Source of the DNA: Spiroplasma phoeniceum P40
Lineage (GTDB): Bacteria; Bacillota_I; Bacilli_A; Mycoplasmatales; Mycoplasmataceae
Direction of reading: 5' to 3'
Assembly: GCF_003339775.1 (NCBI RefSeq)
Contig: NZ_CP031088.1
Location: forward strand, 558,001 to 622,000
Length of the DNA: 64,000 bases
Shown here: positions 1-64,000 of the stretch, in pieces
Layout of the letters: each line of letters opens with the position of its first letter
How positions within the stretch are numbered: position 1 is the stretch's first letter
Notes under the pieces: model-generated
The model's input: only the letters and a program-made list of their open reading frames with translations
Database searches by the model: none
Told to the model about the DNA's origin: nothing
Made by a program: the position numbers and the translations under genes

Positions 1-1375
1 TTTTCCAAAGCAAATTGACGTTCTTTTCCTAAAAATAAAGAATCGTATGTTTGTGGATTATTTTCCTTTAAAATTTCAGTATCTTGATTAATGTATTTTT
101 CAATAGTATTAAAATTATCTTCTGTTATTTGTTCTTTGGTTAATAAATATAAGTTTTCTGAATTATAATCTAAATTTTCATTTTGCATAGTAAAACTTAA
201 TGATGACACGTTTTTTAACAAAGCTTCGGATGGATTAGTTGGATCAATTAATTCTGATAAAGAAAAACTTGGTTTTTCTGTTATATAAACTCTAATTTTT
301 TTACCCTTAGAAATTTGTGTACAACAAATTGTAATTTTATTAAATGAAGCTCTAATTCCATTTTTAACATTATTTCCTGTTAACGATAATAACGGATAAA
401 TTCAATAATCTTTTACTTCGGCTTCGGAATATATTAAATCATTGTCAATTTCCTCCTTTTCAATTCCCTTTTTGCTCATCATTTGAATCGATGAAGCAAT
501 ATTCTTGTCAGTTGTTAAATCAATTGTTACTTTTACTTTTCATTTTGAAAAATCAATATCTTTAATATCATTTTTTTCTGAAATATTACATTCATTCAAA
601 AACATTAAAATTTTTTTACCAAAATTCGACAAAAAATTTAAAAATAACATTTTTTCTCGTTCAATAGTTGGTGATGTTAAAAATTGTTTTGCATAAATTT
701 CAGCTGTTGTTTGTTGAACTGATTTAATTTCATCAATATTAGGAATGCCTAAGTCTTCTTTTATTTCATTTCACATATCATTTCTAGTATTTCGCATAGT
801 TTGAATTATACTACGTGGTTGTCATGTGACAATTTGCTCTTGTAACGTATTCGAATATTGATCAAAAGCATTAGGTTTGATGTCGCTAAATTTTTTTAAA
901 AGTAGTTGTTCCATAAATTTATAATTCTGCTGGGTAACATTTTCTGGTAAAACATCTTTACCGTTTCGCATAATTCCCCCACGTTCTCAAAATGGCAAAA
1001 CTACTAATTATTCATCGTATGCTGCTAAAGTAACTAATTTATTATCGATATGTTTCGTTCGTGGTAAACCTTCTTTATTAATTTTTAAAATTTCTATTGG
1101 TAAAAATTTTTGCTTTATTTTTTCATTTTTTTCTAATTTTAAACTGTTAATTGTATCTAAAGTAAATATTTTTTTATATTTTTTAGAATCAACTTGTTTA
1201 TTATTGGTTAAATCTCATATACTTCTTGTTATTGTTATTTTATTTTGAAAGATAGAAACTATTTCATTTAAAGTATAAATTAAATCTTCATAAGCAATTT
1301 TTTCTTTTGTTTCTAAGGCTTGATAAATTTTAAGTCAGTCCCCATCATATTTTAATGCAAAAAAACTTGACGCAT
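1..1375 (-). pseudogene. Interrupted unknown gene, 3' end outside window
   Basis: The product is not recognised. An AAAGGAA ribosome site precedes an ATG at 1375, which reads MRQVF and then leaves frame. Adding one base to the A7 run at 1359-1365 restores a long frame (ALKYDGDW...). That frame meets an in-frame TAA at 1008-1010 and then stays open to base 1, with several UGA-Trp codons and an acidic, Asn/Lys-rich composition. No signal peptide or membrane segment is visible. The frameshift could be a homopolymer sequencing error, but the TAA could not, so the gene is probably dead. Confidence 0.6.
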
Positions 1376-1453
1376 ATTAATTCCTTTCTATTTAATAATT
1401 AGAATTTTCTTAATATAAGAAATATAACATTAACAGTTTTACTTTTGTTATTT

Positions 1454-2077
1454 TTATTTATAATTAACATTATTTTTTAACATAGCTTCATGAACAGGGC
1501 GATAAGTTTTCCCATGCAATGATGTAATTCCAAATTCTTGTAATGCTAATAAATGTTTTTTGGTTCCGTACCCTTTATTATTTTTAAAATCATATTGTGG
1601 ATAATCTTGATCAAATTTGAGCATTAAATTATCTATTGTTACTTTTGCTAAAATTGAAGCTGCCGCAATTGATTGTGAAAGACTATCTCCTTTAATAATT
1701 GCTTGGTGATGATAAGATGGTCCTAACTTTTCTGCATCAGTTAAAATTATATCTGGTTTAACCATTAAATTATCAATTGCTTGTTTTATACCAATAATAC
1801 TTGCTTGCTTGGGATTCAAAGTTTCAACCATTGCAACAGAAATAATCTCAATCGTATAACTAATTGCAATAGACATAATTTCATCTGCTAATTTATTTCG
1901 TTACTTTACTGTTAATTTTTTAGTATACTTAATTTCATCGTTAACATAATTTAGCGGTAAAATAACAGCGCTAACAACTAAAGGACCTGCTAAACACCCA
2001 CGGCCAGCTTCATCAGTTCATGCCATAATTGTTGTATTAGGATATGAAATTAAAATCTCTTGTTCAAATTTATTCAT
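1454..2077 (-). pseudogene. rnhB: Ribonuclease HII, interrupted by a nonsense codon
   Basis: RNase HII removes ribonucleotides and RNA primers from DNA. The DEAGRG active-site motif is present near the N-terminus, and LTDAEKLG, SIAAASILAKV and the YRPVHEAM C-terminus are also conserved. An in-frame TAA at 1901-1903 sits where a Gln is expected (KKLTVK-stop-RNKLADE), so only about 58 residues would be made. The Gly before the DEAGRG stretch is Trp, and the usual Arg after AKVT is Ile, so the copy is drifting. The start overlaps the end of rbgA by 8 nt, typical of an rbgA-rnhB pair. Confidence 0.85.
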
Positions 2078-2960
2078 AATTAATTGTTCCTTTTCCAGGT
2101 GGAAACTCAAAAGACATTAAACCAAAATTATTATTTCATAAATTATTTAAAAAATCAGTAACAATATTATTAACATTATATTCATCAACTTTATGAAAAC
2201 GATTTTTTTGCATTACTAATAATAATTCAAAAAGTTTTTGTTCATCTGTTACATCAAAATTATCACTTGGTAAAAGATGATATTGCTTCGCTAACAAAGA
2301 AAAATAATATTTATGCATTCATTTTATTGCAGCTAAGCAAATTTCTTCTTTTGGTAAAATATCTTCTTTGATTGACCGTGTAAAAGCTAAATTCATTGCT
2401 ACTTGTGGGTCATTAATTTTAGGCCATAAAATTCCCGGAGTATCAACTAAATCAATTTGATGATTTAATTTTAATCATTGTTGACCTTTTGTTACACCTG
2501 GTTTATTGCCAACTCGAGTTGAATTTCGTTTTATTAAAGCATTAATAAAAGTAGATTTTCCAACATTAGGAATACCAATTACGATTACTTTTAGTTTTGG
2601 TGATTTAATTCCTCTATTTTGATCACGTTCAATTTTACCAGCTAAAACAAAATAAATTTTTTCAATAATTAATTTTGTAATATTGCCATGCTTACTATTC
2701 AATGGTAAAACAGCAATCTGTTGCGATTTGTAATATTCAAGTCATGCCTTGATGGCAACTGGGTCCGCTAAATCTTTTTTATTTAAAATAATTAACTTTG
2801 GTTTTAAACCACGTAAGTTATCAACCAATGGATTTGAAGAGGAAAACGGAATTCGACTATCAACAATTTCAATTACTAAATCAATTAATTTACTTTGCTC
2901 ATCAATTTGTTTAATTGCCTTTGCCATATGGCCAGGAAACCAATGAATATTTGTTGTCAT
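2070..2960 (-). CDS. rbgA: Ribosome biogenesis GTPase RbgA (YlqF)
   Basis: A 296-residue circularly permuted GTPase that assists late 50S subunit assembly. It opens with MTTNIHWFPGHMAKA, then shows the G4 motif NKKD, the G1 loop GIPNVGKS, the G2 region (GVTKG) and the G3 motif DTPG, in the permuted order 4-1-2-3 typical of the family. Length matches the family. Two UGA-Trp codons split it under the standard code. It runs into rnhB with an 8-nt overlap and lies downstream of a divergent paralogue. Confidence 0.95.
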
Positions 2961-3015
2961 TTTATTTTCCTCCTTTTAATCTTTTTTTAATAATTTTTAT
3001 CATTTTAAATAAAAA

Positions 3016-3864
3016 TTATTTAACATAATCTTCAACTCATTCCAATGAAATTGCGGGAATTTTCTTCCCTTTTTTAATATCTTCTAAAAATTTAGCACAT
3101 AGAAGTAAATTATCGGTTGTTTCACTATCAGGTAAAGATAAATTTGTTGTCATTAATTTAATAAATTCTTTAACAATTTGTTTTACTGATGATTTTGGTT
3201 GAATTCGAACACTATATGCTGTTTCTAATTTTTTTTGATATTTTGTTAATAACAATTGGAATGCTTTAATTGCTACTATTTCTGTATTATCCTCTATTTT
3301 AAAAAGTCCTAAAATTTGTGTATTTCAATAAACATCTGGTTGAGAAAAATTAATCCCTGTAATTGGTACTGTGTCAATAAATTCAACATTATTATAACGA
3401 TAAATTTTTTCACGGGTAAAAAATATTCCTCTTCCTTTTTCAAATTTTTCATTATTATCAAATATTTTTTCTAATAAAAGTTCTTTATTACTATCTGGTA
3501 AACTAATAATTAATATCTTCTTATTAGCATACTTTTTTAAAAGTTTCTTAAAATTGGCTAAACACCTATGATATTCTTTACTAGTTTGCTCTTCATGACA
3601 TAATAACATTTGACAATAAATTTCTTGGCTATGATAATATTCCATTCATTTTTTTGTTTGCTCAACATCAGCTTTTTGTGTGTTTGAAAATAAAATTATT
3701 CTTTTCACATCATTTAATTTCGCATAATTTAAAAGATTAGCACCAGAATGTGCAATTCTTGCATCAACTACTTCAATAATAACATCAGCTGTTTCAGCAA
3801 GTTTATAAACCCTCTTATTATTTTTAATAAATTCTTTGGGAATTGAAAATTTCTTATCACACAT
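3016..3864 (-). CDS. Divergent RbgA-like protein with degenerate GTP-binding loop
   Basis: A 282-residue protein that aligns along its length with RbgA. The N-terminal DVIIEVVDARIAHS matches the family segment, and a weak G4 (SNTQKAD) follows. The G1 loop is replaced by SLPDSNKELL, lacking GxxxxGKS, and DTPG becomes DTVPI. It therefore probably does not bind GTP in the usual way. It has a good RBS (AAGGAGG) and an intact frame with two UGA-Trp codons, so it looks maintained rather than dead. The job is unknown; a ribosome-linked role is inferred only from the neighbouring rbgA and rplS. Confidence 0.75.
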
Positions 3865-3904
3865 AATTGTGTTTCCTCCTTGTGTTATTATTTTAATACA
3901 AATT

Positions 3905-3927
3905 AAAAATACTTTATCAGTATTTTA
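3905..3927 (-). terminator. Likely terminator after rplS
   Basis: An 8-bp AT-rich stem (AAAATACT / AGTATTTT) with a 5-nt loop lies just past the rplS stop, followed on the minus strand by a short T-rich tail. The weak stem makes this moderately sure. Confidence 0.5.
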
Positions 3928-3930
3928 GGG

Positions 3931-4287
3931 TTATTTTGTTTTAATAATCTCTTTAATTCGAGCAGCTTTACCAGTTCGATTACGCATGTAATAAATTCTA
4001 GCACGACGAACTCGTCCATATTTTACAATTTCAATCTTATCAATTAATGGCGAATGTAAAGGGAATTTTCTTTCAACGCCAGTTCCATTACTAATTTTAC
4101 AAATTGTAACTGATTCTGCAATTCCGCTACCTTGTAACTTAATTACTACTCCTTCAAAAGCTTGAATTCTAAACTTATTTCCTTCCTGGATTTTATAATG
4201 TACTTTAATTGTATCTCCTGAAGAAAATTGTGGCAAATCACTACGAAGTTGATCTTTTGTAATTTCTTCTGTTAAATTCATCTTCAT
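3931..4287 (-). CDS. rplS: 50S ribosomal protein L19
   Basis: A 118-residue L19, a large-subunit protein at the 30S-50S interface. It shows the family segments [28 protein letters not shown] and [12 protein letters not shown]. An AAAGGAA ribosome site precedes ATGAAGATG; the first ATG is used here, the second could also serve. It is the last gene of the rpsP-khpA-rimM-trmD-rplS operon. Confidence 0.97.
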
Positions 4288-4311
4288 AACTTTTTTTCCT
4301 TTCTACGGTCG

Positions 4312-5043
4312 TTAAACCTTTTTTTCGTTTTTAATTTTTTCTAATAATATTTGTTGTTCTGTGGTTAAATTTTTTTTTTCTAAAAGGTCGGGACGTTTTA
4401 ATCAAGTTTTTTTTAATGCTTCATATTCTCGTCATTGGGCAATTTTCTGATGATGACCACTTAATAAAACTTCAGGAACATAATGGCCATCATATTCAAC
4501 TGGTTTTGTATAAACAGGATAATCTAATAGATTGTTAGAAAAAGAATCATTGAGATGTGATTGTGTATTAATTACATTTTCACATAAACGAGTAACACTA
4601 TCAATTACAACCATACTAGCTAATTCACCGCCAGTTAAAATATAATCACCAATTGATAATTCATAATCAATATAATATAAAATTCTTTCATCAAAACCTT
4701 CATAATGCCCACAAACTAAAATTAAATCATTATCATTTGCTGCAAATTGTTGCACTTGTTCTTGCACATATTGCTTACCTTGTGGTGTTAACAAAATTGT
4801 TACACTGTCTTTTGTTTGGTGAGCTTTAATCGCTGCTACTAATGGTTCAATCATTAAAACCATTCCTTCACCACCACCATATTGGTAATCATCAACTTGA
4901 TGATGTTTGCCAATGCTATAATCACGAATATCAACAATTTTAATTGCAATTAATTTTTCATAAAGTGCTTTTTTAATAATTGATGTTGTCATAAAATTAT
5001 TGAACATTTCTGGAAATAAAGTTAATACTGTAAACTTTTTCAT
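4312..5043 (-). CDS. trmD: tRNA (guanine37-N1)-methyltransferase
   Basis: TrmD makes m1G37 next to the anticodon and prevents frameshifting. The 243-residue protein starts MKKFTVLTLFPEMF and carries the SAM-binding trefoil-knot motifs LVCGHYEGFDER and IGDYILTGGE, which are hallmarks of the family. The C-terminal part reads through UGA-Trp codons to a TAA at 4312. It follows rimM with a 1-nt gap, indicating translational coupling. Confidence 0.97.
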
Positions 5044-5044
5044 T

Positions 5045-5536
5045 TTAAATAACCTTTTTTAAAATAATTTCTTGTTGTTGCAGATCAACTTGTTCAACAT
5101 ATGCATCAACATTTGGAATCATCATTAATGTACCATCTGTTGTTTTAATTTCAAAAACAAGATGTGCCTTAGTTTCAAATTGATTTACTAAAATCCCAAT
5201 TTTTTTTTGATTATGAAAGACTGTAAAATTAATTAAATTTTCCTGATTAATAACTTCTGTATAATTCAAATCTGCTTTTTGAGCAAATAAATAGCATTCT
5301 TTAAAAGCTATTACCTCATTAATATTAGTAAACTCTTTAAATTTTAAAATATAATCTTGCTTAGTAGCAGTAATTTTAATTAATGTTACTTGCGTATACA
5401 TCATTTGAACTTGAATAAACATTAATTTATTAAGCAATTTATTTATATTTTTAATGTTTATTAATAAAGTTGCTTTAAGTTCACCTTTAATTGCATGGGG
5501 CTTTTTAAGTTTAAAAATTTTTAACAAAGTTTCCAT
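5045..5536 (-). CDS. rimM: Ribosome maturation factor RimM
   Basis: A 163-residue protein with the RimM layout: an N-terminal domain (KKPHAIKGELKA, matching the family G-x-x-G-E-x-K pattern) and a C-terminal PRC-barrel-like region ending in MIPNVDAYVEQVD. RimM binds S19 and assists 30S head assembly. The N-terminal domain is diverged, as usual in mollicutes. Position between khpA and trmD supports the call. Confidence 0.9.
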   Translation of the reverse strand: METLLKIFKLKKPHAIKGELKATLLINIKNINKLLNKLMFIQVQMMYTQVTLIKITATKQDYILKFKEFTNINEVIAFKECYLFAQKADLNYTEVINQENLINFTVFHNQKKIGILVNQFETKAHLVFEIKTTDGTLMMIPNVDAYVEQVDLQQQEIILKKVI

Positions 5537-5788
5537 CTATAAAACCTCAAACTTAATATTAACTTTATTTTGATCAACATGTGCTCTAATATTTAATAAA
5601 GTTCTTAAGCTATTAGCAATTAATCCTGCTTTACCAACAACATATCCTAACACTTCTTCATTACACATTACTAATAAATTAATTTCTCCTACATTTGTCG
5701 ATGGCATTTGACGAATTTCATAATATAATTCATTATCATCCTGACAAATTAACGGATTAATTAAATTTTTAAGTTCAGTAATATACAT
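5537..5788 (-). CDS. khpA: KH-domain RNA-binding protein KhpA
   Basis: An 83-residue single KH domain with the GxxG loop as VVGKAGLIANSLRTLL. KhpA binds RNA, often with KhpB, and is normally encoded between rpsP and rimM as here. The frame is compact and abuts rimM, with stop and start codons adjacent. Confidence 0.88.
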   Translation of the reverse strand: MYITELKNLINPLICQDDNELYYEIRQMPSTNVGEINLLVMCNEEVLGYVVGKAGLIANSLRTLLNIRAHVDQNKVNIKFEVL

Positions 5789-5813
5789 TAATTAACACCA
5801 CACTTAATTACAA

Positions 5814-6173
5814 CTATTTTTTGGCATCTGTTGTTGTCTTTGCCTTCGGTTTCTTTGTTAAGTTTGCTTTTTTATCTGTTGCTGCCTTTTCTTTTGTACT
5901 CTTTGTTGTTTTAGCAGCATATTTTTCATTATGCAATTTAGTCATTAAGCCTTCTTTACTTAACAAATTACGAACAGTATCAGTTGGTTGTGCTCCTGTT
6001 AATAATCATTTGTAAGCAAGATCATGATTAATTTTTACATCACCATTAATAGGATTATATGTTCCAATTAACTCAATATATTCTCCATCACGTTTGACAC
6101 GAGCATCTGTTGCAACAATTCGGTAGAATGATGCTTTCTTTTTACCTATTCTTTTTAAACGTAATTTTACCAT
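5814..6173 (-). CDS. rpsP: 30S ribosomal protein S16
   Basis: A 119-residue protein starting [20 protein letters not shown], the typical S16 N-terminus, with the family core [14 protein letters not shown]. The start at 6173 is chosen over an upstream in-frame ATG because AGAAAGGAA lies 8 nt before it. The C-terminus has an extra Lys/Ala/Thr-rich tail of about 35 residues, common in spiroplasmas. First gene of the operon. Confidence 0.96.
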
Positions 6174-6232
6174 TAATAATTTCCTTTCTAATTCTGCGTT
6201 CATGTTAAACTATAAAACTTAACATCCTTTAT

Positions 6233-6260
6233 ATAATACCTGAAATTAAAAAAGAGTCAA
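6233..6260 (-). promoter_or_regulatory. Promoter of the rpsP operon
   Basis: On the minus strand, TTGACT (6255-6260) and TATTAT (6233-6238) are separated by 16 bases, and rpsP starts about 60 nt downstream. This is the best sigma-A-like promoter at this locus. Confidence 0.6.
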
Positions 6261-6275
6261 GTTTTTTAACTTAAC
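6249..6275 (-). terminator. Probable terminator after the membrane-protein pseudogene
   Basis: GTTAAGTT-AAAA-AACTTGAC on the minus strand forms a stem with one mismatch and is followed by TCTTTTTT. It overlaps the -35 of the rpsP promoter, so the end of one unit and the start of the next are packed together. Confidence 0.5.
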
Positions 6276-6306
6276 ACTTTATTTTTTGCTAATCATATTT
6301 TCCTTC

Positions 6307-7139
6307 TTAAGGAAAATCATTTTTAAAAACATTTAACACTGATTGTGTAATAAAAACATCTTTTTTATGTAATGTCATCCCTTTTCCACTAATTCCAAAT
6401 ATTTTTTCATTTACCCGTTTGTTTAATGTTTCGCCTTGATATTTAGAATGTAACTTATTATTTAAAAAAATATATAAATATTGTAAACCAATGAATAAGG
6501 TTAAAATACAAATAAAAGAAAAAGTTAAAATTAATCACCCCCATTCTTGAAACACATTAAGAAAAAAAATAATGATATCAAGTATCAGGTGGTCTTTTTT
6601 CTAAATTACGCAGTGTTCCTCGAATTAAAATTACAATAAAATAACAAACTGGATAAATTAAAATTAATCATAATGCTAATTTATAATGTTGTTTTAAATT
6701 ATATTCAAAAGTCCCGACTGTTAAAATATAACTAATAATCATACTAATTGGAATTACTAAGTGCAAAACAATTGTCGATATTCAAGCATATACATTGTAT
6801 TGATTAGCATCTTGTGTACTTGTAAAAATTACAAGTCAAAAAACTACCATTGTAATTGTAATATATATTGTCACAGCTAATTTAATTAAATAACTAGGAC
6901 TTTGAATTTTAAACTTGTTTTCAAATAAATAAATGAAAAAATAAACAGCAACAATATAATTAGTTTGCGTTGTAAAAAAACGAATAATAATTTGATACTC
7001 GTTCTGCATATCCTAAATCACGAAATTGAGGTTGTGGACTAATTATTGCTAACACTAAATCAGTAATTAAAAAAAATAAAATTAAAAATAAAACACTTAA
7101 TCGTACATAAAATAAAATTTTAGTATTTCACTTTAACAT
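6307..7139 (-). pseudogene. Multi-pass membrane protein, frameshifted twice
   Basis: A strong RBS (AGGAGG) precedes ATG 7139. The protein begins with a hydrophobic segment and then shows several further membrane spans (e.g. YIVAVYFFIYLFE, LALWLILIYPVCYFIVIL). The frame breaks near 6975-6985 and again in a T8 run near 6570, where removing one base restores YHYFFLNVFQEW. The C-terminus after the last span is polar. The layout recalls small mollicute integral membrane proteins; no function is assigned. Both breaks are single-base changes, so sequencing error is possible. Confidence 0.55.
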
Positions 7140-7220
7140 AAAAAAACCTCCTAATAATTAATATTATGCATTTTGTAATTGAAGTGCAACAAATCAACTT
7201 TGAAGGGAGTTGATTTTTTA

Positions 7221-7346
7221 ATGGAAAGAAAACATTATTTTATTTTGCGGTCCTTAGTAATTAAGTATGGAAAAGATATTGTTATTAATACTGTAAATAA
7301 AATAGTAATTAATAATGTAAAAGATAATGTAAAAGAAAATAAATAA
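7221..7346 (+). CDS. Small plectrovirus protein (MERKHYF type)
   Basis: A 41-residue basic protein (ERKHYFILRSLVIKYGKD) with a GGGAG ribosome site. It is a diverged copy of the 36-residue proteins at 11487, 12112 and 46463. It is followed by the AT/GC hairpin that follows this gene in every copy. Function unknown; it is the first gene of the viral coat cluster. Confidence 0.6.
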   Translation: MERKHYFILRSLVIKYGKDIVINTVNKIVINNVKDNVKENK

Positions 7347-7455
7347 ATTATCAGCGTAATTTATTAGCGGTAATTTATTTAATATTGTTTATTTTGAGCG
7401 TAGCGAATACGCAGAGCGTGACGCGATATTTAAAAATTTTGAAATGAGATATATT

Positions 7456-7632
7456 ATGCCAACTTGATTAACTACAATATTTAGTGTTGTTATTATATTA
7501 GGGATTTTTGCTTGAATTGGTTTATCAATTTATCAAAAAATTAAACAAATTCGAGGAAAGAAAAAAGAAAAAAAATTGAAAGAAAGAAGGATAAAAAATA
7601 ATGTTAGGTATGTATTTAACAACGGGGGTTAA
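7456..7632 (+). CDS. Small plectrovirus membrane protein, altered C-terminus
   Basis: It begins [13 protein letters not shown], has one transmembrane span, then a basic tail [13 protein letters not shown]. Intact copies (11728, 12353, 46222) are 49 residues and end ESNK. Here a small indel in the A-rich tail runs the frame on to 58 residues, overlapping the coat gene. Probably a minor virion or assembly protein. Confidence 0.55.
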
Positions 7633-7852
7633 TTTTTTAACAGCACCTACACCTAAAACTATGACTGAGGGTATGACTGGGATTTGAACTGGTTTGACTA
7701 GTGCATTATGAAAAGTTAAAGAAGGTATAACAAATATTTTACCTGAGATAATGGTTTTCTTAGGTGAAGCGTGAATTATATTAATTTCATTTGCTATATT
7801 TTGTATTATTAAAATCTTAAACTTTTTCCGTGTTATGGTTAAAGGATTTTAA
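7601..7852 (+). CDS. Plectrovirus major coat protein
   Basis: An 83-residue protein with a short N-terminus, TPKTMTEGMTGIWTGLTS, and one long hydrophobic span ending IIKILNFFRVMVKGF. Size and shape fit the single-span major coat subunit of filamentous phages, and it matches copies at 12502 and 46073. GV replaces AF at residues 9-10. Confidence 0.7.
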
Positions 7853-8169
7853 TATTTATTATTTATCATGTATTTTGATTGTGGCACACTAGTTTTTATA
7901 TGTGATTTGATGTAAAAAATGAATTTATTAAATAGAAAAATGAACTTATTATATTTACTATTAAAGTTCTTAATAGTTATTTTCAGTGTGCCAATTTTTA
8001 TTATTTTATATATTTAAAAATGTTTATTAACAGTGTTTATTAAACATTAAATAAACAATATATTAGCATTATGTATAACATTGTTAATAATCAGTGTTTA
8101 TTGCAATAAATAAACATTATATAAACATTATTTATAACATTGTTTATTAAACAAATATTTAGTTAGGAG
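7853..8169. other. Plectrovirus intergenic region with inverted and iterated repeats
   Basis: No gene. It contains a GGCACACTAG block and its partner CAGTGTGCC (to about 7990), then several copies of TAAACA/TGTTTA words that can pair with each other. The same region is kept at 12754-12990 and 45442-45821. It is a likely replication origin or packaging signal. Confidence 0.5.
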
Positions 8170-8624
8170 ATGATAAAATTGAGTAATTTTGTTAAGAAAA
8201 ATCAGAATGTAGAAAATTATTTTATTAGTAAGGAATTTATCCCTTTTACAACAGATAAAGCAAGTTTTATTAATTTACCTAATCATAATCGCCATATTGG
8301 TTTTTGATTGAGTAATAAGTTTATTTATCCGAGTGAAAAACATTCGGAACAAGTAGCAATCGGTTTAATTTATGATAATTCTTATCCTATTATATTATAA
8401 AGTATGATGAAAATTTAAAGCGAAATATTTGAAAGTATTTAACTGGAACCGAATTAATCAATTTATATAATCAATATAAACAAAATTATTTTACTAAAAT
8501 GAAAAAAGCTTTATTTTTAAGTGAACCTAAAAAAGTAAAAGCAAATAATAACAATAATAATTTAACAAATTTAAGTGTTGAAAAAGGACAAGAATTAATT
8601 AATGATTTAGAAAGTTTAAATTAA
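8170..8624 (+). pseudogene. Plectrovirus hypothetical protein, frameshifted
   Basis: An AGGAG site and ATG 8170 open [18 protein letters not shown]. The frame ends at TAA 8398-8400 after a small insertion, where the intact copy (44649-45098, 149 aa) reads [13 protein letters not shown]. The rest of the frame continues downstream to 8624. It is soluble and Asn/Lys-rich, with no recognised domain. Confidence 0.7.
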
Positions 8625-8774
8625 ATGAGTTTATATGATTATTGAGTTCAATTTATTAGTTATATTATTGGTTCAAATGCCCCTGATTTTTTATATGTTA
8701 TATCGTTTGTGTTATTTATTGTTTTGTTTTTTGGAATGTTTTTTAAACTTATTCAAAAAATGTGGAGTTTTTAA
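8625..8774 (+). CDS. Small plectrovirus membrane protein (49 aa)
   Basis: MSLYDYWVQFISYIIGSN followed by one strong transmembrane span (FVLFIVLFFGMFF) and a short basic end. An identical-length copy lies at 44151-44300 and a fragment at 35274. It precedes the MQNDW gene, as in other copies. Confidence 0.65.
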
Positions 8775-8776
8775 AT

Positions 8777-8981
8777 ATGCAAAATGATTGACAAGAATTC
8801 AAAGAGTTTTTTATTTATATCTTTTTGTTTATAGATAAGACGAATGTTGAAAGTATTACAATGTGGAATTTAACGCAAAAATGAATATTTAACTTTGATG
8901 GTTGGTGTTTGAATTGTGATTTTGTTTTTAACTTGGTTTTTGTTGTGAATGGTTTTTAAAATAGTTGGATATTTTAAATAA
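8777..8981 (+). pseudogene. Small plectrovirus membrane protein (MQNDW), frameshifted
   Basis: Intact copies (35350 and 43945) encode 67 residues with a C-terminal membrane span. Here an extra A in NLTQK shifts the frame, and the span is lost. Confidence 0.65.
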
Positions 8982-9545
8982 TAAAAAAATTTATATTTTT
9001 CTTTAAAAACTATTGTTATATTAGTGGTTCAATGCTTTTGTTTAGTTTAATTGATTTATTACTTTGGATAATTTCTTTGTATTGTGTTGGTTTAGTATTT
9101 TGAATATTATTTGCTTTGCAATGTGTATATTTTGTGTGATGATTGTGAAAAAATATTTTTTATCAGTTAAATGCTTTTCGGTTAGTGAATTTTGTTTAAG
9201 ATAATCCGTTATCGGTAATTATTGGTAAGTTAGGAACTGGTAAAACATTACTTTTAACTTATTTGTCGCAAACTATGAAATTATTGACAGATGAAATTTA
9301 TAGTAATTATCCGTTAGAAGATGATAAAGTTAAAGTTTTAACATTTAAAAATTTAGATTTTACAGATAGAACAAAAACCGGTTCCCCCAGATGATAGTGT
9401 TATTTTATTTGATGAAAGTTATTTGTATATTGATGGAACTAGTCCTAACAATGAGAAAAAAGTTCATAGTGGTAAAATACCGTGAATTGTTTTAGCGAGA
9501 CATTTTGGTAATCGTGCGTTGTTTACTGCTCAGAGTGAGGGTATG
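8981..9545 (+). pseudogene. Zot-like assembly ATPase, truncated and broken
   Basis: The 5' part of the plectrovirus ATPase (compare 42932-43945). The start codon is ATA instead of ATG, a UGA-Trp has become TAA (after RLVNFV), and an extra base lies near the TDRTK segment. The Walker A loop GKLGTGKT is still readable. It is cut after the AQSEG codons, where lipoprotein-promoter DNA begins. Confidence 0.75.
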
Positions 9546-9668
9546 CTAAGTCATTTTTTCATATAGATTGCTCCTTTTTATTGTTTTATATATAATTGAT
9601 ATGTGATAAAATCAATTATATATAAAACAATAAAAAGGAGCAATCTATATGAAAAAATGACTTAGCAT
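9543..9668. repeat. Perfect palindrome, 58-nt arms and 10-nt spacer
   Basis: Bases 9543-9600 are the exact reverse complement of 9611-9668, around the spacer 9601-9610. The right arm is the promoter region, RBS and first codons of the lipoprotein gene; the left arm is the same DNA inverted and fused to the broken ATPase gene. Confidence 0.95.
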
Positions 9669-10065
9669 AATAGGAGCAATTGGATTAACCGCAACAAGCA
9701 CAACAACATTAATCAGTTGTAAAAAAGAAAATAATAATGAAAACGGTGGAGGGGATAATAAACCAGAACCACAATATAATCCACAACAACCACCAGAAGG
9801 TAGTAATTGAAAATTAATTAATTATAAAGATGTTGATATAAATAATAATAATGAAAAATATTATTTTGGAATTAGAGTTTATGGTTCTGTTAATAATTGA
9901 ATACCTTATGGTCCAATAAAAGGTAAAGAAATTAAACAAATTTCAAACTTTTATGGTTGTAAAGCAATTTATCGCTGAGATGGTGATAGTCAACCCGAAA
10001 CACCAACCATTGATAAAAACACTGGTGAAATTACTGACTGAAAAGAACAAAAAGGAACTGAATAA
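9649..10065 (+). CDS. Virus-linked lipoprotein, variant 1
   Basis: A 138-residue lipoprotein with a signal peptide (KKWLSIIGAIGLTATS) and a lipobox LISC, so Cys24 should be lipidated and the protein surface-anchored. A Asn/Gly/Pro-rich linker (ENNNENGGGD...PQQPPEG) leads to a variable domain (residues about 53-120) and a constant C-terminus TPTIDKNTGEITDWKEQ. The leader and tail match copies at 33825 and 39661, but the middle is different. Promoter and RBS lie in the right arm of the palindrome, and a terminator overlaps the stop. Function unknown; a surface-exclusion role is proposed in the findings. Confidence 0.8.
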
Positions 10066-10078
10066 CAGTTCCTTTTTT
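10054..10078. terminator. Bidirectional terminator between lipoprotein and adsorption-protein genes
   Basis: GGAACTG-aataa-CAGTTCC followed by T6 on plus, and a T5 tail on minus. It lies between convergent genes; the same hairpin is at 40102-40126 and, with changes, at 33291-33316. Confidence 0.85.
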
Positions 10079-11387
10079 ATATTAATCGCACAAATTTCAT
10101 AAAAATAATTAATAAAAAAATATTTGTTATTGTAATATACAATGCTGGATTAAATTTTCATACCTCAAATATTTGACTAAAAAAACTATATACTGTTTCA
10201 AAAACCTTACCAACACCACTCGCTAATTCATTAACTTGTTTAACACCGGGAATAGTATTGACAATTCAAATCACCGCATTTTTAATATGAGCACCAAAAT
10301 CTTATCAACCCTCTGGCGTTACATATTGCACTTGTCATCATTGTTTATCGGGGAACAACCCACCATTATTAATCTCTTGTCAGTTATAAATCCCAAAATT
10401 AAAATCATAATATCGGTACATATCATTCTCTTTTTGTGCTTGCAATTCAAAAACATTATAACCGATTTTTTGTTCTTCAATTTTTTTATACTTTAAACCA
10501 TATTTATCTTTTAAAGCATCTTCAAAAACATAACCCGAATTTGAGTTAATATTATAATTATTAGCAACCGAAAAATCATAATTAAAAACACTACCATAAT
10601 TATTAATCGTATAAAACCGATTTTTAAATGCTGAATATAATTTAATGTCTAATTGCTTATATTTATCTGAAAAATAAAAATATCGTGGATAAATTTTAAA
10701 ACCATTATTTACTAACAAACCATATTTTTTATTATAACCTTGAACATAAGTGTTATTCTCTAAATCAAAAATCGTACGTAAATAATTAGTATAAAATTTC
10801 TGTGAAATCTTAAACATACTATTTAATAATTTATCAAATTGTAATTTATCGTTAATATTTTCACTCAACAAAATATTATTAAAATTTTGTAATTTCAACG
10901 CAAAAAAGTTAACTAAAACAGTATCATATTGTAAATTATCAATATATCCATTTTCAATAAACGAACTACGATTTTGAAACACTGGCACCAATGCACTTGC
11001 AAAAAACGACTGTAAAAACTTAGATAAATCAAACTGACCGCTAAACTGTTGATAATACTTTAAATCTTTACTATTTAATGATGAATAAATTGAACCATTA
11101 AAATTAAAAACTTCACCCATTCCCGTTCGCATAAAACTAAAATTAAAACTTAAATCATCATTATTAATATTATTTAACTCTAAACTACCAGAAATAATTA
11201 AATTTGCTTCATCAACAGTCAAAATCATCCGATAAATTGCTTTTTTAATATTTTTAACATCCAATTCATCAACCGTCTCAAAATAAAAAATTATCCGCTT
11301 TGTACCAACGTTATTCGGATTTTCATAATCCGCACTACCACCTTGCTGAACTCTAATATTTTCTTGCAAAACAGAATATAAAGACAA
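10077..11387 (-). pseudogene. Plectrovirus adsorption protein (ORF1), 3' part with a stop
   Basis: A C-terminal fragment of the long viral protein seen complete at 40125-42296, starting at about SVLQENIRVQQGGSADYEN. The first 290 or so residues, including the variable domain, are missing because the duplicated coat segment begins at 11400. A TAA at 10302-10304 replaces one UGA-Trp of PEGWW. The rest, with the C-terminal membrane anchor, is readable. Confidence 0.8.
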
Positions 11388-11486
11388 ACCAATAAATTTG
11401 TAGAAACCACATACATTTTGTATTTTTGGTTTTTACAGTTTTGGAAAGTAAATTTTTTTAATTTTTTTAATTGAGGAGTTGAAATT

Positions 11487-11597
11487 ATGCAAACAAAGCA
11501 ATATTTTATTTTGCGGTCCCTAGTGAAAAAGTATGGTAAAGATAATGTTATTAATACTGTTAATAAGATTGCAAAAGATATTGAAATTAAAAAGTAA
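11487..11597 (+). CDS. Small plectrovirus protein (MQTKQYF), unit 1
   Basis: 36 residues, basic (ILRSLVKKYGKDNVINTV), GGAG ribosome site. Identical protein at 12112 and 46463. Function unknown. Confidence 0.6.
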   Translation: MQTKQYFILRSLVKKYGKDNVINTVNKIAKDIEIKK

Positions 11598-11603
11598 AAG
11601 AAT

Positions 11604-11637
11604 AAATTATTCCGCGTAATTTATTAGCGGATAATTT
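11604..11637 (+). other. Conserved hairpin between the first two coat-cluster genes
   Basis: AAATTA and CCGC pair with GCGG and TAATTT around an 11-nt loop, with one bulge. The same hairpin follows this gene at 7350, 12229 and 46320. It has no T tail, so it is more likely an RNA-processing, stability or packaging element than a terminator. Confidence 0.55.
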
Positions 11638-11727
11638 ATTCAGTAGTGTTTTTAATGGAGCGAAGCGACAACGAGCGGAGCGAGTTTGCAAATTTCAATT
11701 TTTTAGTTTTTAGAAAGGAGATGTATT

Positions 11728-11877
11728 ATGCCAACTTGATTAACGACAATATTTAGTGTTGTTATTGTATTAGCAATTTTTCTTTATTTTGGTTTATTAA
11801 TTTATCAAAAAATTAAACAAATTCGAGGAAAGAAAAAAGATAAAAAAGAAATTGAAAGAAAGGAGAGTAATAAATAA
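11728..11877 (+). CDS. Small plectrovirus membrane protein (MPTW), unit 1
   Basis: 49 residues: one membrane span ([19 protein letters not shown]) and a basic tail [20 protein letters not shown] ribosome site. Stop and next start overlap as TAATG. Confidence 0.65.
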
Positions 11878-12086
11878 TGTTAGGTATGTATTTAACAACA
11901 GCGTTTAATTTTTTAACAGTAACTACACCTACACCTAAAACTATGTCTGAGGGTATGACTGGGATTTGAACGGGTTTAACTAGTGCATTATGAAAAGTTA
12001 AAGAAGGTATAACAAATATTTTATGTAGAAACCACATACATTTTGTATTTTTGGTTTTTACAGTTTTGGAAAGTAAATTTTTTTAA
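11877..12086 (+). pseudogene. Truncated major coat protein, fused to repeat DNA
   Basis: It begins [14 protein letters not shown] but leaves the coat sequence after KEGITNIL at the duplication junction (12024), then runs 20 codons into the next unit. The whole membrane span is lost, so it cannot be a working coat subunit. It carries an extra VTTPT insert compared with other copies. Confidence 0.8.
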
Positions 12087-12111
12087 TATTTTTAATTGAG
12101 GAGTTGAAATT

Positions 12112-12222
12112 ATGCAAACAAAGCAATATTTTATTTTGCGGTCTCTAGTGAAAAAGTATGGTAAAGATAATGTTATTAATACTGTTAATAAGATTGCAAA
12201 AGATATTGAAATTAAAAAGTAA
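12112..12222 (+). CDS. Small plectrovirus protein (MQTKQYF), unit 2
   Basis: Second copy of the 36-residue basic protein, with the same RBS and downstream hairpin. Confidence 0.6.
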   Translation: MQTKQYFILRSLVKKYGKDNVINTVNKIAKDIEIKK

Positions 12223-12352
12223 AAGAATAAATTATTCCGCGTAATTTATTAGCGGATAATTTATTCAGTAGTGTTTTTAATGGAGCGAAGCGACAACGAG
12301 CGGAGCGAGTTTGCAAATTTCAATTTTTTAGTTTTTAGAAAGGAGATGTAAT

Positions 12353-12502
12353 ATGCCAACTTGATTAACGACAATATTTAGTGTTGTTATTGTATTAGCA
12401 ATTTTTCTTTATATTGGTTTATCAATTTACCAAAAAATTAAACAAATTCGAGGAAAGAAAAAAGATAAAAAAGAAATTGAAAGAAAGGAGAGTAATAAAT
12501 AA
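12353..12502 (+). CDS. Small plectrovirus membrane protein (MPTW), unit 2
   Basis: 49 residues, one membrane span and basic tail. It matches the copy at 46073-46222 more closely than unit 1 does (YIGLSIYQK). Overlaps the coat start by one base. Confidence 0.65.
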
Positions 12503-12753
12503 TGTTAGGTATGTATTTAACAACAGCGTTTAATTTTTTAACAGCACCTACACCTAAAACTATGACTGAGGGTATGACTGGGATTTGAACGGGTTTGACT
12601 AGTGCATTATGAAAAGTTAAAGAAGGTATAACAAATATTTTACCTGAGATAATGGTTTTCTTAGGTGAAGCGTGAATTATATTAATTCCATTTGCTATAT
12701 TTTGTATTATTAAAATCTTAAATTGATTCCGTGTTATGGTTAAAGGATTTTAA
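12502..12753 (+). CDS. Plectrovirus major coat protein, intact copy
   Basis: 83 residues with the full hydrophobic span (MVFLGEAWIILIPFAIFCII) and basic end RVMVKGF. Nearly identical to the protein at 45822-46073. Translational coupling with the preceding gene. Confidence 0.72.
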
Positions 12754-13005
12754 TATTTATTATAATCGATTATATATCTTAGTTAAGGCACACTAGGAAT
12801 TTTTAGTGAAATAATTGTTTTAATTGGTGATACCATTCATGATAATCAAAAAATAGATGCTATCACATTTGTAAAAAATGAATTTATTAAATAGAAAAAT
12901 GAACTTATTATATTTACTATTAAAGTTCTTAATAGTTATTTTCAGTGTGCCAATTTTTATTATTTTTATATTTATGTATTATGTAAATTCAAGTAGCAAA
13001 ATCTG
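12754..13005. other. Plectrovirus intergenic region, part copy
   Basis: No gene. AGGCACACTAGG at about 12787 and CAGTGTGCC at about 12950 bracket AT-rich DNA that includes GGTGATACCATTCATGATAA. It matches 45625-45800 in reverse. It stops near 13005, where IS30-related DNA begins. Confidence 0.55.
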
Positions 13006-14245
13006 TCTCTTGTTAATTTGATAATAACATCATTTTTAACAAATGCAACTCTTTTTTTAAAAAAATAAAATATTTTATAAATATAGCTTAATTTAACCAT
13101 ATTTAAGCACACTAAAAAAGCATTTATTAAATTTTAATTAATAAATTTACTTAATATTCTGTAAAAACATTTCTTTTGCACTTATTCAATTTAAACACGG
13201 TCGGAGTTTATCATTTATAACATTAACTACTCAATCAATTTGTTTTTGACTAACATTATTAAAATCAGTGTCCTTAGGAAAGCGTTTTCTAAATTCACGG
13301 TTAATTCTTTCAATTAAGGGTTTTTGTTTTGGTGAACCAGGGTCACAATAATAAACATTAGAACCAGTAATCTTTTCCATCTCTTCAAATTTACTAAATT
13401 CTTTACCTCTATCTGTTATTATTCCTTTAATTTTTCCAATTAAATTATTACTTATAACAATATCTTTAAACTTTTCTACAACTTCATTAGCAGTATGATT
13501 TTCTAATTTCATAGCAAAGTATTTTTTACTTGATTGTTCTACTAAAACTAAAACAGCAGATTTATGGTCTTTTCCAACAACTGTATCCGCTTCAAGTCAT
13601 CCAACATTAGAAACTTTATTTTCAATATCTCAAATTGACTTAAATCTTTCATCTAATTTGCCACGATTATCAGGTCTTTTCTTTGTTCTATTTCTTCTAC
13701 CACCATTTAATAAATTTTTCTTTAACAAACCCAAAAGACCTAAATAAATTCATTTATACAATGTTTTTACACAAACGGGAAATTTAATCCCAAACTTTAT
13801 TAAAAAACGCTGAATAATTTCTGCTGGTGAATCATGATAAGCATTAAATCTCAGATGAATGAAATTTAATTGCTCTTCTGTAAATTCAGGTAGTTTTTTA
13901 ATACATTTTTTACGCTTTTTATAATAATCTTTTTGTGCTTCTATTGCTATATAATCTTCTATATTTTTAAATCGCTTAATTTCTCTTTTAACAGTATTCA
14001 CACTGCGATTTGTTTGTCTTGCAATTTCAGATAAATTAAGCGTACCATTTTTCTTTTTACAACTATCAGATAAAAATAAATCCTTAAATAAATTTCGTTC
14101 ATCATATTTTAGATGTGTATAATCTTTCATATATTCTGTCTCCAATCTTTTTAAAATTATTTATACACTATTTTTAAAAAACTATTGACAATTATTTTTA
14201 AAGTTATACAATTAATTTATAACAAGTTGCGAATATCTGTCTCTA
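13006..14245 (-). mobile_element. IS30-family insertion sequence
   Basis: One transposase gene with about 140 bp on the left and 110 bp on the right. AATCTGTCTCTTGTT (left) and ATATCTGTCTCTA (right) may be parts of the ends, but I could not fix the inverted repeats or a target duplication, so the limits are approximate. Confidence 0.65.
13147..14130 (-). CDS. IS30-family transposase
   Basis: A 327-residue DDE transposase. The N-terminal part has a helix-turn-helix (LNLSEIARQTNRSVNTVKRE). The catalytic domain shows WLEADTVVGKDHKSA (first Asp), GIITDRGKEFSKFEE (second Asp) and YYCDPGSPKQKPLIERIN (Glu), the typical IS30 pattern. Start chosen at ATG 14130 behind GGAG; a TTG five codons upstream is possible. 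The frame is intact with several UGA-Trp codons, so it may be active. It lies between plectrovirus DNA and the tailed phage. Confidence 0.93.
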
Positions 14246-14439
14246 TACTTGTTTTACAAAAAAAGACTTGAAAAAGTCTTTTTTTAATTGTAAAATAAAC
14301 ATAATAAAAATAATATTAAGTTCTTTAATACATTTTGCTAAGTTTTTAGTTCTTGATAAGTTTGATAGGTTTTTATACTCTTTTATTTAATCATATTGTT
14401 TAAATAATAGCAATTTTAATATGCAAAAAGGAGTAAAAA
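14131..14439. other. Gene-free stretch: IS30 end and left edge of the tailed phage
   Basis: It contains a terminator-like hairpin (AAAGACTTGAAAAAGTCTTTTTTT, about 14260-14287), then AT-rich DNA leading to the AAAGGAG site of the first phage gene. No att site or promoter could be assigned with confidence. Confidence 0.4.
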
Positions 14440-14835
14440 ATGAAAGAATTTAATCCAAAAACAGCAAGTTTGGCAACTTTTTATCGTAAAATAGAACAAT
14501 TTTGAGAAAATAAATCACCTAATAAACCATATACTTTGAATGATTTAACCAATGAATTTAACCTTTCTCGCAAGTGAAGATATGATACTTATGCGAGCGA
14601 AAAGATAGTTCCTTTGCTTGAACGACAAGTTGATAAAATTGAAAGTGAAATAATTAATTTTATGATGAAATCACCTGATGGTGCTAAATTATATTGACAA
14701 CGAGCATTTAATTATAAATATTCATTACAAGAAAAACAATTAGAACAAGAATTAAACTTAAATAATCAACAACCAATCATTGTTAATTTACAAACTGATA
14801 TTAGAGATATTAAAAATGATGATAAGGAAAAATAA
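14440..14835 (+). CDS. Terminase small subunit (probable)
   Basis: 131 residues directly before the large terminase. An N-terminal helical region with a helix-turn-helix-like stretch (YTLNDLTNEFNLSRKWRYDT), and a Gln/Glu-rich C-terminus (KYSLQEKQLEQELNLNN) likely for oligomerisation. The small subunit recognises phage DNA for packaging. The call rests on position, size and layout, not on clear sequence identity. RBS AAAGGAG. Confidence 0.65.
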
Positions 14836-14837
14836 TA

Positions 14838-16298
14838 ATGCTTAATCATTTTACTTATTTGTTAGAAATTCCTTATTGGTTATTACAAAATAGTAGTATT
14901 GGTAATAAATATCCATTTGCTAAGAAATATGAGTTAGTTAATGAAATTAATCAAATTGGAACACGATATAGTGGTAAGACTATTTCAAATATTAAAATGT
15001 TTGGTGAATTATTAAAAATTAGTTTATTAATTAAAGAACCAATTTGTATAATTGCTAGTATGTATTGGAGTAAAGATTTAAAAGATAGTGTATTTCAAAA
15101 TATATGAAATATGTTAGATGAAAATAATATTCCTTATACTATTAATTTATCAAATTTTACTTTTACTTTATCAAATGGTAGCAAAATATATTGTAAAGGT
15201 TTACATTCACCAAGTCGGAAAGAAAAATTGAAAGCCTTTTCTGACTTAAACAAATATAAATTAGTAATTGATTGACGAGAAGAATGTGATCAATTTCAAC
15301 AAAAAGACTTAAGTGATTTAGAGTTTGCTATTCGTGGTTATCAAAATAAAATAACAATTAATACATGTAACCCTGAAAGTTTAAAAAGATATATTGTTGG
15401 TTATTGTAATCAATTATTACCTTTTAATGAAGAAATAATGCGTAGTAAATATGAACAAATTAAGTATATTGAAAAATGAAATATGAAAATTATTATTCAT
15501 TATTCTAGTTGAAGATTAAATTATGAACTACCACAAGATAAAGTTAATGAACAATTAAGATTAGAACAATTAGATATTGAAAGAGCAAGAGTGTGGAGTT
15601 GAGGATTGCCCGGTAATACTAGTGGGTCAATCTTTGCACGATATATTGATATTATGCAAGCAACAGATATTATTCAACCAACTAAATTATTAGGTGGTGT
15701 TGATATTGCGAATGCTACTAGTCCCAAAGGACATACAACATCAGCGAGTTTTTGAATATATAATTCATTTGATAAAAAAGCATATAAAGTAGCAGAATAT
15801 ACACATTCAAATGCGACACAACAATTTAAAACTGAATTAGAACAAGTTAAAGATATTTTAGAGTTTTATAACAATCAATTAAATCAATATTTTAGTTTAA
15901 TACAACAAGGTATATCAATTAATGTTGATGATAGTGCTTATTCAACATTACAAAGTTTAAACCGAGAGAAATATAATTATAATTTTGGTCAATATATGAC
16001 ATTTAAACCAGCACAAAAACAAAAATTTAAAATAAGACATCGTATTGAAGCATTTACAATGTTAATAAATACTAATCAATTAAAATGATTATGAGAAAAA
16101 TGTCCTGTAAGTAAAACCCAATATGAATTAATTCAATGAGAAGATAAACCAGATGCCAGAGAAGAACGAATGTTAGACTTATATGATGATACATTTGATA
16201 GTGATTTCTATGCCTTACACTTTGAATTAATTCCAATGGTTAAACATAATAGTTCAGCAGATTATAAATTATGACAACAAAGGGAGTGAATAAATTAA
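14838..16298 (+). CDS. Terminase large subunit
   Basis: A 486-residue packaging motor. Walker A is GTRYSGKT near residue 51, with a Walker B-like stretch KLVIDWREECDQ near residue 140; the C-terminal nuclease domain shows LLGGVDIANAT with the expected Asp, and NVDDSA further on. It drives DNA into the procapsid using ATP and cuts the concatemer. The frame has many UGA-Trp codons and ends with TAA sharing one base with the next ATG. Spacing of two bases after the small subunit. Confidence 0.88.
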
Positions 16299-16576
16299 TG
16301 AAAAAAGATATATATGTAATACATGATGAGCGTGTAATAAATGCAAAAAGACCTTATATGTCTGTTTGTGGAAAAGTTAAAAAAAGACTTTGTAAAGAAT
16401 TAAAAAAAGATAATATCGCAATATGTAAATTAAATTTATATAACGAGTATATTAAAAAATATCAAAAAGTTAAAGTATGTGTAAAAGTTTTATCAAATGA
16501 ACCTAGTTTATTAACAGTAAATATAATTAATTATGCACTTATTTTAAAATTAAAGGAGCAAAATAACAATGAATAA
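16298..16576 (+). CDS. Small basic phage protein of unknown function
   Basis: 92 residues, Lys-rich, two Cys pairs far apart (SVCGKVKKRLCKE, IAICKLNLY). Start chosen at ATG 16298 (overlaps the terminase stop), rather than an upstream in-frame ATG inside terminase. It overlaps portal by 8 nt. No recognised domain. Confidence 0.6.
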   Translation: MKKDIYVIHDERVINAKRPYMSVCGKVKKRLCKELKKDNIAICKLNLYNEYIKKYQKVKVCVKVLSNEPSLLTVNIINYALILKLKEQNNNE

Positions 16577-17963
16577 TAATACATATCCTACTTTACCAAA
16601 CTTAAATGATATTAATAGTGTTTTAAAATATTATAATTATGATTGAACAATTAATTTAGCAAATATTATTGCTCGACATCAAATGCGATTAGTAAATGGT
16701 AAAGATATTTTATTTAAATCTCATCGTAAAGACATTTTAGAAAAATTAAATTGATGATATGAAACTTATAAAATAAAAGAAAAATTAGACAAAAATGAAT
16801 TAACAGCAAGTTTAATGGGTAAAACTATCTTTGGTTTATTAGAAACATCAGATGGCAATATTGATTTATGAATTAATCCATTTAACTTTACTTCAAGAGT
16901 AAGTAAAATAAATGAAATTGAACAAGGTGCTGATATTTGATTAAATTATCATCAATCAGATAGTGGTTTTATTTTAAATTTAATTTGTACCAAAGATAAA
17001 ATAATTATTAAAGGTTGACCTAAAAATAATGAAGTAGTTGTTGGGCAAAGTAAAACACAAATTAAAGATGATGTTAAACCTATTTTAGTACAAGAATTTA
17101 AAAATAAATTAGGTGTTGTACCTTTTTGAGAAATGATAAATGAACCTAATCCATTATTTTTATCTACATCAACTACATTAAATCCATGACCTACAATGGC
17201 AAATTGTTATAAATTACAATTTGATTTAGAAGATAGTTTTAATATTAAATCAAAAGAACGATGAGCAAATCGTACACATTGATATGGTCAATTAGATGAT
17301 GATTTAATGACTTCTTATAATATGGGTAATAAAAAAGTATATCAAGATATTTTTGATGATATTTTTATTCAATCAGGTCAAACGGCAGCAGATGGTACAT
17401 TGTCTCAATCTTTACAAGTAGTACAAGGGACACCAATCTTAGAAACATATACACAAGATCAAAAATCAATTATTGAACAAGTATATATAGCATGTAATTT
17501 TTCTAGTCCTTTTGGTGATGCCTCAGATAGTGAAGAAAATAAAACACAATCATTAATAAAAAAAACAAAAGATTTAGAAAAACAAGCATATTTACAAGCA
17601 TATCGTAAGCAATATTATACTAAAATGTTTGATACTGTTTTAAAATATTATGGTTTATGAAATGGTGTTGGTGAACGACCTTATGGTTTTGATTTTGTTA
17701 GTGCTAGTTTAGTTGATCAAATGAGACAAAATGAATTAATTACTGCTAGATTAGAAAATAGAACAATGGAACCAATACGAGCAATTACTGAATATGATAA
17801 TATTGATGAATTAGAAGCAACAAAATATTTTGAAAAAATTGAAAAATACTGAGATAAAATACAAACCAAAGAAATTGAACATAATAATAAATTAATAGAA
17901 TATGATGAAACTGGTAATAATCAAAATGCTATCCAAGGTAGAACAGAAATAAAGGAGGATTAA
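16569..17963 (+). CDS. Portal protein
   Basis: 464 residues between terminase and a large tail gene, in the usual portal place. Size, the mixed alpha/beta core and the C-terminal long helix-forming stretch (LEATKYFEKIEKYWDKI) fit a portal ring subunit through which DNA is pumped. The internal DQKSIIEQVYIACNFSS stretch may form the wing or crown. No cysteine-rich or membrane region. The call is by synteny and size. Confidence 0.7.
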
Positions 17964-17966
17964 TAA

Positions 17967-20900
17967 ATGAGTAGAATTAGCCCAGGTGCTATGAATGAAT
18001 TAAGAGCACAAGCCCACGATACTTTAATGGATATAAGAGAAGACATCCGAAATAATCGACATTGAATGGTATTTCCTTTTAATGTTTATAGTTCATATAT
18101 ACCTGATACTGAAACCGGTTGAAAACCTAATAATGCTAAACCTAGTGATTATGGTAGTTATACCCGCATATTTGATAATATGGAAAGTACTATTGCTCAA
18201 TGACAAGGCAGTTTAAAAATAGTTCAAAAATATAAAGGTGAAGAAATTAATATCTTAACGATAGATGATTTTAAAAATCAACCTATTAATTCAACGATAT
18301 GAGCAAATAATGAAAAACCTTTTGCAATAAAATTAAAAGATGAAAATGAAAATAATTATTGAAAATTAATTGATGGTGAAAATATTTATGATATTAATAA
18401 AATGTTAGAATACTTAAAACAATATAAATTAAGTTATTTTATGAATAATGATAATAAAGCAGATAATTTTTATACAAAAGAAGTTAAAGTTGGTAAATAT
18501 TGAGATGCTTATATGATTGATGATAGAAGTTCTATTCAATTTGGTGAAGCAAAATTTGAACAAGTATTTACTCAACAATCAACAGAACGACAATATACTT
18601 TATTAATTTTAGATGAAGATGCTGAGAAATTAAATATTAATGATTATTATAATTTTTATACTGTATTTAGTGATCGTGGTTTAAATATTGGTGGTGGTGA
18701 TATTAATTCTGCACCCCAAGATAGACAATGATTATATCCCTCAAATGTTATTAATTATTATTCACCTTATGATGGTAGTTTTTTATGACAAGAAATTACT
18801 TTTTCAAGTATTAATGACAAAATTAGTCATAGTGGTTTATCAGTACGACAATTTATACAAACAAGTGCCCCAGGTGAGGGTTATTGTTTTCCTAAAATAA
18901 CTTATGATGAAAAATTAAATAAAGGAATTGTTGAATTAGATGAGATTTTATTAAAAGACCCAGGCGTTAGAGCAATGGCAGTTAAATTTTATGGTAATCC
19001 TATTTTATTTGATATGCCAGTAATTGGGCGACCAATTATTAAGGGTGAATTTAATAAAAAAGTAATGAATTCAAGAGATTTATTAATGTATAACATGTAT
19101 CCTGCTCCACCTGATAAAATAAATACTTATGCATCACCCGAAGTAAGTTGATATAACATTCAAGGGATACAACCAACAATGATAACAGGATTTAAAGATT
19201 GAAAACAAGATATGGAAAGTAGATATGACTTTTGAAGTTCAAAAAATAGTGAAGGTATTGTAATAACAGATAAAGCAACAACAACAGCAACTAATCCAAC
19301 TGTTGGAACAACTATTAAGGAAGAAGATAATAATTCTGAATTTTATTGGTCTAAAAGTTGAAAAATAACACCACCAAATAAAGTAAAAGTAAATGAAAGT
19401 AATAAGGATAATATTATTAGTACCCAAGCATCATCTTATTTTAGGAGAAAAGATGAATTTGGTAATACTGTTGGACAAGTTCAAATTGAATATAATAAAA
19501 TGGGTTCATGTAATGTTTGAGATATTTTAAATATGAATAATTTTATTAATCGGCAAATTACCGTATTACCTTTAAACTATACACAAAAATTAGTATTTAA
19601 TCCTTTTACAATACCAGGTGGAGTTGGTAAATTCTTAAACTTTATTTCATTTGGTATTCCATGAGGATGAGTAATTAATCAAGATAAAAAAACTTGACCT
19701 AATTTTCAATGACTTAATGGTTTTATGAGTGCTAATGTTTATAGTTTTTATAATGATGCATTTTGAGGTGATAATGCCAAAGGTAAGGGTTATTTACCTT
19801 TTGAAATATTTAGAGAACAAGGTAATGATAAAGTTGGTGCTATTTTTGGAGCAAATGCTACTAGTTTAGGTTTTACTACTTTACTAACTGATAAATGTAA
19901 AGGTACTGTTTTAACTAACGATGGTAAACCAACAAGTCAGTTAGTTTATTCAACTTATAATTTAAAACAATTAAATCCTAAAACTAACCGAGTTTATTTA
20001 ATTAATGAACAAACAAAAGCAGTTGATGCTCAAACACCAGTTAGTGATAGTGAAAAAGATAATGATTGTGAATTCTTACAAACACCAGATGGTACTGATT
20101 GTAGTTATATAATTGATATGTTTTCAATTCAAGCATTATATAAAGGTAATTTTGAAATTATCTTTTATGCTGATAATCCATATACAAATAATGAAGAAGA
20201 TTATTTACGCTTATCAGTGTGGAGTTTTCGTGGTAAAACAAAAAGTGTATTAAATAATTATTTACGCGATATAACAACTAATTATAAAACTAGTTTCTTA
20301 TTACCACACGACTATGAAATACCAACCTTTAATTATCCTCAATATGTTCTTCCACCAATACCATATAACTATCAACCTTATACAAAAGATATTATGCCTT
20401 CTGATGTAGTATTACCATTAAAAACTAAAATTACAGCACCAGCACAATGTAAAGTAGGTTCTAATACTCCTAATAGTTATATTAATTTATTTTCTGATGA
20501 ATTTAAGGATGCTTATTATGAGGTTGAAATTGATTTAAAACAAATTGACCCAACAATTCAAAGTATTGAAAAATTTAAAAGTGCTTATAAAACTATTGAA
20601 ATAAGTAATCTTAATAATTTACAAGTTGAATGTGGACCACCAAATATAGAAAATTTTATTCCTAATAGAAATGTTAATTTAAATGGTGGCCGTAATGATT
20701 GTTATGCTAATTTTGGTTTGTTATCTAATATAACTTTACAAGAAAGTGGTCGTTCACAAAGAGATAAAGTTAATTTTGATAATATAAGAACTTTGTATAC
20801 AAATAATATAACTAATGAAATTCAAACATTTGAACCTATTGCACATACTAATGGATTACCAAATTATGATGATTATCAAAGTAGATATATAACTGAAAAG

Positions 20901-21197
20901 GGCAAAAATAGTGGCGATATTAAATTTTTACTTCAAATAACAAAATTATTTGATAATGATAAAGATAAAATCAAAGAAATATATTTACAAGCATATTACA
21001 CTAATGATGTAAAATTAAAAATTAGATTTTCAAAAGTAATATTTACTCAATTATTTTTGCGTAATACTAATTACAATTTTCTATTTTTCTATTCTGGCAA
21101 TGATAAAGAAATTATATTAGACGTCTCTAATCCAAATGTTTTAGGAATTAGAAATAAAGGCGATAGTCCAGTTAAAATTACAATTAAACCAAGATAA
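17967..21197 (+). CDS. Large phage tail or structural protein, 1076 aa
   Basis: The longest gene in the window and intact with about 30 UGA-Trp codons. AAAGGAGG precedes ATG 17967. It is soluble, rich in Asn, Asp and Tyr, with many beta-type segments and no signal peptide or coiled coil. A Thr-rich stretch (about residues 430-450) may be a linker. One large protein directly after portal suggests a combined tail, knob or lower-collar protein of a short-tailed phage. It ends at a hairpin terminator shared with the convergent lipoprotein. Confidence 0.65.
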
Positions 21198-21202
21198 AAA
21201 TA

Positions 21203-21227
21203 AAAAAGAGATTTAATATCTCTTTTT
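21203..21227. terminator. Bidirectional terminator, copy 1
   Basis: AAAAAGAGAT-TTAAT-ATCTCTTTTT, a 10-bp stem with U tracts on both strands, between convergent tail and lipoprotein genes. It is identical to 21805-21829. Confidence 0.85.
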
Positions 21228-21755
21228 CTATTCCCCGTTAACTTTTATATTACCATCATTATCAATAATTAAGTCAGGTTCATTAGTATCTAAATTTCAA
21301 CGATAAACTGATTTAAAATTATTACTATTTTCTTCTCAAATAAAAGTTGGTTCATTAATTGATTTAAAAATAATTAAATTAATCTTAGTATCATTACGTG
21401 AGTAATAGCGTAATTGAATTTTATATTTGCTTTTTTCTTCTATAGTCTTATATTGGTATTCATGCTTTTGAGGTATTATTTCTTCATAATTTTTAAACTT
21501 AGTAATATTTCAATTTTCACCTTTTCATACTACATAATATCATTTATTATCAACTTCATTAAATGGTTTTTCTTGTGGTGCTATTCATTCTAAATTATTT
21601 TTAATATTTTCATCAGCTGTATCTATTTTATTATTTTCTTTAAGTTTTGTTAATTCTTCGGGTGTATATTCTTGTGCTGTATTACAAGCAACTAAACTTG
21701 TTGTGCTTGTTCCTAGTAATGTAATTGCACCTATTATACTTAATAATCTTTTCAT
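21228..21755 (-). CDS. Moron lipoprotein inside the tailed phage
   Basis: 175 residues. Signal peptide KRLLSIIGAITLLGTST and lipobox LVAC predict a lipid-anchored surface protein. After a charged linker comes a domain with PFNEVDNKWYYVVWKG and FKSVYRWNLDTNEPD that closely matches the variable domain of the plectrovirus-linked lipoprotein at 33301-33825 (PFNTVDNKWYFVVWRG, FKSVYRWDG). It lies antisense within the structural operon and has its own terminator. The gene is intact and A+T-rich like its neighbours. Confidence 0.82.
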
Positions 21756-21804
21756 TGTATTCTCCTTCTTTATTTATTAGTTAAATTATATAATAAAAAA
21801 TAAA

Positions 21805-21829
21805 AAAAAGAGATTTAATATCTCTTTTT
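21805..21829. terminator. Bidirectional terminator, copy 2
   Basis: Exact repeat of the hairpin at 21203-21227. It lies upstream of the lipoprotein and would end the tRNA-Ser transcript. The two copies bracket the lipoprotein gene as a cassette. Confidence 0.8.
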
Positions 21830-21936
21830 TATTGTTATTACTTGTTTTAAGGGGTATATTAGCAATGAAATATATTAAGTTTAGAGTATTTTATTTATGG
21901 AGAATTATGAAATTAAGTAAAAAAACTCTAGTTAAA

Positions 21937-22027
21937 TGGCGGAACAGGAGAGATTTGAACTCTCACATCGGTTACCCGACCTAACATCTTAGCAGGATGT
22001 CCTCTTGTCCAATTTGAGTACTGTTCC
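21937..22027 (-). tRNA. tRNA-Ser (anticodon GCT)
   Basis: A 7-bp acceptor stem GGAACAG/CTGTTCC, D stem CTC/GAG, a 5-bp anticodon stem around CTGCTAA (anticodon GCT), a long variable arm with TCGG/CCGA, and a T stem GAGAG/CTCTC with TTCAAAT loop. Discriminator G and encoded CCA. The long variable arm and anticodon give serine (AGC/AGU). Its place inside a phage structural cluster, antisense to it, is odd. A TATAAT-like -10 lies near 22071. Confidence 0.93.
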
Positions 22028-22169
22028 ATATGGAAATACTAAAAATGTCGTATTTTACAGCATTTCAATTTTATTATAACACTTTTATGTTATTTGTTTA
22101 GTATTTATATATAAAAAGTATTGTATTGGTAAAATAATAGTGTAAAATAAAGTTAATGGTTTAATCTTT

Positions 22170-22250
22170 TGTTAAAAAAGCGTATTTCCGGTTTAAGCTT
22201 TCCGCCTTAAAAAGAGTTTATGCTGACTTGTTAATCGGACAAGAATAAAA
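22170..22250 (+). ncRNA. Possible structured leader before the capsid operon
   Basis: This stretch is visibly richer in G+C than its surroundings. TTTAAG-CTTTCCGC-CTTAAA forms a hairpin, and CTTG...CAAG forms a second. No start codon gives a convincing peptide. It sits 20-100 nt before the scaffold-like gene, so it may be a regulatory 5' leader; function unknown. Confidence 0.3.
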
Positions 22251-22268
22251 AAAGAGAGGTTTATAAAA

Positions 22269-22730
22269 ATGGCAATTACAAAAGAACAATTAATAGAACA
22301 AGGTTTAAGTGCTGAAATAGCAGATAATATATTAAATGAATTTAATAATGAAGCAAAACAAATTAGAGAAAGTTTGCAAAAAAGAACTGATACTATTTCA
22401 AAAGAAGAGTATTTAAAAGTTGCTAATGAATTAGATGAATTAAAAGCTTTTAAAGATGTTCCATCTACTAAAATTGAAGATATTAAAACTAATTTAGATA
22501 AAGTTAGTGGTAATTCTTTAAGTGAAAGAATGCAAACTTTAAAAGAATTAAAACCTGATTTGTTTGTTGAAGAACAACAATCAGTTTCACCAACTAATTT
22601 TATTAAAGATATGATTGAAAAATCTACTGAAAATAAAAATGATGAAATTGAAACTATTAAAGAAAAAGGTGCATATACACCTGATGAAGTTAAAAAATTA
22701 ACTGATTTCACACTTAAAAACCTTAGATAA
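22269..22730 (+). CDS. Scaffold-like phage protein
   Basis: 153 residues, strongly charged, Glu/Lys-rich and helical (EEYLKVANELDELKAFKD), placed directly before the major capsid gene, as scaffolding proteins are. RBS AGAGAGG. No membrane or cysteine features. It would guide procapsid assembly and be removed later. Call by position and composition. Confidence 0.7.
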   Translation: MAITKEQLIEQGLSAEIADNILNEFNNEAKQIRESLQKRTDTISKEEYLKVANELDELKAFKDVPSTKIEDIKTNLDKVSGNSLSERMQTLKELKPDLFVEEQQSVSPTNFIKDMIEKSTENKNDEIETIKEKGAYTPDEVKKLTDFTLKNLR

Positions 22731-22745
22731 TAAGGAGTGAAAATT

Positions 22746-24029
22746 ATGGCAACAATTAATGTGCCACAAGTACCTTTTACATTACAAGGTAATACAACAG
22801 ATCAAAAAGCATATGTTGATATGGTAAATGCTTTATTGCGTGGACCTTTATATAATGAATATGCAAGTATTATGCAATATGCAACAGCAACTGCTGAACA
22901 AGTTGCTTATTTACCTAATGCTGGACAAGCATTATATAATTTAACTCATCGTGTGGTATGACAAAATGATTATTCATTACCAAATGGTGGGACAACTCAA
23001 ACTATGGGATTAACAAGAATTCCAGTTCCTATTGATAAAAGATTTAATTTAAAATTAATGAATGAAGCTTTTGATTTAGCATTATTAGAACAAAATATTA
23101 AAAATGGTGTTATTGCTGATGCTATTTCTAGTGTTGTTCAAAATAAATTTGTTAATTTAGAATGTGAATTAATACAAGGTATTTATGATTATTGTTTAGC
23201 AGATGGACAATATGAAGTAATTCCGTTTCGTACTTATACAGCAGATAATGCTGATGATGCTAATCGTGCGTTTTTTACATTAAATGAAACTTTAATTGAA
23301 TTAACTAATCAAATTAGTAATTTATATTTTGGTTTACCAACAGATAAAATGTTTATGGTTTTAGGGCGAAGAGCTTATTTAGGATTAACACCTGCTTATT
23401 TAAAAGTAATTGGTTCACAAGCACAATTAAAAGCAATGGTTAATGGTGAATTATATGAAAATACAGCAATGGGTATTCCAGTATCTAAAAGTTTTCATTT
23501 AGAAAAAATATATACAAAAGGACAAGTTAATCGTGATAAAGGTTATGATTTTACTAATGTAAATGGTTTAATTATTAATAAACAAGTTTGAGCATATCCA
23601 ATTAATATGGATACTATTCAACAAGTTTTAGATAATGATACTGCTAACCCTAAATGAATTGGTAAAGTTCAATATGCAACACCAACAATTTTATATCCAA
23701 AAACATGTAAAATTATTTTAGAAAGACAACCAACACAAACAGAAATTACACAAGCAATTAATAATTTAAATATAACTTACCGAGTTCCGATTGACTATAC
23801 TATTGGTAAACCTGCTTTATCAACAGTTATTACAACACCTAATTTAGGTCAAATTACAATGGTTGGTGATACACCAACAACAGCAGAATTAGAAACTGCT
23901 ATTAAGACAAAAAATACTAATTATCAAACTGGAGATGCAACATTCTCTGATATTACATCTACTGGCACATTAGCAACTGGAAATCCAAATAAATATAGTG
24001 GAACAGTTTCTTTAATTTATTCAAAGTAA
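22746..24029 (+). CDS. Major capsid protein with a spiralin-like C-terminal domain
   Basis: 427 residues. AAGGAG lies 15 nt upstream of ATG 22746 (a GTG at 22737 is less likely). The core (residues about 1-350) has the look of a phage coat subunit of phi29 or HK97 type: ALLRGPLYNEYASIMQYA, PVPIDKRFNLKLMNEAFD, VLGRRAYLGLTPAYLKVIG. The last 60 residues (TAELETAIKTKNTNYQTGDA) form a separate small domain of the repeated kind found in spiralin, likely exposed on the capsid. The stop overlaps an open frame without a start codon. Confidence 0.8.
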
Positions 24030-24685
24030 GTAGTGCCGTAGATATTCACGATAAAATTAAAAATGTTGATAGTTTAACAAATGATGAAATAATTAAAGGA
24101 ATTATTGTACCTCAAAAAGTATCAAGTGAAGATTTAAGACCGCTTTTAAATGATAAAGTTTTAAAAGCAGTTAAAGCGGTTGATGCAAGTTTAACAGCAG
24201 ATGATTATGATTGATGACCGTTATATTATCAAGGTTCACCATCAAGTTATGATATTACTACAACAGATATTTATGTTGATATTTATATTGCTGGTAAAAA
24301 TAAAGCAACTGGTGTTTCACAAGTTCAGTATTATAAAGTACAAAAAGTAAATCAAATAAGTATTAAACAATTTAATAAAGATAATATTGGAACTTTAAAA
24401 ACACCTTGATATAGTGATGTTCCTGATTTAACTAAAAAAGCAGATGTAATTACTGAAATGAATACTGGTCTTATTAAAGCAATTCAAAAACTTAATGCTG
24501 GTTTAACAACTTCAGATTATATTGTTAATATTTTAGATTATGATCATTCAATATTTAATGATAGAGATGAGGGTAATTTTAGCAATAATGTTTCGGTACC
24601 ATATAGTTTAATTGGTACAAATTGATTAACTGGTGAAACAACAGGAATGGAAATTACAGTTCCTGCTGCTACTAAAAAAACTTAA
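24023..24685 (+). CDS. Spiralin-like phage protein with no start codon
   Basis: An uninterrupted frame in the -1 register to the capsid gene. It has no ATG, GTG or TTG near its 5' end; the previous in-frame stop lies inside the capsid gene. It shows two tandem domains, one with VLKAVKAVDASLTADDYD and one with GLIKAIQKLNAGLTTSDY, whose order and pattern match the two halves of spiralin (VLKAVQGVVKTATAADF is from memory of S. citri spiralin). There is no signal peptide or Cys. Possible expression: -1 frameshifting at TTCAAAG, or ATT start. Likely a capsid fibre or decoration protein. Confidence 0.65.
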
Positions 24686-24687
24686 TT

Positions 24688-25626
24688 ATGAATTTATTAA
24701 TTTTAAGAATATTAACCTTATTAGTTTCTAATTTAGAAAATAAAACATTAATAAATAAATTTGTTAATTTAATTAATAAAGTTAATCAAATTAAACAAAC
24801 AGTATTAAAACCAATTAATTATACTACTGGTAAATATAAAAAAATTACTAATAAAGTTGAAGATATTTATCAGTGGTTAGACCCATTTACTTACTTAAAT
24901 TTAATTAAAAAAGGTTATAAAAAAGAAATTCAACAAATATTAAATCAATTAGAAAAAGAAAATAATATTAAAAATAGAGAACAATTTAAAAATGAAAATT
25001 ATCTAAATACTAATTGACAACCTTTAAATAGTAGTTGACTTGATAGTGGTATGTTTAATATTACAAATAAATTAACTTTAACGGGTAATTTAACTATTTT
25101 AATATATACAAAAACAGCAAAAAACCCTAAGTTTTATGGTCCATATGTTTATCCTAGTGTTCCAGTGGAAATTTGAAAATTATTAAGTAATGCTGTATCT
25201 AATGCAGGGACTTTATTTTGGCGTTATTGATTAAGAAAATGATTACCTAGTCATTTAAGAAATTATATTAAAAAACGATTACCACAAGCATTAAAAGAAA
25301 AATATCCAAAAGGAAATATTAAATTAACATTACCAACAGTTCAAAAATTACAGCAAATTAAAAAGTTTATTAATAATTTAAAGATTGGGCATTTTAATTT
25401 TAATTTTGCTGGTGAAATTAATAATAAAAAATGATATCGTGAACGCCGAAATGATATTAAAAATATTAAGAATTTATATAAAGCACCAGTTAATAGTAAA
25501 TTTTATCAGGTTAATAAATCTATTAAAACAATTAATAAAAATAAAAGAAAAGTTAATAGTTATAAACCATCTAATTTAAAAAATAAATATCGTAATCAAT
25601 TAAGGGGTGTTTTATATGGAAAATAA
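24688..25626 (+). CDS. Phage structural protein, 312 aa, unknown
   Basis: Starts MNLLILRILTLLVSN two bases after the preceding stop. Very Lys/Asn-rich, basic, with a central region WLDSGMFNITNKLTLTGNL and TKTAKNPKFYGPYVYPSVP that may be a small KTSC-like fold. The C-terminal 120 residues are highly basic and could contact DNA. Overlaps the next gene by 11 nt. Position suggests a head or tail-connection part. Confidence 0.55.
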
Positions 25627-26944
25627 TTTAAATAATTTGTTATTTATAACAGTTGAAGATGTTAAAGAAAGTAAACTTTGACAACCAATTAATGATAGAA
25701 AACAATCTGCTTATAATGATAATTTAATTTATAATGCTATTTTAAAAACTAGTTTATGAATGGATAGATTATCAGGTGGAACAATTTCCGATAAGATTAA
25801 TAAAAAAGATTTATTTCCATGAGTAAAAAAAGATAATACAGGTGTAATTAAATATGATAAATGATTAAGTTATATTCAATCTGGTTGTTTATTAGCAGTT
25901 ATAAATTGATATTTACCAAAAGGAGTAAATGATTTAACTGGTAGTGCATCATTTTCACAAGGTGGTGTTGCTTATTCACAAACTAATGACCCTGAAGCAA
26001 ATGAAAATATTACTCGTGATGTTAAAAATGCTTTAAAATTAGCAGGTGAAATAATTGATATTATATCTAGTAAAACAAATATAAGACCATATAATTATAA
26101 TTTAGGAAATTATGCTCATCCATGAGAAGAAGAATATAAATATATTACTAAAAAAACATTTTATGAAACATTATTATTTTGATTAAAAGAACGATTTCAA
26201 ACAGATAATTCAATTAATATAACTTATCCTACTATTAATGATTTTAGTAAGATTGATTATAATGAGTATATTAAATTAATAGTGCCTTTTGATAATGATA
26301 CGATTTATTATGAAAATAATGTATGAAAAGCAAAACAAGGCGGTGATATACCATCTGATGTTATTAAAGATAGTGATTTAAATAAAGATTATATTGATAA
26401 AGAAGATGGAAAATATATTGTTAAAAAAGCACAAAGTGGTAGTTCAATAACAGTTAATGCCCCATTACATCAAAAAGATGATAGTAGTTTAGAATTATTA
26501 TTATCAGATGAATTTGGTGTTAAAAATAATAAATTATCTTTAAATCAAAGTTTTAAAGATACTTTTGAACAAGTAATAAAATGAATATTTGATATAGGTA
26601 AAAAAATAAAATGAGAAAAAGTAAGTATATCTTATACACCTGATAGTGCTAAGTATATTGATATTCCTGAATTTTCAGAAGAATATCGTTATCAAGTTTG
26701 ATTATCACCAACTAATCGTAAAGGTGCTGAAGGTATGTTATGACTTGAACCACCTTATTTTACAGAAACAAAAGAAAATAAAACTTTATCTAAACATCAA
26801 GCAACTTGTTTTATTGATGATTTCGATAAAACCCCTTATAGTATTGCTTTATATAGTGCTAGTGGTCGGGTTTATTTAACTAATGGTTCAGAGGGTTCTA
26901 ATATACCAATTAATAGTGTTCGTATTTTTCGACAAGAGGTGTAA
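25616..26944 (+). CDS. Phage structural protein, 442 aa, unknown
   Basis: Starts MENNLNNLLFITVEDV inside the previous gene (GGGG ribosome site). Soluble, acidic to neutral. The last third (VSISYTPDSAKYIDIPEF ... YSIALYSASGRVYL) looks like a beta-sandwich of the type seen in tail fibres. Intact frame. Not recognised beyond a likely virion role. Confidence 0.55.
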
Positions 26945-26946
26945 AT

Positions 26947-27546
26947 ATGATAGATAAAGAAAATATTATTATTAAAAATAAAAATGGTACTTATTGACAA
27001 AGATTAGGTTTTGAACAAAGAAATCCAAGTCAAAGTTTTAAAGCATGAAAAAATCGTAAGTTTTTAAAATATGATAAATATCCATTTCATATTAAAAAAG
27101 CATATATTATGCGATATAATGCACTGTCAATTTTATATCATACTCCATTTTTAAGTTTATATGGTTTATTTTTTACTAGCTTACACTTTAATTGAATACC
27201 CACATTAGAACAAGTTAAAGAGTTTATGTTTGGTCAGCACAATATAACTGATGGTGGTTTTTTTGGATATGCTGGGATTGTTATATCATACCCAATATTA
27301 CATGGTACTGCTTGATTAACAACAAAAATACCTAAAATACCAGCAATTAAATTACCGATTGGTAAATGTTTAGAGCAAGTTTATAAAATACCAAGTTATA
27401 TCTTATATTTAATATTATTTGGTTGATTAATATTTCGTAAATATCTTAAAAAACATAATGTTAATATTTGTCATAATTGTAAAAAAACAATAGAACAAGT
27501 TAAAAGTTGAAATCAATATTGTCTTAAAAAAAGATGAAATAAATAG
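26947..27546 (+). CDS. Phage membrane protein with a C-terminal Cys pair
   Basis: 199 residues. About three hydrophobic segments (ALSILYHTPFLSLYGLFF, GYAGIVISYPILH, PSYILYLILFGWLIF), then CHNCKK and YCLKK, a possible small zinc ribbon. It may be an entry or release protein acting in the host membrane. The stop lies in a 14-bp hairpin. Confidence 0.5.
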
Positions 27547-27593
27547 ACTATATAGGGGTGGTAGATATTTTTGGGTGGTTATATAGTCTATTT
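27541..27593 (+). other. 14-bp hairpin with a G-rich loop
   Basis: AAATAGACTATATA (27541-27554) pairs perfectly with TATATAGTCTATTT (27580-27593); the 25-nt loop is G-rich (GGGGTGG ... GGGTGG). No U tract follows directly, so it may regulate mRNA stability or processing before the holin-like gene. Confidence 0.55.
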
Positions 27594-27661
27594 TATAAAT
27601 TATTTTGTTCTGAAAGAATAGATGGCCACTGTTTTAGTAAGGATAGAAAGGAAATAAAAAA

Positions 27662-27958
27662 ATGAATATTTCAACAGATACATTAATGATTGTTTTACTT
27701 GTATTAGCGGGTTCAGTTGGAACTGGTAGTCTTGGCGTTCTTGGTTTATCTGCTAAAAAAATTAAAAAATATAAAGCAGAAATTAGAGAATTACGAACTG
27801 CTGTAATTGCTCATGAAAAGCATTTACGCGGTGCTGAAAGTGCAACAGAATTAGCAATTAAAACTGGACAAATTAAAAATGTCAAAAAACAAGTTAAAAT
27901 TAATGATAAAGAATATGCTAAAAAAGAAGCGATTGAAAAACTTACAAATAGCATTTAA
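27662..27958 (+). CDS. Holin-like phage protein
   Basis: 98 residues: one N-terminal membrane span (LMIVLLVLAGSVGTGSLGVL), then a charged helical tail (IKKYKAEIRELRTAVIAHEK). Last late gene, AAAGGAA ribosome site, directly before the terminator. Size, single span and position fit a holin or other release protein. No endolysin accompanies it, which makes sense in a cell without a wall. Confidence 0.5.
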   Translation: MNISTDTLMIVLLVLAGSVGTGSLGVLGLSAKKIKKYKAEIRELRTAVIAHEKHLRGAESATELAIKTGQIKNVKKQVKINDKEYAKKEAIEKLTNSI

Positions 27959-27985
27959 AAAAATAACCTTAATTGGTTATTTTTT
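27957..27985. terminator. Bidirectional terminator between late and early gene blocks
   Basis: AAATAACC-TTAATT-GGTTATTT with A and T tracts on both sides, located where plus- and minus-strand transcription meet. Confidence 0.85.
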
Positions 27986-27993
27986 ATTTGTTA

Positions 27994-28272
27994 TTATCAC
28001 CATTTTCATTTTTCTCTTGTAAAATAAAATATATTTATTACAATAATAATTAAAATTGTTATTATTAACGCTATTAAAATGTTTTCATATTTTAAACATT
28101 CATCTATTCAACCAATTTCTATCATATAAGCATCAATTCTCTTTGTTTTTAATCCAAATTTAAACATAGCAATAAAAATTAAAATTGGCATAAATATTAA
28201 TCATAATAATAAAAAATCAATTAATATATATAATAAAATTAACCGAGTTAACTTTTTATTTTTTTTACTCAT
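27994..28272 (-). CDS. Small phage membrane protein (92 aa)
   Basis: Two strong membrane spans (LLLWLIFMPILIFIAMF and ILIALIITILIIIVINIFYF) separated by a short polar loop. AAAGGAG site; overlaps the upstream gene by 8 nt. Last early gene. Could be a superinfection or lysis protein, but this is not shown. Confidence 0.55.
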
Positions 28273-28483
28273 TTTTATTATCTCCTTTGTTATTTACAAT
28301 ATAATAATTAATAAAATATTCTACTTTTTCTGAAAAAGTATAGTTTTGTGGTAAATTATTTCAGATTTTTTCTTGTTCGGTATTTAAGTAAAGATTAACA
28401 GTTTTACGAACCATACTAGAATAATATATTTTTCTTCTTTGATTATATTTTTCTTTTCGTTTTTTATTATATGTTTTCTTCAT
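28265..28483 (-). CDS. Small basic phage protein (72 aa)
   Basis: Highly basic N-terminus (KKTYNKKRKEKYNQRRK) followed by a short region TVNLYLNTEQEKIW. It may bind DNA or RNA. RBS AGAGG. In the early operon. Confidence 0.5.
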
Positions 28484-28487
28484 AATA

Positions 28488-28955
28488 TTACCTCTCATAA
28501 TTAGCAATTATAATTGCATCGCGGAGATGATTACTTATTTTTTCATTATTATATTTTCAACCTTTACCATATTGATAAGTTAAATTAGGATCTTTATCAT
28601 ATTTTCATAAACAACTATCATTATATTTACTTAAATTTTCAATATTTTTAACAACGGATTTAGTATATTTTGGTGATACTCAATTAATGTCACCTCAAAA
28701 CTGTTTTTGTAAAACACCTAATAATCTCAATAAATCATCGCGGTCTTTTGAACCATTAGCACTTGTTGGTAAACAATCTTCAACATTAATAATCTCGCCT
28801 GATCGCTGATATTCTCAAATAATCTCAATAATATAATTATCATGATATTTTCAATCTTTATTTGTAAAATCTAGTTTTTTAATTAATTTATTATCTTCAT
28901 AAATAACAATACCAGTAGTACCAGTACCTGATGGGTCAATACCTATTTTTATCAT
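28488..28955 (-). CDS. RuvC-like Holliday junction resolvase
   Basis: 155 residues with an RNase H-type fold: GIDPSGTGTTGIVIY gives the first catalytic Asp, IINVEDCLPT a Glu/Asp, and NHLRDAIIIA near the C-terminus the last Asp. It would resolve recombination or packaging branches of phage DNA. Start overlaps the ERF stop (TAATG style). Together with ERF, exonuclease and SSB it forms a recombination module. Confidence 0.78.
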
Positions 28956-29626
28956 TATTTTAAAAACCTTTCTTTAAATTGATAATAAAAATCTTCACTT
29001 TGTTTTTTAATAATAACTGGTTCTAATTTTGTTGCACTTGTAGTTTCTTTAATAAATTTTTTTGCTTCTTCTTTAATATTTATATCTATTTTTGTATTTG
29101 TAATAAAATTTTTAATATTATTAAAATGTTCTAAACTCATTGAATTTGGATTATTATTTTCTTTAATAACTTGATTACTATTTTCTTTACTTATTTCAGT
29201 ACTATCAGGATCTAATTCATCTGTTGCTATACCAAAAGTTTTACATAATCAATAACGAGCTCCATAAGTTAAAGCACTACCAATTGCTTTTGCAATATCT
29301 GAATTTTGTGCTGATAAAATAATTCCTAATTCTATTTTTTCACTACCTTTATAAAGTGTTAATAATCCTTTTGAATAATAATTTATTAATTTTCCACCTT
29401 TACTACTTTGTGTTTCTGTAAAACTTGGTTCTCCAACTGCTTGAATAGTATAAGTTATACCTTGTTTACGTAATTGTGGTTTTAAGGTTTGATAGAGGTC
29501 ACTTTCTGTAAAATAATTATAATTATTATGGTCATTTCTGGCATTTTTACCAACAAAAAGATTTATATCAGATTGAATTTCTCCAATACTTTCAATTAAG
29601 GTTTTTGTTTTAGTTTCTTGTGGCAT
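28955..29626 (-). CDS. ERF-family single-strand annealing protein
   Basis: 223 residues. The N-terminal part contains NLFVGKNARNDHNNYNYF, LYQTLKPQLRKQGI and the diagnostic IAKAIGSALTYGARYWLCK, all typical of ERF recombinases, which anneal complementary single strands. The C-terminal tail is Asn/Lys-rich and variable. GAGGAG ribosome site; start lies 17 nt inside the preceding exonuclease gene. It replaces host RecA functions in phage DNA circularisation. Confidence 0.85.
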
Positions 29627-30263
29627 TTTCTCACTCCTCTCTTTCTTGTCATATTAAAATGGCTTCTTTAATTTGTTCTAAATCTTGTTTAGTAATATTA
29701 ACTTTTTCTTTAATTACTATTTTTAATTTTGGATTTATAATTATCATTAATATTTTTTTATTATCTATACAAAAGTTTTTTTCTAATAAATAATAAAGTT
29801 TTAATTGTCAAATATAGCGTTCAATATCCGCTTTTTCATTAGAACTTGTAATTTTTCAATCACACATTATATATTCATTATCTGTTGTTATACCAATAAA
29901 ATCAGTTGTACCACACATTAAAGGACTATAAAGTGTTTTTTCAGTTTCATAATGTCTAAATTTAATATCTTTAAAAGTTTCTTGATATAGTTTTATAAAA
30001 TTTTTAAATAATTCACGATGTGATTTTATTTCACAATCAATAAATTCAATTAATTCATCATCAAAATTATTTTTTATTCAAACATCAATCATATTATGTA
30101 TACATATTCCACGATTTTGTGCTAATTTTAAAATATTATCATCAATTTGCGAATAGTCTTTTGGTAATAAAATATTAACAATTTGACTAACACTAGGAAT
30201 TAAAATGCTATACTTATGTAATTCATCATTATAAATATATAAAGGTTTTAAATCTAATCTCAT
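29610..30263 (-). CDS. PD-(D/E)XK exonuclease
   Basis: 217 residues. GTTDFIGITTD and IMCDWKITSS give the D ... DxK nuclease core, and an upstream HxxI... helix (GICIHNMIDVW) plus SPLMCGTTD fits a RecB/Cas4-like phage exonuclease. It likely makes 3' single strands for the ERF protein, with which it overlaps. Start overlaps the ssb stop. Confidence 0.7.
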
Positions 30264-30679
30264 AAAATTGCTTCATCATTACCAATATTTTGATTATCAT
30301 TATTAAATAATTCTTTTGTATCAGATGAATTAAATTCTATTTTTTCTTGTGGTTTTTCAGATAAAGTATCTTTTTTTAAATTATTATTAGTTTGTAAAAA
30401 TTCACAACTATAAACTCTTACCATTCATTGTATTTTATTATCTTTATCTTTATAAGATTGTAAAATACCTGTAATTGCAATTTGACTACCTTTTTGACAA
30501 TATTGTTGTAATAAATTTGCTTGTTTATTTCAAACTTGACAAGGAATAAAATCAGTTTCTTTTTGGGTTGAATGTGGTCTTGCTACTGCTAATTGAAACA
30601 TAGCATATTCTTTCCCATTTTGAGTTTTCTTAATTTCAATATCTTTTGTTGTTCTTCCAATTCCAATAAATTTATTCAT
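30254..30679 (-). CDS. ssb: Phage single-stranded DNA-binding protein
   Basis: 141 residues with an OB fold: MNKFIGIGRTTKDIEIKKTQ, FQLAVARP, DFIPCQVWNKQANLLQQYC and KGSQIAITGILQSY are SSB signatures. The C-terminal tail is acidic and ends AILWD, slightly unlike the usual DDIPF. RBS AAGGAGG. Next to the recombination genes. Confidence 0.9.
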
Positions 30680-30927
30680 TATTCATCCTCCTTACTAGGT
30701 AATTTGTCATATTTAGAATTATCTTTAAGATAAAATGTTATTCCATTATCGCAGCAAATTGAACTATGTTCTCATAAACAAGTTACTTTTTGAAAATCTT
30801 CTTTATATAATATTTGTTGTTTTAATTCTGTAAGTTCTTCTTTAAGTACATCATTATCACAAAATAAACAATAATCAGAGTTAATTTGATTAACAGGGCA
30901 TTGACATTTTTTACAATATTTTGCCAT
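30679..30927 (-). CDS. Zinc-ribbon coiled protein (82 aa), early operon
   Basis: Starts MAKYCKKCQCPVN; CxxC pairs at residues 5-8 and about 20-23 form a zinc ribbon, followed by a helix (LKEELTELKQQILYKEDF). A diverged, broken relative is at 47432-47674 in the second phage. TAATG overlaps on both sides. Function unknown. Confidence 0.6.
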
Positions 30928-31235
30928 TATTCATCCTCCTTAATAACAGTTAATTGGTCTAATTGTTTTTTTGTAATTCTAGCACCTAATAAACAAGCAT
31001 TTTCTAAATTAGCACCTACTAAAAAAGCATTTCGTAAATTAGCACTTCGTAAATTAGCATATTCTAAATTAGCACATCATAAATTAGCACATCATAAATT
31101 AGCACCTTGTAAATTAGCACTTCCTAAATAAGCACCTTGTAAATCTAATGCTTCATATTCTAAATATTCATTTATTTTTTGTTCTTCAACAGTTATTCCT
31201 GTTAAATCTTTAATTAAATCTTGTAATGTTTTCAT
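30927..31235 (-). CDS. Pentapeptide-repeat protein, phage 1
   Basis: 102 residues. After a helical N-terminus (TLQDLIKDLTGITVEEQK) come about ten A(N/D)LxX pentapeptides (SANLQGANLWCANLWCANLE), which fold as a right-handed four-sided beta helix. Some such proteins mimic DNA and protect or inhibit gyrase; here a role in takeover or protection is possible. A related but differently spaced copy is at 47896. RBS GGAGGAATTATAAA. Confidence 0.82.
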
Positions 31236-31236
31236 T

Positions 31237-31374
31237 TTATAATTCCTCCAAATTCTTTTCTGCAATTAAAGTATCAATATAGTCATAAGCACTTTCTTCT
31301 GAATGACATTCTTCTAATGCTTCATTAAATAAATCTTCTTTTGTGTAAACTTTGCCATCTTCATCTTTTCACAT
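31237..31374 (-). CDS. Small acidic phage protein (45 aa)
   Basis: MWKDEDGKVYTKEDLFNEAL, acidic and helical, ends NLEEL. Nearly identical protein at 48236-48373. Unknown function. Confidence 0.6.
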
Positions 31375-31375
31375 A

Positions 31376-31543
31376 TTATTTATCTCCTTGTCATTTAATA
31401 TTTTTATCTTCTAAATCAATAATGGTTGTTTGAGAACAACTTTTATTTTTAGCAGTATATTGTGCTTCTTCTAATGTATAAAATAATTCAGTATCTATTC
31501 CAGTAAATGAACTATTTGTTATTAATAAATATCTTTTTTCCAT
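31376..31543 (-). CDS. Small phage protein (55 aa)
   Basis: MEKRYLLITNSSFTGIDTEL ... FYTLEEAQYTA; a diverged relative is at 48401-48580. Shared RBS (AAGGAATTAAATT). Unknown function. Confidence 0.55.
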
Positions 31544-31685
31544 AATTTAATTCCTTCCTACTTTTAATCTTTTTAATTATTTTTTTAGTTTTAATGACTT
31601 GGATTATTCCATATATTGTAAAAGGTAATGACACTAAGCATGAAATAATATTTATTATGATTATTATTAATGTTCATATACTCAT
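31512..31685 (-). CDS. Small phage membrane protein (57 aa)
   Basis: One membrane span (LIIIIINIISCLVSLPFTIY) then a basic tail. Its 3' part overlaps the next gene by 32 nt. Absent from the second phage's early region. Confidence 0.5.
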
Positions 31686-31697
31686 ATTTAATTCCTC

Positions 31698-31826
31698 CTA
31701 ATTCTTTTTATTTAATGCTCAATGTTCATCAGTAATTTCATTGTGGGTAAGGATATATTTATTTTGTTTATCACATTTAAAGCAATAACCTCAATATCTT
31801 TTTTTAAGACAATATTTCTTTTTCAT
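31698..31826 (-). CDS. Small Cys-containing phage protein (42 aa)
   Basis: MKKKYCLKKRYWGYCFKCDK with three Cys, a possible zinc site, then THNEITDEHWALNKK. AGGAGG ribosome site. The second-phage copy at 48594 is frameshifted. Confidence 0.55.
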
Positions 31827-31835
31827 ATTTACCTC

Positions 31836-32120
31836 CTAAATTATTCCTTTTATTTTTTTCTCAAATTGTAATATTTTTCATCCATCTGATGCTAAATCTA
31901 AAATATCGTTAATTTTGTAATGTTCCATATAAGACGCAATAACACCTCATTTATCTTTAAATAAATTTAAGTACATTTTTGCTCATTCTAAACATTGAAA
32001 ATCATAATGTTTTTTATGATGTAAAATACGACAATCAATAGGTTGACAATTAACTCAATCAAAAGATGTTGTTATTTCATCTCAAGTTTTATTAATATAT
32101 TTACTTTTATATTCCATCAT
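31836..32120 (-). CDS. Phage early protein of unknown function (94 aa)
   Basis: MMEYKSKYINKTWDEITTSF; soluble, with several UGA-Trp codons and ILDLASDGWKILQF near the end. GATAGGAG ribosome site at the end of the large RNA region. No counterpart in the second phage. Confidence 0.55.
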
Positions 32121-32136
32121 TTTTTCTCCTATCTTT

Positions 32137-32634
32137 AACTCGCTGGCACTCACTCCCAAGTGAAAGTGCCGAAGCGATAATTAGTTATATAAGTATTTAT
32201 CTATTTATTTACTACGCCATCCGCTTTACTGGGGGTAAGCGGTGGCGGTGTTATGTTTGTTTTAGTATCTATTAAAAATCTGCAACTATATTTTTAAATT
32301 AGACGCCAGACATATATATGTCTTCCTTCTCCGTTCCTTTTTCAAGGAGGCAACGCTCAGTTTTTGAAATTAAATTTACTCGCATCAATTTGAAGGACCT
32401 AATGCTAATCGCAAATTTAATTGTTTGTGTCACCATCTCTATTTTTATTGTGGTTTGATGTTAGCCTTGGACACATCACCACTATCGCAAGTTATTAAAA
32501 ATAATAACCAACGCCGATTTTCCTCTTTCCTCATACACTATTTCAGTACTTGCCTCGGACGGCTGTGGGAATGAGTTAATACTCATGTTCTTATGGAAGC
32601 ACTTAGTTATTTAAAATAACCGTCCCACTCTGCA
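32137..32634 (-). ncRNA. Large structured phage RNA, copy 1
   Basis: A gene-free block of about 500 nt, richer in G+C than the DNA around it and built of hairpins: ACTCGCT/AGCGA around GGCACT/AGTGCC and CACT/AGTG; CCGCT/AGCGG nested in CGCC/GGCGG; AGACATA/TATGTCT. A second copy with many substitutions (48741-49225) keeps the stems, with paired changes. Strand inferred from flanking minus-strand genes. It may be an ornate large RNA of the ROOL/GOLLD kind found in phages. Confidence 0.6.
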
Positions 32635-32871
32635 TTAAGTTGTTTTATAAAATCAAATTTTTAATGAACCAGTTTCATAATCAAAGATAATTTTTGAATT
32701 TTCTAGTTTTTGATAAAATTGCTTTTGTGTTTTATCTTTTACTTTATTCAATAAATTTCTATGTTTTTCACAAGTTCATAAAACTTTATTTGATACAAAT
32801 TCTTCGGTGATGAATGATGATAATTTATAACAATCATTAACATCACATATTTTTTGTTGTTTAATTATCAT
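32635..32871 (-). CDS. First early gene, 78 aa, Cys-containing
   Basis: MIIKQQKICDVNDCYKLSSF ... VLWTCEKHRNLLNKVKDK; CxxxxxC and CxxxH suggest metal binding. Strong RBS AAGGAGG which can be hidden in a hairpin with CTCCT just upstream. An almost identical 77-residue copy is at 49226. First gene after the early promoter and leader. Confidence 0.65.
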
Positions 32872-32956
32872 TACCTCCTTTTAGGAGTTGTTTTATTTCA
32901 AATAAAAAAACAACTCTAACAAGAGTTGCTTTTTTGCCGCTTCATCGTACATTATA
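32872..32956 (-). promoter_or_regulatory. Early promoter and attenuator-like leader, copy 1
   Basis: TATAAT (minus strand, 32951-32956) is followed by a leader that can form CAACTCT-TTGT-AGAGTTG plus T7 (terminator, 32904-32928), or alternatively GAGTTGTTTT with AAAACAACTC, and finally CTCCT with AGGAG, which hides the RBS. The three pairings exclude one another in part. The -35 region is replaced by plectrovirus DNA. Confidence 0.6.
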
Positions 32957-33286
32957 CATTTTAATTTTGGTATTTATAACTGACAAGAAATTAATAATGG
33001 TGGTTTGTTCCCTGATAAACAATGATGACAAGTACAATATGTAACGCCAGAGGGTTGATGAGATTTTGGTGCTCATATTAAAAATGCGGTGATTTGAATT
33101 GTCAATACTATTCCTGGTGTTAAACAAGTTAATGAATTAGCGAGTGGTGTTGGTAAGGTTTTTGAGACAGTATATAGTTTTTTTAGTCAAATATTCGAGG
33201 TATGAAAATTTAATCCAGCATTGTATAGTACAATAACAAATATTTTTTTATTAATTATTTTTATGAAATTTGTGCGATTAATATAA
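32957..33286 (+). pseudogene. C-terminal fragment of plectrovirus adsorption protein
   Basis: Open to TAA 33286, reading NFGIYNWQEINNGG, PEGWWDFGAHIKNA and the C-terminal membrane anchor FLLIIFMKFVRLI. No start. It matches the last 110 residues of the protein at 40125-42296. Its left edge abuts the early promoter of the tailed phage. Confidence 0.8.
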
Positions 33287-33290
33287 AAAA

Positions 33291-33316
33291 GGAACTGTTA
33301 TTAAGAAGTTCCTTTT
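33291..33316. terminator. Terminator between convergent fragment and lipoprotein
   Basis: GGAACTG/AAGTTCC hairpin with T tracts, an altered version of the hairpins at 10054 and 40102. Confidence 0.65.
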
Positions 33317-33825
33317 TGTTCTTTTCAGTCAGTAATTTCACCAGTGTTTTTATTAATGGTTGGTATTTCTGGTTCATCAACGCCATCTCAACGATAAACA
33401 GACTTAAAATAAGTTCCATCATCTTGTGACCAAGATGTTACAGGTCTTACAGCCCCTATTTTAATACGAAATAAGTTATCGCCCACTCTTGTTAATGCTA
33501 ATTCATAATCTTCTTGTGTATCTAAAACTTTTCTTTTTTCTGAAAAATTAATATTTGGAAATTTAATAATTCTTCAATTATCATTTTCATCACCACGCCA
33601 CACAACAAAATATCATTTATTATCAACTGTATTAAACGGTTTATCTTGTGCTATAACTTGTTTTCAATTACTACCTTCTGGTGGTTGTTGTGGATTATAT
33701 TGTGGTTCTGGTTTATTATCTTCTCCACCGTTTTCATTATTATTTTCTTTTTTACAACTGATTAGTGTTGTTGTGCTTGTTGCGGTTAATCCGATTGCTC
33801 CTATTATGCTAAGTCATTTTTTCAT
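33301..33825 (-). CDS. Virus-linked lipoprotein, variant 2
   Basis: 174 residues. Same signal peptide, LISC lipobox and proline-rich linker as variant 1, but another domain: PFNTVDNKWYFVVWRG, NWRIIKFPNINFSEKRK, FKSVYRWDGVDEPEIP, then the constant NTGEITDWKEQ. This domain, not that of the other plectrovirus lipoproteins, resembles the tailed-phage moron lipoprotein. It diverges from a transposase gene across a shared 115-bp promoter region. Confidence 0.82.
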
Positions 33826-35273
33826 ATAGATTGCTCCTTTTTATTGTTTTATATATAATTGATTTTATCACATATCAATCATATATCAATTATTCGTATT
33901 AAATATTAATTTTATATATTTTTGATGGTAGGTGTAAATTAATGAAATATATTATTAATAATTTTAATTTGTTTGATTTACAAGCAAAATTAAAGAATTT
34001 TTTAAGTAAAAATTATAAAAATAAATATTATAAAAGAATAAAACAAAAAATATTTTCATATATTAATTTGTGTAATGATTATTATAATGGTAATTTTTTT
34101 TTTGAAAGATTTAATTAAAAAATATTTTAAAAATAAGTTTTCAACTTTTTATTATTGAGCGAATAAAATTTTAATTGCATATAAAAATAATGATTTTGCT
34201 GAATTATTATTAAAGTCAACAATTCCTAATAATATTAATTATCAATATAGTGATGATATTCGCAAAATTATTTGTGATTTATATTTTGAATATTGTAATA
34301 AACATGCTGGTGGTGTTTTATCTTTGTTTTATAATTTAAAAAAAGGAATTCATGGAGAAGAATTAAAAAATAAAGCACCAAAAAATTTAAAAACATTTTT
34401 TCGTTGACTTAAAAAAGATGAAAGATGATTAAAAATAAAAAATAAAATTAAAGAAATTAAAAAACAACATCCAAGATATGAAGTTAAAGAAATAGGTTTG
34501 TTACAGATGGACGCTAAATATTTTGTACCAAGTAAATTTCCAGTTGATAAAAAGTATTATGTTTATGATTTTATTGATGAAAAAACAAGATTAGCATTAG
34601 GATATGTTTATGATAAATTAAGTACTGATAATGCTATTGATGCTGTTAAAAAAGCAATTAGTGATTTTAAAAATATATTTGATATTATAATAACACGGAT
34701 TAGAACTGATAACGGTGCTGAATTTATTAATAATTATCGTAATAATCAAAAAATTAGTGTTAAAAAGACTAATTTTACTCAATTTTTAACAGATAAAAAT
34801 ATTTTGCATCAAACAACACCAGTTCGCTCTCCACAGTCAAACGGTAAGATTGAAAGATTTCATCAAAATTATACTAAATTATTTGTATTTGAAGAAAAAA
34901 TATTAAATGCAGTTAGTTTACAGAATAAATTAAATGATTATTATTATTTTTATAATTTTGAAAGAGTACATAAGTCTTTAAATTTTCAGACACCATTTAA
35001 TTTTTTGAATAGTTTAAGTTTAATTAAATAATTTTAAATTATTAAGTTTTTGTGTTTAAACTAAATAAGTTTATTATATTTTAATTAATTAATAATATGT
35101 AAATTAACTCATAAAATATGTTATTAAAATAATAAAATATGTATTTATTAATTAAAATTTAATAAATTATTTTTTAGTGTGTTTAATTTTATGATATTTT
35201 TTTATTATAAATAAATATTTTTATTATTTTTATTATTTTCTTGTAATCTTTAAAATGTGTGTGGTATACTACA
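33826..35273 (+). mobile_element. Transposase element, copy A
   Basis: A DDE-transposase gene with an AT-rich 5' region shared with the lipoprotein promoter and a right end at TGTGTGTGGTATACTACA. Beyond the right end is plectrovirus DNA (ATATCGTTTGTG). The same right end closes copies B and C. No clear left inverted repeat was found. Confidence 0.7.
33942..35031 (+). pseudogene. DDE transposase, copy A, +1 frameshift in T10
   Basis: Reads MKYIINNFNLFDLQAKLK to NDYYNGN, then a T10 run (34094-34103) where the intact copy C has TTTTTTGTT; the extra base shifts the frame. The downstream frame has the catalytic parts LLQMDAKYF, RIRTDNGAEFI and SPQSNGKIERFH, ending LNSLSLIK. An element of this type has been reported in SpV1 genomes. 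Slippage could restore the frame (see findings). Confidence 0.8.
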
Positions 35274-35347
35274 TATCGTTTGTGTTATTTATTGTTTTAT
35301 TTTTTGGAATGTTTTTTAAACTTATTCAAAAAATGTGGAGTTTTTAA
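35274..35347 (+). pseudogene. Fragment of the 49-aa plectrovirus membrane protein
   Basis: Only the span and C-terminus (SFVLFIVLFFGMFFKLIQK) remain; the 5' half is replaced by the transposase element end. Confidence 0.7.
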
Positions 35348-35349
35348 AA

Positions 35350-35553
35350 ATGCAAAATGATTGACAAGAATTCAAAGAGTTTTTTATTTATATCTTTTTG
35401 TTTATAGATAAGGCGAATGTTGAAAGTATTACAATGTGGAATTTAACGCAAAATGAATATTTAACTTTGATGGTTGGTGTTTGAATTGTGATTTTGTTTT
35501 TAACTTGGTTTTTCTTGTGAATGGTTTTTAAAATAGTTGGGTATTTTAAATAA
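35350..35553 (+). CDS. Plectrovirus membrane protein (MQNDW), 67 aa
   Basis: MQNDWQEFKEFFIYIFLFID ... NEYLTLMVGVWIVILFLTWF, intact, with one strong C-terminal span and a basic end. The stop overlaps the ATPase start (TAATG). Intact partner at 43945. Confidence 0.65.
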
Positions 35554-36115
35554 TGAAAAAGTTTATATTTTTCTTTAAAAACTATTGTTATATTAGTGGT
35601 TCAATGCTTTTGTTTAGTTTAATTGATTTATTACTTTGGTTAATTTCTTTGTATTGTGTTGGTTTAGTATTTTGAATATTATTTGCTTTGCAGTGTGTTT
35701 ATTTTGTGTGATGATTGTGAAAAAATATTTTTTATCAGTTAAATGCTTTTCGGTTAGTAAATTTTGTTTGAGATAATCCGTTATCGGTAATTATTGGTAA
35801 GTTAGGAACTGGTAAAACATTACTTTTAACTTATTTGTCGCAAACTATGAAATTATTGACAGACGAAATTTATAGTAATTATCCGTTAGAAGATGATAAA
35901 GTTAAAGTTTTAACATTTAAAAATTTAGATTTTACCGATCGAACAAAACTAGTCCCACCCGATGATAGTGTTATTTTATTTGATGAAAGTTATTTGTATA
36001 TTGATGGAACTAGTCCTCACGATGAGAAAAAAGTTCATAGTGGTAAAATACCGTGAATTGTTTTAGCGAGACATTTTGGACATCGTGCGTTGTTTACTGC
36101 TCAGCGTGAGGGATT
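35553..36115 (+). pseudogene. Zot-like assembly ATPase, truncated by element B
   Basis: N-terminal hydrophobic segments, Walker A GKLGTGKT and Walker B DDSVILFDESYLYID are intact. The gene is cut after TAQREG by the element beginning ATTGCTCC at 36116, so the C-terminal 150 residues are missing. Confidence 0.8.
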
Positions 36116-37576
36116 GCTCCTTTTTATTGTTTTATATATAATTGATTTTATCACATATCAATTATATATCAATTATTCGTATTAAATATTAATTTTATAT
36201 ATTTTTGATGGTAGGTGTAAATTAATGAAATATATTATTAATAATTTTAATTTGTTTGATTTACAAGCAAAATTAAAGAATTTTTTAAGTAAAAATTATA
36301 AAAATAAATATTATAAAAGAATAAAACAAAAAATATTTTCATATATTAATTTGTGTAATGATTATTATAATGGTAATTTTTTTTGAAAGATTTAATTAAA
36401 AAATATTTTAAAAATAAGTTTTCAACTTTTTATTATTGAGCGAATAAAATTTTAATTGCATATAAAAATAATGATTTTGCTGAATTATTATTAAAGTCAA
36501 CAATTCCTAATAATATTAATTATCAATATAGTGATGATATTCGCAAAATTATTTGTGATTTATATTTTGAATATTGTAATAAACATGCTGGTGGTGTTTT
36601 ATCTTTGTTTTATAATTTAAAAAAAGGAATTCATGGAGAAGAATTAAAAAATAAAGCACCAAAAAATTTAAAAACATTTTTTCGTTGACTTAAAAAAGAT
36701 GAAAGATGATTAAAAATAAAAAATAAAATTAAAGAAATTAAAAAACAACATCCAAGATATGAAGTTAAAGAAATAGGTTTGTTACAGATGGACGCTAAAT
36801 ATTTTGTACCAAGTAAATTTCCAGTTGATAAAAAGTATTATGTTTATGATTTTATTGATGAAAAAACAAGATTAGCATTAGGATATGTTTATGATAAATT
36901 AAGTACTGATAATGCTATTGATGCTGTTAAAAAAGCAATTAGTGATTTTAAAAATATATTTGATATTATAATAACACGGATTAGAACTGATAACGGTTCT
37001 GAATTTATTAATAATTATCGGAATAATCAAAAAATTAGTGTTAAAAAGACTAATTTTACTCAATTTTTAACAGATAAAAATATTTTGCATCAAACAACAC
37101 CAGTTCGCTCTCCACAGTCAAACGGTAAGATTGAAAGATTTCATCAAAATTATACTAAATTATTTGTATTTGAAGAAAAAATATTAAATGCAGTTAGTTT
37201 ACAGAATAAATTAAATGATTATTATTATTTTTATAATTTTGAAAGAGTACATAAGTCTTTAAATTTTCAGACACCATTTAATTTTTTGAATAGTTTAAGT
37301 TTAATTAAATAATTTTAAATTATTAAGTTTTTGTGTTTAAACTAAATAAGTTTATTATATTTTAATTAATTAATAATATGTAAATTAACTCATAAAATAT
37401 GTTATTAAAATAATAAAATATGTATTTATTAATTAAAATTTAATAAATTATTTTTTAGTGTGTTTAATTTTATATTTTTTATTTATTTATTTTATGATAT
37501 TTTTTTATTATAAATAAATATTTTTATTATTTTTGTTATTTTCTTGTAATCTTTAAAATGTGTGTGGTATACTACA
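36116..37576 (+). mobile_element. Transposase element, copy B
   Basis: About 1.46 kb, inserted in the ATPase gene; begins ATTGCTCCTTTTTATTG and ends GTGGTATACTACA. It lacks the lipoprotein gene that accompanies copies A and C but keeps its promoter region. It is nearly identical to copy A, so movement is recent. Confidence 0.75.
36225..37312 (+). pseudogene. DDE transposase, copy B, -1 frameshift in T8
   Basis: As copy A, but the poly-T tract after NDYYNGN is T8 (36377-36384), one base short. The downstream catalytic part (MDAKYF, RTDNGSEF, SNGKIERF) is complete. 1088 nt compared with 1089 in the intact copy C. Confidence 0.8.
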
Positions 37577-38191
37577 TCTTTTTCTTTAACTACATTATCG
37601 TTAGTGTCCGCTATTTCTGTATAAGATGGGGTATTTATATTATTTAATAAGGGTTCATCGATCATTTGCCCGTTATTTTTGGCGACATCAATATCTTTAA
37701 ATGAAATATATTCAAAATTACCATCTTCTTTAATTTCTTTTTCATCTAAATCAATATCAGATATATCAATTCCATAAGCTAATGCTAATTTACGATATAA
37801 TTTAGCTTAAACCATTTCTTTTGGTCATTTATTTCAAGGTGAATATTCACTATTACCACTAGGACTACTATTTCTTAAACGATCAATATCTGCTTTTCTT
37901 AATAAAATACCTTGATAATTTCCATTTTTATCTTTTGCAAAAGCAAAGCACCAATAATTTCATTATAATCACTAGTATTTGCATTAAAATTAATTTCATG
38001 TATTTTAGGACATGAATTTAAACTATCTCATTCAAATTTTTCACCTTTAAATATAATTGCTTTTCTTGGACTATACCCTGCTTCTTAAATTCTTTTACAA
38101 TAAACCTTACTATCAATAACAGTAGTTAATTTATTTTTAAATGGAATAATATTAAAATCTTTACCAAAAATTAACCCTTTATTACTTAATT
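37577..38191 (-). pseudogene. RecT-family recombinase fragment
   Basis: Minus-strand reading gives FGKDFNIIPFKNKLTTVIDS, AGYSPRKAIIFKGEKFEWDS, GILLRKADIDRLRNSSPSGN and SPWNKWPKEMV, all typical of RecT annealing proteins. Stops (TAA after KRI, TAA after EMV) and at least one frameshift break it, and both ends are cut by transposase elements B and C. A remnant of a further phage or plasmid. Confidence 0.82.
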
Positions 38192-38455
38192 TGTAGTATA
38201 CCACACACATTTTAAAGATTACAAGAAAATAACAAAAATAATAAAAATATTTATTTATAATAAAAAAATATCATAAAATAAATAAATAAAAAATATAAAA
38301 TTAAACACACTAAAAAATAATTTATTAAATTTTAATTAATAAATACGTATTTTATTATTTTAATGACATATTTTATGAGTTAATTTACATATTATTAATT
38401 AATTAAAATATAATAAACTTATTTAGTTTAAACACAAAAACTTAATAATTTAAAA

Positions 38456-39544
38456 TTATTTAATTAAACTTAAACTATTCAAAAAATTAAATGGTGTCTG
38501 AAAATTTAAAGACTTATGCACTCTTTCAAAATTATAAAAATAATAATAATCATTTAATTTATTCTGTAAACTAACTGCATTTAATATTTTTTCTTCAAAT
38601 ACAAATAATTTAGTATAATTTTGATGAAATCTTTCAATCTTACCGTTTGACTGTGGAGAGCGAACTGGTGTTGTTTGATGCAAAATATTTTTATCTGTTA
38701 AAAATTGAGTAAAATTAGTCTTTTTAACACTAATTTTTTGATTATTACGATAATTATTAATAAATTCAGAACCGTTATCAGTTCTAATCCGTGTTATTAT
38801 AATATCAAATATATTTTTAAAATCACTAATTGCTTTTTTAACAGCATCAATAGCATTATCAGTACTTAATTTATCATAAACATATCCTAATGCTAATCTT
38901 GTTTTTTCATCAATAAAATCATAAACATAATACTTTTTATCAACTGGAAATTTACTTGGTACAAAATATTTAGCGTCCATCTGTAACAAACCTATTTCTT
39001 TAACTTCATATCTTGGATGTTGTTTTTTAATTTCTTTAATTTTATTTTTTATTTTTAATCATCTTTCATCTTTTTTAAGTCAACGAAAAAATGTTTTTAA
39101 ATTTTTTGGTGCTTTATTTTTTAATTCTTCTCCATGAATTCCTTTTTTTAAATTATAAAACAAAGATAAAACACCACCAGCATGTTTATTACAATATTCA
39201 AAATATAAATCACAAATAATTTTGCGAATATCATCACTATATTGATAATTAATATTATTAGGAATTGTTGACTTTAATAATAATTCAGCAAAATCATTAT
39301 TTTTATATGCAATTAAAATTTTATTCGCTCAATAATAAAAAGTTGAAAACTTATTTTTAAAATATTTTTTAATTAAATCTTTCAACAAAAAATTACCATT
39401 ATAATAATCATTACACAAATTAATATATGAAAATATTTTTTGTTTTATTCTTTTATAATATTTATTTTTATAATTTTTACTCAAAAAACTCTTTAATTTT
39501 GATTGTAAATCAAACAAATTAAAATTATTAATAATATATTTCAT
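38456..39544 (-). CDS. DDE transposase, copy C, intact
   Basis: 362 residues. N-terminal basic helical region, then an integrase-type catalytic domain with LLQMDAKYF (Asp190), RIRTDNGSEF (Asp256) and SPQSNGKIERFH (Glu304), and YNFERVHKSLNFQTPF near the C-terminus, as in IS3/IS481-like enzymes. The tract after NGN is TTTTTTGTTG, not pure T, and the frame is open. It diverges from the lipoprotein gene and ends the provirus. Confidence 0.88.
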
Positions 39545-39660
39545 TATTTTACACCTACCATCAAAAATATATAAAATTAATATTTAATACGAATAATTGA
39601 TATATAATTGATATGTGATAAAATCAATTATATATAAAACAATAAAAAGGAGCAATCTAT

Positions 39661-40113
39661 ATGAAAAAATGACTTAGCATAATAGGAGCAATCGGATTAA
39701 CCGCAACAAGCACAACATCATTAATTAGTTGTCAAAAACCAAATAATAATGAAAACGGGAAAGGAGATAATAAACCAAAACCATCATATAATCCACAACA
39801 ACCACCAAAAGATAGTAATTGAAAATTAATTCCTAGGGTTAATGATGTTTTAGTACCACCCAAAATAATTGCTTCTACTGATAAAAATAAATATGTAAAA
39901 GAAGATGATAGGAAATATATTGTAATTTATCCATATCTAATCCAACAATGAAACATAATTAAAAAAGATGCAAAATATATTAATAATACCGCAGCATGAA
40001 GTTCAAAAGCAATAATTTATTATTGAGATGGTGATGGTGAACCCGAAACACCAACCATTGATAAAAACACCGGTGAAATTACTGATTGAAAAGAACAAAA
40101 AGGAACTGAATAA
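39661..40113 (+). CDS. Virus-linked lipoprotein, variant 3
   Basis: 150 residues with the common leader, LISC lipobox and Pro-rich linker, then the domain RVNDVLVPPKIIASTDK ... AAWSSKAIIYYWDGDGEPET and the constant TPTIDKNTGEITDWKEQ. Bases 39816-40091 repeat, inverted and almost base for base, 41474-41748 inside the viral adsorption-protein gene. Shares its promoter region with the transposase, and its terminator with the adsorption gene. Confidence 0.85.
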
Positions 40114-40124
40114 CAGTTCCTTTT

Positions 40125-42296
40125 TTATATTAATCGCACAAATTTCATAAAAATAATTAATAAAAAGATATTTGTTATTGTACTATACAATGCTGGATTA
40201 AATTTTCATACCTCAAATATTTGACTAAAAAAACTATATACTGTTTCAAAAACCTTACCAACACCACTCGCTAATTCATTAACTTGTTTAACACCAGGAA
40301 TAGTATTGACAATTCAAATCACCGCATTTTTAATATGAGCACCAAAATCTCATCAACCCTCTGGCGTTACATATTGCACTTGTCATCATTGTTTATCGGG
40401 GAACAAACCACCATTATTAATCTCTTGTCAGTTATAAATTCCAAAATTAAAATCATAATATCGGTACATATCATTCTCTTTTTGTGCTTGCAATTCAAAA
40501 ACATTATAACCGATTTTTTGTTCTTCAATTTTTTTATATTGCAAACCATATTTATTTTGTAAATCACCGCCAAAAACATAACCCGAATTTGACTTAATAT
40601 TATAATTATTAGCAACCGAAAAATCATAATTAAAAACACTACCATAATTATTAATCGTATAAAACCGATTTTTAAATGCTGAATATAATTTAATATCTAA
40701 CTGTTTATATTTATCTGAAAAATAAAAATATCGTGGGTAAATTTTAAAACCATTATTTACTAATAAACCATATTTTTTATTATAACCTTGAACATAAGTA
40801 TTATTCTCTAAATCAAAAATCGTACGTAAATAATTAGTATAAAATTTCTGTGAAATCTTAAACATACTATTTAATAATTTATCAAATTGTAATTTATCGT
40901 TAATATTTTCACTCAACAAAATATTATTAAAATTTTGTAATTTCAAAGCAAAAAAATTAACTAAAACAGTATCATACTGTAAATTATCAATATATCCATT
41001 TTCAATAAACGAACTACGATTTTGAAACACTGGCACCAACGCACTTGCAAAAAACGACTGTAAAAACTTAGATAAATCAAACTGACCGCTAAACTGTTGA
41101 TAATATTTTAAATCTTTACTATTTAATGATGAATAAATTGAACCATTAAAATTAAAAACTTCACCCATTCCCGTTCGCATAAAACTAAAATTAAAACTTA
41201 AATCATCATTATTAATATTATTTAACTCTAAACTACCAGAAATAATTAAATTTGCTTCATCAACAGTCAAAATCATTCGATAAATTGCTTTTTTAATATT
41301 TTTAACATCCAACTCATCAACCGTCTCAAAATCAAAAATTATCCGCTTTGTACCAACCTTATTCGGATTTTCATAATCCGCACTACCACCTTGCTGAACC
41401 CTAGTATTTTCTAGCAAAACAGAATATAAAAATAAACTAATAAATTCTTTTACACGAGTTTGTTGATAACTATTTCAGTCAGTAATTTCACCGGTGTTTT
41501 TATCAATGGTTGGTGTTTCGTGTTCACCATCACCATCTCAATAATAAATTATTGCTTTTGAACTTCATGCTGCGGTATTATTAATATATTTTGCATCTTT
41601 TTTAATTATGTTTCATTGTTGGATTAGATATGGATAAATTACAATATATTTCCTATCATCTTCTTTTACATATTTATTTTTATCAGTAGAAGCAATTATT
41701 TTGGGTGGTACTAAAACATCATTAACCCTAGGAATTAATTTTCAATTATCTACTTTCAACTTAACTCTTGGATAATGATTTTCTTTATAACGATCAACAT
41801 TCTCCACAATTTTTTTAGATACATCATACATCTTATATTTTACAGCAAAGGCATAAATAAAATCAGTTAAATCATTCAAAAAATTCTCTCTTTTAACATC
41901 ATAAAATTTTTCAACCATATACCGATTTTTTAAACTATGTCATTGTTGATAATAATTCAAAAATACTTCATTAGGTTTATCATAAACAACTCCGGTGGAA
42001 TAACTATCTTGTAAAAAATCTAAATACCATTTATCATTAAACAATAAATTTTTTGATGTTTTTAAAGTTGGATTAATAAAATAATTTGTTTCCGACCAAT
42101 TTTCAAAAAAACTACTGCGTAAAAACATTGTATTAATAAAATCAGTTTCATTAATACCTTTACCAGTAATATTCTCTTGTTTAAGCGTATAATGCTCCTC
42201 ATTTAAGGGTCTAAACGCCGTTAAAGTAATAAATGGAATAACCAAACCCAAAAAAGTTAAAATAAATATGGCAAATAAAGATAACGATTTTTTCAT
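40125..42296 (-). CDS. Plectrovirus adsorption/minor coat protein (ORF1)
   Basis: 723 residues, intact. N-terminal signal or span (LSLFAIFILTFLGLVIPFIT), a variable domain at about residues 183-275 (NWKLIPRVNDV ... DGDGEHETP), a long beta-rich body (QGGSADYENPNKVGTKR), and a C-terminal membrane anchor (NIFLLIIFMKFVRLI). This layout is that of pIII-like proteins, which bind the host and cap the filament. It partners a lipoprotein carrying the same domain. Partial copies are at 10077 and 32957. Confidence 0.82.
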
Positions 42297-42307
42297 AAAC
42301 TCAACTC

Positions 42308-42544
42308 CTAACTATACAATGTTTTTGAAACAATAAACCCAACAATATATAAACTTGATATCGTTAACATTAACGGATGACTAAACAAAACTGCCATTCT
42401 GCCAAATAATCAAATCAACCAAGTATCAGAATTATATAAATCCATAATAATATTTTTTGCTGATGTAAATTGATTAATAATAACAGTAATAAAACCAGTA
42501 CCAAATATCGCAATCGCCGCCACCAATAAAACTAATTTAATCAT
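42308..42544 (-). CDS. Plectrovirus membrane protein (78 aa)
   Basis: Two spans ([20 protein letters not shown] and [16 protein letters not shown]) and no charged domain. TAATG overlap with the upstream gene. Probably a minor coat or assembly-pore part. Confidence 0.62.
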
Positions 42545-42939
42545 TACTTTTTATCTCCTTTAAATTTAGTACTTCTAATATTTTTCGCTTGATATCTAAT
42601 ACTTTGTCGTTTAAGTTCTTTTTTAACTTGCTGCTTATTACTATTCTGATAAACATTTTTACCAACATTAATACCTTTTCGTACAGTTGACGAATATACT
42701 TGCGAAACACCATTATTAACTGTCGAACCTAAATTATTATATTGTGTTGATGTACCGTGAATTGCATAAATAGATAATTTAATAACCATAAAAAAGACTA
42801 AAAAATAAGCAATCGATGTATTTGTCATCGGTAATTTTGTATTTCAAATTACATCAAAAATAAACAAAAATATATCAAAAACAAAACTAAAAATCTTGTC
42901 TCAATTACTATTATTATTTTCAACTAATAAATTAATCAT
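42544..42939 (-). CDS. Plectrovirus membrane protein (131 aa)
   Basis: [20 protein letters not shown], two hydrophobic segments, then a basic tail ([19 protein letters not shown]) that could touch DNA. Overlaps the ATPase stop by 8 nt. Confidence 0.62.
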
Positions 42940-43945
42940 CTTTACTATTTCCTTTCTCTTTTTTAGGTTTTAAATTCTTTTTCAAAATATCAATATCAAA
43001 TAACTCCAATCGTTCTTTAACACTTAATTTTGTGATTTCCGACCAATAATATTCTTTTTTATTAACAATTTCATCATTTTTTAAATCACGCACAAATTTT
43101 AATCATTGACTATCATATTTATTCGCAAATTCAAGGGGAATAATTATTTTAAAAAACCGAATTCCTAACCCAACATCCGACTTATGTTTTACTCTTTTAC
43201 CTTCTGCTGTTCGTTCTACTGATTTTGTTTTTCAAATTTCATAATCCGTTATATCTTGGAAAATCCCAATTCGCATAATAAAGAAACGATTAAAAAAATT
43301 AAATCCTTTTTTAGCAACGGGTTTTTTCAATGAAATTGGAATAATAATCCCACTTGCTAACTGGCGAATATTATTTCAAATCATACCCTCACGCTGAGCA
43401 GTAAACAACGCACGATGTCCAAAATGTCTCGCTAAAACAATTCACGGTATTTTACCACTATGAACTTTTTTCTCATCGTGAGGACTAGTTCCATCAATAT
43501 ATAAATAACTTTCATCAAATAAAATAACACTATCATCGGGCGGAACTGGTTTTGTCCGATCTGTAAAATCTAAATTTTTAAATGTTAAAACTTTAACTTT
43601 ATCATCTTCTAACGGATAATTACTATAAATTTCATCTGTCAATAATTTCATAGTTTGCGACAAATAAGTTAAAAGTAATGTTTTACCAGTTCCTAACTTA
43701 CCAATAATTACCGATAACGGATTATCTCAAACAAAATTTACTAACCGAAAAGAATTTAACTGATAAAAAATATTTTTTCACAATCATCACACAAAATATA
43801 CACATTGCAAAGCAAATAATATTCAAAATACTAAACCAACACAATACAAAGAAATTATTCAAAGTAATAAATCAATTAAACTAAACAAAAGCATTGAACC
43901 ACTAATATAACAATAGTTTTTAAAGAAAAATATAAACTTTTTCAT
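42932..43945 (-). CDS. Zot-like filamentous-phage assembly ATPase
   Basis: 337 residues. N-terminal membrane segments, Walker A GKLGTGKT (about residue 82), Walker B VILFDESYLYIDG, ARHFGHRALFTAQREGM (sensor-like) and a C-terminal domain rich in Lys. It corresponds to the pI/Zot ATPase that drives extrusion of filamentous phage through the membrane. Intact; broken copies at 8981 and 35553. Confidence 0.85.
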
Positions 43946-44148
43946 TATTTAAAATACCCAACTATTTTAAAAACCATTCACAAGAAAAACCAAGTTAAAA
44001 ACAAAATCACAATTCAAACACCAACCATCAAAGTTAAATATTCATTTTGCGTTAAATTCCACATTGTAATACTTTCAACATTCGTTTTATCTATAAACAA
44101 AAAAATATAAATAAAAAACTCTTTGAATTCTTGTCAATCATTTTGCAT
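43945..44148 (-). CDS. Plectrovirus membrane protein (MQNDW), 67 aa
   Basis: Intact counterpart of 35350, with one C-terminal span. TAATG overlap with the ATPase gene. Confidence 0.65.
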
Positions 44149-44150
44149 CT

Positions 44151-44300
44151 TTAAAAACTCCACATTTTTTGAATAAGTTTAAAAAACATTCCAAAAAACA
44201 AAACAATAAATAACACAAACGATATAACATATAAAAACTCAGGGGCATTTGAACCAATAATATAACTAACAAATTGAACTCAATAATCATATAAACTCAT
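44151..44300 (-). CDS. Plectrovirus membrane protein (MSLYDYW), 49 aa
   Basis: Same protein as 8625-8774: polar N-terminus, one span. The start overlaps the stop of the 115-aa gene upstream. Confidence 0.65.
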
Positions 44301-44647
44301 TATAAAAAACCTCAATCATATTCATTTTTATAATCAAAACTAAACACACTAAATTCCACGGGTTTTTTATAACATTCCTCATATAAAAGTTCAAAAAATT
44401 CATGAGATAAGAATTTTTTGAATTTTTTATAACATTTTTTACATAAAAATGAAATCCTATATTCGCCACAAAACTTTCTAAAATAAACTTTTGCTTTTAT
44501 AAATTTGTTAGAACAACCAAATAATTTAAAATAATATTCATTTGAATTATAAATAATATAACCATTATCACATAATTTATAACCTTTACTTTTTTCGTAC
44601 TTTATTCTATCTTCTCTTTGTTCTTCTTTTATTGATTTAACTTCCAT
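44300..44647 (-). CDS. Extra plectrovirus gene, Cys-rich (115 aa)
   Basis: MEVKSIKEEQREDRIKYEKS, then LCDNGYIIYN, FCGEYRISFLCKKCYKKFKK and EECYKKP: six Cys, basic, a probable zinc fold. Start chosen at ATG behind GGAGGAATTATAAA, the same RBS block that precedes the tailed-phage pentapeptide genes. It is missing from the plectrovirus copy at 7.2-9.5 kb, where the flanking genes are adjacent. Confidence 0.6.
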
Positions 44648-44648
44648 T

Positions 44649-45098
44649 TTATAATTCCTCCAAATCACGAATTAATTGTTCTTCTTTTTCAACACTTCAA
44701 TTTGTTAAATTATTATTATTATTATTATTTGCTTTTACTTTTTTAGGTTCACTTAAAAATAACGCTTTTTTCATTTTAGTAAAATAATTTTGTTTATATT
44801 GATTATATAAATTGATTAATTCGGTTCCAGTTAAATATTTTCAAATATTTCGCTTTAAATTTTCATCATATTTTACAATAGGATAAGAATTATCATAAAT
44901 CAAACCGATTGCTACTTGCTCTGAATGTTTTTCACTCGGATAAATAAACTTATTACTCAATCAAAACCCAATATGACGATTATGATTAGGTAAATTAATA
45001 AAACTTGCTTTTTCTGTTGCAAAAGGAATAAATTCCTTACTAATAAAATAATTTTCTATATTCTGATTTTTCTTAACAAAATTACTCAATTTTATCAT
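44649..45098 (-). CDS. Plectrovirus hypothetical protein (149 aa)
   Basis: [20 protein letters not shown] ... [20 protein letters not shown] ... [16 protein letters not shown]; a run of Asn and an acidic C-terminus. The gene is intact, unlike 8170-8624. Soluble; possibly the viral ssDNA-binding protein, but this is a guess from composition and place. Confidence 0.6.
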
Positions 45099-45441
45099 CT
45101 CCTCACCTTACTGGTCTTAACATTGTGCCTTTTCCTAATCCTCCAATTATATTTTCTAACGGTAACATTCTTTTCTTTAACAACATAACTTTATATTCTT
45201 TAATTTCGCATATATGACATTGAATTATAAAAAATAAAAGAATAAATATTAAAAATAAAAATAAAGAAAAAAGTAAAATACCAACAATTATTTCTCTATT
45301 TGAAAACAAAACAAGACCTACAATAATTCCAATAAGAACAATGAAAAATTGAAAATAAACAAAACCAAAAACAAAATTCCTAATAATAAAATCTCTCTTT
45401 AATTTTTTACATTCCTTAGTTGTTTTAAATTTCATATCCAT
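45082..45441 (-). CDS. Extra plectrovirus gene, two-span membrane protein (119 aa)
   Basis: [18 protein letters not shown], two spans ([33 protein letters not shown]), then [12 protein letters not shown] and a basic end. Present only in this copy; in the 7.2-kb copy the same spot is a simple TTAGGAGATGA. Flanked by AGGAGAT direct repeats. May modify the host surface or block other viruses. Confidence 0.6.
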
Positions 45442-45821
45442 AAGATAATCTCCTAACTAAATATTTGTTTAATAAACAATGTTATAAATAATGTTTATAT
45501 AATGTTTTTTAATTGTAATAAACACTGATTATTAACAATGTTATACATAATGCTAATATATTGTTTATTTAATGTTTAATAAACACTGTTAATAAACATT
45601 GTTAAATATAAAAATAATAAAAATTGGCACACTGAAAATAACTATTAAGAACTTTAATAGTAAATATAATAAGTTCATTTTTCTATTTAATAAATTCATT
45701 TTTTACAAATGTGATAGCATCTATTTTTTGATTATCATGAATGGTATCACCAATTAAAACAATTATTTCACTAAAAATTCCTAGTGTGCCTTAACTAAGA
45801 TATAATCGATTATAATAAATA
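45442..45821. other. Plectrovirus intergenic region, complete copy
   Basis: No gene. GGCACACTGAAA (about 45626) and CCTAGTGTGCC (about 45780) form long-range inverted repeats; several TAAACA/TGTTTA words (45470-45610) can pair; and TTATCATGAATGGTATCACC lies within. Likely origin or packaging signal of the single-stranded genome. Confidence 0.55.
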
Positions 45822-46073
45822 TTAAAATCCTTTAACCATAACACGGAAAAAGTTTAAGATTTTAATAATACAAAATATAGCAAATGGAATTAATATAATT
45901 CACGCTTCACCTAAGAAAACCATTATCTCAGGTAAAATATTTGTTATACCTTCTTTAACTTTTCATAATGCACTAGTCAAACCCGTTCAAATCCCAGTCA
46001 TACCCTCAGTCATAGTTTTAGGTGTAGGTGCTGTTAAAAAATTAAACGCTGTTGTTAAATACATACCTAACAT
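45822..46073 (-). CDS. Plectrovirus major coat protein
   Basis: 83 residues, as at 12502: MTEGMTGIWTGLTSALWK, one span (AWIILIPFAIFCIIKIL), basic end. Start overlaps the previous stop. Confidence 0.72.
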
Positions 46074-46222
46074 TATTTATTACTCTCCTTTCTTTCAATT
46101 TCTTTTTTATCTTTTTTCTTTCCTCGAATTTGTTTAATTTTTTGGTAAATTGATAAACCAATATAAAGAAAAATTGCTAATACAATAACAACACTAAATA
46201 TTGTCGTTAATCAAGTTGGCAT
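46073..46222 (-). CDS. Plectrovirus membrane protein (MPTW), 49 aa
   Basis: One span then [26 protein letters not shown] ribosome site. Confidence 0.65.
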
Positions 46223-46352
46223 ATTACATCTCCTTTCTAAAAACTAAAAAATTGAAATTTGCAAACTCGCTCCGCTCGTTGTCGCTTCGCTCCATTAAAA
46301 ACACTACTGAATAAATTATCCGCTAATAAATTACGCGGAATAATTTATTCTT

Positions 46353-46463
46353 TTACTTTTTAATTTCAATATCTTTTGCAATCTTATTAACAGTATTAAT
46401 AACATTATCTTTACCATACTTTTTCACTAGAGACCGCAAAATAAAATATTGCTTTGTTTGCAT
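46353..46463 (-). CDS. Small plectrovirus protein (MQTKQYF), 36 aa
   Basis: Identical to the proteins at 11487 and 12112. First gene of the provirus after the TAGAAACCACATACA junction; the hairpin at 46316-46350 follows it. Confidence 0.6.
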   Translation of the reverse strand: MQTKQYFILRSLVKKYGKDNVINTVNKIAKDIEIKK

Positions 46464-46546
46464 AATTTCAACTCCTCAATTAAAAATATTAAAAAAATTT
46501 ACTTTCCAAAACTGTAAAAACCAAAAATACAAAATGTATGTGGTTT

Positions 46547-46750
46547 CTACACTTTATTACTTAATTTAATAATTCCTAATGCTGTTATTTTAGCATTATC
46601 AGCATTATTAACTAATTGCATATAATTTTGTCCATTTTTCATTTTTAATTCTTCAAGTGCTAAAATATTTTCTTTTACATATTTATCATTAACTTTTAAT
46701 TCATATTTAATAATTGCACCTTTAATATATTGTTGTAATTCATTTGTCAT
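46547..46750 (-). CDS. Phage protein truncated at the plectrovirus junction
   Basis: 67 residues (MTNELQQYIKGAIIKYELKV ... ALGIIKLSNKV), RBS AAAGGAG. The last codon and stop come from the viral TAGAAACC sequence, so the original 3' end is lost or the insertion happened exactly at the end. Its place, after the 226-aa gene, may match ERF or RecT-family genes of related phages. Confidence 0.5.
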   Translation of the reverse strand: MTNELQQYIKGAIIKYELKVNDKYVKENILALEELKMKNGQNYMQLVNNADNAKITALGIIKLSNKV

Positions 46751-46751
46751 T

Positions 46752-47432
46752 TTATTTCACTCCTTTAATTTGAATATTTATTCCTTTAATACCAACTACT
46801 TTATTATCAGTATTTGTATCTCATTGTGCTTTAATTGTATTTTTAACTAATTTTTCATCAACAATTAAATATTTAATTAATTCCTTTAATTCATATTGAT
46901 TAGCATTTTCTAAAAAATCATCATCAATACCTAATATTTCAATATCTTTAATTAATAATTTTTCTTTACGAAAATTGCTAGTAATAATTTTTAATTCTTG
47001 TTCTTGTTTTGCTACACTTTTAATTTCTAAAAATTGTTCTTTTTTATGATTTTCAACAATTTCATTTTGTTTTTGAAATTGAATATCAATGACACTATTT
47101 TTTAAATAATCATGATTATTCTTAATATTTTTTTCTAAATTTAAAATAACGTTTCTAATAGAATTTAATGGATCTTTAAAATTTTTTATTAATTCTAATA
47201 GTTCTCTAAAAACATAATCAATTTTTGAAACTACTAATTTTAAATCTTTTAGTGATTGTGATTTATATTCTCCATTTATTAATCAAGCTTGTTGTCTGTA
47301 TATAAATTCTGCTAATTCTTGTCCATTTTCATCAATTCATTTTTTAATATTTAATGCTTTTAAACTTAATTCTTTAAAATCATTAACTTTAATTGCAAAA
47401 GGAAAAGAAACATTTTGAACTATATTTTTCAT
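46752..47432 (-). CDS. Coiled phage early protein (226 aa)
   Basis: MKNIVQNVSFPFAIKVNDFK, then long charged helices (FRELLELIKNFKDPLNSIRN, IVENHKKEQFLEIKSVAKQE) and a small C-terminal domain ending VGIKGINIQIKG. Resembles the DUF1351-type phage proteins that sit next to recombination genes, but I am not certain. Intact. Confidence 0.5.
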
Positions 47433-47674
47433 TATTTCACACCCTTACTAGGTAATTTGTCATATTTAGAATTATCTTTTAAATCAATTATTTTTTTTCA
47501 ACTACAAGTTAAGCACCGATTAAAAAAATAATTATCTCCACAATTCATACAATGAGCAAATTATTTAAAATCTTCTTTATATAATATTTGTTGTTTTAAT
47601 TCATCAAGTTCTTTTTTAAGTGCTTCATTTTCTGCTTTAAGTTTGTTAAATTTAATTGTTTCTGTTACATTCAT
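47432..47674 (-). pseudogene. Zinc-ribbon coiled protein, interrupted
   Basis: Relative of 30679-30927: helix ENEALKKELDELKQQILYKE, then a TAA at 47561-47563 after EDFK, then HCMNCGDNYF and CLTCSWKK (two CxxC) and KDNSKYDKLPS. The stop removes the Cys-rich half. Confidence 0.7.
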
Positions 47675-47689
47675 TATTCTTCCTCCTCA

Positions 47690-47896
47690 CTAGCAATATG
47701 AAATAAAACAATTAGCACATACATAATGCAATTTAGCTTTAAAATTTTGTCTTAATTCTCTAGCAGAACATTCGCTAACAATAAAATCAATTTCTTTTTG
47801 TGTATATCTTTTATCTGAAAAAGACCAATAATAACCATCATAAGGAATATTTAATCCGTCTTCTTGACAATCTTCACAATATTTTCTTTTTCCCAT
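47690..47896 (-). CDS. Cys-rich phage early protein (68 aa)
   Basis: MGKRKYCEDCQEDGLNIPYD ... LHYVCANCFISYC: CxxC at both ends gives a probable zinc ribbon. RBS AGGAGGATGAATA. No copy in phage 1. Confidence 0.58.
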   Translation of the reverse strand: MGKRKYCEDCQEDGLNIPYDGYYWSFSDKRYTQKEIDFIVSECSARELRQNFKAKLHYVCANCFISYC

Positions 47897-48234
47897 TATT
47901 CATCCTCCTCAATAACAATTAATTGGTCTAATTGTTTTTTTGTAATTCTAGCACCTACTAAACAAGCATTTTCTAAATTAGCACTTCGTAAATTAGCATA
48001 TTCTAAATTAGCACATCATAAATCAGCACCTCTTAAATTAGCATTTTTTAAATTAACATCTTTTAAATTAGCACCAAATAAATCAGCACTTCGTAAATTA
48101 GCAACAGATAAATCAGCATCTATTAAATTAGCACCTTGTAAATATAATACTTCTTCTTCTAAATAATCACTTATTTTATCTTGTTCAACATCAATTCCTG
48201 TTAAATATTTTATCATTTCGTGTAATGTTTTCAT
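47896..48234 (-). CDS. Pentapeptide-repeat protein, phage 2
   Basis: 112 residues. Helical start (TLHEMIKYLTGIDVEQDK), then about twelve A(N/D)LxX pentapeptides (GANLIDADLSVANLRSADLF), and ARITKKQLDQL at the end as in phage 1. The repeats have been added, lost and altered relative to 30927-31235, while the flanks are conserved. Confidence 0.82.
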
Positions 48235-48235
48235 T

Positions 48236-48373
48236 TTATAATTCCTCCAAATTCTTTTCTGCAATTAAAGTATCAATATAGTCATAAGCACTTTCTTCTG
48301 AATGACATTCTTCTAATGCTTCATTAAATAAATCTTCTTCTGTGTAAACTTTGCAATCTTCATCTTTTCACAT
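48236..48373 (-). CDS. Small acidic phage protein (45 aa), phage 2
   Basis: MWKDEDCKVYTEEDLFNEAL; two changes from 31237-31374 (G7C and K12E). Unknown function. Confidence 0.6.
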
Positions 48374-48400
48374 ATTATTTATCCTCCTTTAATATAAGTT

Positions 48401-48580
48401 CTAATATTCACATCATTTTCATTTAATATTTTCATTTTCTAAATCAATAATGTTTGTTATTCAACCATTTTTATTTTCAACATTAGCAGTAATTTTTGCT
48501 TCTTCTAATGTATAAAATGATTTAGATAAAATATCATTTGAAAAATCAATTTTCATAATTAATAAGTATTTTTTAGTCAT
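48401..48580 (-). CDS. Small phage protein (59 aa), phage 2
   Basis: MTKKYLLIMKIDFSNDIL ... SFYTLEEAKITA ... IIDLENENIKW; relative of 31376-31543. RBS GGAGGAATTAAATT. Confidence 0.55.
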
Positions 48581-48593
48581 AATTTAATTCCTC

Positions 48594-48723
48594 CTAATTC
48601 TTTTTATTTAATGCTAAATGTTCATCAGTAATTTCATTGTGGGTAAGGATATATTTATTTTGTTTATCACATTTAAAGCAATAACCTCAGTACCTTTGTT
48701 TAAGGCAGATTTTCTTTTTTCAT
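48594..48723 (-). pseudogene. Small Cys protein, frameshifted, phage 2
   Basis: Matches 31698-31826, but one extra base in the A-rich 5' end gives MKKENLP and a stop. The rest (YWGYCFKCDKQNKYILTHNE) is preserved in another frame. Confidence 0.65.
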
Positions 48724-48740
48724 ATAAACCTCCTAGTTTT

Positions 48741-49225
48741 AACTCGCTGGCACTCACTCGCAAGTGAAAGTGCCGAAGCGAGAATTAGTTATATAAGTAT
48801 TTATCTATTTATTTACTACGCCATCCGCTTCACTGGGGGTGAGCGGTGGCGGTATGTTAATTGTTCTATATTTTGTATTTTGTAAATATACAACTATTTT
48901 TATTTGTTTGACGCCAGAACATATGTCTTTCTTCATCCGCACCATTTTCAGGTCAAAGCGTTCAGTTTCTAAATTAAATCTACTCGCACCTTGAAGAGCC
49001 TAATGCTATACGCAAATTTATTTATAAAGTGGCCATCTCAATATTTATTGTCGTTCGATGTTGACCTCGCACTTATCACGACTATGGCTTAGTATTAACA
49101 AGCCCCGATTTACCTTTTTTCTCATACACTATTTCAGCACTTGCCTCGGACGGCTGTGGGAATGAGTATAAACTCATGTTCTTATGGAAGCACTTAGTTA
49201 TTTAAAATAACCGTCTCACTCTGCA
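48741..49225 (-). ncRNA. Large structured phage RNA, copy 2
   Basis: Counterpart of 32137-32634. Ends are near-identical (ACTCGCTGGCACTCACTC; CTCATGTTCTTATGGAAGCA), while the middle differs widely. Stems hold through paired changes: CCGCTTTAC/GTAAGCGG becomes CCGCTTCAC/GTGAGCGG, and GTGG/CCAC becomes GTCG/CGAC. No open frame. Between the first early gene and the small-protein cluster, as in phage 1. Confidence 0.6.
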
Positions 49226-49459
49226 TTAAGTTTTATAAAATCAAAGTTTTAAAAAACCAGTTTCATAATCAAAGATAATTTTTGAATTTTCTAGTTTTTG
49301 ATAAAATTGCTTTTGTGTTTTATCTTTTACTTTATTCAATAAATTTCTATGTTTTTCACAAGTTCATAAAACTTTATTTGATACAAATTCTTCGTTGATG
49401 AATGATGATAATTTATAACAATCATTAACATCACATATTTTTTGTTGTTTAATTATCAT
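49226..49459 (-). CDS. First early gene, 77 aa, phage 2
   Basis: Almost identical to 32635-32871 (MIIKQQKICDVNDCYKLSSF, CEKHRNLLNKVKDK); ends FLKLWFYKT. AAGGAGG ribosome site in the leader hairpin. Confidence 0.65.
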
Positions 49460-49560
49460 TACCTCCTTTTAGAAGTTGTTTTATTTCAAATAAAAAAACA
49501 ACCCTAACAAGAGTTGTTTTTTTGGAGCTTCATCGTACATTATACAAAATTTATGGTTGA
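49460..49560 (-). promoter_or_regulatory. Early promoter and attenuator-like leader, copy 2
   Basis: TATAAT (49539-49544, minus) and a weak TTACAA-like -35 about 19 bases upstream. The leader keeps the terminator stem as CAACTCT/AGGGTTG (49499-49516) plus T7, the alternative TTGTTTT/AAAACAA pairing, and CTTCT with AGGAG over the RBS. Changes from copy 1 are mostly tolerated by G-U pairs. 49560-49680 is AT-rich with nothing recognised. Confidence 0.58.
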
Positions 49561-49680
49561 TTTTTGTAATTTTTATTATATTACTTAATTAATAAAGATT
49601 TGTTGCACTTCATTTTACATAATTCATTATTTTAATATTTTGATGGTATCTTTTTGCTAAAATTTTATTTCTTAAAAGAA

Positions 49681-50151
49681 CTATTTAACATTTAAATTTT
49701 GTAATAACATTTGTGAACATTCTTGGCAAGCTAAAGAGGGAAAAACATCACCATTTGAAACAAATTTAATCCCAACTGGATTAAAAAAATTATGACAAAC
49801 TTCACATTCTTTTAAGCCCTGTCTCACTTGTCCTAAACAGTCATCACACATATTGGCATTATTTTCTCGTAAAAAATATTGATGACAATGGATACAATTA
49901 CCAACCATATTTTTAAATTGAGTTGTTTCTCATTTTGAATATTCATAAGAATCATTAGATCCAACATAACCATACACTTTTAAAATTCATTTATTATCCT
50001 TTGTAATTTTTTTTCCATTTAAATTAACTTTTGTTAACAAATATTTTCTTGCTAGTTCACTATCAGTAAAAACTTTAACAACTTTTCCTTGGTTAGGAGT
50101 ATCAGCATTATCAGTGTAAAAAACAATATATAAATTTTTAATTGTATTCAC
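49681..50151 (-). CDS. Host zinc-ribbon protein (156 aa)
   Basis: GTG start at 50151 overlaps the upstream stop and follows AGAAGGG. N-terminal half YIVFYTDNADTPNQGKVVKV is alpha/beta; C-terminal half has CIHCHQYF, CDDCLGQ, CEVCHNFF and CQECSQ, two zinc ribbons. Not recognised as a named family. Its partner upstream has the same kind of Cys pairs, suggesting a protein pair or duplication. Confidence 0.65.
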
Positions 50152-50639
50152 TATATTTTCATCCCTTCTGTTTTTGTATTCTTTTGAAAATTTTGTGCAG
50201 CACATTTAAAACAAATTATATATTCTTTATTATTTACTAATAATTTTCCAAATAATTCGCGATTAAAATCATCTCAAACAAGACGATGTTTTTTACATAA
50301 ATCACATTGAAAAGTTTCCAAACCAACTAATTCACTTTCACATTCTGAACAAAGTTGATAACGATCTAATTTGCTTTTAACACGATTACATTGTTGACAA
50401 ATCGGTAACTTTTTAATAAAGTCTTCTGTTCCTTGCTTGTTTAGTTCGTAATTATCAGTTGTACTATCAAATGTAAATATTAAACAAAATGAAATTGCTT
50501 TAATAATATCTGCATTATATTTGTTATCTAAATAACAATCTTCTAACGCTAGTTCTGCATCAGTAGCTGTTTTACAAATACATCGTAAATTTTGTTCTTT
50601 ACCGTTACCATCAAAGATAAAATAATAATCTCAAATCAA
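50151..50639 (-). CDS. Host zinc-ribbon protein (162 aa), TTG start
   Basis: GAGGAA lies 6 nt before TTG 50639; no ATG or GTG fits better. Starts (M)IWDYYFIFDGNGKEQ, then CQQCNR, CSECESE, CDLCKKHR and CFKCAA: four CxxC pairs. The final codons overlap the next gene's GTG. Spiroplasma-specific; function unknown. Confidence 0.62.
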
Positions 50640-50793
50640 TTTTTATTCCTCACATTGCTATAATTAATATATAGCATTATTATATCATTTTTTTTAAACC
50701 GTTTATTAAAACGCAAAAGACTTGGCAGGTCTTTATTTTATTTTCATAGTTAATTCAACTGCATGGTAAGACAAAATTATCTAACTTTTTTTC

Positions 50794-51111
50794 TTAATTA
50801 GTAAAAATTAGTAATACTTTTAATGATAATAATCGTGGATTTTGATCAAGCTCTTTACGAATTTTGGGGTTATCAATAATTAATGATAAAAATTCATATA
50901 CTTTGTATTCATTGTATGTATATAATTTGTCAATAAATTTTTTAACATCTAATTTTAGTGCAACAAGTAATTTTAAAATTTTATTTCAACTTGTTTTTGA
51001 ACAATCTTTTTCAATTCGAAAAATAGTCGATTGTTGTAACCCTGACATTTGGGCTAATTCACGTTGAGTTAATCCTTTATGAATTCGTAATTGTTTAATA
51101 ACTTCGTTCAT
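50794..51111 (-). CDS. XRE-family transcriptional regulator
   Basis: 105 residues. HTH at residues about 4-55: IKQLRIHKGLTQRELAQMSG, LQQSTIFRIEKD. The C-terminal helical part (ILKLLVALKLDVKKFIDKLY) likely dimerises. Binds DNA as a small repressor; targets unknown. It stands at the host side of the mobile block and might regulate the zinc-ribbon genes. Confidence 0.82.
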
Positions 51112-51237
51112 TTATATATTTTCCTTTAATATTATCATAAGTAACTAAGTTAAATATTTTATGTCCCCCTATCTATGCAATGCTAAAATTATAACAAAAA
51201 AAAAATATAATTAAATAAAATTTTTATATGCATCAAA

Positions 51238-52605
51238 TTAAAATAATAAGTTTCGCGGCGTACGTGGAAAGGGAATCACATCACGAATATTTTTCATTCC
51301 TGTCACATACATGATAAAACGTTCAAACCCTAAGCCAAAACCTGCACTTTTATAATAACCATATTTTCGTAAATCAATATATCATTGTAAATCTGTCGTT
51401 GGAATTTTTAGTTCATTACAACGACTAACAATTTTATCATAATCATTTTCACGAACACTACCGCCAACTAATTCTCCAATTCCTGGTACTAGTAAATCAC
51501 ACGCAGAAACTGTTTTATTGTCATCATTAATTTTCATATAAAATGCTTTAATTTCTTTCGGATAATTAAATAAAAAGGTTGGTTTTTTTGTTTCTATTTC
51601 ACACAAATATCTTTCATGCTCAGTTTGTAAATCCATTCCTCAAAAAATATCTGGATTTTCAAATTTTTGACCTTTTGTAACAGCTTTCTGCAAAATTTCA
51701 ATTGCTTTTGTATATGATAAATGAACAAATTCATCATTTAAAACACTTTTTAATCTTTCCAATAATTTATCATCAACATTACTATTTAAAAAGTCAAGTT
51801 CATAATGGTTGTTAATAAATAAATAAATAATAATATGCTTAATCATTTTTTCAATTAATGTCATATTTTCTTCCAGGTCAATAAAAGCAATTTCAGGCTC
51901 AATCATTCAAAATTCAGCAGCATGTCTTGTTGTATTAGAATTTTCAGCACGAAATGTTGGACCAAAAGTATAAACATTTCGAAAAGCTTGTGCAAATCCT
52001 TCAGCATGAAGTTGACCCGAAACAGTTAAACTAGCTTTTTTTTCAAAAAAATCTTCATTATAATTATTATCAGTTCTTGTTGTTACAATAAATGATTCGC
52101 CAGCACCTTCAGCATCATTTCCGGTAATGATTGGTGTATGAACATAAATAAAATTATTTTTATTAAAAAATTCATGAATTGCAAAAGAACTACTACTACG
52201 AATTCGGAACACCGCATTAAAAGTATTTGTTTTTGCACGTAAATGAGCAATTTCACGTAAATATTCATAAGAATGCTCTTTTTTTTGTAATGGATAATCT
52301 TCACTTGCATCGTCAAGAATTTCAATTACGGATGCTTGAATTTCAAATGGTTGTTTGGCAGATGGTGTTACACAAAACTTTCCAACTACTTTAATTGCTG
52401 ATGAAATTCGTAAACTACTAATTGCTAAAAAATTAGCAAGTTGCTCCGCTTTATAAACAATTTGCACATTATTAAAAACTGTTCCATCATTCATAACTAA
52501 AAAACCTAATTTACCACTACTGCGATTAGAACGAACTCACCCCAAAATTGTAACTTCACTTTGATTTTTAACTTGATCTTGGTATAGCTCTAAAACTGTT
52601 GTCAT
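51238..52605 (-). CDS. asnS: Asparaginyl-tRNA synthetase
   Basis: 455 residues, class II synthetase that charges tRNA-Asn. Anticodon-binding OB domain ([20 protein letters not shown]), then motif 2 [19 protein letters not shown], and motif 3 [20 protein letters not shown]. Motif 1 lies around [21 protein letters not shown] ribosome site. UGA-Trp codons within motif 2 (FWMIE) show the code clearly. Intact. Confidence 0.96.
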
Positions 52606-52625
52606 ATGTTTTCTCCTTTTTTCTT

Positions 52626-53341
52626 TTATAATTTAATTGCACTTTCTAATGCTAATTCTACCATTTGGTAAAAATTATTTTGCCACTCAGCTGTTGTTGT
52701 CACAGCACCAGTAATAAAGGAATCATAAATTGTTAATAATGTTACTGCATTTTTCTTTAATGATAAGGCATTTGCAAACAAAGCAAATGCTTCCATTTCA
52801 ACACATACTGTCTTATGCTTGACTTTATTTTTTTTAATCATCATCATTTTTACGATAAAAAAAAATCAGATGAATAAAAAATTCCAGGAAAAGTTTTAAT
52901 TTGTTTTGCTTTAGCAACTTCTTCAATTGTTGCAAAAAGATGTTGTTAAGAATTTAAAACATCATCTTCTATTCATGCTACAATTCTAGCATAATTATTT
53001 TCGCCATAAGCTGCTGTTGCGTTAACAATATCATAAATCTTTAGTGCAGCATCATAACTACCTGCTGAACCAATTCGAATAATATTATCAACATTATAAA
53101 ATTTAAATAATTCATATGAATAAATTCCAATGCTAGGACACCCCATTCCACTTCCAGCAATTTTAATTGTTTTATTTTTATAAGTTCCGGTGTACATAAA
53201 CATATTTCGAATTTCATTCACTAATTTTATATTTTCGAGAAAAGTTTCCGCAATAAACTTTGCTCGAAATGGATCTCCGGGCATTAAAACTGTTTCAGCA
53301 ATTTCTTCTTGTTTAGCATTGATATGTGGTGTCATTTTCAT
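52626..53341 (-). pseudogene. deoD: Purine nucleoside phosphorylase, broken
   Basis: DeoD cleaves purine nucleosides with phosphate. MTPHINAKQEEIAETVLMPG, IRIGSAGSYDA and VEMEAFALFANAL are diagnostic. A TAA after VLNS and a frameshift near 52850 interrupt it. The active-site region reads LLTIYDSFITG instead of LLTISDSF. Spiroplasma nucleoside salvage through this enzyme would be lost. Confidence 0.85.
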
Positions 53342-53391
53342 TCCCTCTTAACATTTTCTATATTTAATTTATATTGTACTATAAAAAATAA

Positions 53392-53411
53392 AAAGGAACA
53401 TTAGTTCCTTT
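53392..53411 (-). terminator. Terminator after the RpiR pseudogene
   Basis: AAAGGAAC-TAAT-GTTCCTTT followed by TTATTTTTT on the minus strand. Confidence 0.75.
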
Positions 53412-53429
53412 AATTTTAACAATATTTTT

Positions 53430-54212
53430 TTAAAATTTTATTACTTTTAATCCGATTTTCTAAATATTGGTGCTCTTTATCAATAGATAAAAGCGCTATA
53501 AAGAAGGAAAAAAAATTTCATTTTTTTCATATAAAGTTGAATAAACAACAGTATGCATAATATCAGTATATTTTTATAAATCCGAATTATATTTTGATGT
53601 AACACCAATTACATTTACCCCATTATTTTTGGCTTCCTTAGCTGCTGCTATTACAGCCATTGTTTTTCCTTCTAAACTTACACAGATTAATAAATCATCT
53701 GGTTGGATTAAACTGGCACGAGTAATAATATTATTTTCATTTTCTACCAACAAACTACAAGTAAAGCCAAAACTAAATAAACGGGTAACTAGTTCTTTTA
53801 CTGCTAAAGATGAAATTCCTAAACCTGCTAAATAAATTCCTTTCGCTTTTTTTAATAAAGTAACTGTGTTTAAAAACTTAACATCATCAAAAGTTTGCTG
53901 ATTACGCTATAGAATATCTTGATAATATAAAAAAATACTTTCTGTTTCATCTAAATGCAAATTATTGGTTTCTAAACGTTCTTGTTCTGCAACTATTGCA
54001 ATAATAAAATCACGATAACCAATAAAGCCTAACTTTTTAATTAAAGAATAAATTGGTGAATAACCGATTCCAGTCGCTTTTTATAAATCTTCAATTTTAA
54101 GGTTTCGAATATTATGAATATTTTCACGAATATAGTTTGCAATTTTAATTTCTTTTTTTGTGCAAGTTCCTTGAATCATTGATAATTTTGATAGAATTGA
54201 AATATTATCCAT
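53430..54212 (-). pseudogene. RpiR-family regulator, multiply broken
   Basis: HTH_6 plus SIS-domain regulator of sugar metabolism. Reads MDNISILSKLSMIQGTCTKK, then TAA, TAG and TAA stops at three Gln-type positions (after KIEDL, YYQDIL and YNSDL), and a frame change near the 3' end. LAGLGISSLAVKELV and GVNVIGVTSKYNS mark the SIS domain. Paralogue of the intact gene directly upstream. Confidence 0.85.
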
Positions 54213-54216
54213 TGTT

Positions 54217-55032
54217 TTAATAATCTCAACGATTATCTTGTTGAGCCATTACAAAATCTTTATCAACAATATCTGATGACCAGACTTTATTAATTAAATC
54301 ATCAGTAAAATACATTCAAGGTAATAATTTATTAACATAAATTTTATGATCATTTACTCGTTGATTTGGGGTTGAAATAATATGCGACCAATTTGCTAAT
54401 TTAACTGCTTTTGACATATCTTTCCCAGAAATTACTACAATCGTTACTCCTTTTTCTTTTGCAATTGTTAATGCTTTGTTAACTGCTTCATTATCACCAA
54501 ATAATGAATAAGCTAGAATTAAATCATTTTTATTCATAATCCGAGAACGAACCATTAAGTCTTCTTCATTTTCATTTAGATTAAAAGCATTAAAACCAAA
54601 ACTATATAATTCTAGCGCTAATGTTTGTGACAATGCATTTGTTGAACCCATCCCAATTACAAAAATTCGATATGCTCCTTTAATTGCATTAATTGTTTGA
54701 TTCACCTTTTCATTATCAATCATCGTATCATTTTGATTCAGAATATCAAAATATGTTTTCTTCATTAGACTCTCCATATTTTCAAAATCTAATGATTTAA
54801 TTTCAATATCAGCAGCAATCGCAATTAAAAAGTCTCGATAACCATTAATCTGCATTTTTCGTAACAAACCATATATTGCACTATAACCAGTATTTACTTG
54901 TTGCGCTAAAACTTCAATATTCATTGTTGTTACTTCCTTCATATTTTCTTTAATATATTTAATAATTTCATTTTCTTTTTTAGTAAAATTCTTTGAATCG
55001 AATGTTTCTAATTTTGATAAAAATGATGCCAT
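54217..55032 (-). CDS. RpiR-family transcriptional regulator
   Basis: 271 residues. N-terminal HTH (ENMKEVTTMNIEVLAQQVNT, YSAIYGLLRKMQ) and a C-terminal SIS domain (AYRIFVIGMGSTNALSQTLA, GVTIVVISGKDMSKAVKLAN) that senses a phosphosugar. Such regulators control sugar-phosphate use. Starts 5 bases after the tsaD stop region, giving a likely tsaD-rpiR unit. Intact. Confidence 0.88.
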
Positions 55033-55037
55033 TTTAT

Positions 55038-55994
55038 CTAATCTCCTTTTATGTTATTTTCCAGTAGTTCTTGTGCTGCTAAGCGAGCAATCATTGCAGC
55101 ATTATCAGTACAATATTCTAATTTTGGAATAACTATTTTTAAATTTGGTGTTGCTAAATTTAAAATTGCTGCTCGTAATGCGCTATTAGCTGAAACTCCA
55201 CCGACTAACGTAACCATTTGCGGCTGAAAATTTTTAATTGCTAATTTTGTTTTTCGCATAATAATATCAACACATGTTTTTTGAAATGTCGCACAAAAAT
55301 TATACAAGTTAATTTTAGTATTACGTTGTTCTTTTGCAATTAAATTAGCTACAGCTGATTTTAATCCGCTAAAAGAGAAATTATAACTTTGATCATTTAA
55401 TGGTAATGGTAAGCGATATTGTGTTGTTGTTCCTGTCGCTGCAAGCTTATCAATAACAGGTCCGCCCGGATACCCTAAGTCCAGCATTCGAGCAACCTTA
55501 TCATAACATTCACCAATTGCATCATCCAATGTTGAGCCTAAAATTTCAAAATTCAAATGTTTTTTCATTAATATTAACTGAGTGTGGCCACCACTAACTA
55601 GCACTGCTAAAAGAGGAAATAAAAAATCATTATCGATTGCGCTAGCATAGATATGACCATATAAATGGTTTAAAGGTAAAATTGGAATTTCTAAATAATT
55701 AGACAATGTTTCTGCTATTGTTTTCCCAATATGTAGTGCTCCAATTAAACCGGGTTTTGCTGTGTATGCAATGTATTGTAATTCTGTTATATGAATATTA
55801 GCTTTTTGCAAAGCTTCAAGTAGAACATAAGAAAAGTTTTTTAAATGTAACCGCGAAGCAAGTTCTAGCACAACTCCACCGTATTTTGTATGTTCCTTAA
55901 TTTGTGATGAAATAATATTTGCTAAAATTTTTCCATTCTTAAAAATAGCAATACTAGTTTCGTCACAGCTTGTCTCAATTGCAAGAATTACCAT
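55038..55994 (-). CDS. tsaD: tRNA threonylcarbamoyladenosine biosynthesis protein TsaD
   Basis: 318 residues, makes t6A37 on ANN-reading tRNAs with TsaB/E. MVILAIETSCDETSIAIF, metal site NHLYGHIYAS, VLVSGGHTQLIL, GGPVIDKLA and CTDNAAMIARLA. Start at ATG 55994, seven bases after AGGAGG; a GTG upstream is less likely. VVLELASR has Leu where the family has Pro. Intact. Confidence 0.95.
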   Translation of the reverse strand: MVILAIETSCDETSIAIFKNGKILANIISSQIKEHTKYGGVVLELASRLHLKNFSYVLLEALQKANIHITELQYIAYTAKPGLIGALHIGKTIAETLSNYLEIPILPLNHLYGHIYASAIDNDFLFPLLAVLVSGGHTQLILMKKHLNFEILGSTLDDAIGECYDKVARMLDLGYPGGPVIDKLAATGTTTQYRLPLPLNDQSYNFSFSGLKSAVANLIAKEQRNTKINLYNFCATFQKTCVDIIMRKTKLAIKNFQPQMVTLVGGVSANSALRAAILNLATPNLKIVIPKLEYCTDNAAMIARLAAQELLENNIKGD

Positions 55995-56080
55995 TTCATC
56001 CACCTCCTCTATATTATTATATAATAATTTTTCCTTAAAAAAATACTAAGAAAGAAGCAAGTAACAAAAATATACAAAAA

Positions 56081-56108
56081 AATAATAGATAAATCTATTA
56101 TTTTTTAA
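56081..56108 (-). terminator. Terminator after ptsH
   Basis: AATAATAGAT/ATCTATTATT perfect inverted repeat with U tract on the minus strand. Confidence 0.75.
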
Positions 56109-56133
56109 TTTTTGTATATTTAATAAAATTACC

Positions 56134-56397
56134 CTAAATAACCTTGTTATCCTTCATTACTTTTTCAATCCCCGCAATTGCAGCGTCTTCATCAGAACCA
56201 CTTGCAACTATTTCTACTTCTGCACCTTGATGAATTCCCAATGCAATAATAGTCATGATTGATTTTAAGTTACCAGTTTTTCCTCCTGAGAAAATAGTAA
56301 TATCTGACTGGTATTTTCCTGCTTCTCCTACAATTAATGCCGCTGGACGTGCATGCATACCAACAGGATCAGCGATAACAGCTTTAAATGATGCCAT
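56134..56397 (-). CDS. ptsH: Phosphocarrier protein HPr
   Basis: 87 residues, carries phosphate from enzyme I to sugar-specific EIIs. GMHARPAA contains the phosphorylated His15; KSIMTIIALG has the regulatory Ser46 region. AAGGAGG ribosome site, single gene with its own terminator. Confidence 0.97.
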   Translation of the reverse strand: MASFKAVIADPVGMHARPAALIVGEAGKYQSDITIFSGGKTGNLKSIMTIIALGIHQGAEVEIVASGSDEDAAIAGIEKVMKDNKVI

Positions 56398-56522
56398 TAA
56401 ATTTCCTCCTTTAAAATATACTAACTCATTATATCAAAAAAACAAAAATAAGTATATTATCCCTTAACAATTTTTTATGTTTTTAAATAAAAATTTCAAT
56501 TATTTGGTATTGTTATTTTCTT

Positions 56523-58718
56523 TTATGATTCCACTTTTTTAATTGCTTGACTATCTGCTGAAATAATCTTGACATTATAAGGATGAGGAAAAACAATTTG
56601 GACATTTTGTGCAATAATTTTAACAACAACTCCAATTCCAAATAATTCATGACTAACCGTATCATTTACTTTTCATGGATTAGTTTTAAAAGTTAATTCA
56701 ATGTTTTTATTAAGATTAAAGACAGTTCGTGATTGTTTTTCACTTTGATTATTATAAGAAATAGTAATTGACTTTGGCTTACTAAACAATCTTTCGCTAT
56801 TAACTTTTTCATAAAAATCGTTATCTAACTCTTTAATAAATCGTGATTCAAAGCGTTCATTACCTGTAATATATGAATAACCATCAGCATAACTAATAAA
56901 CAACAATTCTTCTGCTCTTGTAATGGCAACGTATAAGGCTCGACGCTCTTCTTCTAATTGTTCAGTTCCCATCTTAATAGCTTGTGTCGTTGGAAAGATT
57001 CCTTCATTTAAGCCAACAATAAAAACAACCTTTTTTTCTAATCCCTTTGCATTATGAATTGTCATTAAAGAAATAGTATTATCAGTTAAATTATCACTAT
57101 CACTATCAGTTTGTAATGAAATTAATTGTAAATATTCACTTAATAATTCTGTTCCTGCTAATTCCTTATTTTGCTGATCAAATTTACCAACTGACGCAAT
57201 TAATTCTAAAATATTTTCTTCTCGTTCTTCTTCATAGTTATCTCGTAAACGCTGCAAATAACCTGTTTTATCTAAGAGAAGAACTAATAAACTTTCAACT
57301 GATTTAGCAGTTGGTAATTGTGCTAATGCTAGGACAATTGCTTCTCGCACTTTATTTAAACTATGTTGAAGATTTAATGGCAATAAATCAAAATGTTGCT
57401 CTAGTAATTTTGTAAAGATTATTTGTTGCTCTTTTAATATTTGCATAATTTGTTCAAATGCTTTTGGACCAATTTTTGGCGTTAACAACAAAATTCGTTC
57501 AATGGCTAAAGAATCATTATTCATAATTATTTTTAAAAAAGCAAGTGCATCTTTAATTTCTTTTCGTTCATAAAATTTAAAAGCCCCAAAAATACGATAT
57601 GAAAGACCATAATCAGCAAGGGCCGTTTCTAAATCACGTGATAAGTAATTGGCACGATATAAAATTAAAATATCATTATAATCATAATTTTCTTCTTTAA
57701 TTAAAGTTTTAATTTTACGAGCTACAAAATCACTTTCATCACTACTATTAGCACCGTGATATAAAATTGGTAATTGCCCTGAAGCTTTGATAGTAAATAA
57801 ATCTTTTTCAATCCGATTTTTATTATGAATAATCAAATTATTAGCTAATGATAAAATGCTTTGTGTTGACCGATAGTTTTCATTTAAAACAATTGTTTGT
57901 GTATGCGGAAAATATTTATCAAAATTTAAAATTAAATTAATTTTTGCTCCCCGTCACGAATAAATTGTTTGATCAGGGTCCCCAACAATAGTAATATTGT
58001 GATTATCACCGACTAATCATTTAATAATATCAAATTGTAATTCATTGGTATCTTGAAATTCATCAACTAAAAAATAATCAAAACGATTTTGTCATTTTTT
58101 TAATACTTCCCCATTATTTTTAAATAACTTATATGTTAATAAAATTAAATCATTAAAATCAACGCTATTTATTTCTCGTAAACGTTTTTCATAAGTGTCA
58201 TAAACTTCTGCTCATCGCATTTCATAACCATTTGCTGATGCTTTTGCGCTATTAGGGCTAATAAAGTCATTTTTTCATTTCGAAATAAAATTCTTCACCA
58301 TTTTTGCTTCTTGTGTGTCATATTTCACAGGTAATGTTTTATAAATATTACGAATGATACTATCTTGGTCTGCCATATCAATAATATTAAAATGACGATC
58401 ATAATTTAAATGAATAATATCTTCTCGTAAAATACGAACACATAGGGCATGATAAGTTGCAATCATACAAAGCTGGCCACTATTTCCAATCATCTCAAAA
58501 ATACGGGTTCTCATTTCATTAGTAGCTTTATTAGTAAATGTAACAGCACAAATGCGTCATGGTTGCAAATTAGCATATTTAATTAAAAATGCAATTTTAT
58601 TAGTAATAACGCGTGTTTTACCACTTCCAGCTCCAGCAATAATTCGCACTGGTCCAGTAATTGTTAAAACAGCTTCGCGTTGATTTAGATTTAAACTTTC
58701 AATAAATTCATTGGCCAT
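56523..58718 (-). CDS. pcrA: ATP-dependent DNA helicase PcrA/UvrD
   Basis: 731 residues, SF1 3'-5' helicase for repair and plasmid-type replication. Motifs: [11 protein letters not shown] (Q), GAGSGKT (I), AVTFTNKA (Ia), [10 protein letters not shown] (II), [13 protein letters not shown] (III), [18 protein letters not shown] (V) and [13 protein letters not shown] (VI). The short C-terminal tail ends [10 protein letters not shown]. Intact with several UGA-Trp codons (e.g. SWRG). Confidence 0.96.
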
Positions 58719-58756
58719 AATATTCTGCCTTTCTTTACAAACAATTACATTTTACC

Positions 58757-59491
58757 CTATAATTCATCAATTTCTTTTAAAATTTCATCAGAAATATTTC
58801 CTGGTTGGTTTTCTTGTAAATGAATATGTTTTGTTTTTCTTGTTATTAATTCTTTTGTTATTGTTGGTGCTTTTTTAGGAATTGGTTTTTTCTTGACAGT
58901 AAATAAATGAAAATGACGATCAAATAAAATTTGATGATTTGGATTTAACACTAAACCAAAAATTAAACCAAGGTATCATAAAAAATAAATTGTTGTGATA
59001 GTTCGAATAATAATTAATGCAATTGGATTTTTATTAGTTGCCCGAAACAAATCACTTAAACTAACTTCAAAAATTAAATTTAAACTTAAATTTGTCAATA
59101 AAACAACAAATCAAGGTAAAAATGTAATAAATAATTCACGGGTAAAAATAACTGCTAACTTTAATTTTGCCTCACTCGTAACTAATTTAATTTGAAAACA
59201 AAATTTTCCAATTGTTTTACCATCTCAAAAATAAGGAATAAGAACAAAATAAAGAAAGAAAAGAACAAAAGTAACAGCAATAACTAAAATAGGCGCTCAA
59301 ATTGTTCGAGCTTGATCTCAATACTTCATCGTTAAAGTTAATACTAAGGGAATTAAACTCGCTAAAATAATATCAAAGAAACGAACAAAAATCACACGAA
59401 CTGGACGCGCTAATTGATGAAGCTGATATTCTTCTTCTGGTTTTGACATCATCGTAGCAGCTGAATTTTTATTGTTTGCTAATTCTTGCAT
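58757..59491 (-). CDS. RDD-family membrane protein
   Basis: 244 residues. RPVRVIFVRFFDIILASLIP, then two more spans and DGKTIGKFCFQIKLV (the Arg-Asp/Asp motif region), with a basic soluble C-terminus (KKKPIPKKAPTITKE). RDD proteins are suspected transporters. Lies after the glycosyltransferase with a 3-base gap. Confidence 0.8.
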
Positions 59492-59494
59492 TAT

Positions 59495-60469
59495 TTATTT
59501 TGTATTTTCCAGTTTTCAATGTTTAATAAAACCTTTAATATCAGCAACAATCATTTTAAATTGTGGTTCTTTTACATTTTTAAGATATTTATTTTTCATA
59601 AAACTTTTATAACGACGTTCTAATTTATTTTCGGCACTATGGATAGCTTTAATTGATAATCTTTTATTGTTTTGTAAACTAACAATTTCTAAAAATGTTA
59701 CTAAGCAAAAGCGAATAAAAGCATACTCTAATTCTTCTTGATATTCACGATATAAATTTAAATCACGATATAAATTAAAAATATAAATTCATTGTTTAAT
59801 TAAATCAAAAACACTATAATTGACAATTCCTAATTCATAATCAACTAGCACATCTTTAATTGCAACATATCCCCCAGTATAAACTAATGCGTTATAAATA
59901 AAGAAAGTATCAGTACGACGATAATCAAGTAATGTAATATTTTTTTGTAAAATAAGGTTTCGACGAAATATCTTTGTAAAAAGTGAGCAATTAACATATG
60001 ATAACACTTCTTTATTAGTTTTAGGCGACAGTAAAACATTACATTTATTTCAAATTTCACTTTTTTCTTTTGAATTCGCATAATGTAACCGAAATTCAAG
60101 CATATCAACTTTTTTATGTTCAACTTGATATACTTCAACTTTTTCTTTTAAAACTGCAACTGCTGTTTTATGAATTGTCTGTCCTTCATCAACAATCATA
60201 AAAAAATCTCCTTGTGCAATTGAAATAGCAGTATTAATACCATATGAAAAGCCTTGACTTCGTAAATTTGTAATTACTTGAATTTGTTTGCCAATATTAT
60301 TATAAAAGCATTCATTCATAAATTCTAAGAGTGGTGATTTTGGTTGGAATCCACTATCATCAATTAAAACAATTTCATAATCGTCACTTGTTTGTTCCTT
60401 AATTGATAGTAAAGTCTTCATTAATTTTGTCTGATTATTTTGTACTACAATAAGAAATGATAAAAACAT
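59495..60469 (-). CDS. Family 2 glycosyltransferase
   Basis: 324 residues. GT-A fold start MFLSFLIVVQNNQTKLMKTL, EIVLIDDSG (nucleotide binding), GFSYGINTAISIAQGDFFMI, and VDEGQTI in place of the usual DxD motif (D-E-G), so activity is not certain. The C-terminal half is helical. Spiroplasmas use such enzymes for glycolipid or surface glycans. RBS GGGG; start at ATG 60469. Confidence 0.78.
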
Positions 60470-60587
60470 TCTAATCCCCTCTCTCAATCAATTCTTGCCA
60501 TAATTATAACATTTTATCTCTTTTTAGTATAATTATTATATTAGAAAAGTAAAATAATTTACAAGTTTAAAAAGAAGGGTTCATTAA

Positions 60588-61060
60588 ATGACAAATGAAA
60601 CATTACAAAAAATTTTGCAAAAAAAAGAAATTACAACTGATGATAAAATAATATTTCGAACAATTTTTGATGTCTTGAGCACCTTATTTACTGATGAAAA
60701 TCAGCTTTCAACTTTAACAAGTGACTATAATATTAATCATTATCAACAAGTTTGATTTCCTAATATTGTTTCTATCACCCAAAAAGCATTAGCAATTAAA
60801 AGGGATATGCAAATTATATGTCCGATGACTGAAATTATATTTATTATTTTAATGACACAAATGATAAGACAAAACAACAAAAATTAGGCGAAAAACAATT
60901 AGAACGTCAAACCCAATTAATTACTTTTACAAAATTAAATGAAAAAGAATTAGGTATTGGTTATAATTTTGTTGGTGTTTTTACATTTATTGGCTTTCTT
61001 GATAAAGATTACAAAACAATGATTTATCAAAAAACTAAAAATAGTTATCAACTTAAATAA
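60588..61060 (+). pseudogene. Host hypothetical protein, frameshifted
   Basis: MTNETLQKILQKKEITTDDK ... HYQQVWFPNIVSITQKAL, then a one-base loss near 60822 moves the frame; restoring it gives SDDWNYIYYFNDTND ... GVFTFIGFLDKDYKTMIYQK. RBS AAGAAGGG. The only plus-strand host gene here. Product not recognised. Confidence 0.55.
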
Positions 61061-61096
61061 ATAATTTAAAAAATTATACGTTCTTAGTATGGTTTT

Positions 61097-61276
61097 TTAA
61101 AATTGATAGTTATTATTTTTATTTGCTTTTGCTTCTAATCGTTGTTTTCTAATTAATTCTCGGGTCATTTTTTTAACTCGGGCATAATCAAACGGATTTC
61201 GTTTTCCTGCTCCAGCTTTAATATGTTTGCAAAAAATATTAATTTTTCAAACTAAATTTCTTTGTTTAAATCGCAT
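61097..61276 (-). CDS. Small basic host protein (59 aa)
   Basis: MRFKQRNLVWKINIFCKHIK ... YARVKKMTRELIRKQRLEAK, strongly basic. ATG 61276 is preferred (AAGGAAG five bases before) over ATG 61291. Between map and the plus-strand pseudogene. Possibly nucleic-acid binding; unknown. Confidence 0.5.
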
Positions 61277-61421
61277 AATAGCTTCCTTCATGTTAAACAT
61301 AAAGCGCTACTCATTTATGGTACACAATAATTACCAATTTTTCAATTCATTCACAAGAAAATTAAAAAATGGGTCAAATACTTTATTAAGGATTCGGTAC
61401 GATTATTATTTTTAAAAATAA

Positions 61422-62165
61422 TTAAGTTAAAACTTCATATCCAGTCGGAGTAATTAAAATTGTATCTTCAAAATGGGCACTACATAAATGTAACGCTGAC
61501 ACTGGTGTTAAATTATCATCTAACATTTTAATTGCTTTAGTCCCAATTTGAACCATTGGTTCAATACAAATTGTCATTCCAGCTTGTAAGCGCATTCCTA
61601 CCCCCGCTGTTCCAACATTAGGAATCATCGGTTCTTCATGTAATTCACGCCCAATTCCATGACCAGTAAATTCAGTTGGTAAGAAAAAGCCTTCTCCTTC
61701 AACATATGTTTGAATTGTTTCACCAATATCACCAATTCGTACTCCTGGTTTTAAAATTGCGGTTGCTTTTGCTAGTGCTGTTTCAGTGACAGTTAATAAC
61801 TTCACATGTTCTGTTGTGCGCGGTTTTCCAACAATTACAGTAAAAGCGCCATCACTATTATAACCTTCATATGAACAACCCGCATCAACAGAAACAAGGT
61901 CACCTTCCACAAATGGCGTATAATTTGGAATTCCATGCACTAAAACTTCATTTAAAGAAACACAAATAGTCGCGGGAAAACCATATAAACCTTTAAAATT
62001 TGGTTGGCAATTATTTGCTCGAATAATTTCTTCTGCGCGTTGATTAAGCATAACGCCTGTTACTCCTGGTTTAATCATCGCTTTTAATTCTTGATGAATT
62101 TGTTTTAATGTTAAACAAGCTTTGCGCATATATTCAATTTCTTGATCTGTTTTAATTGTAATCAT
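61422..62165 (-). CDS. map: Methionine aminopeptidase
   Basis: 247 residues; removes N-terminal Met. Metal ligands are in VSVDAGCSYEGYNSDGAFT (two Asp), FTGHGIGRELHEEP (His), ICIEPMVQIG (Glu) and SAHFEDTILIT (Glu); VHGIPNY gives the substrate His. Starts MITIKTDQEIEYMRKACLTL. It lies downstream of rplQ behind a terminator, not in the usual adk-map-infA order. Confidence 0.96.
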   Translation of the reverse strand: MITIKTDQEIEYMRKACLTLKQIHQELKAMIKPGVTGVMLNQRAEEIIRANNCQPNFKGLYGFPATICVSLNEVLVHGIPNYTPFVEGDLVSVDAGCSYEGYNSDGAFTVIVGKPRTTEHVKLLTVTETALAKATAILKPGVRIGDIGETIQTYVEGEGFFLPTEFTGHGIGRELHEEPMIPNVGTAGVGMRLQAGMTICIEPMVQIGTKAIKMLDDNLTPVSALHLCSAHFEDTILITPTGYEVLT

Positions 62166-62204
62166 CGTTAAATTCCTTTCAGATTTTATTTTATCATAAA
62201 AAGA

Positions 62205-62235
62205 AAAAAACTAACAACACAACAGTTAGTTTTTT
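62205..62235 (-). terminator. Terminator after rplQ
   Basis: AAAAAACTAAC/GTTAGTTTTTT stem with 9-nt loop and U tract on minus, ending the rpsM-rpsK-rpoA-rplQ transcript and separating map. Confidence 0.85.
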
Positions 62236-62237
62236 GG

Positions 62238-62597
62238 TTAGACTAATTCAATAATCACAATCGGAGCATTATCTCCTTTACGATTATCTAATTTTAAAAT
62301 GCGTGTATAACCACCATTACGAGTTTTATATTTTTTGGCAATGCCATTAAATAATTTTTGTAATGCGGTTTCCTTTTCATTTGCATCAATATCACGTAAA
62401 AAACTAGCAGCACGACGACGAGCATGTAAATCTTGTCGTTTTCCTAGTGTCACTAATTTATCAACATGACGGCGTAATTCTTTGGCACGTGTTTCTGTTA
62501 CTTCCAACCGTTCATTAATAATTAATTCGGTTGCCAAATTACGCATTAAACCATTTCTTCATGCAGTATTTTTCCCTCTTTTTTGTTGGTATGACAT
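62238..62597 (-). CDS. rplQ: 50S ribosomal protein L17
   Basis: 119 residues. [20 protein letters not shown] with the [23 protein letters not shown] and RRRAASFL segments of L17, ending [12 protein letters not shown]. Start at ATG 62597 behind AGAGGTG; the first UGA-Trp lies at residue 13. Downstream of rpoA as in most bacteria. Confidence 0.97.
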
Positions 62598-62612
62598 TCT
62601 TTTTCACCTCTC

Positions 62613-63566
62613 TTAATCACGTCGAAAGTGTAAACCTAATTGGGCCACTTTGTCTTTAATTTCTGTTAATGATTTTTTCCCTAAGTTTCTAATTTCTTGA
62701 ATTTCATCTTCTGATTTTGAAATTAAATCACGTAAAGTATCAATTTTTGCTCTTTTTAAGCAATTTTGTGAACGTTGCGTAAACTCTAGTTCATCAATGC
62801 TACGATCTAATTCATCTTCTTCCGCTTCTGCTTCAGATGAGATAATTTGGGTTGCTTTAATTGCTTCATTCAAGTTAACAAAGAATTCTAAATGCTCAGT
62901 AATAACTTTTGCCGCCATTGCAACAGCGTTAACTGGCGTAATTGAACTATCAGTTTGAATTTCTAATTCTAATTTTTCTAAGTCAGCATTTTTTCCCACC
63001 TTTGTTGGTTCAACATTATATGCCACACGCTGAATTGGACAATAATTTGAATCAATTACAATTAAATCAGCATATTTTTTTTCTTTTTTATTATCTGTAA
63101 ATGATTTATACCCACGTGAATTACGAGCATGTAACTCCAATTCTAATTCTCCACCTTTAGCAATTGTTGCTAATAATAAATCACCATTGATAACTTCTAC
63201 TCCAGTTGGGACAACTAAATCTCTTGCATAAATTTCTCCTTCTTTTGAAGAAACTACTTTTAAAATTACTGATTCTCCATCTGGAATAATATCTTGATTA
63301 ATTTTTAATACTAAATTTTTAATATTTAAAATTATTTTTGTAACATGTTCAACAACTCCCGGAATAGCAGTAAATTCATGCGAGGCACCTTTAATTCGAA
63401 CAGCAAAAACAGCGGCTCCTGGTGTTGCTGATAGTAATGTTCGACGTATCGCATTTCCTAATGTAACACCAAATCCTCGTTCTAACGGTTCAACTAAAAA
63501 TTTTCCGTAATTATTGGCTTTATCTTCTGCTTGTAATTTAAATTCTGGTCTAATAAATTGTTTCAT
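62613..63566 (-). CDS. rpoA: RNA polymerase alpha subunit
   Basis: 317 residues. N-terminal dimerisation domain (GFGVTLGNAIRRTLLSATPG, GVEVINGDLLLATI) and a full C-terminal domain (CLKRAKIDTLRDLISKSEDE, IRNLGKKSLTEIKDKVAQLG) joined by an acidic linker (SSEAEAEEDELD). The CTD contacts UP elements and activators. Confidence 0.98.
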   Translation of the reverse strand: MKQFIRPEFKLQAEDKANNYGKFLVEPLERGFGVTLGNAIRRTLLSATPGAAVFAVRIKGASHEFTAIPGVVEHVTKIILNIKNLVLKINQDIIPDGESVILKVVSSKEGEIYARDLVVPTGVEVINGDLLLATIAKGGELELELHARNSRGYKSFTDNKKEKKYADLIVIDSNYCPIQRVAYNVEPTKVGKNADLEKLELEIQTDSSITPVNAVAMAAKVITEHLEFFVNLNEAIKATQIISSEAEAEEDELDRSIDELEFTQRSQNCLKRAKIDTLRDLISKSEDEIQEIRNLGKKSLTEIKDKVAQLGLHFRRD

Positions 63567-63581
63567 CGACTAATCTTTCTC

Positions 63582-63971
63582 CTATCCTCTTGGTCTTTTT
63601 GGTGGACGTGCCCCATTGTGAGGAATTGGCGTTACATCTTTAATTGAAGTGATTTCTAATCCAATTGCTTGAATGCTCCGTACCGCAGCATCACGCCCTG
63701 GGCCTGGCCCTTTTACTTCAACTTGAACACTACTCATTCCGTGTTCTTGGCTTGCTTTTCCAGCTGCTTCAGCAACCATTTGGGCAGCATAAGGAGTTGA
63801 CTTCTTACTTCCTTTAAAACCCATTGCTCCTGCTGATGCTCATGAAATGACATTACCCGCTTCATCAGAAAGGGTAACAATTGTATTATTGAAAGTTGAA
63901 TGAATATGTGCAATTCCTTTTAGGACATTTTTTTTAACTTTTTTCTTATTCGTTTTTTTTCTAACAGCCAT
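63582..63971 (-). CDS. rpsK: 30S ribosomal protein S11
   Basis: 129 residues. [74 protein letters not shown] and the C-terminal [16 protein letters not shown] are diagnostic. One UGA-Trp (ISWASAG). Upstream of rpoA. Confidence 0.98.
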
Positions 63972-63982
63972 AATTGTTCTCC

Positions 63983-64000
63983 TTATCTACTATTTTTTCT
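63983..64000 (-). CDS. rpsM: End of an upstream gene, probably S13
   Basis: The last codons read RKNSR-stop (TAA at 63983-63985), 12 nt before rpsK. Place and basic end fit S13, but only five codons are visible. Confidence 0.35.

Follow-up and report, generated by a model that had tools for sequence, protein, structure and literature searches.

The adsorption protein of Spiroplasma plectroviruses (ORF1) and a lipoprotein encoded tail to tail with it share a domain that is hypervariable between viruses, and the two copies of one virus mostly carry the same allele. The interpretation that we favor, with a probability of about 0.6, is that the receptor-binding domain of the virus is presented by the lipoprotein on infected cells, which keeps out viruses of the same allele. 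We infer here that the domain binds a receptor and that the lipoprotein is expressed, exposed at the surface and able to block infection.

In the window (the whole stretch of 64,000 nucleotides under analysis, part of a 1,791,576-nt contig of genome G000), a repeat search detected two inverted arms of 276 nt which are 99% complementary and lie 1381 nt apart (Table 1). Self-BLAST of this locus (L064) gives 99.275%, that is, two differences, one of them CCCGAA/CACGAA (Pro/His). Both arms encode the same domain of about 90 residues, in frame in the lipoprotein gene (residues 53-143 of 150 under translation table 4) and in ORF1 (under the same table). An inverted repeat and a domain common to both proteins had been described in an earlier note on this DNA, and both are real. 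The repeat is far above chance and is no single case. The two genes are convergent, with 11 nt between their stop codons. The terminator-like hairpin was called on the minus strand, the plus-strand T-run is seen in the sequence, and the record of SpV1-R8A2B has a putative terminator annotated at the matching place. GGAG stands just upstream of 41 of the 81 lipoprotein starts in related loci, many of the others having purine-rich variants. Counted across the region as a whole, promoter-like matches show no excess over shuffles (12, against a mean of 9.8 and a standard deviation of 3.4). Beside the lipoprotein, two transposase (ORF3) regions form a second inverted repeat (36377-37576 and 38192-39391, 1200 nt, 100% complementary, 615-nt spacer), which is a rearranged provirus end.

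Table 1. Position, strand and basis of the features discussed in the window
Feature	Position	Strand	Basis
Lipoprotein gene, 150 aa: signal peptide with lipobox LISC, linker, variable domain	39661..40113	+	ORF (translation table 4), family alignment
Lipoprotein signal peptide through presumed lipidated Cys24	39661..39732	+	sequence; lipobox assigned by eye
Variable domain copy 1 (inverted-repeat arm)	39816..40091	+	repeat search, translation
Variable domain copy 2, within ORF1, residues about 184-274	41473..41748	-	repeat search, translation
ORF1, plectrovirus adsorption protein family (DUF3688), 723 aa	40125..42296	-	PF12461, phrog_14869
Hairpin with T-run between both stop codons, covering the last codons of the lipoprotein	40097..40125		probable shared terminator
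Extended -10 promoter-like site TTGATA-16-TAAAAT upstream of the lipoprotein	39597..39624	+	consensus match only
Ribosome-binding site AAAAAGGAG of the lipoprotein gene	39644..39652	+	sequence
ORF3 transposase, same provirus, divergent from the lipoprotein	38456..39544	-	PF00665, E 3.7e-14
Second family lipoprotein, adjoining a truncated ORF1	9649..10062	+	homology
Third family lipoprotein, adjoining an ORF1 remnant	33304..33825	-	homology

The identity of ORF1 is clear from its matches to PF12461 (residues 47-723 on profile positions 2-692 of 692, E = 1.1e-251) and to phrog_14869 (1499.9 bits); the ICTV profile text states an adhesion role for g1 of the plectrovirus SVTS2 (PMC8295915). The provirus belongs to Vespertiliovirus (SpV1-type plectroviruses), as its transposase ORF3 adjoins ORF1 and its similarity to SpV1-C74 and SpV1-R8A2B is high: in the lipoprotein-ORF1 stretch, DNA identity to these two viruses and to SkV1-CR2-3x is 88-92% with 86-100% coverage. 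The lipoprotein has a signal peptide that, judged by eye, ends in a lipobox with a cysteine, and this residue (C24) is invariant in a family alignment of 33 rows which were chosen by a pattern requiring such a cysteine. RefSeq gives the name "lipoprotein" to a homologue encoded beside a DUF3688 protein on the S. citri plasmid NZ_ON511090, where the domains of the lipoprotein and of the neighboring ORF1 are 79.6% identical. No Pfam family matches the lipoprotein of the window at E <= 1, and its PHROG matches (phrog_20608, weakly phrog_806 and, because of the shared domain, the ORF1 family phrog_14869) are all families of unknown function. By its pN/pS of 0.46, the lipoprotein N-terminus is under constraint. 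The predicted structure of the window lipoprotein was discarded (mean pLDDT 55.5). A short-allele domain from locus L200 was predicted as a five-stranded all-beta module (pLDDT 85.5); fold searches with it found no match at E <= 0.001 in PDB or BFVD, the best VIA-align hit had a Z of 3.2 over 54 residues, and no fold was assigned.

Covariation of the two domains, the check proposed in the earlier note, was evaluated in 38 distinct viruses (a filter dropped L129 and identical lipoproteins). The mean identity of own lipoprotein-ORF1 pairs is 92.2%, versus 37.6 +/- 2.0% and a maximum of 47.5% in 10,000 permutations. The best match of the lipoprotein domain is the virus's own ORF1 in 36 of them; the other two are R8A2B and L138, the latter being 93.0% identical to its own ORF1 and 95.3% to that of L093. 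Own-pair identity is at least 70% in 43 of the 50 loci where the lipoprotein is intact and the ORF1 frame exceeds 330 aa. The remaining seven comprise four ORF1 frames without the domain (L075, L077, L121 and L147), one that starts inside it (L070) and two real mismatches, R8A2B and L129. A parse of the alleles in the loci of nine genomes yielded 44 clusters at 60% identity, one of them a pattern artefact. It had 8 of 52 parsable loci mismatched; the calls for L114-L117 were rejected as pattern artefacts (own identity 90.7-98.7%), which leaves 48 of 52 matched and L078, L101, L103 and L129 mismatched.

The variability between viruses is concentrated in the shared module. In the 153 pairs formed by 18 S. 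citri-type viruses, identity averages 0.29 in the core of the domain, versus 0.95 in the C-terminal part of ORF1 (ORF1 C) and 0.76 in its N-terminal part (ORF1 N). The core has a pN/pS of 0.55-0.63, higher than the 0.26 of ORF1 C (for the core within ORF1, at 0.63, Fisher p = 1.4e-5). This ratio does not reach 1, nor is its excess over ORF1 N (p = 0.11) or over the lipoprotein N-terminus (p = 0.18) significant.

By profile search, PF12461 is present in 9 of the 14 Spiroplasma genomes and was not found in any of the 46 other genomes of the family. The stretches around ORF1 or lipoprotein matches in these nine genomes (97), together with C74, R8A2B and SkV1, make up a set of 100 loci that includes near-duplicates such as L033/L111 and L095/L096. 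Inverted arms of 120 nt or more with 85% identity or better are present in 71 of the 100 (70 by a k-mer method), counted in these surveys without a locus-by-locus check that they lie on the domain; the identity seen in the window, which would have told against the earlier idea had it been unique, is thus widespread. The gap between the arms has a median of 1381 nt (10th-90th percentile 1347-1487), or 1453 nt with k-mers, which trim the arms. Among the 30 loci that have no repeat by k-mers, a pattern search found the domain in both genes of four (L078, L101, L103 and L129) and in one gene or none of the others; R8A2B (L032), where that search found no domain, is a fifth true mismatch by pairwise comparison. 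A complete lipoprotein frame and an ORF1 frame longer than 330 aa stand tail to tail in 50 loci, which were selected for the convergence of both frames and derive from seven of the nine genomes plus R8A2B and SkV1; their stop codons are 10-29 nt apart in 49 cases and 174 nt apart in one. In the two remaining genomes, G011 and G012, a lipoprotein match adjoins a partial or interrupted ORF1. A scan with ORF1 gave 3 loci in IMG/VR and 13 in genome contigs; neither the lipoprotein alignment nor the MaM-like protein discussed below yielded confirmed loci in IMG/VR. Annotation of the repeat itself exists already for SpV1-C74 (244/246 nt) and SkV1-CR2-3x (291 nt, one annotated arm being shifted by 139 nt from the arm found here), but the records of R8A2B, C74 and SkV1 contain no lipoprotein CDS and do not state the pairing rule.

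Some further observations were made in these loci. In SpV1-C74 (L031, 4074-4489) the lipoprotein frame is broken inside the domain, which may be real or a sequencing error of an old record. Near several plectroviral lipoproteins of G000 (L077, L079, L080 and L083) there is a frame of about 309-339 aa, some 30% identical to the C-terminal part of ORF1 and perhaps from another type of plectrovirus. In a 709-aa protein of G011 (L167, 2968-5097), the variable domain (PF12461 match 83-228) is combined with a spiralin domain and, by eye, a C-terminal membrane helix; the variable domain may thus also occur in a host surface protein.

The two copies within a virus are kept equal at the DNA level. In 43 matched viruses, their synonymous sites (pS 0.007, 10.6/1487 sites) are as equal as the nonsynonymous ones (pN 0.008, 56.4/6835), which points to gene conversion, since purifying selection alone would not have this effect. 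Gene conversion had been proposed in the earlier note, and both these values and the recombinant junctions described below support it. Nine pairs of allele-sharing viruses, non-overlapping and hand-picked from the 18-virus comparison, show a pS of 0.005 between the copies within a virus, versus 0.09 for the same gene between viruses and 0.27-0.29 in the flanking parts. Core pS is below that of ORF1 N and ORF1 C in eight of these pairs, the exception being L100/L116 (0.29-0.33 versus 0.19-0.22). L092 and L154 come from genomes of two different species; their core pS is 0.00 in both genes, versus 0.42-0.51 in ORF1 N, in the ORF1 C segment between the copies and in the lipoprotein N-terminus. In this clear case of exchange between species, both copies were replaced and the segment between them was not.

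Products of crossover between the arms also exist. In L099, ORF1 N is fused via the domain to a lipoprotein-type tail within an inverted repeat of 1315 nt; in L124, the lipoprotein start is joined to ORF1 C; and in L146 the upstream part is of ORF1 type and the tail of lipoprotein type. A similar fusion occurs in another element, L178 of the S. citri genome G002, where the lipoprotein start is fused via the domain to another protein in an inverted duplication of about 2.2 kb whose flanking proteins received no database name. Among 185 scored junctions, which include overlapping loci (L099 and L178 were found by reading and stand outside the count), 181 are parental and four are crossovers, two of these being one locus counted twice. 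Both orientations are thus not common, as they would be in an invertible-segment switch for phase variation.

The isolated virus SpV1-R8A2B is informative because its pair is mismatched, with allele 11 in ORF1 and allele 8 in the lipoprotein. Over 3707-6645 it shares 99.7% identity with provirus L100 of genome G002, and its ORF1 domain (6598-6849) shares 97.6% with a lipoprotein locus of the same genome (L175). From these similarities, R8A2B appears to be a cassette swap in which only one of the two genes has yet changed. It shows that a mismatched virus is viable and makes a requirement for the hairpin as DNA less likely. The presence in S. citri G002 of an open lipoprotein gene with the ORF1 allele of R8A2B is a difficulty for exclusion, unless that gene is silent.

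The lipoprotein and, in several cases, the matched pair are also found outside plectroviruses. In phage MaM-2019a, known from three S. poulsonii clones, a lipoprotein of the family converges at 27 nt on a protein of 1067-1073 aa that follows the portal gene, is called "hypothetical" in the record and is labeled tail protein by us; the annotations of a terminase, a portal and a head-tail connector indicate a tailed-type dsDNA phage. No copy of the domain was detectable in the adjacent protein of the three phages (best own-pair E 0.09). In three MaM-like elements (L161 and L162 of G011, L172 of G007), the domain replaces the end of the MaM-like protein and forms with the lipoprotein a convergent matched pair, its arms of 307-314 nt being 99.4-99.7% identical to those of the lipoprotein. 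In L172 a single open frame of 780 aa spans the MaM-like protein and the domain; in L161 and L162 the MaM-like frame is interrupted upstream of the domain. L163 has kept the MaM-type end, and its lipoprotein is unmatched. Matched pairs of 298, 273 and 240 nt (97.5-99.3%) occur with proteins of three further elements, L164, L165 and L174. The repeats of L161, L162, L165 and L172 were missed by the self-BLAST survey and the survey at >= 120 nt and found by direct alignment and a k-mer scan. The mature lipoproteins of these elements are homologous to the plectroviral ones (best E 2.5e-17 to 9.7e-51), so related alleles occur in different phage types. The partner proteins of the MaM-like elements and of the L164, L165 and L174 types had no Pfam family over the cut-off and no informative PHROG beyond the domain. 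The recurrence in other types of phages is the strongest argument for a function of the pairing at the level of the proteins. As a separate observation, the lipoprotein of L161, L162, L165, L166, L170 and L174 (G011 and G007) often adjoins a secreted-looking protein beginning MKKLLSLLSVLTI, in which beta-propeller repeats are Pfam matches for L165 and L166 and were recognized by eye for L174; the two genes may possibly constitute a surface operon.

The earlier note held that the lipoprotein domain had been copied from the adsorption protein. Copying could have gone in either direction, since the MaM-2019a lipoproteins have no detectable copy in their neighbor and the ORF1 domain of R8A2B matches a lipoprotein gene of S. 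citri. As a whole, the interpretation given in that note is partly supported.

The scenario that we favor is as follows. The shared module, of about 70-115 aa, would be the receptor-recognizing hypervariable domain of ORF1 on the virion, and the lipoprotein would expose the same allele at the outside of the infected cell, which has a single membrane, and would there occupy the receptor which that allele binds. Virions of the same allele would then be unable to superinfect the cell, and would not be wasted by attaching to the cell that produced them. Such an allele-specific protection would select for new alleles on the virion together with a matching lipoprotein, and recombination between the inverted copies could restore the register once one of them had been replaced. 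This masking of the receptor explains the presence of one allele on virion and cell, the turnover of alleles and the benefit of re-matching. It is supported by the matching in 43 of 50 loci, the limitation of hypervariability to the module, the joint replacement in L092/L154, the constraint on the lipoprotein N-terminus, the matched pair in other phage types and a gene position like that of the T5 lipoprotein discussed below. The reported link between SVTS2 resistance in S. citri and integrated viral DNA (Sha 1995, cited in PMC8140453) also counts in its favor, at a discount as it concerns another plectrovirus. The mismatch of R8A2B, the absence of a copy from MaM-2019a, the broken frame of C74 and a core pN/pS below 1 tell against it, and the interruption of the MaM-like frame in two of three elements makes it slightly less likely. 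Two population comparisons, each on a prediction of this scenario, gave null results. Proviruses of the same allele are not rarer within a genome (21 of 600 pairs, permuted mean 22.0) than between genomes (46 of 1230), where copying within a genome could hide a depletion. In decayed proviruses, lipoproteins do not outlast ORF1 (41 of 55 lipoproteins are intact, as are 28 of 55 ORF1 C parts, a decay per codon of 0.0020 versus 0.0016; the pattern used probably calls L127 broken despite an open frame of 182 aa, which leaves the outcome unchanged). This latter result argues against a lasting benefit for the host cell, not against one for the virus.

Other scenarios may be considered. The domain might bind itself, and the lipoprotein would then trap virions that carry its allele, as a decoy or to hold them for spread from cell to cell. 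Such homophilic recognition would account for the matching of alleles as well as receptor masking does, and also for the closeness of the match, but in MaM-2019a the protein encoded next to the lipoprotein would offer it no partner, and we regard this scenario as improbable. A somewhat smaller chance is given to the lipoproteins being silent or secondary copies that feed domain alleles to ORF1 and have no role in the cell. The crossover products and the similarity of the R8A2B ORF1 domain to L175 would fit such an archive, an ORF1 of that allele being an equally possible donor. Nevertheless, the own lipoprotein mostly has the same allele as the own ORF1 and thus offers its virus no novelty, the signal peptide and the ribosome-binding site are kept, and the lipoprotein N-terminus has a pN/pS of 0.46.

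The repeat could also act as DNA, as a hairpin of the single-stranded genome in packaging, replication or integration, or as an inversion switch between its arms. The match indeed extends to synonymous sites, as a hairpin would require, the spacing of the arms is similar among loci, and the repeat is annotated in C74 and SkV1. Yet R8A2B, which weakens this idea more than anything else, was isolated as a virus without it, the same pair occurs in elements with tailed-phage genes, the arms coincide with an in-frame protein module of both genes and crossover configurations are rare, all of which makes a role as DNA very unlikely. The least credible of these explanations is lysogenic conversion, in which prophage lipoproteins aid the interaction of the spiroplasma with its insect or plant host, as has been suggested for S. 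glossinidia prophage lipoproteins in general (PMC12408004); it leaves unexplained why the allele of the lipoprotein tracks that of the neighboring virion protein and why gene conversion equalizes the pair.

A broader possibility is an allele-specific self-exclusion module common to unrelated Spiroplasma phages, ssDNA plectroviruses and tailed-type dsDNA phages alike. One recognition domain would have two displays, the receptor-binding domain of the virion and the lipoprotein at the cell surface sharing an allele from a trans-species pool; gene conversion would keep them in register, and swaps of the R8A2B type would change the allele and open cells that were closed to the parent. We place this broader proposal at just under even odds.

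Superinfection exclusion by a small lipoprotein encoded beside a receptor-binding protein is known from T5 (PMC9586334). The gene of T5 Llp is adjacent to and downstream of that of pb5 (PMC9586334), as the lipoprotein here stands beside ORF1, and Llp and the Cor proteins of T1 and phi80 are likewise small phage lipoproteins made by the infected cell from a gene adjoining that of the receptor-binding protein. Unlike the Spiroplasma protein, Llp is periplasmic and acts allosterically on FhuA, and what PMC9586334 says about it includes no mention of a domain shared with pb5. The filamentous phage Pf4 also shuts its receptor, with the virion proteins pVII, pVIII and pIII, but pVII acts on type IV pilus proteins and a separate lipoprotein with a duplicated domain is not part of the description in the relevant sections of PMC11436027. 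In contrast to Llp and Cor, the Spiroplasma lipoprotein bears the hypervariable domain of the virion protein itself, and its host has a single membrane. Another parallel is receptor interference by endogenous retroviral envelope proteins, where the infected or host cell itself produces a receptor-binding domain that takes up the receptor, so that viruses of that receptor group are kept out. These are eukaryotic retroviruses, however, and we know of no case of retroviral interference with an inverted duplication that is kept equal by gene conversion inside one virus. Lipoproteins of Spiroplasma prophages have been noted before and read as factors of host adaptation (PMC12408004); no report of a lipoprotein that carries the variable domain of a receptor-binding protein and is equalized with it by gene conversion was found in searches of openly licensed literature.

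A review of 2022 describes the significance of the viral sequences in spiroplasma cells as currently unknown (PMC8779666). Receptor masking, if true, would provide a mechanism by which integrated plectroviral DNA accompanies resistance to viruses, as reported for SVTS2 (cited in PMC8140453). It would also represent a phage form of receptor interference with its own code of allele recognition, present in unrelated phages of a single genus, and the sequence would predict which virus enters which strain.
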